A DNA stretch of 64,000 bases from Melampsora larici-populina 98AG31. Taxonomy: Eukaryota > Basidiomycota > Pucciniomycetes > Pucciniales > Melampsoraceae. The stretch covers positions 384,606 through 448,605 of the forward strand of contig NW_006768813.1 in assembly GCF_000204055.1 (NCBI RefSeq). Direction: 5' to 3'. A program made the translations under genes and the position numbers. The notes below the pieces were generated by a model. The model worked only from the letters and a program-made list of their open reading frames with translations. It was not told where the DNA came from and did not search any database. Below, one piece after another: positions 1 to 64,000 of the stretch; the first letter of the stretch is position 1; every line of letters starts with the position of its first letter.

Positions 1-2580
1 TTCAAAGTCCTTGAAGACTCTAGCCTCACGATCACTAAAGTCTTGCGCCTTGATGATCTTATCAAGATTCTCAATAGCACATAGCACCCTGTTCAATTTT
101 GATTGCATTACTTTTTCATAAAAAACTTTTCCAGATGATGTATGTAGCACACAACGCCGGTGGAGTGAAATGTCTAGCTTGAACTTTGTTAAAAACGGCG
201 ACCCAAGAATCATGTCGTATGAAGAGCTTAGAGGCGCCAGTTTGAAAAAAACCGCCCCAAAACGCGTACTAGGATTTTCGCACTTAAGGTTAGCCATCGC
301 GAACTCCTTCAATACCAAAGGAGCACCTTCTGTAGGAATAGCTAGGCGTACCTCGACCGGTGAAATCAGTGGTCTTCGGGGTATATTCAATTCACGCGCT
401 ATCTTGTCTGATAAAAGATTCGTGCCCGCCCCTGAATCAATAAGAGCACGGACAGTTCGCCCATTACACATCAGTTCTAGGATAATAGGTGTCACAGAAC
501 TCGAAGGTACGCACCCCGCTTCTTCGTTCGCCAGATCTTGTATTTGATTTGCCTGAAATTGATCCGCTTCTGCGTATGCCGCAATATCCTCCGTGAACAT
601 GTCGACCACATCCTCAACAGCCGCTACTCTTGCTACAGCTGGTGTGCCCGGTGGTCGTCCCGCTGGCCTTTGTGTTGCAGCTCCCGCAGGCGTTGATGTA
701 GTCGTCGTAGGAATTGTGCGCTGAGGTCTCGGTCCAGGATTGAAATCAGATGGAACAGATAAAAACCGAGGGTTGCGTTGTGTACAGTTGGGATTGTTAC
801 ACTTTGTCTTGCAAGTCGCGCAAATACCTGTTCTTCTGAGGTATTCATGATTCCTCCAGGCATTATCAGCACGCTCGTTGTCTGACCGTTGTCGAGGAGG
901 AGGCGCCGTTCGTACATTACTCGATGTTGATAGAGAAGAATTCGCAACATTCGAACTAGCTTTGGATTTCGACGAAGGGTCCATTATGAGGCGACTGTTG
1001 ATCAAGAGTCGGTAGATACCGTCCGCGGCGTCTTTGAAGACTGGGAACGAGAATGAAGGTACCAGCAAGAGTTTGTCCCGTTCTATCCAATCCTTCAGCA
1101 GTTGCGGCGCTCCCCAAGTGATATGTTGCGCCAGATGTCGATCCGTGACTTGCCCAAAAGGTTTGATGAGTCTATGTATCGCTTGAGCTCGCTTGACATA
1201 CTGATCGAAGTTCTCTCCCGGTTTAATTTCAAGCCGTCGAAGGGCGTTTTCAGTGTCCGTCAGCCAGGCATAAGGTAAAGTCCCCATCGCCATCAACTCC
1301 ATCGCACCTTCCCAAGATTGTCGTTTAAGCTCGTCCTTGTTAGCTTGGTACCACGATGCCATTTCTTCATCGTTTAACAGGGAACCCAACAACTTCAACT
1401 TTTCACGATCGTCTATTAAGTTTTTGATTTCGAATGTCTCTTCAATAAGACTTCGCCAATGAAAAAGATCCGCTGGTTTGCCGAATTTGCCGGTGAATTT
1501 AGGCAAATCGCTTAACTTGATGCGATCAGCCGTCACAGAGATGGGAACCTCAGGAAATGAAGGATGCTGAGCTGGCACATGGTCTTGATGAACTTCTCGA
1601 TCATGCGCAGCTGATCTCGCAGATTGATTCGGCGCCGGCGAGTACTCTGTTGCCAAAGGTGAAGGATGAGCCAATAATGTCCTAAGACCAGCTGGAGTAG
1701 ATTGAACTGGGTGACGTCTTGACGAAGCCTCGTGTCCTGCTGTTTCCTCAGCCCAGCTAACTCGTTGATGAGTAGCATGGGTCCCAGGCGGTTGCTCGTC
1801 TTGTACGTGATCCTCCGTTGTTCTCTGCGCGCTAGCAGGACGAGATGCTTGCTGATTACGTGCCAAGGGTGTTGGCGAAGTCGGCGTCTGATTCAGGTAC
1901 CGGCTAAAAGTATTCGACCCTGCTGGTTGCGTCGTCTCCCCTTGCACTAAGTCATCGTCTGCGGCTGATTCCCGAGGAGGTGGTTCACGACCTCGCTCGG
2001 CCAGAAGCTCACGTACGAGCTTCTTCAGCTCAGCTGTCTCTTCTCGAGACTGACTAAGCTGAGCTGATTGCACCTCCAAGCTAGCTACTTGGGAACGCAG
2101 GTCACGAATTGTCTCCAGATGCTCTTCGTTCGACATTGTGTTCGTCGGATCGTTGGATTGAGGCAGTTCAGAGATAGAAGCAGTGGTTGATTTAGGTAAC
2201 GGGGTGAACTGAGGAAGAAATCCCGGTGGGTGAGGTGTGTTATTAAACCCAAGTAGTTTCTTGAAGTGCCGGTCCACAACCGTCTTCTCAGGAGCTGATG
2301 GTGAGAGCTCGATCGGCGAGAACTCTAGTCTGGCCGGATCTGGTGGAGTAGGATGTGAAAAGGATGAGGCGTAAACGATGCGATCCGTTAACGCCGCCGG
2401 TGATCCAGATACTGAAGATTCAGGTCTCCTCCACTTATAGTTTGGTGGTGGACCCGCTGGTGGGCTTTCGAAAGTTTCCGCTCTCGCGACTTCTTTCTTC
2501 TTTTCTTTCCGAGCTTGTCTTATCACCCCTTCAGGGTCGTCAGTGTAATTCGTAGGTAATTGAGCAGCTGGTCCAAACAT
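1..2580 (-). CDS. Ty3/gypsy-type retrotransposon Gag-protease polyprotein, partial (runs off the window)
   Basis: An uninterrupted minus-strand frame runs from the ATG at 2580 to base 1 and continues outside the window, at least 860 residues. The N-terminal 350 residues are Pro/Ser/Gln-rich and include a coiled stretch after a second Met at 2136. A retrotransposon Gag region follows (DLPKFTGKFGKPADLFHW and QANKDELKRQSWEGAM). Near residue 587 there is a cysteine cluster, CATCKTKCNNPNC, which is CX2CX3CX4C rather than the usual CCHC knuckle. Near residue 711 an aspartic protease begins with ALIDSGAGTNLLSDKIA and later has DMILGSPFL. This order, Gag then retropepsin in one frame, fits Ty3/gypsy elements; reverse transcriptase and integrase should lie beyond base 1. 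The LTR at 2845-3195 sits directly upstream. I see no stop in the visible part, so the copy could be recent. Confidence 0.85.
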   Translation of the reverse strand, partial: MFGPAAQLPTNYTDDPEGVIRQARKEKKKEVARAETFESPPAGPPPNYKWRRPESSVSGSPAALTDRIVYASSFSHPTPPDPARLEFSPIELSPSAPEKTVVDRHFKKLLGFNNTPHPPGFLPQFTPLPKSTTASISELPQSNDPTNTMSNEEHLETIRDLRSQVASLEVQSAQLSQSREETAELKKLVRELLAERGREPPPRESAADDDLVQGETTQPAGSNTFSRYLNQTPTSPTPLARNQQASRPASAQRTTEDHVQDEQPPGTHATHQRVSWAEETAGHEASSRRHPVQSTPAGLRTLLAHPSPLATEYSPAPNQSARSAAHDREVHQDHVPAQHPSFPEVPISVTADRIKLSDLPKFTGKFGKPADLFHWRSLIEETFEIKNLIDDREKLKLLGSLLNDEEMASWYQANKDELKRQSWEGAMELMAMGTLPYAWLTDTENALRRLEIKPGENFDQYVKRAQAIHRLIKPFGQVTDRHLAQHITWGAPQLLKDWIERDKLLLVPSFSFPVFKDAADGIYRLLINSRLIMDPSSKSKASSNVANSSLSTSSNVRTAPPPRQRSDNERADNAWRNHEYLRRTGICATCKTKCNNPNCTQRNPRFLSVPSDFNPGPRPQRTIPTTTTSTPAGAATQRPAGRPPGTPAVARVAAVEDVVDMFTEDIAAYAEADQFQANQIQDLANEEAGCVPSSSVTPIILELMCNGRTVRALIDSGAGTNLLSDKIARELNIPRRPLISPVEVRLAIPTEGAPLVLKEFAMANLKCENPSTRFGAVFFKLAPLSSSYDMILGSPFLTKFKLDISLHRRCVLHTSSGKVFYEKVMQSKLNRVLCAIENLDKIIKAQDFSDREARVFKDFE

Positions 2581-2844
2581 TTGACAAGTCCGTTGATTGG
2601 ACTGCGATGCCAATAACGATGATTTTGAAGTTTCAAAACTGAGTTCTCGACAGAACGAGAGTTGGCTGATGACAGATCGTGAGAGAACGGAAAACCGAGG
2701 CCGAAGCAGAGGTGACAGAAAATAGGCCGAAACAGGATGACAGATGAAATGACTGAATATCCCAAGGGATATGACCGAATAGATGATGTAAGATAGTTTG
2801 AAAAAAATTGTGATTACTTTAGAGGTTGATTAAGTAAAAAAAAG

Positions 2845-3195
2845 TGTAAGGTTCTCGTGAGAACCTTCACTAGCGTCCGGATGATACTCCGGCACGACTT
2901 CTCTTGAGAGCACGATTGGACAAATTACTTAGAACCTCGTTATATGAATTACAATCTGGTTCCAGGAAGTCCCAATAAAGGCTCTCGGAGGAGTCAGTAA
3001 AACCCCAGCAATACAAAAGAACAATAAAACAATAAGAGAAAACGCTCACCTGGTTCCAGGAAGTCCCAATAAAGGCTCTCGGAGGAGTGAAGACTTCCTA
3101 GAACCGGGCGTGGAGCAAGAAGGTATAGCACTGCCTATCTAATCCCATAGTCCAAATCCCATAAGTCCAACCTGTACTTGTGTGTACTCCTTACA
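2845..3195 (-). repeat. 5' LTR of the gypsy-type element
   Basis: The 351-bp block starts and ends with the inverted heptamer TGTAAGG/CCTTACA, the TG...CA arrangement of LTRs, and lies just upstream of the gag frame. It contains a perfect 39-bp direct repeat (2956-2994 and 3050-3088, beginning CTGGTTCCAGGAAGTCCCAA) and two short inverted repeats near its 3' end (GGTTCTC/GAGAACC and CCGGA/TCCGG). No tRNA-type TGG primer site is seen right after it. The partner LTR is outside the window, so the boundary rests on one copy only. Confidence 0.6.
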
Positions 3196-4047
3196 GCAGG
3201 TTGTGGCAAAGATATCCATGTCACCAGACATCCACACACCTCCCTGAAGCATCTGTGGTAGGTCTTTGAATGACTTTGTAGCAATTCAGTATGTGTTGCA
3301 CAAATCAGATTGTAACCATGTGATCTGGTTGGGGTCTGTCCAGATGTCCTTCCCTAGGCAAAGTAATGAGTCATTCTAGGACAGCTCAATGGCCGCATGG
3401 TGTATGGGAAATTTATGCATATCAGATAATGATCCTTATCAATAGAAGACAAAGGATAGTAACCCTTTGATCAATCTTCAGACCATGAACACTGCATTTT
3501 AGCTGGTGCTGATCATCTATCCTGTCCTGTATGAATTTCACTTAATGATCTTTGACAGCTTGTGACCTGCTTTATAGAACTCTTGTGAAAGGAATTATCT
3601 GAGAGTGAAGCCTCATTTACCCCAGAACTCTGAGATACACTTGCAGTGTGTCCAAATCAGCAATCTGTGATTGGCCCAGCCGGATGACTCAAATGCTTAC
3701 AAAGCTAGATCTCAGTCCCCGGCTTTAGTGTTCCAGATCAAAACTGAATCCATGATTGCAATTGGCACAACCGGCCACAATAGAAAAGAGACATTGGGAA
3801 ACATACAGAAGGAGCAATATTCAAGTCGTTTTGCAAGACTGAAAGCAGATAATTCAGCAAGGAGATACACACAGAAAACAAAATATTAGGGTAATGCAGT
3901 ATAGATAGAGCGGTTTTGAAAAATGGGGGCATTAATGGGATTGAACTAAAATCATTGAATGAGTTATGGATCGTTCAACACAGAGCAATCTTGGCAGCTG
4001 CTCGCATGTACATCCAAGTTTATATGATCACAAATTGAGGTGCCTCT
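3196..4047. other. No gene recognised
   Basis: AT-rich sequence between the LTR and the 3' end of the DUF7918-like gene. The only open frame (3671-3889, plus) has no recognisable domain. The first five bases (GCAGG) would be the target duplication of the gypsy element if its other end is flanked by the same pentamer. Confidence 0.5.
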
Positions 4048-5565
4048 TCAGGTTTGAGATTTCGAGCTATATAAAAGCGGTATTAGATTCGCTTCACGAG
4101 GTACAAGCAAAACAGAAAGACCAACCCTGAGCGAGATAACTTCCTTCCTGAGCCCTTCTATAGTATCCAGGTCCTCCAAGTTTGACTCCGCAGATGGTGC
4201 GCTGGTTTTGACCTCCTCCTCTTGCTGTCAGGTCCACATCAAGAAATTGGTGATGAGAACGCTTTTGATACCGATGTTTCAGCGTGATTGACTTACTTTG
4301 TCACCGGAAGACTTCTTTCCTAACAAGCTATACCTCTTGGATAGTCGTAAACTCACAGCTCTCACTCGTTTACCACCTAGCTTGTTCAACTTCCCAAAAT
4401 CATTTTTTTCGTTTTCCTTTTCAGAAGGTGACGTGCCATCCAGGCTGGAACGCGGGGTGTTGTGGGAGCTGAGTGCACGACGTAAAACATTTGACGGGTT
4501 GCCTGATTTTGTTGGCAGTGATAAACTTTCCGACAGGGAGGGAGTCATGGCTTCGGCCGAGCGTACAGATTCTGCATCAGGAGAAGTAGGGAACGAGAAC
4601 TTGATCTCAGGCCCTGGAGATTGCGTGGGGAAATCGACTGCTACTCCCGTAGTACGATTGGGGATTAATTTATCTAGGAGTTCTACGGATGTATATATCA
4701 AGTGTGATCAAAAGGGATACATTCAGTTGAAAAGGAATACTCTGATCAGGTGAGTTGCTATGTTTTAACTTTTACCTTGTGAGCGGTAGTGGAATGTAAA
4801 AGTGGCGATCACTTCGCCCACGGATTCTGCCACCAAACCCAATTCTGGTGCAACAGGATGGTTTTGGATGTAACCAAGTCTGTAGATACACTGGTGAGTC
4901 AGTTTTTTTCTTCAAGCATTCATGGAGGTTCATGAGATGAGATTTGACTAACTTAGTCCAATGGCTAACTTTTTCACGCATTCTGTCCGGCAAGGGGGCA
5001 CCGCCGTTGAAGACCGGTGGCAGAGGTACGACATGTGATGTAGGGACCACATTTGCCCGTTTAAAAGTCACATTCACCGATCCTACTCGATCGAGAATGT
5101 ATTTATCCGCCAAAGCAGAGTGCGGGTCTAAGAAGATGATACATATGTCCAGTCAACAGACAACCCCATAAGGCTCTCAGCACAAAGTCACCCACGAGTT
5201 GTCTTGATTTTTGTCATGATCCAAGGACGTCGACGAGTTCCATCGGGTACGGCCCATAAACCGTCATCGCACCCATTTATGCTGGCGGGCAGCAAGCCAG
5301 CTTCTGGAATAGCTTCATAGCAACGAATTTGGCCTTTCTGACACCCATCCACTTCGATTTGAACTTGAAGGCCGCCCTGCTGGAGGATGGAAGGGTCAAT
5401 CGTCCAATGTAGCGAATATGGGTGTTCATCGTTGAGATCCGAAGTAGGATCCACAGCTAGATAGGACGAAGCAACCCCAGGATTGGGGTATGATGCTGAT
5501 TCCTCGCGAAATGAAGAGGCGCCGACTGCTAGTAGTTGACATTCGATGCGACCGATCGTGAGCAT
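4048..5565 (-). CDS. DUF7918-like hypothetical protein, five exons
   Basis: Predicted exons: 5196-5565, 4953-5127, 4776-4879, 4297-4682, 4048-4224, giving 403 residues with phases that all agree. Donors are GTGGGT, GTTAGT, GTAAAA and GTAAGT. The N-terminal two thirds resemble the DUF7918 fold of basidiomycetes: a beta-rich start (MLTIGRIECQLL), then VQIEVDGCQKGQIRCYEA, RVGSVNVTFKRANVV, HWTKLGYIQNH and the family's FxYRS-type signature, here TFTFHYRSQELLDKLIPN. The C-terminal part is Ser/Lys-rich and probably disordered, with several KR clusters. The biochemical role of the family is unknown to me. An in-frame open stretch continues upstream of the chosen ATG to about 5733, so a further N-terminal exon is possible. 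The last exon may also contain one more small intron (AGGGTTGG...ATAG). Confidence 0.6.
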
Positions 5566-6930
5566 GGTGAGCGGTAGATAAGGGGCAGTAGACGTCGCTG
5601 ATAAGCAGAGCTCCTTGGCGTGAATGAAAGGATGAGATTGTAGGTGCTGAGAAAGAGTGTCGAGGGTTGCAAGAACAAAATCTTGAGTGCACTGTTCTGG
5701 ACAATCTTTAGGGGCTGCGTGGGCCGTTTAGAATAATTAAGTGGAGTGAGAGTCGGGTCTGACGAGAGGATAGAACACGCTGCGTCACACTGATGACTGG
5801 CGGGATGAACTGTTCACAAGTGGCACTCGCACGGTGCGTAGATGACCGTCCCACTGTAATTCTCACCGGCGATACATTTGTGATAATTTATGTAGATAGT
5901 TGAGGGCTGCTGCAGGGAGTGAACTGCGCCAGTCTGTACGTGTGATTGTACGTTCATGAAAAAAGGGCAAAGCCAAGACCCTAATTGAGAGAACCCCTTA
6001 AGAGCCCATTGTCCATATGCAAATGTGATCTCTTCTGTTCGCCCGTCCTGCTTTCATAACCTCAAACTGTAACGTCGACAACATCGGAGTCCAAGGGAGT
6101 CCCCCCAAAGCCAGCTGGAAGCAGTGCAGTAGAAAATACAGGGCGATACAGCCCTCCCGCAATGAGCACCATACTCGCGAATACAACATGGCGTCTCAGA
6201 CAACTAAAGTGAGGATCCAGCTCATCCCACCAACCCAGATGTTCATGCGAAATCGTTTGTGACGTCAAATGAATGTTGGCAGGTGTGCATTAACAAATAG
6301 ACTGCAACTGCTGAAAGAAAGACGGACTTTGCCAAAGAGAAGCTTAAGGGAGTGCAGCAAAGGCACAAAAGAGAAGAAGGATACGCAAAGTATAATGTAG
6401 GCAGCGGCAGAAGCCTCAAGATGCCCATTCGGAGGCTGAGAGAATTAACAGTTCAACCAATGGCATCGTTAATTATTTGTGTTACCTTAGAGTTTAATTA
6501 GCAGGATAATATCTTGGTTGTTATTTGACGACAACAGAAGAGACAAAAGATTGTGCAAGCGTTGGCACCTGGCCGCAGTAAGGTGAAGTGCGTAACCAGA
6601 GTGGGTGGACTTTACTCATCAAGCTCGGAGATTTTCCCGCTTGGGTTCAGCGGGGATACGTCAACTGCATCTTACACGCATATTACGCTAAGTATAAGAT
6701 GCTTATGAAAATATTGCAAGCTGATACAACACTACTACATTGGAGAACAGTCAGGAAACAAAGTGACCACAAAGAACAGTTGAAAGTACATCTCTGGCAG
6801 AAACAAAATTCCTGCTACCTACGCACCAAGATAAGGAAATCGCGTTCATCGACGTGAGATTGCGTTGAGATAAAAATGCGCCCCAAGACCTTCCGGAGAG
6901 GTTTGATGAGTAAGAGGACAAACACATGAT
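5566..6930. other. Intergenic: upstream of the DUF7918-like gene, downstream of RNase T2
   Basis: Bases 5566-5733 stay open in the frame of the DUF7918-like gene on the minus strand (reads QDFVLATLDTLSQHLQSHPF) but end at a stop with no ATG, so they may be a 5' exon or chance. The rest (about 5740-6930) shows only short overlapping open frames on both strands and no motif I recognise. Confidence 0.4.
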
Positions 6931-8998
6931 CTAGGATGCTGCGGCAACCTCTAACATGATCGTTGTAAGCCCGTCGCCTTTGCGGACCTTCATCTTGGTT
7001 CGGCCACTGGGCACACCGTCAGCATGGAAAACTTGTTGCCCATCGTGTAGTAGATATGTAGCGTTCTGTTATGAAGGTCAAGCGGTGTACAAAACAGTTT
7101 AGTTCAAATGACACGCAAACGGAAGCTAAAATGATACGAACATAAGAAAATCCTTTCGAATGAATTCCGCGGCCACAGCTGAGTGAACCGTCGGGACGGA
7201 ATGCACAAGCACCCTTGCGCGAGCGTACTTCAAGAATTTCTTTATCTTTTGAGGTCATGATAGTGAAGCCAGCACATTTTCCAGTAGTATACCAGGCTCC
7301 TGTACCAATCAGACAACCGTTTCGTCGGCCAGTTGAGGTGTCGATGACATGTATGAAGTGTTTGTCAGAGGGTGGTGATGGGTGAGGGTGACTGGGTGGA
7401 TGGGTTGGATGATTCGGGCGATGAGGGATACCTCCACCGCCGCCGCTACCACCAGACTATGTAAAAGCATGTAAGTACAAGATGATTTGACGCATAATGA
7501 GGCCTACCAGTCAAGAAGCATCAGGAGGGGTATATACCTTGGGGAAGTACTGAATTCCGCTCTGGGGACAGGTAGACAAACTGCAAGTTGACAATTCCCG
7601 TCGGTAAAATTGTAATATCAGCCTCGTGTTTTTCTACGAAAGAACAGGGAACAGAACTGACGGTCCAACTGGTTTGGCTGCGACAAACTGTCCTTTGCTG
7701 ACAGTACCAACGGTATTGAACTGCGATGACGTGAAGACTCCAAGTCAGATGATGATGATGAACAGTGCCGCCATTAAGGATTTAGTACATACATGCCACC
7801 AGACTTCGTTTAATGAGTGGCCCCGACAATTCCACACAGCATCCTGACCAAAATGTTTGTTTGCAACTGCCTGCAATTGAGCCAAAGTGTAGGTTACCGA
7901 AGTTGAAGGTACAATTGGCGGATCTGCTTCGGCCAACCATTTATAGGTCGGTAAGGATTGAAACTGAAGTGATAGAAGGTTAGCACTTGTCTGCGTAAGA
8001 TGCTGAGTTGAAGGGAAGACTTACCAAGTCTACTGTGCGGTTGAAGAAAGCTACGACTTCGGATTCTGCGTTATAACGAAAGTCTTACACGTCAAGATAC
8101 TGTACTTAAGATGAAGGATCAAAGACAAAAAGCGGAGAGACGAACGAGGGCTGTAAGATTCCCCGAAACACTTCGGTTCGAGGGTAGATATGCAGGTACC
8201 ATGCTTGCCCCTATGAACACAAGGTATACTCAGCGATTTGCTTATCGGGTAGAAAAGGGGTATCTTACCATTCATGTTGCCAAAACCTTTCATCGTTTCC
8301 ACGTTGGTCCTTCCAATAATGGTTCATGATATCAAGAGCTTGTTGACCACCACCTTGTTGGAGAATCTGGGTGATGTTCGTGTAGTCTCGCTCGGAATCA
8401 CATGATGCTTCATAGGAGCCATCACAGTTATCAGGCTTCGGGTTAGGAAACAAGCGATATGATACTTCAATCAGTGAAAGGTAGATGGATAGTGTCTAGA
8501 AGTGATAGTATGTACCCAAAGTCTAGAAAGAGAGAAATGAATACAAATGAGTTCATTGCTTCAGCGGGTATGGAAATAAGGCCAACTAGTTTAAAATAGT
8601 GCTAACCCGTGAATGGTCCAGCTGTCGGATGGTCCAGTGGCAGGATGAAAATCCCAAAACTGTGAGTCATGAACGTATGAGTGGATTAGTCATCACAAAC
8701 AAATCAAGTGCTGTGTAGGCTGTGTACGACGTTGGTCTGACGAACAGGAAAACAAAAGGAAGGAAATAAAACGAACCTGAGTTAAGAGAATCTGACCGCC
8801 TGGTGCGTTTGTACAACAAGTATTGATAGGCCCTGTACTGGAAGGCAAATGGCAACTGGTAGGCATATCACCGGAACAAGTTGATGTACTAGAATAGTCT
8901 CCATCGGATGAAAGAACGAGTTGAGATTGATCGAGTGAGGATGAAGCAAGAGCTTGATGAAGTAAGTAGATAAAGACTGATAAGTTGATTGAAAACAT
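6931..8998 (-). CDS. Secreted ribonuclease T2 with C-terminal RNY1-type domain, 11 exons
   Basis: Exons: 8777-8998, 8607-8659, 8516-8522, 8269-8435, 8146-8210, 8025-8065, 7793-7963, 7662-7720, 7538-7580, 7142-7456, 6931-7065; together 425 residues, all phases consistent. The protein starts with a signal peptide (MFSINLSVFIYLLHQALA). Both catalytic segments of the T2 family are present: FWDFHPATG...IHGLWPDNCDG (His91) and HEWGKHGTC (His148, Glu149, His153), followed by FFNRTVDL, NEVWWHFN and STCPQSGIQYFPK. A Gly/His/Pro linker (about residues 277-308) leads to a second domain (NGCLIGTGAWYTTGKCAGF...GSLSCGRG...VPSGRT) like the C-terminal part of fungal RNY1 proteins. T2 enzymes cleave RNA through 2',3'-cyclic phosphates, in the secretory/vacuolar space or outside the cell. 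Cysteines typical for disulfides are abundant. Three donors share the unusual sequence GTTCGT. Confidence 0.9.
8516..8522 (-). other. 7-nt microexon of the RNase T2 gene
   Basis: The bases ACTTTGG are flanked by a good acceptor (CTCTCTTTCTAG) and a GTACAT donor. The previous exon ends CAC GG and the next begins CCT GAT, so the join reads CAC GGA CTT TGG CCT GAT, i.e. H-G-L-W-P-D, the first catalytic signature of the family. Reading through either neighbouring intron hits stops, and no other spliced arrangement restores this invariant motif. Confidence 0.85.
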
Positions 8999-9998
8999 TT
9001 GAACTTCAAGTTGCTATTGGTCGAATTGAGGATGTGGAAAAATGAGACAGAGGATCAGCTCGACCTCATGAAAGATTTCCAAAACTTTTGATATCTCACC
9101 AGTGTTGTTAAATCAAAAGTTTGACTCCTCACTCGGTAAGAAGTTCCCAGTTCTTATTGGTTGGGTAGTTGGTACACCGTACACCGCAGCGAGTTGGAAG
9201 TGTTGAATATGACGAGCTGGTTGGAATTGATTGAGACTGAGTTCAAACTGCATCTAGATTCTAGATTCATCACCGGTTAAAAACGCAGTGGTACCCTTCT
9301 CTAAAAGGAGCTCGATCAAGTGACTGATTCGAGTCTGTGTTCATCGACTATCAAACCGGTAGATCAATAGACCCCTCTCCAGTCTCTGTTTAGCCAACTC
9401 TTCTCAACATCCTGCCATATCTCATTGATCATTGAAGAGAACTACAGTGTTGGATCAACATAAAGGAGCTTGACATCCTACCATGGGATCGATGAATTCT
9501 AGCCACGATCTCATTGGTAGATTCAAAGGAATTTCGGTCCAGTCAAGAATCCTCCAGTCGGACCGCAGAGCTCACGGATGTAGCCACAAAGTCATTTTGA
9601 CTGTCAGTCATCAACATTGGTTGGCATGCATGCGTGAGGAGGTACCACCCCTCTGCATGTATGCGCAGGTCACAACCATTCGGAATTCACCTTGTATCAT
9701 CATAAAACGAATTCAGATTACATGGATTCGTACATCATTGTCTCGATGTATGAAATGACTACACTTCCAATATGTACTACCCATCTTCAATCAGAGGACA
9801 ACTAATGTCATAAGTCAGAGTCAGGCAAAGGCTACATGCAAGCCTTTGACCAGATGTAAATCTTATAAAAATTACTCAACCCAGAGCCTCTGCAAAACTT
9901 TGCTGATGCTTGTAGAGGTACAAGTCCTCCACGTCTACGCGATTCAAAAACGAAGGCCTGGTCACATGGTAATCAAATTGTGACAAAAATGGGCTGTA
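8999..9998. other. Intergenic: promoter side of RNase T2 and 3' flank of PHO88
   Basis: Contains the RNase T2 5' region. One 91-codon plus-strand frame (9483-9758) has no recognisable domain and is judged chance. No repeats or RNA genes seen. Confidence 0.4.
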
Positions 9999-11031
9999 TC
10001 ATTGCTCCTTTTTTACACTAGCTTGCTCGGCTTCCTTGATGCTCTTTGCATCTGTTTTTGCATCTGTCGCTGCGCCTAAAAAACATGTGATGCTTGGTCA
10101 GCAGAGATAGAGAGGTATCAACAGCGAGCCGCTAGGATCACATACCCATCATTCCACCAGCTTTGAATGGTCGTTTCAAGTCTCCTGTGGCCGGTCGTCC
10201 TAAGAGATGGATTTGAATTACCTCTGTTGAAGACAATGAGACAGATACGTCAGGACCATGAGACGCCGAGAAAGAACGATGAAGAATACAAACTGCTTTC
10301 GTATACCGCCTTGAGGGGCATCAACGACTGAAGGAAGAGTGGAGCATCGTATTTCATATACAGATGTAAGAAGATCATCATCGCCACTCCCATTAGTACA
10401 CCCCTTAAACCTGTTGAGGCTTGTTCGAGATCGTAGGCTCGATTTGTGGTGGTGACAAGCTTTGGAGGGTCGGCGGTCTTTGAGTGATTTGATACATGGA
10501 TCAGCTTTAGTTCTTGTTGACTTGATATACAATGATCGACTCGGATTGTGGAACATGACAAACCAGTGGGGGTTTAGGTTCGACATACTTCAACACTGTT
10601 GTGTCATTCTTGGACTTAATCTTCATCAAATTTCACGCCAAAACAAATGATGCCAAATATCAGTCATTGAATGCATTCTTGATTTGAGGCTATTGCGTCC
10701 CGTGACCTGCCAATCGATGTGTCCCATCGTTGTAATGATCTGAGGTCGTACGGCCGCCCCTCCAACTTTATCATAGACAAAAAGAACAAGACCGACCTTG
10801 AAGGTGACGTAGTAATAAGCTGACATGCAAAGTAGTTGACTCGTGACATAGGCCATTCGCATTCCTAGTAAAACTTGAGGATCTTCGAATGGAATCTTCC
10901 GTGCTACTTGCATACCTATGAGCGGGCTAAGGAAAATCAACGCAGGAGTTAAATCAGTCAACGCTTCAAAGTAGCCACCCATGGATTTTAACACAGACTT
11001 ACATCGCTAGGTTCAATAATTGAGCACTCAT
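9999..11031 (-). CDS. PHO88: PHO88/SND3 family ER membrane protein, six exons
   Basis: Exons: 11003-11031, 10797-10926, 10564-10620, 10294-10477, 10146-10223, 9999-10075, giving 184 residues (about the length of yeast Pho88). The start MSAQLLNLAIPLIGMQVARK, the segment KNDTTVLKYVEPKPP, the stretch LMGVAMMIFLHLYMKYDAPL and the end IHLLGRPATGDLKRPFKAGG followed by an Ala/Glu/Lys tail are in the order of the Pho88 family. Yeast Pho88 (Snd3) sits in the ER membrane, was found as a phosphate-uptake mutant and acts in the SND route of signal-independent membrane protein targeting. At least two hydrophobic segments (about residues 30-55 and 105-130) fit a membrane protein. The 10294 donor (GTTTGT) is weak; without that intron the frame would end soon after VYESSL and lose the conserved tail. 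Confidence 0.88.
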
Positions 11032-12288
11032 CTTGATTGAAGTAGTAGTTGAAGTTTGATTGGTAGTATTACGTCGATTTGATAGCGATTGTGATGATAC
11101 GTGGTCAATTTAAATATCCGACTCAGATATTTCAATCAGGAGTCGACTTCGATCGGGTCCGGTGGAACCTGCTTGAGCTGCGGAATCCGTACAGCTAGTT
11201 ACATATGTACATGTCTGCATACATTACGTGCGGGATCCGGTAGATGTCTCTTGTGTTGACATTTCAAACCGTCAGGGGAATGACTCTGGATACATGACTC
11301 CCAGCCTCCAACTTCAGGAGTGCTTAGCATGAACACCACAAGTTCTCGTGTGTTGTGGAAGTGGGATGATAAAATTGAGGTCTTGAAGATGTCAATTACG
11401 TGGATTATACCTGCGCTCCCTGAGTGGTGAAGGCCTCCCTTTCAGCTTCTTTATGTGCCATCTATTGTTTCTTCTATATTAATCACTTCAAGGTATGTGG
11501 GTATAGCGCTTGGAATCAATAAGTCTTGAGGTTATGTGAAATTTCTATGGTATACGTAGCAGTTGTTGGTGATATTTTTCCTTTGATAGTGTCGCTTGAC
11601 GGCATGGTATGTGTGATTTTTTCTGGTGGTAATTTCCAATAGTATGGTGGTGTTTACTTCATGTTTTTGGACGTTTTAGTGCAAATCAAATGCTGTCCAC
11701 AAGATGAGGTCATTGTGAATTTTCTTCAGTCTCTCTTGAGTAGTATTCTGCTCATTTGACAAGATGTCTCCTTTATCGTTGATCAAGTTCATCTGGACAA
11801 GAAAGGTCTAAAAAATTGAGCTAGTCAAGAAACGCAGCCATATATTCAGTAGGTGCCGCCCCTTCCACAATTATCAGAAGATTTTTTGCCCAATGTCTCT
11901 GTCTCTACACCTTATATCTCTCGAATTTTCTCAATCCTTTTCTTTGTGATATGTCTAAGCTATCTCATTTGAGGTCTCACTTTTCTGAACCATGTCATAC
12001 CCATTTATCCAAGGTGTGGGTTTGTTCCAGTCCTTCTTCAGAATTCTTCTCATCAGAAGATTGGCTCTGTCTGGCTTGATTTGCTCGACCAAGTCACGCA
12101 CAAGAATCTGGCTAGTTCCAGAAATCTATCCTTAGGTGTTGCTCTATTTCGCATTTACAATGGCTTTCGTACATTCCGAGTTATATTTAACATAATGTTG
12201 AACTGTTCCATGATCAAAATAATCAAGTTCCAATTATAAATCTCTATACTATTTGCGTCTATTTGCACAGTTCTTGACTGAGATGTGA
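11032..12288. other. Intergenic, no gene recognised
   Basis: About 1.25 kb between the start of PHO88 and the 3' end of the folylpolyglutamate synthase gene. No open frame above 60 codons, no repeat ends or RNA gene seen. Poly-T tracts on the plus strand near 11600-11640 and 11880-11950 are the only compositional feature. Confidence 0.4.
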
Positions 12289-14472
12289 TTATCCAGAAAA
12301 TTCGTCAAGTAATTTCGCTACTTCTAATACACCACCAACCAAATGTAAACTACCGGTGACCAAGACATCAACAGGTTCGTCTATGGTACGGATCTCAACA
12401 ACAGCATCTTCAATAGATTGCGTGATCATAACATTGTTTGCTTGTCCTGTGAGCGACTTCCAGGCTGAAGCAATCTCCTCTTGCACTTTCATTTTTCTAG
12501 GCTCGTCCGGATAGCTTGCCACGCAAGTCAGATCTACGCCAACATACACTTCATTAGCGTATCGGCGATTGGGGTAGAATCAAAGGACGTGACATACCAC
12601 CTTTCGAAAGACCATTGGAATAAGTAGTGTTGGTAGAGATGATCACTTTATCAAAAGAGAATGACTCGGCTGGATCCCCTTTGAGACATGCAAGTAGAGT
12701 TTTAAGTAAAAGTTCACCGCTTCGACCCGAAGTACAATTAAAGATGAGGGCTTTCTTGCGCGACGGAGTAGTTGAGCCTGGGCTTCCAATCGAGTGTTTC
12801 CACCATGTACCACAACATGCAACACTCTCTTCCGTATGTGCCCCGTCCAAAGACCACGTGATAGACGGCTTCGAAGGATCCTGAATAACCTGACACCTCC
12901 CGGGCCATTTGGTCGCTTTTAATCCTTGCAGATATTGATCACTCAATGGCCGAGGAGTAATCAGCTCTGATGGTAGAGATGGAATACTGGGAAGGGAGGA
13001 TGTATCGGGGATGACTGAGCTAGGGTTAAAGAGAGAAGGCAGATGTGGTGACGGTAGAGAAGAAGCAGTTTCGTCTTTGGGGGATACGATTTGAGATGAA
13101 AAGCAAGGGGGAAGGCGAGGCGAGGCGAGAAAGGTATTGATAAGAGCAATGGCGAGAGATGCATTGTATTTCTGATGATTGCCTGCTAACCCTGGGTAGA
13201 TTCGAGGCCGAGGGTCAGCAGACACGTTCAAGATTTCAGTTCTTAGCGTGTACCTACCTATGCTGGCCTCTTCCAAAGCTGGATGTTCGGGAATGACTGT
13301 GAAGCTCGAGGCCTATCAGGGACGCGAAAATGACAAGCAAAATCAGAATCATCGAGCAAACAGCTATACTTGAGATTCCCAAGAATCACCTGAACTTCAA
13401 TGGCTCGCGCCCGGAGAACTTCGAGTGCTCCGCTTTTTTCCTGCTTAACACTCATTGCAGGTACGCCGGACTTGAATATGCCAGCTTTGTGACCAGCAAT
13501 CTCGAAAATAGAATGTCCGAGAATATGAACATGATCTAGCCCTAGAGAAGTCACACCTGTGACAATAGGAGAAGGTACCAAGTTTGTTGGGTCCAGCAGG
13601 CCTCCCACACCGACTTCTAGGACGGTTGCATCGACACGTTCAGATAGAAAAGTATGATAGGCCATGAAGGTCAAGTAGCGGAAGTAGGCAGGTCGAATCG
13701 ATATCTCGGGTAGAATGGGCTAAGAAGAGACGATGAATGATTTCAGTATGGTTTGACTCGAATATTGATGAGGAAAGATGGACCTCGCCATGACCATCTT
13801 CAAAGCGGTCCCAAACTTCCCAAAAGTACTTGGCAAATAGTTCCTCACTGATGGGCTTCCCGTTGATTCGAATACGCTCGCGCACCGCGACCAAGTGAGG
13901 AGAAGTGAAGAGGCCAACTTTGGCTTTGTTGTTGATATTGGTAAGCAGTGAGGAACAGAATGCGGCGGTTGATCCTTTTCCCTTCGTTCCACTGATATGT
14001 ACCGCATTCAGTGCGTTTAAAGTATTGAGCTAGAAGACCGAATAAAAAGCCGGGCGTGACGATCTCAATGAATGCTCCACATCGTTCACTCAATCGTCGC
14101 GAGCAGAATGATCAAGTTTACCTGATAACCGAGTCGGCGAAGGTAATACGTAGTGTGGCGGAGCACCTGAGCAGGTGGTTGAGGACCAGCTGCTTGAATC
14201 GCAGCTAAAACATCCGCATTCGATTGCAATGTGTTGAGGGCAGCAACTGCTTCCTGATCATGAAGGCAGCAGTATCGAATTTGAAAAGTCAGTGAAGATA
14301 TCCGACATCTGAAGGCAAAAACCGAATCTAACACTTTCGCACTCACCTTGTAACCTCTGGAAACGTTTTCAGCATACATCGTGCTTGCGGCGGTGAAGTA
14401 CCTGATGGCTAAGAATCGTTTCACTTGAAGCTTGAAATCTGAACGATAGATGCTCGAGACTTGGAAGAGCAT
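12289..14472 (-). CDS. Folylpolyglutamate synthase, six exons
   Basis: Exons: 14347-14472, 14122-14253, 13784-14029, 13390-13719, 12598-13312, 12289-12548; 602 residues, phases consistent. It adds glutamates to tetrahydrofolates (ATP-dependent Mur-ligase-like fold), retaining folates in cytosol and mitochondria. Visible signatures: P-loop VHISGTKGKGSTAAF (about residues 96-110), LFTSPHLVAVRERIRING, DATVLEVGVGGLLDPTN, GLDHVHILGHSIFEIAGHKAGIFK, YPGLAGNHQKYNASLAI, WPGRCQV and SWSLDGAHTEES-type sequence (here TWSLDGAHTEES), and a C-terminal VLVTGSLHLVGGVLEV. A low-complexity Pro/Ser insert lies around residue 320-370. The first 31 residues before a second Met are rich in Arg/Lys/Ser and low in acids, like a mitochondrial presequence, so the gene may make mitochondrial and cytosolic forms from two starts. 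Confidence 0.93.
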
Positions 14473-15929
14473 GCCGCTCTCGCGGAGAAAATCAAAAGAG
14501 AAGGTAAGACAGCTGGTCTCGGGTCTTCGATTCGGATTGAAAGCGATCGAACCTGATCAAACTGAAACAGACTGAAACTGCGTGTTCAAATTTTAATTAT
14601 GTCGGTATTTATCAAATTAAAACAGAAAACTTCACTTTGATCCATTGCGATCACTCATCTTCATCCTACTTTACCGGAATAGCTTTCATGAGTTTGACCA
14701 TCAACACCGGTAGGCAGAGAATGACTGCTGGTATAGCCTAGCTAATTTTGAGGGGGAGAAGTGCATCGGCGGTAAGCTTGGCCTTTGCGGAGGAACCTGA
14801 CTTGAAAGCAATGATGATATGGTCTGTAGGTTAGATTCTTCCTATTGAATTCTAGGATGCGACGCAAGTGTTCCGGCTGCTTCACTCAATTTCTTATCCC
14901 ATCAGTATAAGGGCGCGCCAGATCAGATGGTAACTCGAGTCGCCAACCCAAACTCACAGATTACACGAATGTCTTAGATCTTAGGTGTTGCTGCTCGTCT
15001 CAAACAATGTTTTCATTCACAGTGCAGTTCATAGCAAATAGGAAACCTTGGACAATAAGGCAACAAAGTCACCATTCTTTCAGAGAAAAGATGTATAAGA
15101 AAATCGAAGATAATAGATATACCTATTACAACTAGTTGTGTAGCTACGTGAGACAAGATGAAACTTTCAAGAAATACTATTAGAAACCACAAGTTGTCTT
15201 TTGAGATACATACGAGCATCAAGATTGTACTAAAGGTACTATGAGTGTACCATGAGTATGACACATAAAGATAGATCGAGGTAGGAGATTAGGATTAAAG
15301 GAAAGGAGTAGCGGAATTGTAGAGTAGGTTATCTTTGAATTCGAGATGTTTGGAATCAAACAGCGGGTTGTGAGTTTAATCAAGTGACGCTTTGAGCGTT
15401 GTGAACCCGGGTCTTGGCTGATCAATCGAGGGAAATGCTTTGAAGCAGTCAACCGATGACGGTGGTGAGTTGTATCGAATTGCTCTTATCCGACATATGT
15501 AGGTCAGCTATGGGAGAGGCAGAGGCGTCAGTAAGCAAGATCGTGTACGTTCTGTTCTATAGGGTGTGAGGCTTACGATCACAGGAGAGGAGATTGTTTG
15601 ACATAGGATAAAGAAGATGATCTCAATGTCTCAATGTTGTCCTCGTCTGATGCAGGTGATATTCCCGCTTCAGAAAGTCGAATGATCCTGTTGGGCTGTT
15701 CGCTTGACTCTTCTTGCGCTCTACAACGCCGATAACTGTAAAGAAACAAATAGTGTGTGAGTGGAATGCTAGAGAGATGCAGAGAATAGATGATAAAGAA
15801 GTGAATGGAATCATAACGAACAGGATTGGTGACTGCATGCTTGTAGTCAACACCTTCCAAACGGCGCCAGTCAAATGAGACGACTGTCTTCATTCGAGGC
15901 AGACTCGCAGTTGACATCGGTAGCCCCAT
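14473..15929. other. Intergenic / possible 3' exons of the coiled-coil gene
   Basis: 14473-15000 is the 5' flank of the folylpolyglutamate synthase gene. 15570-15929 lies directly downstream of the coiled-coil hypothetical gene and stays open in two minus-strand frames (15579-15929 and 15623-15874); a GTAAAT donor overlaps the stop of that gene, so extra 3' exons there are possible but I cannot choose a frame. 15013-15452 has only short unrecognised frames. Confidence 0.35.
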
Positions 15930-16535
15930 TTACCACAGCTTGAAGTATCCAGTCCATCCAGCGGGTTGAGTTGTGGGATCAGGTGCACCGCTCGCGACAC
16001 TCGGTCCGTCGACAATCACTTGGCCCAGGGTAGAAGCAGGAGGTTTGGTGGATGTGTCCTCAGTGATTTCGTCGTTTGTTGGTTGGACTTCAGTAGCGGG
16101 ATTGTTAGGACTGAATGAGCTAGTCTTAAGTTCCTTCTGAAGTTCAATGTTCAAACGAGTGCTGTCCTTCTCGAGATTATCGAATAAAGTCTGGCGAGAT
16201 GTGATACGGTTCTCGACAGTCTCCAGTTTTTCTTCGAGAAGGTTTAGTTGACCGCTGATGACCGGAAGATCGCAAGGCGTTTGGGGTATTTTGGAGCTTG
16301 CCTGCGAGTCGCTCCCACTGCTGCTGGTGGTGACAGTTGAAAGTTTCTTTCTCTCTCGGTTCGCAACCCGGGTAAGCTTGATTTCCTTTCGCCACGATTG
16401 ATGAGGGGAAGTAGGTTGACTTGCGGGTGAAAGAGGAGTCAACGTCACATCAACCCTGAGTCTGTCGGGAGAAAGTTTCTTGACTAGCTGCAAGGGTCTG
16501 AGATTGGTAGGCTGATTAGGTTTAGATGCCCACAT
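15930..16535 (-). CDS. Hypothetical protein with a coiled-coil segment
   Basis: A single 201-codon frame from an ATG at 16535. The first 90 residues are Pro/Ser/Thr- and basic-rich (probably disordered, MWASKPNQPTNLRPLQLVKK). Residues about 95-137 form a heptad-like coiled coil (LNLLEEKLETVENRITSRQT). The C-terminal 60 residues are acidic/Thr-rich and end with GWTGYFKLW. No family is recognised. The stop codon (TGG TAA) overlaps a plausible GTAAAT donor, so the true C-terminus could be spliced to sequence downstream. It shares orientation with the genes on both sides but nothing shows a functional link. Confidence 0.5.
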   Translation of the reverse strand: MWASKPNQPTNLRPLQLVKKLSPDRLRVDVTLTPLSPASQPTSPHQSWRKEIKLTRVANRERKKLSTVTTSSSGSDSQASSKIPQTPCDLPVISGQLNLLEEKLETVENRITSRQTLFDNLEKDSTRLNIELQKELKTSSFSPNNPATEVQPTNDEITEDTSTKPPASTLGQVIVDGPSVASGAPDPTTQPAGWTGYFKLW

Positions 16536-18910
16536 TGCGTTTGAGGAGGGTGAGAAGGGTGAGAGGATACAAAGGTGAATCGGACTTTGAATAGTAAGAT
16601 AGATGTTCTACAACAACAAAGAGATTCGAACCGATGAAGAAGGAATGCGGAGGAAGAGAAGAGAAGCTGAGGGGTATATCAATGGTATGATGAGATGATG
16701 GGATTTAGTTGGTAAATTGATATAGTGTAGTGTAAATTGAAAAGGGAGACGATGGAATTTATAGTAAGAGTTGATGATCAATTTGTTGATCAAAAGCAAG
16801 TGAGGAGAAATGAGCTGCTTTTTATATGATGGGATGAGATCTGCTAGTGGCCCAGGAAAAGTCGTCAGTGAACAGGCGTGAAGTTGAACCCTATGCTAAT
16901 CTGGACGGGCTGGCCAGGAGTCAAATCGAGGGTGGATCTGAGTTGAACAGGGGCCGCATGATCCAGCAGAGCAGGCTGAAGAGGTAAACAAAATGCGAAT
17001 AGGAACCAGGGAGGGAATTGATCCTTTTAGCGGTTGATCAACGAATTCAAGTCAAAGCAACAGCTTTGAAATTGAATGTACGAGTTGGATTTGTTGGTGA
17101 TTGATGAGGTAATCGATTATTCTGGATTTGGTTGCTAAAAAGAACAGACAAAGCACATTCATGGAATAGACCTGATTAAAAGACTTGATTGAGCTTTTGT
17201 ACTGGAACCAAAGACAAAGAGTTGAGTGATAAAAGTTGAGGATGTCGGAAGATTGAGATTAGAATTGTAAAAGGTTCAAAGTTCTTCTTTGACTTTGGAA
17301 GTCCCTTTTATGGATATTGTCTTGATATCTTGAAAAGAATCGAATGGTGTTGTACAACTATGAAAGGTCCTTGCAAGTCTTGATGATGTGACTTCGGATT
17401 CAAACAACATCCTATGTAGAAATCTTGAGGAGCCTTGGTGGATATAGGGTATAGAGCTCAACGGCAATCGAGAACGTGGTCCCTGATACTCTGGAACAGC
17501 AAATCATAAACTTAAATCACTTTCAAAACAAAAGTGTCTGATCGGTCTTCGAAGATCTCAATCTGTTGTGCCCGAGGTTCCATCAAACTTTTCAATACAA
17601 CCATTCCTAACGCTTCCCTTCGACCACCACCCTGGTTACGATGCCTCTGTTGCCTTGGCTCGGCATACTTTACACACGGCACCTATGCACAGCTATGGAC
17701 TCGATTGTGAACCCCTTCCTCCAAGAATGCTTCCTTGCAAAACAGCTACGATGTATGACCTCAGCCAACGGAGCCCAAGGAAGGCGATGACAAGTGGACC
17801 TTTGTACGGGACTCCGGGAGCTTGTACTATATGATCTGAGTTGATAGAATTCTCGATGTGGTCCCAAAGGGTCCCAATCCCATATTCACAAGACTTACTG
17901 CAGTTTCATTTTTGCAAACCGAAAAAAAGGTCAGCCGAACAGAACATTTACGAATGACATCAAAAAGAGCAAGCGATGAAGTCGTTAAAAGATGTAGTTC
18001 AGTCCGTTCTTCTCGCGGCGAAACATCACAACAACATCACTTTGATCAAGACTTGCTTTATTGTTGGTTCTTTTCTGTGATTGACATACTTGATACTACT
18101 TGAAAAATACTTGCATATTTTCTGGCAAGTAATCATTGATCTGAAGTGAGGTAATAAGAACACATGATTGTGTAAGAGAATGCAATATTTGGATCCAGTG
18201 TTCTCTTATGATCATAAGTAACATTTATGCCTGTACTTTTGACCATGAAGATAGGTGAAAAGCAAAAAGCCTTGCCTGTATCTTGCAAGCATGGTCAAAG
18301 TAGATAACATATGAGTTTCCTAGGCAACAAAACTTTGTCCTTTCCCAGCTTTGTCAAGGGGCAAGTATTGTGAAAGAGGAGAAGAGGACCCTGGATAGCC
18401 CTAGCTAAGCCCCATTGTCTTGCTGGGGCCAAAATGTGATTTTGTACAAAAATGTTGTGAAACCTGGAGCCCAAAAGCCAAGTTTGGCTAAATTTTCTTC
18501 ATTTTTTTTTGGATATTTCTTGTGACCTTCACCACAGTCTCAGAGAATCACCTAGAATTGATCACACAATGCTTTTCAGGATGTCTCCTACGTTCCAGTG
18601 CAGTTTATTGTTACAAATCAAATAGTGCAACTACCTTGGAACTACCAGCAAAGATGCATCAGAGTGGAAAATGCAAGGTATCCCCAAGAAATTGAAGGGT
18701 AGAGAAATCCTGGGTGGCCCATTGGGCCAGAGCCACAGGCCATTTGAGATACGCAGTCATACCAAAGGTGGTTGAGCTAAAACTGTCACACTGTCCCATT
18801 GAACTACACGTGAGATACGTCCAGACTCTTTTATATCACCTCACAACCAACGCAAAGCAGTGTTTAACCTCACCAAGACATAACCGTAAGATGTGAGGAA
18901 CCACGACAGA
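16536..18910. other. Intergenic, no gene supported
   Basis: About 2.4 kb. 16560-17500 is the AT-rich 5' flank of the coiled-coil gene. A few 60-90-codon frames exist on both strands around 17568-18103, among them a minus-strand stretch reading PLVIAFLGLRWLRSYIVAVL, without any family I recognise; they could be remnants of a decayed element. No inverted ends found. Confidence 0.35.
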
Positions 18911-18921
18911 TGACCAGACCA

Positions 18922-19252
18922 ATACTGCAACCGCTCCGCTCGAATGAGCGTGAGCGGAGCGGTTTTGGCATCCGCTCAAACCTCCGCTACCCAGAGCAGA
19001 GGCTGCGCACCGCGCTCCGAGGAGAGGAAAGTCCTGAGCGGAGCATATCGCTCCGCTCAGAGCCAGGGCTCGAGTCTCTTTTTTATAGTTTTTTTTAGAC
19101 TTTTCAGGTCTTTCGTAGTGATGAGCGCCGCACACCAAAGTAAGAAAAAAAATAAAAAAGAGTGATATTGTGCGTAGTGAGATTGAGCACAGCACTGCGC
19201 TCCGCTCCCAAAATAGGTCGAAAACCTGAGCGGAGCGTAGCGGTTGCGGTGT
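18922..19252. mobile_element. 331-bp MITE with 11-bp target duplication and GAGCGGAGC subterminal repeats
   Basis: The element is flanked by the direct repeat TGACCAGACCA (18911-18921 and 19253-19263). Its ends are imperfect inverted repeats: ATACTGCAACCGCTCCGCTC on the left and, read inward from the right, ACACCGCAACCGCTACGCTC. The interior is packed with copies of the octamer-like GAGCGGAGC and its complement. No coding capacity. The long duplication points to Mutator-like transposition; clustered subterminal repeats are also a hAT trait, so the superfamily is uncertain. Confidence 0.7.
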
Positions 19253-19738
19253 TGACCAGACCATTGGGGTCATCTGATCCATTGACTGATCAATTTATGT
19301 CAAAATTACCCATTGCCATATGAAAAAGGTCAATAAGCACAAATGCTTTACCGGTTGTGCACTTGCCAAACTGTTCTTTGAAAGATCATAACTCCCTTTG
19401 ACCAAGTCAGCTAATTCTACATCTCTTACATTCCAAACCTTACTTGCCCCTTTATAACCAAGTCTAGACAAACCAATACTGTTGCTATAATGCTGGTGAA
19501 GTATCTGATGATGCAACAACTCCAAGCATACAGTGTGCAGGGCTTAAGTCATGCTCTCAGGGTTCCAAAGACTTTCTACGGTTACATACAGTAGACTCTG
19601 AGAAAACCAATAATCAAAAAATTGAGGCCAATCCTATTGGTTTTGACAGAGTATTGGTTTTATCAAAACTATGAGAAAACCAATAAAAATCAAATTGCAG
19701 CAAAATTATTGGTTATGACAAAGATTTGTAACAACAGT

Positions 19739-22735
19739 TTAAGAATCTTTGAAAAATAAATTTGTGAGGGTTTGCTGCTTGGCAGTTTGGGCACAGACTA
19801 AGCGGTAATGTCTTACTGAGGCCCTAATGGCACGTTCCCACCCTTTCACTACACAAAATGTCATCTTTACCGGGCGGTAAAGAAAACTACTGACATAGAA
19901 AAGTCCTGAGGCAACAGGAAGAGAGCTAAAAATCTGAAAAAATATGCACCTTGTTCCTAGATGTTGGGGCGTCATGACGAGTATTTTTTTGTATTTTACA
20001 CACAGATATTGGTTAATGTACTAACAATAAAGGCTGAGAATCATCAAAAACCCACCTGTAACAATACCTGAAATTTGGCCCTTGACTTTGAAGACAGGAT
20101 TTTGGAATCTTCAAACATCAATAACTTTTGCAGTTCTGAATCAAATCACTCGATTTGAAGTGCATTAAAAAGGTGAGCCTTTCCTCTACATTTTTCATTG
20201 AGACATCACATCTGTAGCTGGTCTAAAAAAGATCCTACAGAGCAATTCATGCAGAACTGTTTGAACATATGTAGAGTGTTTAAATGACTAGATGGCACCT
20301 TACTAACATTATGAAGTGTGAAGGAGAATAGTTCAGCTTTTGAATGAACCAAAAATCGAGTTATTTGGAGCAGAATTGCAAAAGTTATTGAAGTTTTTAG
20401 ACCACAAAATATTGTCTTCATACTCATGACCCAAATTTCAGGTATTGTTACATGTGAGTTTTTGATGATTTTCAGCGTTTATTGTTAGTACATAAACCAA
20501 TATCTGCGTGTAAAATACAAAAAAATACTCATCATGACGCCCCAACATCTAGGAACAAGGTGCATATTTTTTCAGATTTTTAGCTCTCTTCCTGTTGCCT
20601 CAGGACTTTTCTACGTCAGTAGTTTTCTTTACCGCCCGGTAAAGATTACATTTGGTGTAGTGTTTTGCTACATTATATTCTTCATAGGCCATAAATCCCA
20701 ACATGATCTCTGAAGCTTTGAGGAACTCTTGATGAGTTGGTCGAGGCGGTGGTGGTGTTATCTCAACTTTAGCCTTTTCTTTCATTTCTTCTTCTATGCT
20801 TGCAACAATATCTTTGGGTGTCCATTCTTCTAAACCACTTGAATGCTTGCCAATTGGATTGAGAAGCTCAGAGAGTGACATTCAGTTTGGTTTATGGACA
20901 AGCTTCAACCTTTCAAGACTGTCCAAGTCGCATCTTAAAGTCTCTGTAGCTTCATCATTGATTATTGGATCTGAATCGAAATCCTCAGTATGGTCATGAT
21001 TATCTTGACCCTTGACCAATCCATCAGGATTTTGAACGGACAGAATACCTGACTTTTGCCAGAAGTTTGCAATTGTCGTGTCGGAGACCCTAAACCAGGC
21101 CTCGGAAGCAAGCTCCATAGCATCCAGTTGATGAATCTTGTAGATCTCACCAATTGGGATTTGGAGCTTGTAACAATCAATCACATAGTTGATAAATTTG
21201 GATTGGTAACGACACTTGAAGTTGGCAATGATACCTGCATCAAGTGGTTGGACATGAGATGTAAGATTTGGAGCAAAGAATTTGAGGCGCATGTTTGTTA
21301 AAGGTCTGTCTGGGTTGACCAAGTGACCAGAAAAGTTTTCGACAGGAAGTAATATATTGCGACCCTCCAATCTAAGCTCCTGATCCCAGGATTCAATCCA
21401 CTCAATAAAGATTCCAGTCTGCATCCAAGCTTTTGTGTTGTTCCAATAGTAGAAGCCAAGTTGCTTGCCTGTCTTCCCATGAAAGCACACAGGTTTATGA
21501 GCTTTTCCTATGATGAAAGGATGACACTTATTGGATCTGTTGGCATTGATTGCAAAAGCATACGTCAGGCAATGCTTTTCTGACTTGATCCCAGACTTTG
21601 CATTGAAAGCTAATCCCTTGTCCGGTGGAATTCTACAGGAACGTAAAGTACATCAGCAAAATGAAAGGATGGCTAAATTATTGTAAAAAAGACATACCCA
21701 TAAAATAGGCCAGTCTCATCCATATTATAGATATTGGCAAGATGGTATAGATCCGTGATTGCACACACACAAGACCTCTCTGCAGCAACAGTATCAGGTG
21801 AAGCTAAACCAGCCTCACCATGACCTTTGACGGAACGCAGGCCCGTTTGGCTCTTGAAACTGGTCAAGCACCCCTCAGAGAGACAGAGTCGGTCTTCATC
21901 TGGTACCTTGAAGAGGTCTGCAAAGCGATTCCACATTGTACGCATCACTGAGCCACTTAAGATAAGACCCAAGTGTTCAGCCTGAGTCACCCAAGTCTCA
22001 AGTGCTTGAGTAACTTGAGGGTGCTTGGTTGAAGTTATTTGCTTGGAGTTCAGACCAACCCCAGAATTATAGTCGGCTCGGAACTGGGTCTCTTTCTCTT
22101 CCCTCAAGCATTCCAAAAGCCGAGGCTGTCCAAATTGGAGCTCGGGATGCACTTCTTTAAATCTTTGAGTGGTCTTAGTTTGCTTGCCCCTATTAGCATG
22201 ATGCCAGTCTAGGATTTTGATTTGCTGAGCAAGTGTTGGGTTGACCTTCTTCACGACTGTTGCCTTTTTATTTTTGACTTTGTTTTTGGTGGAAGGGTTT
22301 GGCTTCAAAGTTTCCGTATTTTTACGCTTTTCTAGAAACACAGTTCAAAGGTCAAAACATCGTCCATTTGAGAAAGACAACTTTGATTGATCACAATGAA
22401 AAGTTCATAGACTCACTGTTCACTGCTTTTAACTTCACTGGATGCGTCGGATCAGCCTTGAGAACTAGCACCTCCAATGCAGCCTTCTCCTCCTTGTTAA
22501 GGTCAATGGCAGCACAAGCAACATCTCCGACTTCTTTGATGTGTTCCAACACCTTCCACTTGTCAACAAGGTTGGCTGATTGATCCATGAACCTTTCTTC
22601 AGCTTCAGTAAGTTTTTTTCCTGAGCTCATCAATTCTTTCAAAGGCTGTAATTGAGCATCATTTTTGGATTTCAATGTTTCAAATCCTTTCTCAATGTGA
22701 GAAATGTTGTATATAGAGAGGTCCTGAGGAAGCAT
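19739..22735 (-). pseudogene. Pogo-type (CENP-B/DDE_1) transposase, broken
   Basis: Exons 22417-22735, 21698-22331 and 21632 downward, about 675 codons in total if the insert is ignored. Order: N-terminal unknown segment, HTH of CENP-B type (NPTLAQQIKILDWHHANRGK, then FGQPRLLECLREEKE), DDE domain with NMDETGLFYG, CHPFIIGKAHKP, ILLPVENFSGH and LTSHVQPLDAGIIANFK, and a C-terminal QQTLTNLFF that resembles the PCNA-binding tail of pogo transposases. Three defects: the second catalytic Asp (usually VDN) is Glu (VEN at about 21338); an in-frame TGA at 20882-20884; and the 816-bp CACTA-type element inserted between codons for Ala and Gly near the C-terminus. The copy is therefore not expected to make active transposase. 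Confidence 0.85.
19847..20662. mobile_element. 816-bp non-autonomous CACTA-type foldback element inside the pogo transposase
   Basis: It begins CACTACACAAAATGTCATC and ends with the complement of CACTACACCAAATGTAATC, flanked by the 3-bp direct repeat TTT (19844-19846, 20663-20665), the hallmarks of CACTA/EnSpm elements. The inverted arms are long: homology runs from the ends (including the palindrome TTTACCGGGCGGTAAA in both arms) inward for roughly 270 bp with similarity falling toward the middle, so the whole can fold into one hairpin. No coding capacity. Removing it with one TTT rejoins the pogo transposase frame exactly. Confidence 0.85.
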
Positions 22736-23435
22736 GATATATGAAGACAGCTTACAATTGTGAATGCAAGGTGAAGCTTTTGCAATGAAAAAGGATGTAC
22801 AGAATGGAAAAAATCACAAAAAAAACAAAAACCACAAGTCGCACAACCACCTCAATTATCAGTTTTAAACCTGGGAAACCAAAAAAAAAGTATCACTTAT
22901 TGGGTTTGACGGGTTTATTGGTTTTCCAACCCATTTTACCGCAAATAAAATATATTTGACCCAAAAAGTATTGGATTTTCCAGAGTATTGCTTTTGACAA
23001 GTATCAGTTTTCTCAGAGTCTAATGTACCTTACGTGGGAGTGGTACCTGTTGCGGATATATGAATTTTAATTTGGTATAATCGAATGCCAAAAAGGGAAG
23101 GTGCGGACTCTGGATTACGGGCGGCCCATATTTCCTTGTTCCTTTGATTGTTATCAGGTATCCTGGGATATAGATTCCCTTGGACTGCATGACCAAGGAA
23201 TTGATCTGTGGTTTTCTTGGTCCCAAAGATTGCCTTGAATCAACTTAGAAGCTGTATTCAAGGCTATTGTGTTACAGTTTGAAATCATTCTCTGAATTTA
23301 CTTTAAACTCATTGACATATAATAAATCAAATATCTCCAAATTAGTTATTTGATCACATAGCAATTACAAATATCTGAGCTCCTTTCTGTTAGATCTTCT
23401 ACTTGTGTTATTTTATATTTGATGTAATTTCTTTT

Positions 23436-23806
23436 AAGGCTGAGCCCCAAACCCCAAATGTCGGGGGTGGGGGTTCCCCACAGGTAATTTTCTCTTCTGA
23501 TGACAGAACGGCCCCCGACCCTGGATCCCCGCCGGGGTTTTTTTACAACAAATGCAGAACAGGTCCCAGACCAACAGATAAAAGTCCCTGGGTAGCCCGG
23601 GCATTATTGGATAATCCCCAATAATCCCCTGCTACCCGGGGACTCCCGTCAAGTACCAGGATTGATTTTTGCTGCCTGGAAGAACAACCCCCCGGACCAA
23701 CTATCCCTCGGGGTATTGGTGTTAAATACAGGCTGGCCCGACCCCCTGATCCCGCCAGGAGTACCCCAGGGTATCCCAGATCCCCTGGGGTTTGGGGCTC
23801 ATCCTT
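23436..23806. mobile_element. 371-bp GC-rich MITE with 10-bp target duplication
   Basis: Flanked by the perfect direct repeat AATTTCTTTT (23426-23435 and 23807-23816). Ends are 21-bp inverted repeats that differ at one base (AAGGCTGAGCCCCAAACCCC against AAGGATGAGCCCCAAACCCC). The interior is rich in CCCCGG/CCGGGG palindromes and contrasts sharply with the AT-rich surroundings. A 9-11-bp duplication suggests mobilisation by a Mutator-like transposase. Open frames inside it (23403-23624, 23543-23866) are by-products of composition. Confidence 0.75.
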
Positions 23807-23816
23807 AATTTCTTTT

Positions 23817-24994
23817 GCAATGTGGAGCAAAGTTTTGTTCTGTGAAGTCCTTTCTCTCATTTTCATGTTTTATTTTCAGATTAATCATTTCAAAAGTTTC
23901 ATTATTATCAATCTCAGTGTCTATTATGGTGGTTCAAGAAGAGCTTTTACACCCCTTTTTCAAATTTTATGTTTTGTTTAGGGTGGATTACAGTTTTGCA
24001 ATTACTCAATTCTCCATAAATTTCTTATGACTATCAGGTCCAGCTGATGAAAAAAGATCACCTTACTTTTCTTGTCTTTTTGTGTACCTGGATGTGAGAG
24101 TTTTTTCTCAATAGCTCTGGATTCACCCTTGAGAAACTCCATAATTGACTGCTAAAAGAAGTTGTTGAACTTCACCAAGGCAACTAAAAACAGGGCAGAG
24201 AACTATAAAAAAAGAACTGTTGGGCACAGAAAAAAAAGGGGTATGAGTGTTGGGATGTGGTGGCCTTTTTTTACAAGGCCTTAAAACTTGGTTTTAGAGC
24301 GTTTGTGACTGAGTGATCAAGAATTCTAAGGGGTGAGCAACCCTAAAAAATCTGATCGCGACTCTGTGTCAAATTGCCCACATTTCTTGACTTGAAGCAC
24401 TCTATTCTATAAAACATCTAATCTTCATATTTGTCTATCAATTAGTAATTGATGTAAATAGTACTGTCCAGATATATATAATATTTGAACCATGTTGTTT
24501 GGGTTTAGTTGGAACAGTGTTGAATTTGATCAGTTGTTACATCTCTTATTAGAAAGGCTTTGAAATAATAAGAAGGCTTTTAAAGGTTGAGGATGGCTAC
24601 ATTTTGGGATAAAAAAGAGATGAACAGTGGGTAGTCAATTAATTATCAAAGGTCTGGATTGACATGATGACAGCAGATATGCCTTTTTATAGCTTAACTG
24701 TAGCCATGGGCAAGGTAAAATTTGAGTCACAACCCATTTGAAATGCAGATTACTTCAAAAGCATAGTTGCTTGAAAGCACCATGTAAAAGTATTTCAGAA
24801 TTGACATAGAGGAGAAAGCAAAAAGGACTTATGATTTCTGCATACAGGGAAAAGAACAAAACAAAAAGCACCAATACATGATTGGGTTAGAAGTGCATTC
24901 AATTGTACAAATGAAGAACACTGCAATCTCAATCAACATAGAGCTTTAAGCAAGTGATGGATACACCTTTAGTGCACTAAATTCATCTATAAAC
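23817..24994. other. AT-rich intergenic, no gene recognised
   Basis: Holds no supported gene. Includes the weak Harbinger-related remnant described separately (24193-24381) and several A/T homopolymer runs. Confidence 0.4.
24193..24381. repeat. Diverged remnant related to the right end of the Harbinger element
   Basis: Starts AGGGCAGAGAACTA and ends CAAATTGCCC. Over about 180 bp it follows the same order of motifs as 35560-35750 (AAAAAAAGAAC, GGCCTTAAAAC / GGTCTTAAAAC, TTTTAGAGCGTTTGTGA / TTTTTAGGGCGTCTGTGA, CCTAAAAAA, GATCGCGACTCT / GATCGCAACTCT). No target duplication is clear. Confidence 0.35.
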
Positions 24995-25083
24995 AATAGG
25001 GCAGTTCAAGTAGAGGTTTTACAGCAGTTTTTTAATTTTTACGATCCCTCCGGGACCTTTAAATTTTAGCTTAAATTATAAGT

Positions 25084-25113
25084 CAGTGAACCACCTCTAG
25101 AGGTGGTTCACTG
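25084..25113. repeat. Perfect 30-bp palindrome in the Harbinger left subterminal region
   Basis: The half-site CAGTGAACCACCTCT (25084-25098) is followed at once by its exact complement with no spacer. It lies 86 bp inside the left end; no copy is seen at the right end. It could be a binding site or just a foldable sequence. Confidence 0.8.
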
Positions 25114-25554
25114 TTTTGCGGTCACTTATTTGTCATTAAAAATTTTATAACTTGCCCCCCAAAAAAAAACATGCCACGGACAAACCCAAAAAAAGGATTT
25201 GTTTCCATTAATTTTTTTTCTTGGTCTGTACCTGGATGTAACGGTTGTTTCTAAAAAAACAATCTTTTTTTCCTTCTTATCTCTTTCATCAACAAACAAA
25301 TTGAACAAGAAGAATCAGACGTTCAATACTCAGATTCTCCTCGATTTCTGCCCTCGCATCCACCTTTTCCACATAGTTTTGATTCTCTCAATTCAATCTC
25401 TCTCCAATTTGGCTCTCAACACAAGATCTTCACAAATATCCCGTTTACTTCTCTTCTTTTGGTCACATCCGCCTTATTGACCTAGTTCAGTTTCTCTCAA
25501 ACACCCCTATTTCTTGTCTTCGTATCGTCCAAGGTCATACAATCACCTCTCGCA

Positions 25555-27338
25555 ATGGCGCCTCCATCTCAACAAACTGGGAAGGTGTGTAATATGATGT
25601 GTGGCGTTCTTGTGGTGATCCAAACAGGATAAGCTGACCTATGCTTATTGTTCATGTGCAGGCACCCCGCAGAACGCGTCGAACACGAGCGCAGATCGAG
25701 GAGGATCTGATTGCCTCGGGATTGCCAGCTGGTTCGAGACCATCAGCAGCAGCGGTCAGGCAATCGCGCCTTGCATCTCAGCCCGTTCGATCTAACTCGT
25801 TGGCCACCGCGTCTTCGAAAGCAACGAGAGACAGCCCGAGCTTGGACCGTGTCGACTATCAGACCATTATCTCGTACCTGTCGAAGCCCAAAATCCGCAA
25901 CGCGCTCCTCGGTGGTGGTAGCCAGACTAGGGTGTCTGGTCTACCTATGAACCCTAGATCAATTTTGAACCCTCTCGCGATTAAGCTCAATAACAACTAT
26001 AACATCCGCCACGACACCACCAACATGCGGTTGAATGGTTGAATCCTGTACCAGCGCCTGAAACGGTACAAATCGAAATATGTATCTGCCAAGAATTTCA
26101 GTCTTAAGACGGGTAGCGGGCTCTCTGCGAAGAATGTGGCGGACGGCATTCACACCATGGAAGAATTGTTAGAATCCATGTGTCCCTTTTACTCTGAAAT
26201 GGATATGCTTTTCCGTGATAAAGGAAATGTCACTCCTTTTGGGATCCTCGACAGTGGGGTAGGTCCCAAATCTTCCGACGACGACAGCGACGAAGGTGAA
26301 GCTCAAGGAATGGATGTAGGTGGTAATGAGGATACCCACAGTGATACCACTGATGGTCATGACCATCCGGTGGAATCAGCTCAAATGGCACGGTTGGAAT
26401 CTTCTGGTAAGTATCAGTATTAACTGTAACAGATGTACCTTGATTGTCTGAATCAATCGTTTGGTGATACAGAACAACTGATTGAAAAACCAAAAACCAA
26501 AACCCCTCGTCCACAATCTTCCGGTGTTCAAGAAAACCAAAGTGATCCTGAAGCCCTCAACGCACACTACCGTAGATTTTTAAACGATGATTTTAGTTCA
26601 CCACCTCCAACGCCCAAAGAGACTAACGTCTCCGAGACATTTGCTAATCGACAAGAATCTGTCCCCGCGGAAGCAGAGGCCAACCTGTTGAAAGGGAACC
26701 AAGTTAGACCACCGATTCGACCCCAAACCGATCTAGATGCCAGTTCCGGAGATGACCACAAAACAGTTACGACGGCGAAAGCCCCTCTCACGCAAGCTCG
26801 CTCGAAGGTTGCCAAACGAAAACCAGTTCAGAGACGTTCAGCGAGAGAGGATGCACTGACTGCTGAGGAACTCGCCTTAGACGCCAGTTCCGGAGATGAA
26901 CTCATGACAATCGATGCGCCAGTGACCCAGGGGCGTGGGACTTCTCAATCGGCTCTGTCTCGAAGGTCATTGAACCCACTGCCATCAATTGATCCTGCAA
27001 ATGTGCATAGCAAGGAACATAAGCATGCTCTCGCCAATGTTATGCAACAAGGGAATGAGGCAAAGATCAACATGCTCACGGAAGCCAACAAGTGGCGTCA
27101 AAAATTTGAAGCGGATCGAATGAAAGTTGAGGCCGATGCTCGCATGTCGGCTTTGTCATGGGATAAGGAGCGGTATTTTTTGGACCATCAAGAATTACGA
27201 GACGCCGCGACTCGCCAAATGGCACAAGAGTTACAAAGGGAGCGCAAGCAATTCTGTGAAAAGTTAGTATTGGAGGGCAAGACCCCTGAGGAGCTAGAGG
27301 CGTTCCTCCGCCTGGTTTATCCCGCTGAACAGGCTTAG
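25555..27338 (+). pseudogene. Harbinger accessory protein (Myb/SANT-like partner type), one in-frame stop
   Basis: Exons 25555-25584, 25662-26406 and 26473-27338 join in phase (donors GTGTGT and GTAAGT; acceptors TGCAG and ACAG), about 546 codons. N-terminus MAPPSQQTGK, basic ARRTRR-type start of exon 2, then a conserved-looking core (DYQTIISYLSKPKIRNALLG...LYQRLKRYKSKYVSAKNFSL), an acidic Ser/Asp stretch, two near-repeats of LDASSGDE/D, and a C-terminal helical, charged tail (EANKWRQKFEADRMKVEADA) resembling NAM-associated C-terminal regions of PIF-type second proteins. A TGA at 26040-26042 interrupts the core, most simply a former TGG (Trp). Its position beside the transposase suggests the DNA-binding partner role known for Harbinger systems; the name is inference from context. 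Confidence 0.6.
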
Positions 27339-27993
27339 GCCAAAGAAATCTTCGAAATCACTGTGTCTGGGATTTGCGTCGTGGTATCTGTTTTATCATT
27401 TTCTTGTCTGCGATTAGTTTTGCTCGTTCTTGTCCCCTTTTTTTGTTCTTTTGTCAATCGCTAGCTGTCTTTGTACCTTGTGCGCAATGAGTTCTGATCT
27501 GTAAAGTGAAATCTTGAAATCGAGTTGAATTTTTATCTTGAAATCGATTATGAAATTGATTAGTGTACTTTGCAATCTCGTGTCTTCGTCTCTCTGGGAC
27601 TGGAGACATCCTTGTGCAACCTTTCCACGAGGCCGACTCTGCTTCACTAAGCTCAAGACTTTGCAATCTCGTGTCTTCTTCTCTAAGCTCAAGTTTTTTT
27701 GCTTTGGGGTCTGTTCGTTCAGATAGCTCAGCGTTTCTCAAACTCAGTATGAAAACTCAGGATTCGTTTCTCAATTTCCAACAAAAATTTAACAAATGAT
27801 GATTGCACAAGTCACAACACTTCAAACAGAACAACCAACAATCATAACTAAAACAACATGTTCAATCACTATAGAGTCAAACCACACAAGAAAACACAGA
27901 ATGAACTTCAAACAGAACAACGCAAAATCTTAACTAACAAATTTTGAATGACACAAATTGAAAGAAATAGAAATTCGCCTGAATCACCCAAAA

Positions 27994-29249
27994 TCATGAT
28001 ATGATCGGAAGGCCTCCGCTTTGCCAGTTGTAGGCAACGGTGTGGTCACGAACTGATTCACGCTTGATCCTTCCTCTCTCTACTCCCACAGGATCCGCAG
28101 CCGTTCCACCTCGTAAACGTCCTGCTTCACCAGGTTCGGCCATTACGAGATCATCCTCCTCCTCATTCCATGTGTTTCCCAGATCCGCAAGCATGTTGTG
28201 TAGGATGATGCAAACACGAATCCACCTGAGTATGTGGACCATGTCCCCCCGACTATTCAAAGCTAACCTTAACCCTTGCAGCGAAGCCCAACGCGACTTG
28301 AGGATTCCTATTGAGTGCTCATTTCGCACTTGAGACTTTGCGATACACCAATTAAACTCCTTATTCCTCTCCACCTCGGCAGCCTGGCCCTTGTAAGATG
28401 GAACAACCGTTTCGGAAGGTACGTAAGCGGAGTCTGCTATTATATATTCACCTGGATTGCAATTACAAGATAATTAGATAATCATAGAACCACTGTAAGA
28501 ACAAATAGGTGTGTACCTCTATCAAAATATTTCTCTGGTGAATTAGCAATTTCTGTTTTGGAATAAACAGTGCTGTCACAGCATGAGCCTGGCCACCCAG
28601 CGTAGGCGTACATAATTCTCCGGTCACAATCGCATACAATCTGGACGTTAACTGAGTATCTATGTTTTCTGTCAAAGAAGACCTCGCCGTCTCGGCCGGG
28701 TCTTTGGAACAGTGGGATTGTGGTGCCGTCCACAAATCCCACACAACCTGGGAAACCATCTCGCTTGAGAACCTTGGAGATAGCCTTACGGCGGTTTGAA
28801 TTCGGCCATGTGAGGTAACCCTTTCCGACATCCAAAATCGCGGTTATCACCCGGCGCGTGCAGTTGATCACAGTTCCTCTGCCAACCTTATAATTACGGG
28901 CGAATCGACCAACGGAAGCTCCGTTCCCGTTACTGCCAAGTCGCTCTAGCGTAATTGCGAGTTGCTTCCGAACGGGTGGCTGAGAGTTGTTGTTCGACGA
29001 AACAAAGACAGAGTGGGTTTGGATCATGTTGAGAAGCGCTTCAAAGCCCTCTGGGGGTAGTTCGCATCGCCTGGCGGAAATCAGTCCTTCGATTTCGTAA
29101 CATGTTGCATAAGTCGAACGGCGTGGGTAGAGGAGAGCTTTACGGATGTTAAGATAGCGTTTCGAGTGAACGTGAGCGAGCTACTCGCCCCATTCATTCT
29201 CTTGATCAAACATGTCATCATATAAATTGGCCATCGCTGGGTCTTGGCT
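27994..29249 (-). pseudogene. PIF/Harbinger transposase (DDE_Tnp_4), 5' end missing
   Basis: Exons 28517-29249 (entering the N gap) and 27994-28451; the join GATAGAG/GTGAATAT is in phase. Recognisable order: RYLNIRKALLYPRRSTYATC, FARNYKVGRGTVINCTRRVI (HTH-like), GCVGFVDGTTIPLFQRPG (first Asp), YAYAGWPGSCCDSTVYSKT (second Asp), EYIIADSAYVPSETVVPSYK and SQVRNEHSIGILKSRWASLQ (Glu), then the usual hydrophobic HILRWIRVCIILHNML and an acidic tail. A TAG at 29181-29183 sits in frame upstream of the conserved core (reads EWGE stop LAHVHSKRYLN), and the start is lost in the gap or cut off by the copia insertion. Not expected to be functional. Confidence 0.82.
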
Positions 29250-29349
29250 NNNNNNNNNNNNNNNNNNNNNNNNNNNNNNNNNNNNNNNNNNNNNNNNNNN
29301 NNNNNNNNNNNNNNNNNNNNNNNNNNNNNNNNNNNNNNNNNNNNNNNNN
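29250..29349. other. Assembly gap (100 N)
   Basis: Exactly 100 N between the Harbinger transposase and the left LTR of the copia element; a scaffold gap of unknown true size. It removes the 5' end of the transposase gene and one base of the copia target duplication. Confidence 0.95.
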
Positions 29350-29353
29350 TTCT

Positions 29354-30009
29354 TGTTAGAATACAACCTACGTAGTCAAACCCGCCAAACTACTTACAAC
29401 TCAATTAAGATCACATACTGAATTCAAAACGTAAATCTCAAACTTAAACTTAAACTCAAACCTAACCAATCCATGTATCACTTTTAAATACTCCCATTCA
29501 TCCACGATCGTCACTTTCTCCTCATCAGTTCACTGAGGAACAAAGTGGCGTGTAAGTGGATTCATACTGATTTCTTCTTCAAATCCGAATAAACAATTAT
29601 TGATCTATTTTTATATCTATCACTCTATTTTCTCTTCAGACCTTTGTTGTTTTCTCTCACCTCTGTTAGGTGTGATTATTTTTCGTCTTCGGTGTTCAGA
29701 ACCGTTAAGACTAACGCCCGATTGCTGGCATTATAAGGTTAGAACATATCATCATATGAAATAATAATAATCAGTTCACTGAGGAACAAAGTGGCGTACC
29801 TTTGTTGTTTTCTCTCACCTCTGTTAGGTGTGATTATTTTTCGTCTTCGGTGTTCAGAACCGTTAAGACTAACGCCCGATTGCTGGCATTATAAGGTGTG
29901 ATTATTTTTCGTCTTCGGTGTTCAGAACCGTTAAGACTAACGCCCGATTGCTGGCATTATAAGGTGTATCTCACCATTCCGGTGACTCGAGTTTCTTTAG
30001 TTCTTCGCA
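29354..30009 (+). repeat. 5' LTR of the copia element
   Basis: Begins TGTTAGAATACAACC and ends TTCTTCGCA. Inside, a block of about 69 bp (containing AGACTAACGCCCGATTGCTG) occurs three times, at about 29673, 29829 and 29898, and CAGTTCACTGAGGAACAAAG occurs twice. TATAAGG after each block could be TATA-like elements. Confidence 0.95.
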
Positions 30010-30020
30010 TGGTAGCGAGA
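30010..30020 (+). other. Primer binding site of the copia element
   Basis: TGGTAGCGAGA starts directly after the 5' LTR; TGGTAGCG is the complement of the 3' end of initiator methionine tRNA, the primer used by Ty1-type elements. Confidence 0.75.
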
Positions 30021-30045
30021 GTAACTCGAATTATATTGCAATTTT

Positions 30046-33000
30046 ATGTCATCACCTATTCAAGCCGCATCACCTGCCAATACTTCTGCCGATCCCGAGG
30101 ATCTATCGTTGGAAGACGAAACCATCGAACAACTATCTGATTCATCTGATCGCTCTGCCACATCTAACCACACTGTCCTACCTTCATCATCAAACAATCC
30201 TAAAACATCAGTGATTATGAGCTCTCAAACTTCTCCACAACCCACTACCCAGAAAGATTTCGCTGTCATATTAAACCATAACTTAAGCAAATTACAAGCG
30301 ACAGTAATTCTAGGAAAGAACAATTACAATCATTGGGCTCTGGGAATTAGAAGATCTCTCAGAACGTTATGTCTTGACACTTATCTTACCTCGCCTGAAA
30401 AATCACCCGATATTATTGATGAAGAACACCTTGCCAATAAAGAATGTATAACTAATTTCATTCTTAATCGCATGGATGCTTCAAACCAAGCTTATGTAGA
30501 ATCTAAGCTTCAAGTAAGAAATAATGGTGAGGTGGATTTAGAGTACGAACCTTCAAAACTGTGGACGATTGTTAGAAGCAACAAAGCTCCGATATCAGAA
30601 GCTGCCCAATTTCAACTCGACAACCAGCTCGATGAATATCGCCAAGACAATAAAACAACCCTGGAAATTCATCTTGCTAAATTCAGAGAACTGAAAGACG
30701 AATTGATGCTTGCTGGTGGCGATCTCAATGATGGTCAACTGGCTAGAAGATTGATAAAATCGCTTCATCCCGACAATCAAATCATATTATCTAACGTTTT
30801 CGACATGGTAAATCCCTTAACTTACGATGGTGTCGAACAATACATCCTAAAAAAGGAGAAAGAAATTCGAAACCTTCCTCAATTTGCGAACCTCTACAAA
30901 AACCAATCATTCCATCCCGGCGCTCATTTTATAAATCGAAATAATAGCCAATCTCGAAACAATCAGTTTACGAGACCCAAATGTACTGCCGAGCGATGCG
31001 TATGTAAATATGGCAAAGATGAATGTTTTGAAAACCCGAAGAATCAGGACAAGAAAGTTAGATGGCAAAAAGAGTTGATTAAGAAAGGCAGATGGAGGGG
31101 ACAAATCCCAAATCACTTAAAAACGAGCAGCGATTCAAAGATGTTTGAACATCGATCTTCATCAAGTGTTCAACAAGATACTGATATCGATCAAGAATGT
31201 GATGAATTAACTGATGCGATGAATTCGATGAATGTCACCAGCGATGATAGTCAACCTACCGTCTTTCATATCGATTACTTTTGTAGTAATAAGGCAGTAG
31301 AAGCTAAAGTTCCAAGCAACCTATTTGGATTAGCTGATACAGGTTCATCACATCACATGTTTAACAATCTAAAACATTTCGATCCAAAGTCACTAACTCC
31401 GAACCCTGATCCGAGTAAAAGACTCAACTTAGCTGGCGGTAGCGATACTCTCAAAATCGAAAAGATCGGAACGGCTTATTTGTTAGACGTTGATGGAAAA
31501 GTCATGAAATTTGAAAATTCATTATATGTCCCTCATCTGAACAAGAATCTTATAGCTGCTGGTGCTCTCATCAAGAAAGGTGTTGTCTCATCTATCAATC
31601 CAACCAAACCTCATCTCTTTGAATTGAATCTAGGCAAGAAGACCCTATTCCGAGGATTCTTCTCAGGCAATCTCATGATAATCAAATTAGTCGAATGCCC
31701 GGTACGTCAAATTCCATATTCAGCATCAATAAATCAATCTGACACTTTAATTAATCTTCATAATCGATTAGGTCACCCTAATTTCGCGTACCTTCGGAAA
31801 ATGATTAAAGAAAAGATGATTGATGGAATTTCCGAAAATTTTGATTTATCTAAACCTGATGATTGCATAGCTTGTATCAAATCCAAGAGCGAACGACCTC
31901 CTTTTTCAAATTCTAGACCCCGTGCTCAAAATAAACTAGATAATGTTCATGTAGACTTGAGTGGGATTGTTAGAGGATACGTCAATAATAATTATTTATA
32001 TTACATCCTGTTCACCGACGACTTAACTGGCATGCGTTTCGTATACTTCCTGAAATCAAAAGATAAAGTTTCTGTATTCAACGCACTTTGTGCATTCATC
32101 ACGTTTGCGGAGCGCCAAAGTGAACGAAGAGTGAAATGTTTTACCTTAGATCAAGGTTCCGAATTTTTCAATTCAATCTTTATTCCATACTGTAAAGAAA
32201 AAGGTATTTGGCTACATGAAACAGCAGCATATACCCCTGAAGAAAACGGAGTATCGGAGCGATCTAATAAGACCATCACCTATAAAGCTAGAGCCCTACT
32301 TCAACACTCAAATGTTCCACCAAGTTTCTGTTTCGAAGCAGTAAACACCACCGTCTACCTCGACAACCGCACCATCTCCCTCGCTTACAACCAAGGAAAG
32401 ATGACTCCTTTTGAAGGATGGTACGGCAGAAAACCATCAATATCACATATACGTACTTTTGGTTGTGGAGTTGAATACATCATCAGAAAACCTCAAAGAG
32501 ACGGTAAATTTCATGCCATAACTCGAACTGCTATACTACTTGGTTTTTCAACAGATAATTTCAACTATAGAATATATGATCTTGAACTGAAGAAGATAAT
32601 AACATCCCACGACGTGAAATTCCGTGAAGAATTCTTTCCTTTTCGAAAGACAATTAAATTTAATTACGAGCATTTATTTTCAAGAAAAGACTTACAAGAT
32701 CTTGAAGATTCAAACCCTGGATTCGATACAGTTATCAATGTCGACGATGATGATTACCCAACTATCATCAATCCCCAGCCTGACATGAACCCAATTGTTA
32801 CACCGGAGTCTGAACCTCCGAGTGATAACATTGGTAATTCTCCAGCAATTCAAACAATTCCATCTGATAATCCTGTGGAGTCTGAACCTCCACCAGGACA
32901 AGCAACAGATAGTGAAGAAAACACCACAAACCAACCAACTATCCGACGATCAACAAGAGATAGAAGAGTCCCTGATAGATTTACGCCATCTACTCAGCAT

Positions 33001-34677
33001 GCTTTTTGGGCTGATATCAATGCTTTCATTGCCGGTGAAGACGACGAATTTTACGGATTCAGTACAATGCCAACCGTGAGGCTCATAAATGAACCAAAGA
33101 CTTACAAACAAGCTTTGAAATCACCACAAAAGAAAGAATGGATGGACGCAATGAACAAAGAACTTAAATCAATTGATCAAAGAAAAGTTTGGAAAATTGT
33201 GAAGAGACCAAAAGGTAGATCTGTAGTTGGTGGTCGATGGGTTTTCAGAATCAAACCTAACTTAGATGGATCAATTGCTAAATACAAAGCCCGCTATGTC
33301 GCAAAAGGGTTCTCACAAGTCCCTGGAATCGATTATCACGATACCTACTCACCCACAGGCAAACCAGCCTCACTCCGTTTGCTGTTTGCTGTTGCTGCAC
33401 TAAATGGATGGCCTGTTCATTCAATGGATGCAATTTGTGCATTCTTAAACAACAAACTCGACTATGAAATTTATATGGAACTGCCAGAAAATCTCAAAGA
33501 ACTGTATGATGATGATATGGTCGCTTGTCTATTAAGAACGATCTACGGTCTCAAGCAATCAGCAAAATATTGGAGTGATGATGTGACGGATTTTCTTAAA
33601 TCGATTGGATTCTTACAGTCTGAAGCAGATGCCTGTGTATTCATTCGAATATCATCTAATGGTACCAAATTCACTGCAATGTACATTCATGTTGACGACA
33701 TGGCGATTACTGGAAATGAAATTGAAGAAATCAAGAAATTAATTGCTAGCCGTTGGGAAATGGAAGACCTAGGTATCTCACATTGTATTGTAGGTATTCA
33801 AATCAGCAGAACATCCCAATTCTCATACGCCATTGGTCAACCCGCCATGATTGAAAGTGTATTGGAGAGATTTGGAATGATCAATTGTAAACCAGCAAGC
33901 ACACCACTTCCAGCCGATCAAAAGCTCAGCCGAGCCAGTGACTTTGACGCACAAGACTTTGCTCGCCAGAACCTACCATACAGAAACGGAGTTGGATCAT
34001 TGATGTACCTCTCTCAATGTACACGTCCCGACATAGCATACGCTGTTGGTGTGTTATCGCAGCACTTAGACAGACCCTCCCGTGCCCATTGGAACGCCCT
34101 CATTCACGTTTTACGATACCTCAGAGGAACCACCCACTTATTTATTGAATACTCTGCTGATGACAAAGGCTTATCAGGAAATCAATCTTGGAACTGTCCG
34201 TATGGTTTCTCTGATGCTGACTGGGCTGGAAATAAGGATAATCGCAGATCAACAACAGGTTATGTATTCAAGTTCTTAGGAGGAGCAATTAGTTGGAAAA
34301 GTCGCCTTCAACCAACAGTTGCGCTATCTAGCACAGAGGCCGAATACCGAGCAACAACCGAAGCCGGGCAAGAGGCTACCTGGCTGCAAAACCTACTCAT
34401 GTCTTTTGGTTTTGATATCACGCAACCTACTCGCCTTCATTGTGACAATCTTGGCGCCATCCACCTCACATCAAAGACCATCTTTCATGCTCGTACCAAA
34501 CACATCGAGATACAATATCACTGGATTCGGGAGTTGGTAAAGCGTGGAACAGTGGAACTGCAACACTGTCAATCTCACAAAATGATCGCGGACATGCTCA
34601 CTAAACCCTTGGGTAAGGCACCTTTCCAATGGTTAAGAAAATCTATTGGACTTCACCACCGTGAACCAACATCATAA
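30046..34677 (+). CDS. Ty1/copia Gag-Pol polyprotein, intact
   Basis: One frame of 1543 codons without interruption. Order: Gag with UBN2-like region (NYNHWALGIRRSLRTLCLDT, about residue 90), Cys-containing segment CTAERCVCKYGKDEC (about 310), aspartic protease GLADTGSSHHMF (about 430), GAG-pre-integrase LHNRLGHPNFAYLRKMI with CIACIKSKS (zinc-binding HHCC), integrase with VHVDLSGIVRG, FTLDQGSEF and AYTPEENGVSERSNKTI (D, D, E), then reverse transcriptase of the RVT_2 type (GGRWVFRIKPNLDGSIAKYK, YIHVDDMAITG as the YxDD-type active site) and RNase H (LSSTEAEYRATTEAGQEATW, DNLGAIHLTSKTIFHARTKH). The integrase-before-RT order defines copia. Gag and Pol share one frame, so the Gag:Pol ratio must be set by another means than frameshifting. 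Confidence 0.96.
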   Translation: MSSPIQAASPANTSADPEDLSLEDETIEQLSDSSDRSATSNHTVLPSSSNNPKTSVIMSSQTSPQPTTQKDFAVILNHNLSKLQATVILGKNNYNHWALGIRRSLRTLCLDTYLTSPEKSPDIIDEEHLANKECITNFILNRMDASNQAYVESKLQVRNNGEVDLEYEPSKLWTIVRSNKAPISEAAQFQLDNQLDEYRQDNKTTLEIHLAKFRELKDELMLAGGDLNDGQLARRLIKSLHPDNQIILSNVFDMVNPLTYDGVEQYILKKEKEIRNLPQFANLYKNQSFHPGAHFINRNNSQSRNNQFTRPKCTAERCVCKYGKDECFENPKNQDKKVRWQKELIKKGRWRGQIPNHLKTSSDSKMFEHRSSSSVQQDTDIDQECDELTDAMNSMNVTSDDSQPTVFHIDYFCSNKAVEAKVPSNLFGLADTGSSHHMFNNLKHFDPKSLTPNPDPSKRLNLAGGSDTLKIEKIGTAYLLDVDGKVMKFENSLYVPHLNKNLIAAGALIKKGVVSSINPTKPHLFELNLGKKTLFRGFFSGNLMIIKLVECPVRQIPYSASINQSDTLINLHNRLGHPNFAYLRKMIKEKMIDGISENFDLSKPDDCIACIKSKSERPPFSNSRPRAQNKLDNVHVDLSGIVRGYVNNNYLYYILFTDDLTGMRFVYFLKSKDKVSVFNALCAFITFAERQSERRVKCFTLDQGSEFFNSIFIPYCKEKGIWLHETAAYTPEENGVSERSNKTITYKARALLQHSNVPPSFCFEAVNTTVYLDNRTISLAYNQGKMTPFEGWYGRKPSISHIRTFGCGVEYIIRKPQRDGKFHAITRTAILLGFSTDNFNYRIYDLELKKIITSHDVKFREEFFPFRKTIKFNYEHLFSRKDLQDLEDSNPGFDTVINVDDDDYPTIINPQPDMNPIVTPESEPPSDNIGNSPAIQTIPSDNPVESEPPPGQATDSEENTTNQPTIRRSTRDRRVPDRFTPSTQHAFWADINAFIAGEDDEFYGFSTMPTVRLINEPKTYKQALKSPQKKEWMDAMNKELKSIDQRKVWKIVKRPKGRSVVGGRWVFRIKPNLDGSIAKYKARYVAKGFSQVPGIDYHDTYSPTGKPASLRLLFAVAALNGWPVHSMDAICAFLNNKLDYEIYMELPENLKELYDDDMVACLLRTIYGLKQSAKYWSDDVTDFLKSIGFLQSEADACVFIRISSNGTKFTAMYIHVDDMAITGNEIEEIKKLIASRWEMEDLGISHCIVGIQISRTSQFSYAIGQPAMIESVLERFGMINCKPASTPLPADQKLSRASDFDAQDFARQNLPYRNGVGSLMYLSQCTRPDIAYAVGVLSQHLDRPSRAHWNALIHVLRYLRGTTHLFIEYSADDKGLSGNQSWNCPYGFSDADWAGNKDNRRSTTGYVFKFLGGAISWKSRLQPTVALSSTEAEYRATTEAGQEATWLQNLLMSFGFDITQPTRLHCDNLGAIHLTSKTIFHARTKHIEIQYHWIRELVKRGTVELQHCQSHKMIADMLTKPLGKAPFQWLRKSIGLHHREPTS

Positions 34678-34789
34678 TATTCAATTCATTTTAATCATTT
34701 TTTCTCCTCTTCTTTCTTTCTTTTATATCTTTCTTGATTTTCATTCTATATTCTATTTCATTTAGTCTCCTGTTTAGTTTGTCGTGCTT

Positions 34790-34798
34790 GAGGGGGCG
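34790..34798 (+). other. Polypurine tract of the copia element
   Basis: GAGGGGGCG directly before the 3' LTR, the plus-strand primer position. Confidence 0.7.
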
Positions 34799-35454
34799 TG
34801 TTAGAATACAACCTACGTAGTCAAACCCGCCAAACTACTTACAACTCAATTAAGATCACATACTGAATTCAAAACTTAAATCTCAAACTTAAACTTAAAC
34901 TCAAACCTAACCAATCCATGTATCACTTTTAAATACTCCCATTCATCCACGATCGTCACTTTCTCCTCATCAGTTCACTGAGGAACAAAGTGGCGTGTAA
35001 GTGGATTCATACTGATTTCTTCTTCAAATCCGAATAAACAATTATTGATCTATTTTTATATCTATCACTCTATTTTCTCTTCAGACCTTTGTTGTTTTCT
35101 CTCACCTCTGTTAGGTGTGATTATTTTTCGTCTTCGGTGTTCAGAACCGTTAAGACTAACGCCCGATTGCTGGCATTATAAGGTTAGAACATATCATCAT
35201 ATGAAATAATAATAATCAGTTCACTGAGGAACAAAGTGGCGTACCTTTGTTGTTTTCTCTCACCTCTGTTAGGTGTGATTATTTTTCGTCTTCGGTGTTC
35301 AGAACCGTTAAGACTAACGCCCGATTGCTGGCATTATAAGGTGTGATTATTTTTCGTCTTCGGTGTTCAGAACTGTTAAGACTAACGCCCGATTGCTGGC
35401 ATTATAAGGTGTATCTCACCATTCCGGTGACTCGAGTTTCTTTAGTTCTTCGCA
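34799..35454 (+). repeat. 3' LTR of the copia element
   Basis: Same length as the 5' LTR. I see only two differences (AAACTTAAATC against AAACGTAAATC near the start, and GAACTGTTAAG against GAACCGTTAAG in the third internal block), which indicates a recent insertion. Confidence 0.95.
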
Positions 35455-36562
35455 GTTCTTGAATAACCCTCCTTGTTATTTCATCGCCTCGTCACACGCT
35501 TGTAACAGATGGATCAAAAGTTTGTTGAGATGAAAAAAAAGGTGGTTGGAACACTTAATCAGAAAAAAAGCGCCATGAAGCAAAAAAAGAACCGTTTGAA
35601 AAAAGCGGCCCTGATTTTTAAAGGTCTTAAAACACAATTTTTAGGGCGTCTGTGAAAGCGCGGACAAGGAATTTATGGATCATACGACCTAAAAAAACAG
35701 TTCGGGAATTTGCGTCACGCAGGATCGCAACTCTCTAGTTGAACTGCCCTAATGGTGTTGTTGGTCAAAACTTAGATCAAAGCAGAGATTGAGCTTTCTT
35801 AGTCAAGAAAGGAGCCAAATATAAAAATCATTGAGCAACCAAAGATAACAAAAGTTGCTTTGGAAACATTTCCCATTACAATGAAGAGTTGAGAGTAAAG
35901 CAAATACAAGAGAAGAATTTACAAAGAAAAAATGAGGAAAACATTGGTACAAATGCAAGTCAAAAAGGAGGCAAATTGTGAAAGGATCAATGACCTAGGA
36001 CCAAATGACAAAGAACAGGACTTTTCACATGTTAGTAACTTGAAACATTTTTATATTTAGATCATTGTTTAAACCATCTACACATTCACTTTTTAGAAAA
36101 ACAAATTCTACAGCAAATACAAAACCCCAGCATCTCGCATTTAAATTGAAACTTTCTTCAAAACACACCTTGAAGTCTGATTTCCACTGCATCACTTTTT
36201 GGTTCTTTGACATTTGCTTTTGTTTTTTTCCTTATTGCTCAAAAATAATTATAATAGTTTGAACTTCATTTCACTGGAAGAACTCAACAGTTAATGGCTA
36301 GTCTAGAATTATTTAAAAACCTTCTCTTTGTTAAGAAGATCTCATTGTAAACACCCAGAGTAGAATTTCAACCAACCCTGAGGTAGGATTACTTGCTGTA
36401 GCCACCTGTAGAATACCCTGGATATATTAACTTCATCTGATGAGTACTAGGATCTTTTGATCTTTTGAAACTGGTGCTGCCATCTTTGTCTATATCCAAG
36501 ATCAATAAAAACAGTCAGTAGCAAATATGAAGATTTGATTGGGCACAAATCACATACTGTTT

Positions 36563-36960
36563 TATTTTTTGGGGGGGATTGGGCTCTGAGTCACTCTCCC
36601 TGCTCCTGTTTACCTTGTTGTTTTTTGTTGTCCTTGTCTTGATCTCCAATTGGAGAATTGGTAGCAATTCTTCTGATGGACTCAGATCCAAATGGGATCA
36701 GATCTGCAATAAAAATAGTTTGATTTCTTGCTGAGGTCAAACAAATTACTGATCATACCATCTTGTCCATCTTTGTCTTCATCATCAGTTCCTGATGGAT
36801 TTTGTTGCTTCTGCCTCTGAGTGCCAAACCCTTCATTACCATTAGCACACACTTTGTTTGCAGGGATGATTGCCAAAATGGCTTGATAACTAGGGAATCT
36901 GTTGTTCTTGATAGGTATTGTGTTGATGTTCCCAGACTAAAATAGTGAGGAAGATGGTGA
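36563..36960 (-). pseudogene. Unrecognised coding fragment with acidic, Lys/Gln-rich tail
   Basis: A spliced reading is possible: after an acceptor at about 36946, SGNINTIPIKNNRFPSYQAI... to DKDGQD, a GTATGA donor, then DLIPFGSESIRRIATNSPIG and a charged tail QDKDNKKQQGKQEQGE before a stop. No start and no family recognised. It may be part of a repeated rust-specific family or of an old transposon. Confidence 0.25.
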
Positions 36961-38061
36961 GAAAATAAAGATGATAAGACCACCCACTATCATGAGGGTG
37001 ATTTATTGTAGAGTTTGCGGTCCTGGGTACAAGATTTAAGCATGTGTTTCTACTAAAGTTGGTAACCACATTAAATCCACTATGGATTGATGTAACATCT
37101 GTTTACCAATGATAAATCACTGTGAATCAACCAGATCCACGGTGGTAAGATTTTGACATGAAATAACTTATTTCTCATAACTTTCATCCAAAAAAATATC
37201 TGTAAAATACCTGCTCAGAGTTCCTTGAAAAGACTGGTCAACAGCCTTTTGACGTCTTCAAACAACAATGAGGAACAACAAGAGTATGGCCAACTTGTCT
37301 TTGACTTCTTGTTTAATAAACTGCACTGTGAACCACCTCCACCTCCTCAGAATCACATCCAAGTAGACCAATACTGCACTCAATGTGCTCAGAAGCTATA
37401 TTATGATGACTATTCCACACATAACACTAGATGTGAAGTAATTTTCAAAATTAGATTCCAGATGAGTAAAGAACTCTGCTTTGGAATAATTAAGTTATAA
37501 TTACATGATTGATTTTGGATCATGAAATCCTTAGAAAGGAAGATTTTAATCCAGATGAATTCTTATTATCAAAAGGACATGCATCTTTGAATGAATGATT
37601 GAAGATTTCATCAGGTTAGGAATGGGATTGGGAGGAACAATTGAAAGAAGTATGATTCAAATCAAAACACCATTTGAAGATTGCAAAGAACACTTGAAGT
37701 TGAGCTTTGAAGTGCAAGCTTTGGAATTGAAGTTTTGAGGTTGCAGTTTTAAAGGTGCGGGTTTGAATAATGCAGTTGTTGACCAATTGGATGCATCAAG
37801 TCCTACAATAAATCAAGTGGTAGGCCGGCATACATTAACAAGCAGCTGCAAGACTTGACACAGTTGTATGGACCACAGGTCTAAAACAGGTCCATAGTTC
37901 CCCTGTCTGTATTTTAGCAATAAAGTTATGCTAAATCACCTGGTGACCACACCCATAGTGGCTGCTCTAAGGAAAAAGGAAATACATAAAATTCAAGATG
38001 AGGAGATAAAATCAAGAAAAGTGTTACTCAACCTTAATCCATTCATGTCATCAGTCTTTAT

Positions 38062-38764
38062 CAGTGCTTACTATGCCCATTATGATCTTTACCCCAGGGG
38101 CTCCAGATGAGGCAGTAATCTTGTCGTGTGCCCTGTAAGTACTTTGAGCTAGGTTTGTAAGACTGGTAATGGCCAGGATAGTCAGCTGAGATGAAGTTAA
38201 GATTGAAGAGGGAGATGAAAGTACCGACCTTTTGGATGCGATTCTTTAACTGGTTCAATGGTTCATTGAGTTTGAATCTTTCGTTGTAATCAACAAATAC
38301 TTGCTTCTACCCCACAGTCTTGAGTCCTCCATTGGGGCTGTGTCCAAGATTGACTTGATGGCAAAACTCGCCAATCAACCAAACAGTCCATTGCTGCTTC
38401 CATGTCCCACCACTTGTAATAATCTGTTCTTCTGAATAATTTTGCTCATTCTTATCATCTTCTTCATTCTTGTCATTCTTGTTCTTATCATTTGTCTTGC
38501 TCTTGTCATTTTTCTTCTTCTTTTCAACTGACTTCTTCTTTTGTTTTGATTTGTTTTGATTTCAGATTTCAATTTTTTGTTTTTATTGGTCGGAGCGGCT
38601 TTTGTCGAAGTCAATGGTTGATTAAAGGCTTCTTGATCGCTGCTACTGGTGTCTGGATTGTTGTCAAACATGGGGTACCATATGTACCCCATTAACACTT
38701 GTAATACTTTAAACAGCCAGCACGCGTCCTTTTCCCCACAGGGGTTTTTACCGGAGCGGAGCAC
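38062..38764 (-). pseudogene. Unrecognised decayed coding region, frameshift and in-frame TAG
   Basis: One frame reads MLRSGKNPCGEKDACWLFKV... to a Lys-rich stretch; the neighbouring frame then continues with repeated KNDK-type residues (about 38450-38520), GGTWKQQWTVWLIGEFCHQV, a TAG and KQVFVDYNERFKLNEPLNQL. The coherent look across a frame change and a stop (CAG to TAG would explain the latter) suggests a dead gene. No family recognised. Confidence 0.3.
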
Positions 38765-39201
38765 AAGTAGTTACAGTGCCTGATAGCCTACGGCTCAGGA
38801 GGCACTATAAGCAATGCATTAAAAAAAAAAGGTCGACTAGGACGAGATGACAGAAGGGAATGGTAATCGAGATGGTCAATAACCGCAAAGCCGTATCATA
38901 TGCAGTTGTAGAATCGTTGCACGGTTTCGGAGGTTTTGTGATGGGTTCTGATCGAATTGTCAAATTGGACTTTCCCAATTGATTATTATAAGCATTCTGT
39001 ACAATTCTAGAGTGCTTGTAAATAACAATTCAAACGCATTTCACACTCTGTGATACTGTGATACCTACTCCGTGTGAAATGGCCGGTCTTAATTACTGAT
39101 CAAAGTTCCTCGTTACTATTTATCCTTTCAAATCCAATTCTAATAGTCACTTCGGCATCCTTCATTGCTTTCAATTTGAATAACCAATTCTCTCCAACAC
39201 C

Positions 39202-40383
39202 ATGACTCAAGATCAACCTGCTAACTCAGACACCATTTATCTCAATCACATCATCTCGCAAATTCACTCTAATCTTTCCCTTCTCTTGTCTCAAGACAAG
39301 GTCTGTCCATCAATCAATTATCCATTGTTACCTTGAAGTTCACCATCAATCTTTGCTTTCTTAGATATCTAATACCGATGTCGCTTTCATCAAAGCTAAA
39401 CTGCCGGCCCTAGCGTCGAACCAATCAGCCACTCAAGATGCTCGCACATCTATGCCTTCTATTCCAACAAGTCAATATCAACAGCCAGTTGCTATGCCCG
39501 TCAGTCAGCCAGCCCCTCCAACTCAACCGAACCCTCCGTCATCAAATCAAACAAACCCCACCGGTGGTCAGAAATCAAATGACAACTATAAGAGGGCCAA
39601 GGCTGTATGGACGTACTCAGGATCTGCTCCAGACGATTTGAGCTTCCAGAAGGGCGACATCATAGTCATTCTAGCTGAAGAGAACGCAGACTGGTGGAGA
39701 GGAGAGGTGATCGGAAGCCAACGCCCAGCCGGGTTATTTCCTAGTAATGTCCGCTCTATATATCCTTAAGACCATGTAGTCGGCGTCTCAGTCTTCTGAA
39801 CTACAGTATTCGTCCTACAGCATGTTGATGTCATCCCATCATCCAACGAGCCAGCTGTTATGCAACCACCAGTCAACAATCAAACTTCTGCGCAGCCGTA
39901 CAGTCAGTATCAACACAACCCACCTCCTACGCAATATGCCCCACCCATGACGTCAAATTATTCGAACGGGCACCCGCAACCTTCATACGCCCCAGCACCG
40001 CATTGGCAAGCTCCACCGTATCATCATGGTCAGTACCAAGGTGACATCAAAGCTCCTCCAATGTCAGGACACATGGCCCCCCCACCCCTACAACATACTC
40101 AAAGTGCTCCACCTACTCAAGTCGTGGTAGAGAAACCCAAGGTTAGCAATCTTGATCATACCTGAATAAGCACTCGACGCCCAAATCATTGACAAGGATG
40201 CTTTCTTGGATTAGAAAAAACCTTTCCAAGGAAGACTTGGTCAAGCCCTTGTGGGAGGAGCTGGTTTCGGAGCTGGCTCTGCTGTAGCTAGTCACGTCGG
40301 TATGTCACATTCATGCACTTCACCCTTCATTTGGACTTGCTGACACAGCTTTTTATTGCATCCTAGTGAACGCCATTCTTTGA
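39202..40383 (+). CDS. SH3-domain protein of the LSB1/PIN3 type, five exons
   Basis: Exons 39202-39300, 39365-39748, 39821-40141, 40215-40299, 40367-40383; 301 residues, phases consistent. N-terminus: helical pair (IYLNHIISQIHSNLSLLLSQ and ISNTDVAFIKAKLPALA), as in fungal Lsb1/Pin3. SH3 domain at about residues 108-166 (AKAVWTYSGSAPDDLSF, KGDIIVILAEENADWWRGEV, AGLFPSNHVDVIP). Then a Pro/Gln/Tyr-rich region (about 170-268) and a conserved C-terminal patch KPFQGRLGQALVGGAGFGAG ending VVNAIL. In yeast these small SH3 proteins bind Las17/WASP and regulate actin patches; Pin3 can also influence prion formation. Function here is inferred from architecture. The intron joining AAT to CAT (donor GTCCGC) is weak but completes the SH3 strand; without it the frame stops at once. 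Confidence 0.85.
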
Positions 40384-41611
40384 GATTTCTATTTGGTCCA
40401 GCGTTTTCCTGTATCTTGTATCCTTTGCAATAATTAGTAACTCCATATTGTCTTTCTTTTCTAGAATTCCTTTGTATATGCGAATTTACAAGCTTGTTAA
40501 TTGACATTCGCGTCGCTGAGGGTGCCCACGTCGCTGAGAATGCTTGATGTGGTGGTGATGTATGTTGACCGTTGAGAGATTCTCATCTCACTGCTCACCC
40601 TACATTCAAACCTTGAGGAATAAACCTAAAAGAGTCCCCTTCCGGAATCGATACCCACACTAGGTTCATGATGGTCATTAAGGTTTTTGACTGCTGTGCT
40701 AGGCACTCAGAGCAACGAAACAAAATTGCATACATGATGATGCATCTTCAGCTCACTATGAGACATGATAGAGTGAGGAAAGGCACTGAATGTCCAATCT
40801 TCTCGCTTTGGCACTCTCGTTAGCCCAACACGCACCGATCGGTGCACAATCCTGCCAAAACATCATTTACTTCGTTTGCACAGCTGCAAATGGACGCGTA
40901 AATCACTCTTTGAAAGAATGTCGTGCGTCTGCAACATCGCGTCTCATCTGTCACATTATAATTGCACTGTCTTGTCTCCTGAAGACGTCATCCCAAAACA
41001 GATTGCTCACTCTCCAAAATCACCTTTGCGTCGGTAGCTATTGGGGTATGCCTCAGTCTAGTATAGACATCATGACTTGTACTCGACTTTGCGGAACCTT
41101 GCAACATGCTCATGTAGTATTACAGAATACCAGGGACCGACTGCATCGCTTCTGCGTTTGTGGCTGGATATGATACTCACACACAAACTTTCAGTATCAA
41201 GTTCTGAGGGGTCACGAAAAATAGAGATGTTGTACGGTTTTGGGTAAATCACCCCAACTTAAGAGCGGATTTAACCTAATGACACGACAAGTAGACAGGA
41301 TATGCATCGATCCACAAAAACAAATTGAACAAACTTGCACAAAACGAAATACAGACAATTTACAGAGCGATTTGAAGAGAGAGAAAAGAGCGTTTGTAAA
41401 AAAGACAGATTGCAATAAGGTACTGATAGACAAAAGAACGGCTAAAAGAGGAAAAAAAACCCAAAGAAATGAAAGCAGCAGTAAAAACACAAATCGGAGT
41501 CCTTTATCTATTTAAACTCTAAGAACGATAATACTCCGTCATATTGACTTGGGCGTAGAAATGATTCAGAAAATGTGAAACCGTTAAAGGACATCCTGCT
41601 ATCGACTTGGT
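40384..41611. other. Intergenic between two convergent genes
   Basis: 3' flanks of the SH3 gene (plus) and the MADS gene (minus). Frames such as 40790-41173 show no domain and have host-unlike composition; judged chance. Confidence 0.4.
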
Positions 41612-43355
41612 TCAATGCATGGTGTTTTGCCACCCTTGATCAGGAGTATCTAGGTTGTAACTCCTACCTTCGATGTCAGAACCCTCTTCATTCACGTAAG
41701 TTCCAGATGGACGTATGTTTTCATAAGACTCGTTCTCTCCGTATTGAGAAAGTGATGATTGCATGTTGGTCGAACGGTTAGGAGGCCCGTTGGCGGGCCC
41801 TGCGCTCATAGGGCCATCGGAAGATGTACCACGGTTTTCATAAGGTTGAGATAACACTAACGGTTCCAAGAAGCTCGCGGCGTTGGGGTGACCGGCGTTG
41901 CTGACGGCTGTGGTTGGTCTGAGAGCGCCCCCACTTGAAGGAATAGCTTGCCACTGCCCATGACCCAAGATAGAGTTATCAGGTGACTGACGATGAAACG
42001 GCGCTCCAGTGCTGATGTTGGGATAAGGAATTCCTGCTACACTCCCGTTGTTTAACGCAAATGATGTATTTCCTCTTCCCTGGATCGATGCAGATGTGAG
42101 CGATGGAGAAGGCTGGAACAAGCCTCGAGGGTTCGAAGGATTCCAATCAGACAAGACATCCGTTGATGATCCGACACTGCCACCATTTGGACCCATGTTA
42201 GAGCCGACGCTGTGATATTCTGAAGGTCGACTATGACCCCCCGTTTGCCACTGAACCCTAGGAGACGCATTGGAATTGTTGTTTGCTAGTCTTTGCATCG
42301 GAGAGTCGGAGCTTGCGCGTGCAGACTTGTCGGAAATGGACAAAGCTTGATTGGTAGAAGAAGGGTTTACGGACATTGAACTGTTTGATTGGGGTGACGA
42401 GGATAACGGATGTGAAAGACCATAAGAGGCTTGGGGGCGACGGTTTATCGACGAGTTCGTACCATAAGGATACATGGGCGCATGGGAAGAAGCCACATGA
42501 TGAGTCGTTGGTGAGCCTCTAGGTCCCGTGTCAAGGGTTGAGATGAGTGATCCTTGCATGTTTTGGGGTCCAGATCCATAAGCACCCGTCATACCTGAGG
42601 GCGCACCAGGCATGAGTGCACCATAACGCTGTAAGAGATATACACATCATACGTAAGCATAAATGCGCTGCATGTCCATAAGCGGAACAGCAAAATGGGG
42701 CTTACTAAACAGTTTTGAATGTAGGTTTCGCCAGCAGACTCGGTGACCATGGGCTGGAGCTTGGCTAGAGCAAAGAACGATTCAAAGGGTTGGTAATGTT
42801 CAAGATGATGTGTGTTCAAGCGCTACGTACGTGTTGCAAAAGTATACGCTTTGTGATCACTATCTTTAGGTGCCACAATCAGCATCACTTCACATCCTGT
42901 CAGGACCGATATCTCATTCGCCTGTTTGTTTAACAAGGTGCACGGAAGGCGAGTAGTGTTAACAAATGCGTAGACAGAAACTATCACGAAGAAGCATGAA
43001 GATAAACAAGATTGACCTTTTTAAAAATACCGTTCTTGCGCTTGCCAAAGGTTATATTCCTTCTGCTCTTGTCTTGGATGTACTCAATCTTGATTTGACG
43101 TCGCGGCTGGGTTGATTTGCTTCTTCCTTTACGCCGTTTAGAGCCAGAACCATTTACTTCGCCGTCTTCGTCATCTGACTCGGTGGAAAGCTCAGCCAGT
43201 TCCTCGGCAGTCTGTGGTACAAGGGTGCCTCCGAGATCGGAAGCGGTGAGCGCCGGTGTAGATTCTTGTTCAACCGACGGTTGAACGGAATTGCTAGGAA
43301 GCGGCTTTTTCGTGCGAGAAGAAGATGAGTTGAGAGTACCTGATGCGGAGTCCAT
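41612..43355 (-). CDS. Mcm1/SRF-type MADS-box transcription factor, four exons
   Basis: Exons 43017-43355, 42831-42921, 42706-42764, 41612-42628; 501 residues. An acidic/Ser N-terminal part (TESDDEDGEVNGSG) and KRRK precede the MADS box at about residues 84-142: RRQIKIEYIQDKSRRNITFG, KRKNGIFKK, then after the first intron ANEISVLTGCEVMLIVAPKD, YTFATPKLQPMVTESAGETY. This is the SRF/Mcm1 class (type I), which binds CArG/P-box DNA as a dimer and, in basidiomycetes, regulates mating, cell-type and metabolic genes with partner factors. The remaining 340 residues are Ser/Asn/Gly/Pro-rich, low complexity, typical of fungal Mcm1 activation tails. Joins are supported by phase and by recovery of the family motif YTF-TPKLQP across the second intron. 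Confidence 0.92.
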
Positions 43356-45469
43356 TATACCAAATAGGCGATTGTGCGATTGAAAGTTACTTGAAAATTA
43401 TACGAAAGAAGTGGACAAAAGACCCGGTTGGGTTTGGTTGCAATCTGTCAATGTCAAGTAATTCTTCAAACCTCCTTTCAGAAGTATGAAAGAGTATGAA
43501 TCCTTGTTCAAATCAAATAAGTGATGTTTATGAAGAGGACGCTTCCGGAAAGAAACAAATAGAAAACAGAAACAGGGACGACAGTTCAAGAGTAAAAGAC
43601 GTGTGGCTGTGCGTTTAGATAGTTCCGACTCGAGATACGACACCAGGAAGCGCGCCAATGTATTTGAATTGGCTATATCCAGGTTTGGATTATGAATGCA
43701 GAGAGGGGCACTGATGTCGAGGAAGTAAAACGGAATGAGAGATGCGGACAAATGCAGAGACTAATCAGCCCAGTTAATCGGAATGGGAACACATGAGGTC
43801 GATTTGAGGTGGGTTTGATTGAATTGTTTCCTCAGTCTCAAGTTGTGAGCCGCGGCTCACCGCGACGAACTCCAGCACAGAGGGAAGCACATGCGAACAA
43901 TTACTAGGTAACTCGTACCCCGCCAGCCACCATCCGGTATAGCTGGAAGGGACTATCCCGAAAGGGAACGCCTTTGGACTTGCGACACACCAGTTAGTCT
44001 CCAAAAGGCCATACACTAAAGTTGATTGTCTCATGGATTCCCAAAAAACTCATCGCGAGGAAATACTAGCGTTCACGACTCGTCGAAAGGAGCGAATCCT
44101 GAGAATTGATACTCAGACCCCTTGTTTACGGCCACTGCTAAGACCCTGGCGAATTTCTATTCACCTTCTCGTCAGTCTTGCTCTTCTCATACATTCAGCA
44201 AAGGGAGCACGACGAGAACGGGTATCCGCTCTTGATGACCTGCGATACTTTGAATGTACGAAGGTGTCCGTTCCAACACGTCGCTTGAGACCCAATGATC
44301 CACACTACAGCTCGTAAATTCATTGTGATAGATCGTTGCTCGACTGCCTTCAGACAGGGACCAATAAAAAAGTCACTCCTGTCTAATCAAACGAAAGGGC
44401 CGCAGGCCGACGCTGTGGTGTGAGGTCCGGTGGCTTAAGCACACTTCGCCTTCGAAGTTGGTCAGCTCAATACAGCTTGACCATATAGGCTATGATGGCC
44501 AGTGCGAAAACTTATATGAGTTAATACAGTGGAGTAATATAGACTTCTCCCTCAAACTCGAGTGGTGGAGGCCTGGGCATGAAGGGAAGCGATGGTCACA
44601 AGCTGTGACGTGTTACTGGCTAGCGAGACCTAGTGAGACAACTACATGAGGCTGCGACAACTGTTTGCAGTATATGATGTACGATGGAGTGGAAGACTAA
44701 CCCCGAAACCTGAAGAGTGGATTTCAATTTTCCGCTCATCCATCCTCACGCGCTCACTATGAAGACCATAAAAACTATCCATAAAAGGTTCCAGGCAACT
44801 TCCAAATGGTGATTTGGTTCATCAACCCTCATCAACCGCATCAACGTCAGAAGTAAGTTTTCAAATCTTCACACACAAGCTGAATTTGAGATTATAAGCG
44901 TAGTACCAATTGTTAATTTGTTGTTGCCTTTCAATCTGAAAACTTTTGCTGTCAAATCATGATACAGTTGTTTCAAGAAAAAATGTTGTTCTCCTTGTTT
45001 TTTTTTGTATTAATTATTTCAAAGGTGCACTAAAAATTAATGATGTAGACTCTACATAAGAGCTGTAATCAACTTTGTCAAGGGTGCAAAGGCCAAAGAT
45101 CACAATCATTGCTTCCTTTGAGTCCGCAATGCACAACCTTGGTGCCTTTTCAAGGATCAAGGTTACAGTCAAGCTAGATTAGCTTGGCCAGTTGAGAATT
45201 TATTTTTTTATTTTTACACGTATACAGGTAAACATATAAGCATAGCCTTCAAACACGGCAGGCTGTTTAGCCTTCCGCGTCAGTCTGCCACTCATTCACC
45301 CACCACCACATCCTTCCTCACATTGTTCTCAATCACTTTCACATATCCCGTCGATTCTCTTCTGCGACGGGGTTTGTCTTGTACAGTGCCCAAGTCAAGA
45401 TCATTACACTGACCAAATTTTGATCTGGACAATCCATCAAATCCATCAACACTGAACTCTTCACTGCAA
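43356..45469. other. Upstream region of the MADS gene, no further gene supported
   Basis: About 2.1 kb. 43845-43860 holds a near-palindrome (GTGAGCCGCGGCTCAC). A 94-codon frame (44033-44317, plus) and others lack recognisable domains. Poly-T near 45000 and AT-rich sequence lead to the MULE boundary. Confidence 0.4.
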
Positions 45470-45477
45470 TATCAAAA

Positions 45478-48400
45478 GGATTTCACTATTTAACGCCCGC
45501 AAAAAAAAAACCCGAAGCCCCTTTTTGAAAATGACAGGGGGCTGTACGTTTTCCACAGCCCCTTTGCAAAACTTTTTCAAACTTTTTCAAAACTTTTTCA
45601 AACTTTTTGAAACCTCTGTTTGAACTTTCCGAGTTCGAGTTCGACTTCGTTCAAACTTTTTGTGATTTTGTGTTGTGCGTGTGCGTGTGTAAATATCTCA
45701 CTTTGTATGTTTTCATGTATGTAATTTCAAACTGACAGCCAGAACAAAGAGAAATCAGAGAACACTAGACTAAGATAAGTGAGAGTGACCGATTTCCAAC
45801 AGCTAGTTATGTTATGTATTACTCCATGTATGAGTAAGCAGAGAGAGCAGAAAAAGAGGGAAAACAAGAGGGAAAACAATGTATTACTTCATGTATGTAG
45901 CGAGCAGAGAACATATAGAAAGAGAAACAGGGAAAACAAGAGGGAACAACAAAGGTATCGATTTCATTCAAAGCGGGGGAAGGAAATCATCATATTGTCA
46001 GAGATTCGACCCACTTATTCAGCTGTGGTTGGTGTTTGCTAATCCACTGAGGTATCTCGGTGGTTTCGAGCATAGCTGAATTCTTGGGGTAGCCATACAC
46101 TTCCGGGAAAGGAACCGATTTAACAGCCGTGATGCCCAGACTAACAAAGTGTTCGCCATTTACAAAGGCAATCACAATAGGTAGTGGATCGTTATCGTTA
46201 GGAGGCGTGCAATAAGGAAAGAAGGTGTAGCAGTTGATGGTTTTAGGGTTCAAAAGTATCACTGGGCGCTCATAAGTGCTTGCAATTACGTAACCCATGA
46301 GTGGCATTCGTAACCAGTACTCTTGGGTGCATTCAGCTTCTTGATTATCCAGCCGGACAAGTAGGTCATCCACTACTTCATCAGCAAAAGTTTTGGTCCG
46401 GCGAGTTTTGATTGAAGGGGTCGAAATCAGCTGTCTGTGAATATCTTGATTACTCGAGAGTTCTTTCAATAACTGATTCCGAACCGTGAGATAACTTTTT
46501 TTCATAGGTAAACCCAGGGATGAGGCTATAGCATCATATCCGCAATTCCCAAAAGACAGTGGATTGAAGATTGAACATATGTATGGAACAGTAAACAGCG
46601 GTAGCTGCTTTAAGATGCTCTGCTCAAAGGTACGCTGGAGAGTATGTAAGCCAATTGATTGTGATTGGTGAACGTCTGATGTTGGTAGGTCTTCTGAGTT
46701 TGAAGGTTTGGCAGATGTTCCAAACGAGTTGTCTTCCAGTGGAAACACCACAACGCCAAACTCGCGACTAGCTTCCAAAGTGGCCTTGACGTTGGTGTCC
46801 TTTCGATCCAATTTCATATCTTCGGCAATCAAGCATAAACTGAGTTCGGGTATAAGGACACGTTGGATCAAGTAGTCAACTGAGAGAGGCTCCAGTAGTT
46901 GCACCTTGAGCAAAGGTTCGGGTTCGGAAGTCTTAATGAGCTGATTAAGGGAGCTGGTGATTATTTCGAGGCCCTTATAGCCATAACTGGACAAAAGAGC
47001 AATCCATTTAGTCTTTCTAAAGTTTCAATTAGATAAGATGTGAAAACTGCTTACTACCCCGGTTGCTCGACGTGAAATCCATCAAACTGCTTTGCAAAAC
47101 TCAAGGATCGATTGCCGTGCAGGGCCCACTGCTTCTTGGCCTCTTCCAGGTAGGAAGAGGCTTCTTCACCCTTGATGATTTCACTTAAAATGCCCAGAAA
47201 CTTCTTGATTCGACTGGTGAAGTGTCATAAAGAGTCAGGTAAGAAAGACTTTTATTACTGATTGTGTAAACACTTACTTATGTAAACCATCAAAATCGAT
47301 TTCGGTCGGCCAACCCTTGCTTATGCCAGAAGGTATAAGCTCACGCTCAGCCTCATGGAGATGGCAGAATTCAGCGTATTGGCCAAACTGGAACCAAAAC
47401 AAGAGTCTACACATGTCAGATCAAATTGTAGTATTATAAAGGTGTAAAATATAAGATCAAAGACATACATGAAGCGACTTGACATTGGCCATAGCCATCA
47501 GTTGTTCTTTCATATGTAGAAGACGTTTAGATGGCTCTTTCGGAAGCGGATCATCACAGAATGGACACAGAGATAGATTGTGATTGATGGACAATTGGGA
47601 AACTTGACTAGCATCCGAATCGGTATCAGAAGAACCTGAGTGATTTGATTCGGAATATGATTCTGAAGTAGTATCAGTTTGAGTTTCATTTGTCAACACC
47701 GGATTGTTGACTTTGATGACTGAAAGATTGAGCTGAATATCGGCCTGATCGGTCTTTACATCCACAGCCAATCGATTCGGACAGGTGTTTATTTGGTGAC
47801 CGGGAGTTTTGCAATGGCTGCATTTCTTCACCCGCACCACATTAGCAGGCCTTTTAACATTTGTAGACGCCTTGGTAGCGAGTTTTTTAGCCTCCTTAGC
47901 CGCCTCCTTACCCTTTTGGGTTTCTTCGGCCTCAAAATCTGAAATCCATCGGCCCTGCTGACCCACGTGCAACTTTTGGGTTTTGTGTTTCGGTTTCTCA
48001 GTAGATGGAGAGGTTTGAGACATTTCAACTTTTCGTTTCTGGCTGTTGGAAGGTCGGCCACGATTATTAACTTTGACTTCGGCCGATAAGATGGGTACAA
48101 GAGAGTATCTTCCAGTTTCCAATCGGGAAATGTCTTCATACAATCTTTGGAGAGTGTGTTCAGGTAGCTCTGAAAGTAAAGCAAATTTGGATTGAGCGGC
48201 CACCTTAAGCGCGTTGTGAGTTTCGGGTGCGATGTCCATGGCGAGTTTCCACTGGTCATGACAGAGATTTGGCGATAAGTAGTCAGTTTCGTCTCTAGCC
48301 TTTCCGATATCGTGAGAGCACGGAAGCCCCCAAGCCCCACGAAAGGTTCCTGTACAAGGCCTATTGAGTGATTGAGGTAATAGATCATATTGGCTCTTCA

Positions 48401-51129
48401 TTTTCGTGATTGCAAAGTGAGAAACTACACCCGAAACATTCTTGAAAAAAGGTGGAAGGCCTTGAAGGGTTTTTGTCATCTCAATACCCGTGGACACCTT
48501 GATTTCGCTGATCTGTTGATCGCCGGCTTGCTTGAAAGCATTGAAACAAGTCACAAAATCATTATTGCGGCCTTCGAGAAACTGTTTGAGTCGGAAGTGG
48601 CTGCCCTCAACTCGTGAAGTAGAAGAGTTACCGAAGTGGTGATTTTTGGAAGTGAAGAGGGAAACGAATTTTTCGGTCCTATTGAGCCATGTACGTTTAA
48701 GGTAATCAAAAATTTGGTGCTTCTGTGCGATATCGGTGACTTTCTTGAGGTTCGAATCATAGTCTTCTTGTGTCGAAGAAGCTATAAAGGAGACCCAAAT
48801 CTTTAAGAACTCTTTCCAGTCATGATCACTGAACTTCTTCTTGCAGTTTTTGGCGATATTGTGGTTGATGTGCCATACGCACAACAGGTGACCGGAATCA
48901 GGAAATACGGTATTGATAGCATTGAAAAGGGCGGGCTCGGCATCGGTTACAAAGGTTTGTGGTAAACGGATTGGGACGCCTTCTTCCGTCAAATCAAAAA
49001 CAACACTTTTCAATTGATTCATAGCCCATTCGTAATTCATTTCAGTTTCTTCATGCAAGAAACACAAAGCCACGGTGAAAGACTTATGTGTATTGGTTGT
49101 ACCGACTATATGTAGAAGTGGAAGATTAAACCGATTTGTCTTGTAAGTACAATCTAAGCCAAGAACAGTAGGAAATCTTCGAGCTAAGCGAATGGCATCT
49201 GGGCTGGCGAAGAAAAGGTTTTGGAGAGCTCCATTGGGTGCGGTGAGAGTTCGGAATGCCCAGTTGTGACCCGATATCAAGTCAAAGAGCCCCTGAATAG
49301 GTGTTCTACCATTCAACCATCGATCCCTATGTCGAGCACGGATGTTGTGGATGTCACGCAAGAGCGGTTCACAACCAGGTTCGACAGCGAGTAAAGATCG
49401 GATCTGACGAGCACGACATCCAGCAGCATAAAGTAAGTTGATTTCTGCTTCCATCTCGGGTGTAAATCGACGATAGACGGCCAGGTCGTGAGGTTTTTCA
49501 AACGGAGGGTGATTATGTACAAGTTTGGTGGGGCTTTTGCTGTCCTGATGCACAAACCATCGGTTTGATTTTCCTCGGTAATTGAGTGAGATTTCAAAGC
49601 CACAGTTGGTCTTCTTTGTAGAAGTCGAGCGCTCCTTAGCTACAGATGGAACGACGTGACCAAGTGAACATCGGAGGTAGATTCGAAGGGTTCGCTCATG
49701 TTTGGTTTTATGGCTCTTTGTGGCCAAGGCATATCCTTGATGTCGTGCAACAGCCTTCAGGTACATGAGACCGTTGGCCATCTCGAAAAACTGTTTGCCA
49801 ACTTTAGGTGACTCCAGTAATCGTATTGGTGCAGCCCCTAGTAAATAACCACCACATCATCAGCTATCAATTGGGAAAACTCTACAAATCAAACAATGAG
49901 ATACGCACCAATTGGTGGCCAGTCTTCATCTCGCTCTTTGAGAAATTCTTCTACAACACCATCTTCGTCTTCAACAACACCATCGAGATTTGGATTGTTT
50001 GTATCGGTTGTAGAAGTTGTGTTTTGAGTTGGTTGAGTTGAAGAAGACAACGTAATAGGATCAGGAGTTGTGTCAATTTTGTTGGTTAAACTCGATTGTG
50101 TATTTATGATAGCAGATGTGGTGGTTAGGTCAGTTGAAGTTGAAGACGCGTTGGTTGACGTCGTGGGAATGGAAATCACAGTCGGAGTCGTGGTTATGTT
50201 GGTTGATCTGGTGTTTGATGTTACGGGAATGGAAATAGGAGTAGTCGATGTGGTGGGAATAGACAAACCTGGAGGTTCCATAGTAGTGGGTATCAATGAG
50301 GGATGTGGTGGTAAAGGGAAAGATGTCAAGTGCGGTATCGGATGGTTCATATAGAACGGATGAAACGGATATTGGGGAGCATTGAATGAAAACTGCTGAG
50401 ATGATGGTGAACTACTAGGAATCGGAAAGTGAGGAGGGTACAAGTGAGATGAAACACTTTGAGGATTTCCATTCATCAGATGGAATGGATTAAGAGGTGG
50501 TGGATTGTAAGTTGGATAGAAAACGGGTGGTGGATACAAGTATGGTGGTATTGGCTGTTGTATGCATGGTGTGGGAATAGGGTGATCTTGGTTTATCGCC
50601 GGTTGTTGTGGTGTTATTTGTGGAGTGGGAATAGGGTGATCTTGGGGTATTGCCGGTTGTTGTGGTGTTATTTGGGTGGGCAGTTGTGTGGGGGCCATTA
50701 TATGGTTTGCGTGACTTGTTTGTTGAATCACAAACTGTGATTGTAGATGGAGGAGGCTTTGGGGTTGTGGCTGGGGTTCTCAAGGTTTGAGTCCGTGATA
50801 CAGACGGGCCATTGGCCCTCGGTAGAGTATCCTTACGGGAACTTCTTCGTTGTGCGTTGTGCTTCATGACCCGATCCCCCTCTTGCTCTGGGCTTGGGGG
50901 GCGGAAGCTCTTTTTGCAGCCCTGCTATGTGGATTCATAGCCCGGTTTGAGGGGTGGACAGCCCTCTCATTGTGGATGGGGGCTGTTAGGGCAAATAAAG
51001 GCGCTTGGAATGGGGCTTTCAGGTCCAAATAAGTTTGTGTAACTTTGTTTTGGCTCGAAGTTTTTGGAATTACCCGATATGAAAGGGGGCTTCGGGTTTT
51101 TTTTTTGCGGGCGTTAAATAGTGAAATCC
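45478..51129 (-). mobile_element. Complete Mutator-like element (MULE) with 44-bp perfect inverted ends
   Basis: The ends 45478-45521 and 51086-51129 are exact inverted repeats of 44 bp (starting GGATTTCACTATTTAACGCC and containing a run of ten A). They are flanked by the 8-bp direct repeat TATCAAAA (45470-45477, 51130-51137). The 5.65-kb element carries a single spliced gene, open throughout, encoding transposase plus RTC4-like and OTU domains. Identical ends, exact duplication and an open gene point to a recent and possibly autonomous insertion. Confidence 0.9.
45990..50867 (-). CDS. MULE transposase - zinc knuckle - RTC4-like - OTU protease fusion, six predicted exons
   Basis: Exons 50802-50867, 49909-50734, 47469-49837, 47278-47387, 47058-47213, 45990-46986 join in phase to 1507 codons' worth of protein. 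Residues 1-300: Pro/Gln/Thr-rich, disordered. From about 316: FAR1-like N-terminal zinc domain, then the MULE domain with LGLDCTYKTNRF (Asp about 525), TFVTDAEPAL (Asp about 595), LLCVWHINHNI and SRVEGSHFRLK (Glu about 707). A CCHC knuckle CSHCKTPGHQINTC follows, then CPFCDDPLPKEPSKRL and FGQYAEFCHLHEAE, leading into an RTC4-like domain (GYKGLEIITSSL, VDYLIQRVLIPELSLCLIAE, REFGVVVFP). The end is OTU-like: NPLSFGNCGYDAIASSLGLP (Cys about 1324) and FVNGEHFVSLG (His about 1455). Splice signals at each join are sound (GTATGT, GTAAGT, GTGCGT and others). The first exon is the least certain part; an alternative start is the ATG at 50698. Transposition plus a ubiquitin-directed activity is the inferred role. 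Confidence 0.82.
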
Positions 51130-51137
51130 TATCAAAA

Positions 51138-51759
51138 AAAAAATCTCTCAATGGAACACTTTATTCAACCATACTCACACCGTTGTCTGCAATCCTGCAA
51201 CCTATGAACACCAAGGACGTGCAACACTTTATTCTGCCAAGGATTCAGTGTTTGTGCTTGAAAACAATCCAACCCTTTTCATTGACAAGATTAAAGGTGC
51301 TATGTGTGAGTAATGCACAAAATTATAAGCACATCAATTAATTGAGCTTATAAAAGTAAAAGAGACAAAACAGATGGTGTCTTTATTTCTTTGATACAAT
51401 ATGATAAAATAGAAAAAGAGATAAAGAAAACATGAAAGTAAGCTTACCTGTGAGTAATGCACAAAATTATAAGCACATCAATTAATTGAGCTTATAAAAA
51501 TAAAAGAGACGAAACAGATGGTGTTTGAATCTTGGTGCAGAACCTCACAGGTATATGTAGACAAAAATACTAATAGAAGAGAGAGTTAAAAGACAATGAC
51601 ATGTGTATTATGAAATATAATGTAACTAGAATGGTGTATTATCAAATACCGTAGCATAGTAACAGAGATCAAAAAGAAAACAAATCAAATCACAATTCAG
51701 AAATAGAAAAATCAAACAATGAAACATAACCATAACCGTAATTCATAATAACCAATACT
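51138..51759. other. AT-rich flank with a duplicated 76-bp unit
   Basis: No gene. The only structure is the direct repeat listed separately. Confidence 0.4.
51305..51524. repeat. Pair of 76-bp direct repeats
   Basis: 51305-51380 and 51449-51524 are the same sequence (starting TGTGAGTAATGCACAAAATT) with two mismatches, separated by 68 bp. Confidence 0.85.
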
Positions 51760-52641
51760 ATGTATAACTACACCAATTGCCTTGCTTGTCAAAAAACCAT
51801 TGCCAACAACCTCAAGGAATGCCTTTTCCTCACTGTTCATAAGGCCACAAAAGTCAATCCCAACCAGACACCTGAATCACAGGCAAGATACTCTGGCAAT
51901 ATTGCCCATATCCCACCCAAGTATCTAGTGTTTTTAGGTTAGTACTTCTTTATTTCTTTCTTCTGGAAGACATGATACTGATGTATATTGTTTCTATTCA
52001 GCTTTACTAAGATGAGACTGGATTATAATTATTGAGGGATTTCCAACACAATCATGTTTGGTCCAGAAAAGGCCAACAACCTAAGGCCCTAAACCAATCA
52101 AGGCACAGGGTTCATAATTATAGTGTTCTAGCTGCAACATGTGAGATGGGTCTCTTGGCAGCTAATGCAAAGGCCAACACATATTGTTGACACAAATTCA
52201 CAGCGTTTTTGAAGCATGTTTTGGTAAGTTTTTTCTATTTCCTTTGAATTTGCCTGTTATTTCTATTTCTTTTGAATTTGCCCGCTATCACAAAGCTGAC
52301 AATAAGTTTGTTGCAGCTGCCTGTCATGTCACATGAGGCCATACCCAAATCAAAACTTGGTCTTAGTGTTAGATATTGCCACTATTCATCACCGCGGGGT
52401 GATTGAGACAATGTGCAATGAAGCAGGAGTAATTATAATATACTTACCATCATACACACCCAAATTCAACCCGATTGAGCAAACCTTTGATGTTTTCAAG
52501 GATTTTCTTTGTTGGAATGGCCTTCTTGGTCAGGCTGGTGATAAGTTGAGGTGCCTGAGGATGGTGATGGCTGATGTATGCACATCAAATTTCATTATGA
52601 GCTTATATCAAACCTGTGATTACAGACCACATGATGAATGA
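51760..52641 (+). pseudogene. Tc1-like (DDE_3) transposase relic
   Basis: Fragments in order on the plus strand: LACQKTIANNLKECLFLTVH and GNIAHIPPKYLVFL (51760-51940), then HNHVWSRKGQQPKALNQSRH...HNYSVLAAT (about 52040-52140, with stops around it), then 52333-52641 reading LVLDIATIHHRGVIETMCNE, YLPSYTPKFNPIEQTFDVFK to CDYRPHDE. The last part matches the C-terminal DDE_3 region of Tc1/mariner-like transposases (second D in LVLD, E in PIEQ). Stops and frame changes separate the fragments. No inverted ends found. Confidence 0.7.
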
Positions 52642-55600
52642 GAAGTTGTAAAATAGTTTCATTATAAAATAGTCTTGTTAAAAGAAAGCCTTGTTGATAT
52701 GGTTTCATCTCAACAATAGTCAAAGAAATCAATTTTTTATAGTAATTTCTTATGTTCCATTGAATCATAATGTTGAGATAGCAAGTTCAATATTGGGACA
52801 CTCAATGATTTTCAAGAAAAATTCCTTGTGTATTGTGAGATTTCTTGATGTTTTGAGAATATTTAACAAGTACCTTTTTTTCTTGCTTTGAGTGGAAAGC
52901 AACAAAATAACCTTGCTAAAAAGTAATCTTGCTTGGAAGTTGGAACTTGTCTCTGAAGCATCAAAAAGTCATTACAAACAGTTTCAAACATCAAACATAA
53001 TAAGTCTCAAAATACAAACAGACATTTATTGATAAGAATATTCTTTAATACTAGAGCTTAGGCAGGCTCACCCGCCTTGAAAATTAATAAGTAAAATGTT
53101 TATCTTGATGGTTCAAATGGCTGGAGGCTTGAGTCAGGCTCAGGAAAACAAAGACATGAAATAGGATAAGTGTTTGGGCTAAATTGTTATGCTTCATGCT
53201 CAACTAATCACATCATTTTGACGATACTCATTCCACACAGGGATCAATTGATGTAAAACACAGACGCAGATGAGTTACAACTTTAATAAAAAAGAAACCC
53301 AATGAATGATGAAAAAATTAAATGATTTTTCATTTCAATAACTCAAAGGTATTCAAATACATTGTTGGAACTTGAAGTGAAGGGAAAAAATCATATAACC
53401 CATACTGTTTCCTGAAAAGAATTGAACCACACACAAACAATTAGTACACCACACTTTTATTAACGAGAAGGATAAAGACAAATAAGATTCTTTTGTCAGA
53501 TTGAAACTTAACTGAGCTTTGAGTCTGAATACTTTATCTAAAGCTTAACCCTCTCAATCAAGTTCTGAAAGACATTCTTTAAATCATTCAATTTGACATT
53601 CAAAATAATTGGATTTCAATTACAATTGTTTTTATTGTCAAACAAAGAACCCAATCTCAATAAAAGCAATTTAGGGGGCAAACAGAAAATTAACTTTGCT
53701 TTATATCATTTTATTTCCAGAAGCAAGAGAGAAAGGATGAAAAACCAGGACAAACACTTCATTACATATCTCAATATCCACCAAAAGCTTCAAGGATGTT
53801 TCCAGATAAAACTTCATATGATTCTTAATGTATTTCCAAAATAAATCACTTTCTTCTTTATCATCATTAGAATGATGATAAATGACATCATCTTCAAGTT
53901 CATTCAGTTCCTCAGTAGGATTATTGTGTTTAGGTGCAAGAGTATAACCTGATGCATGACAAGCTATTTGACATCTATCATAACAAGTTGAGGATCCTAG
54001 TTCTGGTTCTATATTGATTAAAAGTGGTAAACCTGTTAATTTCATACTTAGGTTTGAGAATAATGAAAGTGAGAAGAGGTGGGATAGAATTGATGAATAT
54101 AAAGCTGAACTTGGTACAGCTGAATGAGAGGTGACCATATGTGGTTTACCTATCAAACAAATTTGGAAAGGTTTCTGTTTAGCAATTTGATCAATTTGAA
54201 AAAGAACTCAAGATTTGTGACAAATTACTTACCCATTTCACAAGTTAAAAACCTAGATTATTCACCGAGCTCTTGATCATTTACAACAGCTGAAACACAT
54301 TTGAAAATTTCTTCTAAAACACTTGGCGCTGATCTATCTAAATTACCTTGGATTAAAAACAAAAGATTTCCTTAAATCAAACACAAACAAAATTCAGATG
54401 ACTTCTTTGATCTCGGTCTTCACATTAGAGGTTTTCAATTGTAACTTACAATATTAGACTGTAGTCCTAGGAGTACATTTAAGAGAGCGATTGAATTAGG
54501 GTCAATGATTTGAGTTTGATGTTCAATTATTTTCTTATTTGAAGGGAAGTTTTCTGAGGATGTTACTGGTTGATTGGATGAACTGGGCAAGCTGTAAACA
54601 AAGATTTTGAGATAGATAAAGAAGTAGAAACATATTTCGGGCCAATTGATTCTTCTGATTGATGATGACCGAGTTGAGTAATGAAATGTTGATATTTTTG
54701 ATAATGATGAAATGATATTGATGACAGTAATTTGGCATTTGGTGTGATAAAGATATCTTGATAGAGTAACAAAATGAATCTGGATCTATCTGGATTGATT
54801 GAACTTGAAGTGATGACATTGCAGTTCATTTGATTTTAACATGAGTTTGCGGAGATGTCTTAGGAGATCAAATGAGGAAATAGCAAACATAGAACAAGCA
54901 GAGCAAGGGTGTATTGAGCAAAACTGACAATGGACAGTCAAGTAGAAAGCTGCAATTTTCTGTAAACCGGCAGGAAGATTCAATCGGTAAGATGTTGATA
55001 ACATACCACACCGTGGGCAAAGTTGGGTTGCATTCCGGGATCCAACAGGCAGACGAAACACAGGACCATGGTTCAGACTACAAAATGACCTAATTTTACA
55101 CCAAAAGTCAATTCTATACAGCGACTTAGACTTTTGACAGCAACAAAGGGGACCCTTCTCCACTGACCTGCGACATCACAACCTCCCTTGACTTCACTTT
55201 ACCACCTATCAACTCCCACCTTGACCCACTTCCAGTTCCCATTACTCACCCAAACCGGCCACTGACACTGTCAAGAGCCTTACAACCTACTCAGACTCAA
55301 CCATAGGTTGCTCTACAGGGCTCAGCTTTCAGGAGTTAACCTCCTCAACCTTTGGTATCCGACCATGACGGTTTGCTTTGAAGTAGATTTCCCAGTCCTT
55401 TCTTCTTTTGAGGTCCCAGAGGTTTGGCGGTTTTGAGAGAGTCCAAGGGTCCACTTACCAAAGAAGTCAGGGGGCTCATTCATCAGGCACAGGTGATGTG
55501 ATGTTCATTTCTGTCTTACCCGTTTTTGATATAAAGAGACTGATGACCCTGCTTTCAAACTTGCCAACTCTCCACTTGCTTTACTTTGCTGCTTACTATC

Positions 55601-57809
55601 CATCCATTGTCTTATTTCCTCTTGAATATCATACCTAACCTCATACAAATCATCCTAAAACTACATCTATATCCCATTCGAATCACAATGGATCAATCTT
55701 CTATGATCATCGCCAGTGACGCCACCGTACCAGAAGTTACCTCCCACCCTGGTCCACCTCCTAGCAATACTAGCGGCATGTCAAAGATGATCTGGGTAGA
55801 GCTGACTTTCATAATTCCCGTGAGAATTCCCAGAACTTGGTAAGGCCATAAGCCATAACAAACCTCATGCTTATATCCGCTGGTCCGCCCAAGAAGGGAG
55901 CACCGAAGAATCGGGGGAATTATTCTGGGACTTTTCTGGGACTCTGGTAATACAGCCCCCTGATATTAGCATACTGTAAGCATATTACATGTCAGCTGTC
56001 CTCAACCACTTAATTGATTTTGAGGGCAAAACCATAATGTCAAAATTGTCATAACTCAATACTCCAACCTTTCACAAACTCGTCATACTTGCGCTCCGCA
56101 GTGCACACTTGCACCCATTTTTAGAATTTATTGTGTCAATTATTCTCTTCAATTCTTAATTTCCTTAACTTGAATAGCTTGCAATCTTTGAAGTATAGGT
56201 TTTGTTCTATTGATAATCTGAGGTCATCTTAAACAACACTGACCTTCTTTCTGACTGTTTTGGATAGTTCATTGACTCAACAATCCTGCACCCACAGTGC
56301 CAGCAATCCCGCTTAAACCAAAATTGGCACAAACTGGGCTATATACTCAAACATAGCAATCATGTCTTTCACACTTTCATACTTCCTGAAATGGTTGGCA
56401 AACTCTAATTTATATATTTTTCACATTCATTGCTTTGTTTCAGTATTTGAGTCTTGATCAAATGGTTGTAAGACTTTTCAGCATTCTGGTTATTCTCAAT
56501 CTTTGATAACTGTTCATTCTTTTGTCAATTTAAATCGATTTTGTTTCTTTTTGCTGAGTTTATTTTCACCACTGTTCTCATTTACACTCAATCATTTCAT
56601 CTTGGTTATTATTCCTGGCTGATTGTAGATCTTTGATCAAAAAGATTTGTTCGATTACTAGTATCATGGAGCTTGAACTGGATAAATCAAGGCTTACAGC
56701 ACTGCTTTCAGAAAAGAGAAGTTTTAAAAAATATCTCTCACTTCACTCGCAATACCTGTTGCAACAAGTTGTGGTAATATGTTTCTGCAAATTGTATGTA
56801 TCTCAGATAGCCTTTTACTATTTGGTGAAAGTGAAAATGAAGTTCCTCTCAACGGGTTTAATCTCGACAATTGTCAAAACTCAGTGTTTTTCTTTGTTCC
56901 TCCGAAGAACTGACAACCCATCTTGAACAGAAGGAATCACTCATAGATAGCTTTGCCATGAGTCTTCTGCAAGACCTCTGCTTTCTTTTTCGTCTTCTTC
57001 AACTCGCGAGTCCAGGAATTTGATGAAAGTGCAGAGAGTTGCGGAAAGGTTAGACGAATGAGTGATGAATTGCAGGGTGAAATCTTGTAGGAGCATCTTG
57101 GTGGTGTTTGGATTTCGGTGAGCCAATGAGTGAGTGTAGACTATAGTTGAGGTGAGAGGGTGATGGAGGGTTGACAGGGGTTGACCATACCCATGTCACC
57201 GACTTGATTAGGCCATATTTAACCGGATTTAAATCAAAAAAGCTTTCTGGTGGCCTAATGGTAGGTCAAACGTGGGGCAAGATTTACATACAAGTGTGCT
57301 GGTATAAGCCCATACTCCATGGGTGTACAGAGGTTTCCCGGAATCCCAGACAAGTACCAGGCTATCCCCCGCTTCTTTGGTCTACCGCCCAAGAACAGGT
57401 TGCCCACATGTGATCACATGTGATTGCCTGCGGCAAACGTGACCTGGGACTTATCCCACATTCATGGGTCTATAGAGAAATACTGCCTTGGACACCCTAT
57501 GCCCTAGTACCGCGTCTCCTTACCCCTTACCCTCCCAAGACCAAACAACCCCATTGCAAACCACCCGTCTCACCTCAAAGCACATCTACAACAGTATATC
57601 ACCTTGCCCTTAGAGATGTCCTCTTTCCCTCCGCTGGTTGTGTTCATTTGTAAGTACACTGACCCTCCTTTCTGTCTGTTTACACATTATTTGCACTGAG
57701 ATTATATCATTCCTGCTTTGCTCTGTTATCCTGATAAAAGACGGTGTGTGCTTTGTCAATTCCGGTGTGGCTCATCATGCTTGTATTAGAATTTATCACT
57801 CACCTCAAC
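52642..57809. other. Long AT-rich stretch, no gene firmly supported
   Basis: Minus-strand fragments between 53701 and 55163 look partly coding: a Cys-rich piece (55163 downward: GPLCCCQKSKSLYRIDFWCK and FCSLNHGPVFRLPVGSRNAT with LCPRCGML), SLPSSSNQPVTSSENFPSNK before a GTAAGT donor near 54448, and NLDRSAPSVLEEIFKCVSAV near 54300. I cannot assemble them into a known protein; they may be a decayed or many-exon gene. 55200-57800 has only chance frames, one starting MDQSSMIIASDATVPEVTSH at 55688 without a domain. Confidence 0.3.
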
Positions 57810-59336
57810 CAACACTGCCACTATACTATACAGTATTGTGATACTGTAGTATAGTACTGAGTTTTCAATACTATACTTTGAAAGTATAGTATGTATTGGA
57901 CTACCTTTCTAGATACTATACTTTCAAAGTATAGTACTGAGTTTTCAGTACTATACTACAGTATTGAGTTTAGTATAGTCAATAGGGAAAGGCACCCATA
58001 ATTGTATTGATCATCAATCCAGTTCCAAATGCGAGTCCAACAAAACCTCAACGATCAAAATTGGAATCGAGCTGCTCAAATCCTTTCATTGTACGTCAAT
58101 TATTGAGAACCCCAGCTTTTCAATCTTGTCCTCTTTGACACTAGGAACAGAAAAGAATCAAAAGTTAAAAGAAGAATCAATCCATCATTCAATCAATCAT
58201 TTGAACAATCACACAAAGAAAATCATGATCAAATCAACATTGAACCAAAATTAAACCCAACCTGTTACCAAATCAAAACTGAAATTGAATCAAAACTTAG
58301 TGAAATCAAATCAAAATTAAAATCAAATCAAAATCAAGACTCAATCTCAAAATGATATCAGAAGAATTGGCAACTGATTTCAAAAGTGACACTAGATTCA
58401 AAATCAAGCAAAGGATGATTAGTGAAGAAACTCAAGCTACTTTTGCTGATCAAGGGCTCTCATCCTCCATTCACTATCTCCAACTCCAACAGCTCATCAC
58501 TCTCAACTTACATCTTGGTCAAAAGCATGTCTGATCCTATCTCATTTGTAGTTAACAAGTGTACAAATTGTTTTAATTTTAATTGAAGTACTTTAAATCA
58601 ACAAAATAGGAGCTTGTTCTTTTGTTGAGTTATGATAATAGATAAGCTGCGAGAGAATGAAAGAGACAAATTTGAAATTATCTATTATCTAATGCTGATA
58701 CGGGGGAAAACCTTAAGTTTCCCTTCATTCTTGATGCCAATATAGGAATCTTACAGTAACATCAATTGATAGAACACAATGAAAATAGATGATGCCTGCT
58801 GTGTAATCTCCATAACGTTCACAATCTCCAGTCTACATGATTTCAATCTGTATACAAATTTAGAAACCAGTTCATCTTGTCAAAGCTTGTGTTCTATAAG
58901 CTTTGTCTTGTTGCTGACTTCTTTTTTGATCTGAAGAGATGTTGTCTTTGATTGTTGGTCAAGCACAAGACCATGATCAAAGTTGTTTTCATACTTACAT
59001 CAATATTTTACATACATACACGGGTGGGAGGATGAACTTGCAAGTCAAGGAGGTTTTTGGTTTTTGTTGTGGGTATGTTGGCAAGGTGCTTGATGGGGAA
59101 AATCTCCTCATGAAGCTGATAGGTCATCCTGTGATTGATCATCTGATTGATTGTAAGGAGTTGTGGTGAGGTGAAGATTGTACTAGTAGTACAATACTAT
59201 ACTTGGTATAGTATAGTATAATATAGTGTAGTCAAGTACTATACTATACTATAATGTCCTTTGTTAAGTATAGTCTAAACTATACTATACCTGGTATAGT
59301 ACTATACTGGTATAGTATAGTATAGTGGCAGTGTTG
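57810..59336. mobile_element. 1.5-kb non-coding element with TATAG-rich palindromic ends
   Basis: Inverted ends CAACACTGCCACTATACTAT at both sides, flanked by the direct repeat CCTCAAC (57803-57809, 59337-59343); a 10-bp reading CCTCAACCAA is also possible. The first 170 and last 160 bp consist of AGTATAGTA/TACTATACT units forming many nested hairpins. The middle is AT-rich without a coding frame. Superfamily unknown. Confidence 0.65.
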
Positions 59337-59369
59337 CCTCAACCAACAACACCCATACCTTGCAACCAA

Positions 59370-59585
59370 CGTTGGACCAGCTGCGCTTCTCTGCGCTTCA
59401 GTCGTGGCAGCTGGAGCGCAGCTGAATTCAGCTTCTTGAAATTCACAGTCCTTGCAGCGCAGCTCTTGTCAGCTGCGCTGACAGGCGCAGCGCAACAATC
59501 TGAGCCCATATACCATCCATTCTCAGTGCAGCGCAGCGCCTGGAAACGTCGCTTACGCTTCGCAGCGCGCTGCACAGCGTCACAA
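59370..59585. repeat. Cluster of GCAGCGC / GCGCTGC motifs
   Basis: About 215 bp with many copies of CAGCTGCGC, GCGCAGC and GCAGCGC in both orientations, between the TATAG-rich element and the hAT transposase. Similar short GC-rich motifs begin at the very end of the window (63975-64000), so these may be subterminal repeats of the hAT element, the right end of which lies outside. Confidence 0.5.
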
Positions 59586-59753
59586 CAGCAAAAAATCTAA
59601 AATCAAGTTAGATCGATATATTTCCCAAATAACAAGGGGCATAGATAGCAAGTAGGCATATAATAGCAGGATAGGGATCGGCATAGGCATAAGAATTGAA
59701 AACAGAAACATAGAATCGGAAGTTTGGCATACAGAACAAATAAAGGAACCCCA

Positions 59754-62700
59754 CTACTTTCCACCCTTTGACCAATTGTATTCCCTCACAAATCCCTCAT
59801 AATCGGCTACACCACAAGCCTCCATCAACTTTATAAAGTCTTGACCTAACGCAACTCCCTCAGCTAGCCAAAGCTGAACAGATACCTGCCTTTCGATGGA
59901 AATAACCAACATGCGCCCCCTAGTTGCCACACATACATCCGCCGCTGTCAAGAACATCCTCTCGGGCTCACATGATGAACCCAAACAGGACAAGTAATCC
60001 TTGGCCATAGCCGCAATGACAGGGTATCGACTGGTATTTGCCTGATCACCACAAAGAAATGTGTATCAGAAATCATACTCGGACGATAACATTAAAAGAA
60101 AGGAATGCACTTGCCTTCCACCAGTCAAGCACTGAATTGGGATCGGAAACATCGTAATCTGTTTCCTTCATGCGATCACATCCCCGTAGATAGTCAGTGA
60201 GTTGGTTATCATCACCCATATTATCGCCTTCGTCGCTATAAAGGTTGTATATCAATCCTTTGGTGCTTGACTCTTTCTGGGTATTTGACGTGTTACGAGG
60301 TTTATCTAGCTCTTTGTTTGAAATCTTATTTTGATAGTGTTTGAATTGAGCTTTGAACAGTGCTTTGGCTTGAATTGAAGTAGAAGAGGTCTTTTCGAAG
60401 AATGAATGATAGAATCAAAGTCGGAAAGCCGGATGCAACAGAGTCGCCATTATCAAAGCATCGCAATCAAGAGCCTCATCGAGGTAACACTGAGTTTTTT
60501 CCAACATAGCTGACAGCATGGGGTATAGAGCGTCTGCCAAGTCCAGGAAGTCGACTCGATCTCGCAAAACTTCACGTAACTCGACGTATTCGGGGATTAC
60601 CATACTGCCTGTGGGTTTGCGCCCTTCCATCCGTTTGGTAACATCGAGAAACCGCTGGACAAGAATGAACCAATCAGTGTACCATTCAAGGGAGTAATCA
60701 TTATCCGATGGTGAACTGATCAATTCAACGTACCTTAAGCTCCGCGTTGAGATTACGCACTTGAGCCCATTCCGATGGGGTAATAGTCAACTCGTGGAAG
60801 TAGCCATGAGGCTGTCCGTTCTTACGAGGTCGACGATTCTTTGCATGTACCCGTGCGAGATCGTCCTTGAGCAGTTGATCAATGACCTAAAACACAAAAG
60901 GAAGTGAGATATGCAAAAGAGGATGTGTCAGATGGAATTTCGAGATCAATATTTATTATGTTATGTAGAGACAAACTCTTACATCACGTGCCTTCCAGGC
61001 TTTCTCACAACTTATATACTTGATGTTCCAGCAAATGCCGTACGCGGCAATGAGCGATTCGAGTTTGAGTCCTAGACTGTTCATCACCTGATCGAACTCC
61101 TTGCGCCATGCCTCAGAACGGGTGATCCAACGCAGGATGAAATCGATCTGATAACGTTAAGTTGATCCGGTAATATCAGCAACTGTGAAACCATGTCCAG
61201 CAAAGAGAGCAGGTCAAGCTCATTTACCTTATCAAGAAGTGCCTCCAGTCTATTCGCTTGTCGGCGATGAGTGGGTTGAGCTCGGTCATAAGCATGCATC
61301 TCAGCTTCAGCTAGAAGAAGAGGGTTAACCTCATCTTCGGCATCTGCAAGATCCCAATCGTCCTCGTCATCTTTGTCGGCATCTGGTTCCTGATCCTCTT
61401 CTTCTCTGTCCACCGTTTCCTGAAGATCGGGTTCGTGATCTGAATCAGCTTCGTCAGGTGGAACTGGGACGTCAGGGATCTCGGAAATGGCTTCGGCAGT
61501 TGTATCGTCTTCTTCCTCGACGATGGTAGTGTTGAAGGTTGGAAATTGACCTCGCATGGCCGTTTTGACTCTCCTCGGAGGAGCAGTCTTCAGACCAAGT
61601 GCAGCGAGTCCGTGTCCTACCACCAACACCATTTTTTGGCAGAAGCAAAATACATGCATACGATCCGGATCGTACGTGTAGTCGGATAGATCTGCCTGTG
61701 ACAAGAACTGATCGTGCATTTCCCTCAACATCGTTTTGCTGTTGGAACCGGAGTCGGTTGTCTGGCAAAGGAGGTGCAGAAGGAAGGACTGATCAGACCG
61801 AAGTTGTTTAAACATATATAATGATTGATAAACTTAGATCATAAGAAATCGACTTATCTTGTTGACTAAGCCCCGCTTAACAAAGATATTGACAATGGGT
61901 TCAGCAAGCTACTTCCCCTTGTGCTCCCATGCCACAAGTTTTAGCGTCAGATGGCGGCCTACAAACTTCCATTGATTGTCGATGAATGTAACACCTACTT
62001 CGATGAATGTGTGTCGATTCCCCTTGGTGGTCCACACGTCTTGTTGGAGGCTGATCTTGCTGGTCAGATTCTTCCAAAACAAAACACAATCATCAATAAG
62101 CTATTCGACATGAGAGAGTAGAAAGTAACCAAACAAATAGTTCACTTACTGTGAGCTCGTCAAAAACCACTTTTTTCATTGACAAGTTCAACCTCTTGGC
62201 TTCATTTGCCGCCCATTTACGACCATACATACGAGCATCGGGGCGAAGATAACTGACAGCTAGCCGGAGCCACTTGTCGGACATACGGTTCCAGGGGAGA
62301 GCTTGCGAGCTCATCCATAGACACATCATCTGATTAAATGTCAGATTATCATATTTACCTTTTGCACCCACAATCACAAACAAAGATAAAGAGGCAGGAT
62401 TATTCTTATCATTGGCGCGCGCGGCTTTGTCTTCAGCAACAGAAAGAGGGACATGGAGGCCCGCAGCTTTAGCTCGGGTCCGGCCGGGACACCCAGTCTT
62501 AGATTGACCGACTGCAGTGTAACCATCACAATGAGTTTTCAAGTTGGTGGTGTAGTTGGTCCGGCTCACTCGGACCGATACTGGTTTCAAAGGATTGGTG
62601 GTACCCCAAGAGCAGGGATACGAGAGAGGAGGCAACATGATATCCTATAGTAAGAGAACAAAAGTAAGTCAAGATGTCAGATTCATTAGTGTCAAATGTG

Positions 62701-63323
62701 GTTAGGTATAAAGGTGATCGATCACTTACATCATCTTTTTTGTGAAATGGAACTCCAAAATACTCGGTTAAAGATTCATGCTCGTCCTTTTCAGAATCAG
62801 TTCGGCGACCTCGAGGTTTAACTTTGATGTTTTCGTCTTCGGAATCGGCAGCAAGGGTTGCTTTGGTGACAAAGGACGAGCCAGTAGCTGGTAGTATCTA
62901 ATGTTCCAAAGGGTCACACAGTGAAACATAACAGTAAGTAAATGAAGAACTCGAACAGATATGAAAAGGTGATATGCGATTCGATGCCTTACCTGTTGAC
63001 TTTTCTTGGGGTTACTCTTCCTTTTTTTATTCTTACTTCTAGCTTTACCCTTCTTCTTCTCTTTGACCGTCAATGTCACTCGGAGTCAGGTCATTTGATT
63101 CTGAGTCTTCTTCAAGATTGATGATCGTTACCGATGATGCATGCTTGCGTTTTGAAGGACCGGGGCTGGGCTGTGTTAGACTGTCTGAAAGGCGCCTGCG
63201 AGAGTCTCGGCTTGGTGTTAACATGCCAGGTTTCGACGGAGGCTGACGCGAGCGCTGAGGACGGCTGACTGAAGAGGGTTGGTTGGATGGTGAGGCGGTG
63301 GATCGAAGTGATTGAGAAGGCAT
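59754..63323 (-). pseudogene. hAT-family transposase, decayed
   Basis: Many exons on the minus strand from MPSQSLRSTASPSNQPSSVS (63323). Order: basic disordered N-terminus; TEYFGVPFHKKDD; BED-type zinc finger (LSYPCSWGTTNPLKP...NLKTHCDGYTAVG); LTFNQMMCLWMSSQALPWNR; RNase-H core with ISLQQDVWTTKGNRHTFIEV (Asp) and QTTDSGSNSKTM (Asp); an acidic insert (61300-61500); FILRWITRSEAWRKEFDQVM; LIMATLLHPAFRL; and the hAT dimerisation end with SSCEPERMFLTAADVCVATR (Glu). Defects: TAG at 61909-61911 (HKGK stop LAEPIV), TGA at 60415-60417 (HPAFRL stop FYHSFF), and a donor reading ATAAGT instead of GTAAGT at 61852-61857. The intron after VLDWWK uses a GC donor (AAG/GCAAGT) and rejoins at ANTSRYPVIAAM. Confidence 0.8.
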
Positions 63324-64000
63324 CTTGACAAGTGATCGAGGTACTTTGAGATTGAGGGACTTCAAAGCTATTGAATGGAGTGTAGATAACGAACGGGTAG
63401 AGGATAAGAAGATTGTAAAGAGGAAAGGTGAAAATAACTTGAAGATGATCAATAGAAAGGATTAGAAAGTGTTATATAAAGGGGAAGAGAGGAGTAAACG
63501 ATTATTATTGGAATATATAAGATTGATGTATTCGAAAGACGGTTTTATAGACAATCCAACGATTAAGAAAGTGGAAAGTGAAGGATAAGAAAGAGATCAA
63601 AGAAATTGATAGATAAAGAAAAATATACAATGAATGTGATGTTGACAAATGGATGGTGACTTAGTAATAGTAACCGATTGGGAATTTGAAGGATCGGTGA
63701 GGGTGCAGAAGAAACCATTGAATCAGACCTACTTATATATATACCTCCAAGATGATAGCATGAAACCCCCTTCCTTCGACGAGGGGGGTCCTTTCCGGTC
63801 ATGTTGTAGCCGATTTGGGTTGTTTTAATGGAGGGATAGGCCGATTTGGGTGAAGGAGGTGTGATCATGGAGTGGTATTGAAGGGAGGTTTCAACGCAGG
63901 GGTGTACTAGAATTGGATGTGGTGGTGATGGGCTTGACCCTGTCTCCTTTGGGTTAAGTATGCCGCTGACAACCTGCGGAGCGGGTCAGCGCCCCGTAGC
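63324..64000. other. 5' flank of the hAT gene to window end
   Basis: AT-rich promoter-side sequence. TATATATA near 63735 on the minus strand. GC-rich GAGCGGGTCAGCGC-type motifs begin at the last 30 bases. No further gene. Confidence 0.4.

What the first reader, a model, noticed from the sequence alone, without database searches (positions are those of the whole stretch)
45478..51129. Intact Mutator-like element whose single gene fuses a transposase to RTC4-like and OTU protease domains
The element has perfect 44-bp ends, an exact 8-bp duplication and one spliced frame without stops that keeps all three transposase catalytic residues and the OTU Cys and His. Established knowledge: some plant MULEs (Kaonashi type) carry a ULP1 SUMO protease, and OTU-type proteases are found in other transposons. 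An OTU domain joined through an RTC4-like domain (RTC4 is linked to telomere capping in yeast) to a MULE transposase in one protein is, as far as I know, not well described. Inference: the element may counter ubiquitin-based host control, or target particular chromatin through the RTC4 part.
Basis: partly seen in the sequence, partly recalled or inferred. Interest (0 to 1): 0.88.

Follow-up and report, generated by a model that had tools for sequence, protein, structure and literature searches.

The report
Transposon with captured RTC4 and protease
An intact fungal jumping gene appears to make one large protein that joins its cutting enzyme to a piece of a cellular telomere-linked gene (RTC4) and to a ubiquitin-protease-like domain, and selection has conserved both added parts across a large family of relatives.

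The parts
45470..45477 (.). left target-site duplication TATCAAAA
   Evidence: single target in paralogous empty sites
45478..45521 (+). 44-bp terminal inverted repeat
   Evidence: perfect match to the other end
51086..51129 (-). 44-bp terminal inverted repeat
51130..51137 (.). right target-site duplication TATCAAAA
50837..50867 (-). exon 1 (least certain; an in-frame ATG at 50698 could also start the protein)
   Evidence: frame continuity only
49909..50778 (-). exon 2, Pro/Ser/Thr-rich N-terminal part
   Evidence: no Pfam family at E<=1
47469..49837 (-). exon 3, transposase core to start of RTC4 region
48858..49166 (-). MULE transposase domain PF10551
   Evidence: E 3.2e-24; D529 (49152-49154) and D599 (48942-48944) inside, E711 (48606-48608) downstream
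47781..47822 (-). zinc knuckle pattern CxxCxxxxHxxxxC
   Evidence: sequence; below Pfam cut-offs (zf-C2H2_10 E 0.081, zf-CCHC E 9)
46743..47567 (-). RTC4 region (CPFC motif to end of PF14474), with three introns at the positions of those of a cellular RTC4 gene
   Evidence: E 3.1e-20 after intron correction; intron positions and phases; coordinates
47278..47387 (-). exon 4 (boundary before it phase 0)
47055..47213 (-). exon 5 (boundaries on both sides phase 2)
45990..46986 (-). exon 6: end of RTC4, linker, OTU, stop
46095..46616 (-). OTU-fold domain; Cys at 46542-46544, His at 46149-46151

Best explanation
This is a recently moving, autonomous-looking Mutator-like DNA transposon of a fungus, probably rust-like. 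Its one gene encodes a transposase with two added C-terminal parts. Seen in the sequence: a complete RTC4 region between the zinc knuckle and the OTU part, with three introns at the same places and in the same phases as in a cellular RTC4 gene; and sister transposases with OTU but no RTC4. Inferred from these: the ancestor was a MULE-OTU transposase, and it copied a piece of the host RTC4 gene as DNA, introns included, and kept it as a working domain. Inferred mechanism: the core cuts and pastes by DDE chemistry; RTC4, a telomere-linked host domain, tethers the transposase to chromatin or to proteins at DNA ends; the OTU part removes ubiquitin or a ubiquitin-like tag from the transposase or nearby host proteins, so that the complex is not destroyed or silenced. 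I put identity and architecture at about 0.95, capture of a cellular RTC4 at about 0.85, and this specific mechanism at about 0.35.
Against: No cDNA; the splice model rests on frame, homology and conserved sites, and I chose the splice sites of the cellular gene with the transposon's pattern in view. The OTU part lacks the canonical Asp three residues before Cys in 21 of 21, so it may not be a protease. The model's mean pLDDT is only 54.8. A MULE lineage with RTC4 but no OTU in the stretches fetched exists (L043, L044; no hit with either OTU profile in six frames), so OTU is dispensable there. Copies C1 and C31 share in-frame stops yet sit at different sites with their own duplications, so a copy can move without an intact own protein. 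33 of 113 RTC4-OTU loci have no MULE hit within 4 kb upstream. The RTC4 tree resolves nothing.
Confidence: 0.8

Rival explanations
1. The C-terminal part is passenger cargo: host gene fragments caught as in Pack-MULEs, without function for the element.
For: MULEs are known to catch gene fragments (PMC6431247 passage). RTC4 keeps host-type introns. A lineage without visible OTU exists.
Against: Low omega in RTC4 and OTU but not in the linker between them; association kept in 80 of 148 MULE loci; invariant Cys and His in 21 of 21.
Confidence: 0.06
2. The OTU part is a non-catalytic ubiquitin-binding or structural domain, not a working protease.
For: Canonical Asp at Cys-3 is missing in 21 of 21 members, while the sister MULE-OTU proteins and the five P. 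striiformis and plant motifs printed keep it. Pfam OTU does not recognise it.
Against: Cys, His and the Asn before Cys are invariant in 21 of 21; the median omega is lowest here. Some OTU enzymes use a different acidic or Asn residue (recalled).
Confidence: 0.3
3. Transposase and RTC4-OTU are separate genes that lie side by side in the element.
For: Exons 3 and 6 are long separate open frames; no cDNA.
Against: One stop-free spliced frame, with the last intron's sites kept in 18 of 20 relatives; the RTC4 region is itself split over exons 3-6, its CPFC motif lying in the transposase exon; P0013 holds all three parts in one frame.
Confidence: 0.05
4. The RTC4 part serves as a decoy or dominant-negative copy of the cellular protein rather than as a tether.
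For: It is 43% identical to the cellular RTC4 region and keeps the whole region from the CPFC motif on.
Against: No functional data; Rtc4's function is called unclear (PMC6162548, passage seen).
Confidence: 0.2

Closest known systems
MuDR-6_HM (Hydra MULE with an 'Ovarian Tumour Gene' feature, PMC6446971 table, passage seen)
   Same: MULE transposon that carries an OTU part
   Different: Cnidarian; no RTC4 mentioned in the passage; TIR given there as 'None'; not compared by sequence here
Puccinia striiformis MULE proteins with OTU C-terminus (P0018, P0020-P0024, P0030, P0040, P0058, P0068, P0073, P0101; OTU profile match)
   Same: MULE core then OTU; ten of these rows form the nearest well-supported outside clade in the transposase tree
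   Different: No RTC4 in 7 of 7 scanned; canonical Asp kept in the 3 whose motif was printed (P0030, P0058, P0101); 28-33% identity to the window's transposase exon
MULE-OTU single-frame elements of the same genome (L046, L047)
   Same: MULE, zinc knuckle, OTU in one 1,035-1,042-aa frame
   Different: No RTC4; canonical DGHC motif; over the Pfam OTU cut-off
Ginger1 transposons (PMC2836005, passages seen)
   Same: Transposase with a C-terminal OTU or Ulp1 protease; the authors propose a role in transposition or repair
   Different: Gypsy-integrase-like transposase, not MULE
Kaonashi-type plant MULEs with ULP1 (name from the finding; ULP1 in Mutator elements mentioned in the passage)
   Same: MULE plus cysteine protease acting on a ubiquitin-like protein
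   Different: ULP1 family; no ULP1 match here
RTC4 expansion in Puccinia novopanici (PMC9370660, passages seen)
   Same: Rust genome with many RTC4-type proteins (45, against 15 in P. sorghi)
   Different: Read there as a DNA-damage adaptation; the passages mention no transposon link, and whether those genes are transposons was not tested here

Membership tests
Mutator-like (MULE) DNA transposon | MULE transposase domain with DDE residues | tested here: met
   PF10551 E 3.2e-24; D529, D599, E711 by recalled motif
Mutator-like (MULE) DNA transposon | terminal inverted repeats and target-site duplication of about 8-10 bp | tested here: met
   44-bp TIR, 8-bp TSD; three other copies with 8, 8 and 9 bp, read by eye, the truncated fifth not scored; empty sites
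Mutator-like (MULE) DNA transposon | transposition activity | not testable with these tools
   only indirect: near-identical copies at different sites
RTC4-like domain (PF14474) | profile match over the curated cut-off | tested here: met
   73 bits against cut-off 23.7
RTC4-like domain (PF14474) | telomere-linked function as in yeast | not testable with these tools
   none
OTU cysteine protease | OTU fold | tested here: met
OTU cysteine protease | catalytic Cys and His | tested here: met
   invariant in 21 of 21 aligned, chosen without stops from 122 matches
OTU cysteine protease | canonical Asp three residues before Cys (recalled as usual in OTUs) | tested here: not met
   0 of 21; so membership as an active OTU enzyme is not claimed
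OTU cysteine protease | Pfam OTU profile (PF02338) | tested here: not met
   no match at E<=10 nor in 21 members at E<=1, but homologous to a sister domain that matches
OTU cysteine protease | deubiquitinating activity | not testable with these tools
   none
Kaonashi-type MULE | ULP1 protease domain | tested here: not met
   no ULP1 family at E<=10

The most novel reading that the evidence does not exclude
A transposase lineage captured a host RTC4 gene, introns included, and turned it into an essential targeting or end-protection module beside an OTU-type de-tagging module. RTC4 may be a recurrent partner of MULEs, because unnamed protein P0031 carries RTC4 before, not after, the MULE core. 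Published RTC4 'expansions' in rust fungi would then largely be transposon genes.
Probability: 0.35. Interest if true: 0.8.

Novelty: new variant of a known kind. Interest (0 to 1): 0.64.

Why it matters
It looks like a clear case of a transposase that took over a cellular gene's domain as genomic DNA and kept it while the lineage spread to at least 80 linked loci. In this genome 109 of 118 RTC4 matches lie in an RTC4-OTU module (95) or downstream of a MULE (14) (some module loci have no MULE hit themselves), so counts of 'RTC4 proteins' in rust genomes, read in print as a DNA-damage adaptation (PMC9370660, passages), deserve re-examination. It also shows an OTU domain that the standard profile misses, and makes the old idea that ubiquitin-type proteases help transposition (PMC2836005, passages) testable with a family that has versions with and without each part.

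Tried and rejected
First splice model with a 41-nt intron before exon 6 was dropped: the 68-nt intron 47054-46987 restores the conserved PGYYG, occurs in 18 of 20 relatives, and goes with a higher RTC4 score. One of the stops that one search listed for copies C1 and C31 (old codon 1183) falls in that intron; with the new model C1 has 2 in-frame stops and C31 has 3.

Sequence search of solved structures gave nothing for the single exon and only two rows at E 2.3 and 6.7 for the profile. Pfam gave no OTU for any of 21 members, only weak Peptidase_C33 in 6 of 21 (best E 0.0094). Foldseek's own 'pdb' search never ran; only the VIA-align second look was obtained. The first RTC4 tree script stopped with an error before showing a tree; the smaller one shows no supported branch. 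In the transposase tree a single origin of RTC4-after-MULE is not decided (58/19). The species was not identified: the nearest named proteins are from Puccinia striiformis (33% for the best) and Melampsora americana (40%). PMC6207730, the one paper that holds both 'MULE transposase' and 'OTU-like cysteine protease', was seen as a listing only.

The 21-row alignment used the window and 20 of the 30 loci fetched: L013-L017 (copies of this element) and L019, L023, L026, L039, L042 (stops) were left out. Pack-MULE cargo, two separate genes and assembly artefact were considered and judged unlikely; five copies on five contigs speak against an artefact.

Full report
What is there. The window segment 45478-51129 (5,652 bp) begins and ends with a perfect 44-bp inverted repeat and is flanked by TATCAAAA on both sides. 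The window lies in a genome of 98.3 Mb in 243 contigs. Four other copies exist, on C31, C1, C29 and C11. Identities to the window copy over aligned positions are 99.45% (C1), 99.42% (C31), 99.67% (C29, truncated, 3,603 positions) and 95.09% (C11, which has a patch within 48500-49000 that does not align). C1, C11 and C31 have their own duplications of 8, 8 and 9 bp, A+T-rich, read by eye; the truncated C29 copy could not be scored. A 23-mer from the end with up to two mismatches has 12 hits, nine of them exact and all nine at ends of these copies; the reversed control has none. Joining the two flanks with one copy of the duplication gives a 199-bp sequence that matches three other places over its whole length at 85-87%, and an alignment of the middle 100 bp shows a single target there. 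The insertion is therefore precise and landed in another repeat.

Gene. The minus strand gives six exons and 1,511 aa with no stop. Exons 1 and 2 encode a low-complexity N-terminal part; exon 2 has no Pfam match. Exon 3 holds the MULE domain (E 3.2e-24) and a zinc knuckle pattern. The RTC4 region starts in exon 3 at CPFC and runs to exon 6. My first model had a 41-nt intron before exon 6; the alternative 68-nt intron with donor GTAAGC and acceptor GTCCAG yields EQPGYYGYKG, as in proteins P0002, P0103 and P0104, and the RTC4 match then has 73 bits (250-aa piece) instead of 46.8 (whole protein). Whether exons 1 and 2 start as modelled is open.

A lineage, not a freak. The exon-6 frame has 122 matches in the genome (117 of 305 candidates scored, so a lower bound), merging to 113 loci. 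The window's transposase core has 78 matches (68 of 291 candidates scored), merging to 68 loci, of which 66 have the module downstream on the same strand within 10 kb and 62 within 2.1 kb. Adding the rows listed by the PF10551 search (154 matches reported, list cut) gives 148 MULE loci: 80 with the module within 4 kb, 13 with RTC4 only (two of these, on C19 and C25, were found with this transposase and have the module some 7 kb away), 4 with Pfam OTU and no RTC4, 51 with none of them, many of these matching only part of the MULE profile. Seen from the module, 80 of 113 loci have a MULE within 4 kb upstream, 33 have not. Of 118 RTC4 matches, 95 lie in module loci, 14 of the other 23 have a MULE upstream, and 9 have not.

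History. In a tree of 39 transposases (21 of 36 inner branches starred; rooted at the midpoint for drawing only) the window groups with unnamed sequences, the RTC4-only lineage and the MULE-OTU lineage of its own genome (100/99), and the P. striiformis MULE-OTU proteins are in the next wider set (99/98). OTU thus looks older than RTC4 in this group. In two RTC4-only loci the frame ends after RTC4 and neither OTU profile hits any of six frames of the stretches fetched, while both hit the controls. Plant MULE-OTU proteins (Rosa, Glycine) also exist. The order of gain of RTC4 and loss of OTU is not resolved (58/19).

Capture. One RTC4 match, C5 (locus L045), lies in a 521-aa frame with a long charged tail, has no MULE hit within 4 kb upstream, and resembles the RTC4 protein of Rhodosporidiobolus (P0104) in layout. 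Its RTC4 region is 43% identical to the window's. Frame changes or stops show that it must have introns in the same three intervals. I placed them, with the transposon's pattern in view, at SLP|FFETA or SLP|KFFETA (phase 0), in the codon before RIK (phase 2) and within PGY|YG (phase 2), all GT-AG; the window has SLH|FGQYA (phase 0), the codon before RIK (phase 2) and PGY|YG (phase 2), and the RTC4-only copy L043 has the same three. The third is present in 18 of 20 relatives. Three matching positions and phases point to capture of genomic DNA from a cellular RTC4 gene.

Selection. For 28 of 210 pairs with dS between 0 and 2, median omega is 0.21 for RTC4 (22 pairs), 0.16 for OTU (19) and 0.79 for the linker (19). 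Pairs are not independent, the closest pair but one has RTC4 omega 1.54 on very few changes, and many dS values are near saturation, so these are indicators; the linker is the internal control. The transposase core was not tested.

Mechanism. Shown: intact ends, DDE-type motifs, low omega in both added domains. Inferred: DDE cut-and-paste; the OTU part removes ubiquitin or a like modifier from transposase or host proteins; the RTC4 part tethers the complex to chromatin or DNA ends. Rtc4's function in yeast is called unclear, with cytosolic and nuclear location and a genetic link to telomere maintenance (PMC6162548, passage). Copies C1 and C31 share two in-frame stops and differ by 3 nonsynonymous and 0 synonymous changes, yet have different duplications: most simply a broken copy moved in trans.

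Literature. I saw search listings and the passages named; no paper was read whole. MULE with OTU: MuDR-6_HM in a table of PMC6446971. Transposases with OTU or Ulp1 tails: PMC2836005; OTU in some Helentrons: PMC6431247. RTC4 expansion in P. novopanici: PMC9370660. The main text of a rust transposon survey, PMC12210899, has no word beginning with OTU, RTC4 or MULE. RTC4 in a transposon: one search (at least four of Mutator-like, OTU, transposase, MULE, RTC4) gave three papers, none with RTC4; one search (RTC4, transpos, fungi, domain) gave only PMC9370660. Searches on MULE or transposon with OTU gave Ginger and the others named; listings of 80 and 103 showed 20 of 149 and 12 of 145 papers. The library lacks most subscription journals, and Repbase reports were not searched.

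Verdict. Observation confirmed; interpretation partly supported; new variant of a known kind (MULE with OTU), with the captured RTC4 region as the new feature.

Noticed in passing
P0031 (960 aa, unnamed source): RTC4 lies before the MULE core (61-198, then 517-608), the reverse order, with AFT and sub-threshold FAR1 DNA-binding matches: possibly an independent RTC4-MULE fusion.
   Followed up: partly
P0103 (Melampsora americana, 891 aa): Annotated protein with a similar N-terminal block, zinc knuckles and RTC4 but without a MULE match and without an OTU profile match: a deletion derivative, mis-annotation or domesticated gene.
   Followed up: no
G000 C1:4002174-4007821 and C31:630731-636378: Two copies 99.93% identical to each other share in-frame stops but have different target duplications, which suggests movement in trans.
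   Followed up: partly
L012 (C11 copy), opposite window about 48700-48950: About 250 bp of the transposase core does not align to the other copies: replacement or conversion.
   Followed up: no
window 30028-34674 +: 1,549-aa open frame of a Copia-type retrotransposon polyprotein (RVT_2 E 4e-55; 'Copia' from recalled family knowledge).
   Followed up: no
window 20885-21652 -: Fragment of a DDE_1 transposase, E 1.4e-26.
   Followed up: no
G000 C48:356718-386092: Six Pfam OTU matches on one strand within 30 kb, none with a MULE hit within 4 kb upstream: a local cluster of OTU genes.
   Followed up: no
flanks 45378-45477 and 51138-51236: The target itself is a repeat: 11 matches to the joined flank, two of them the window's own halves.
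   Followed up: partly
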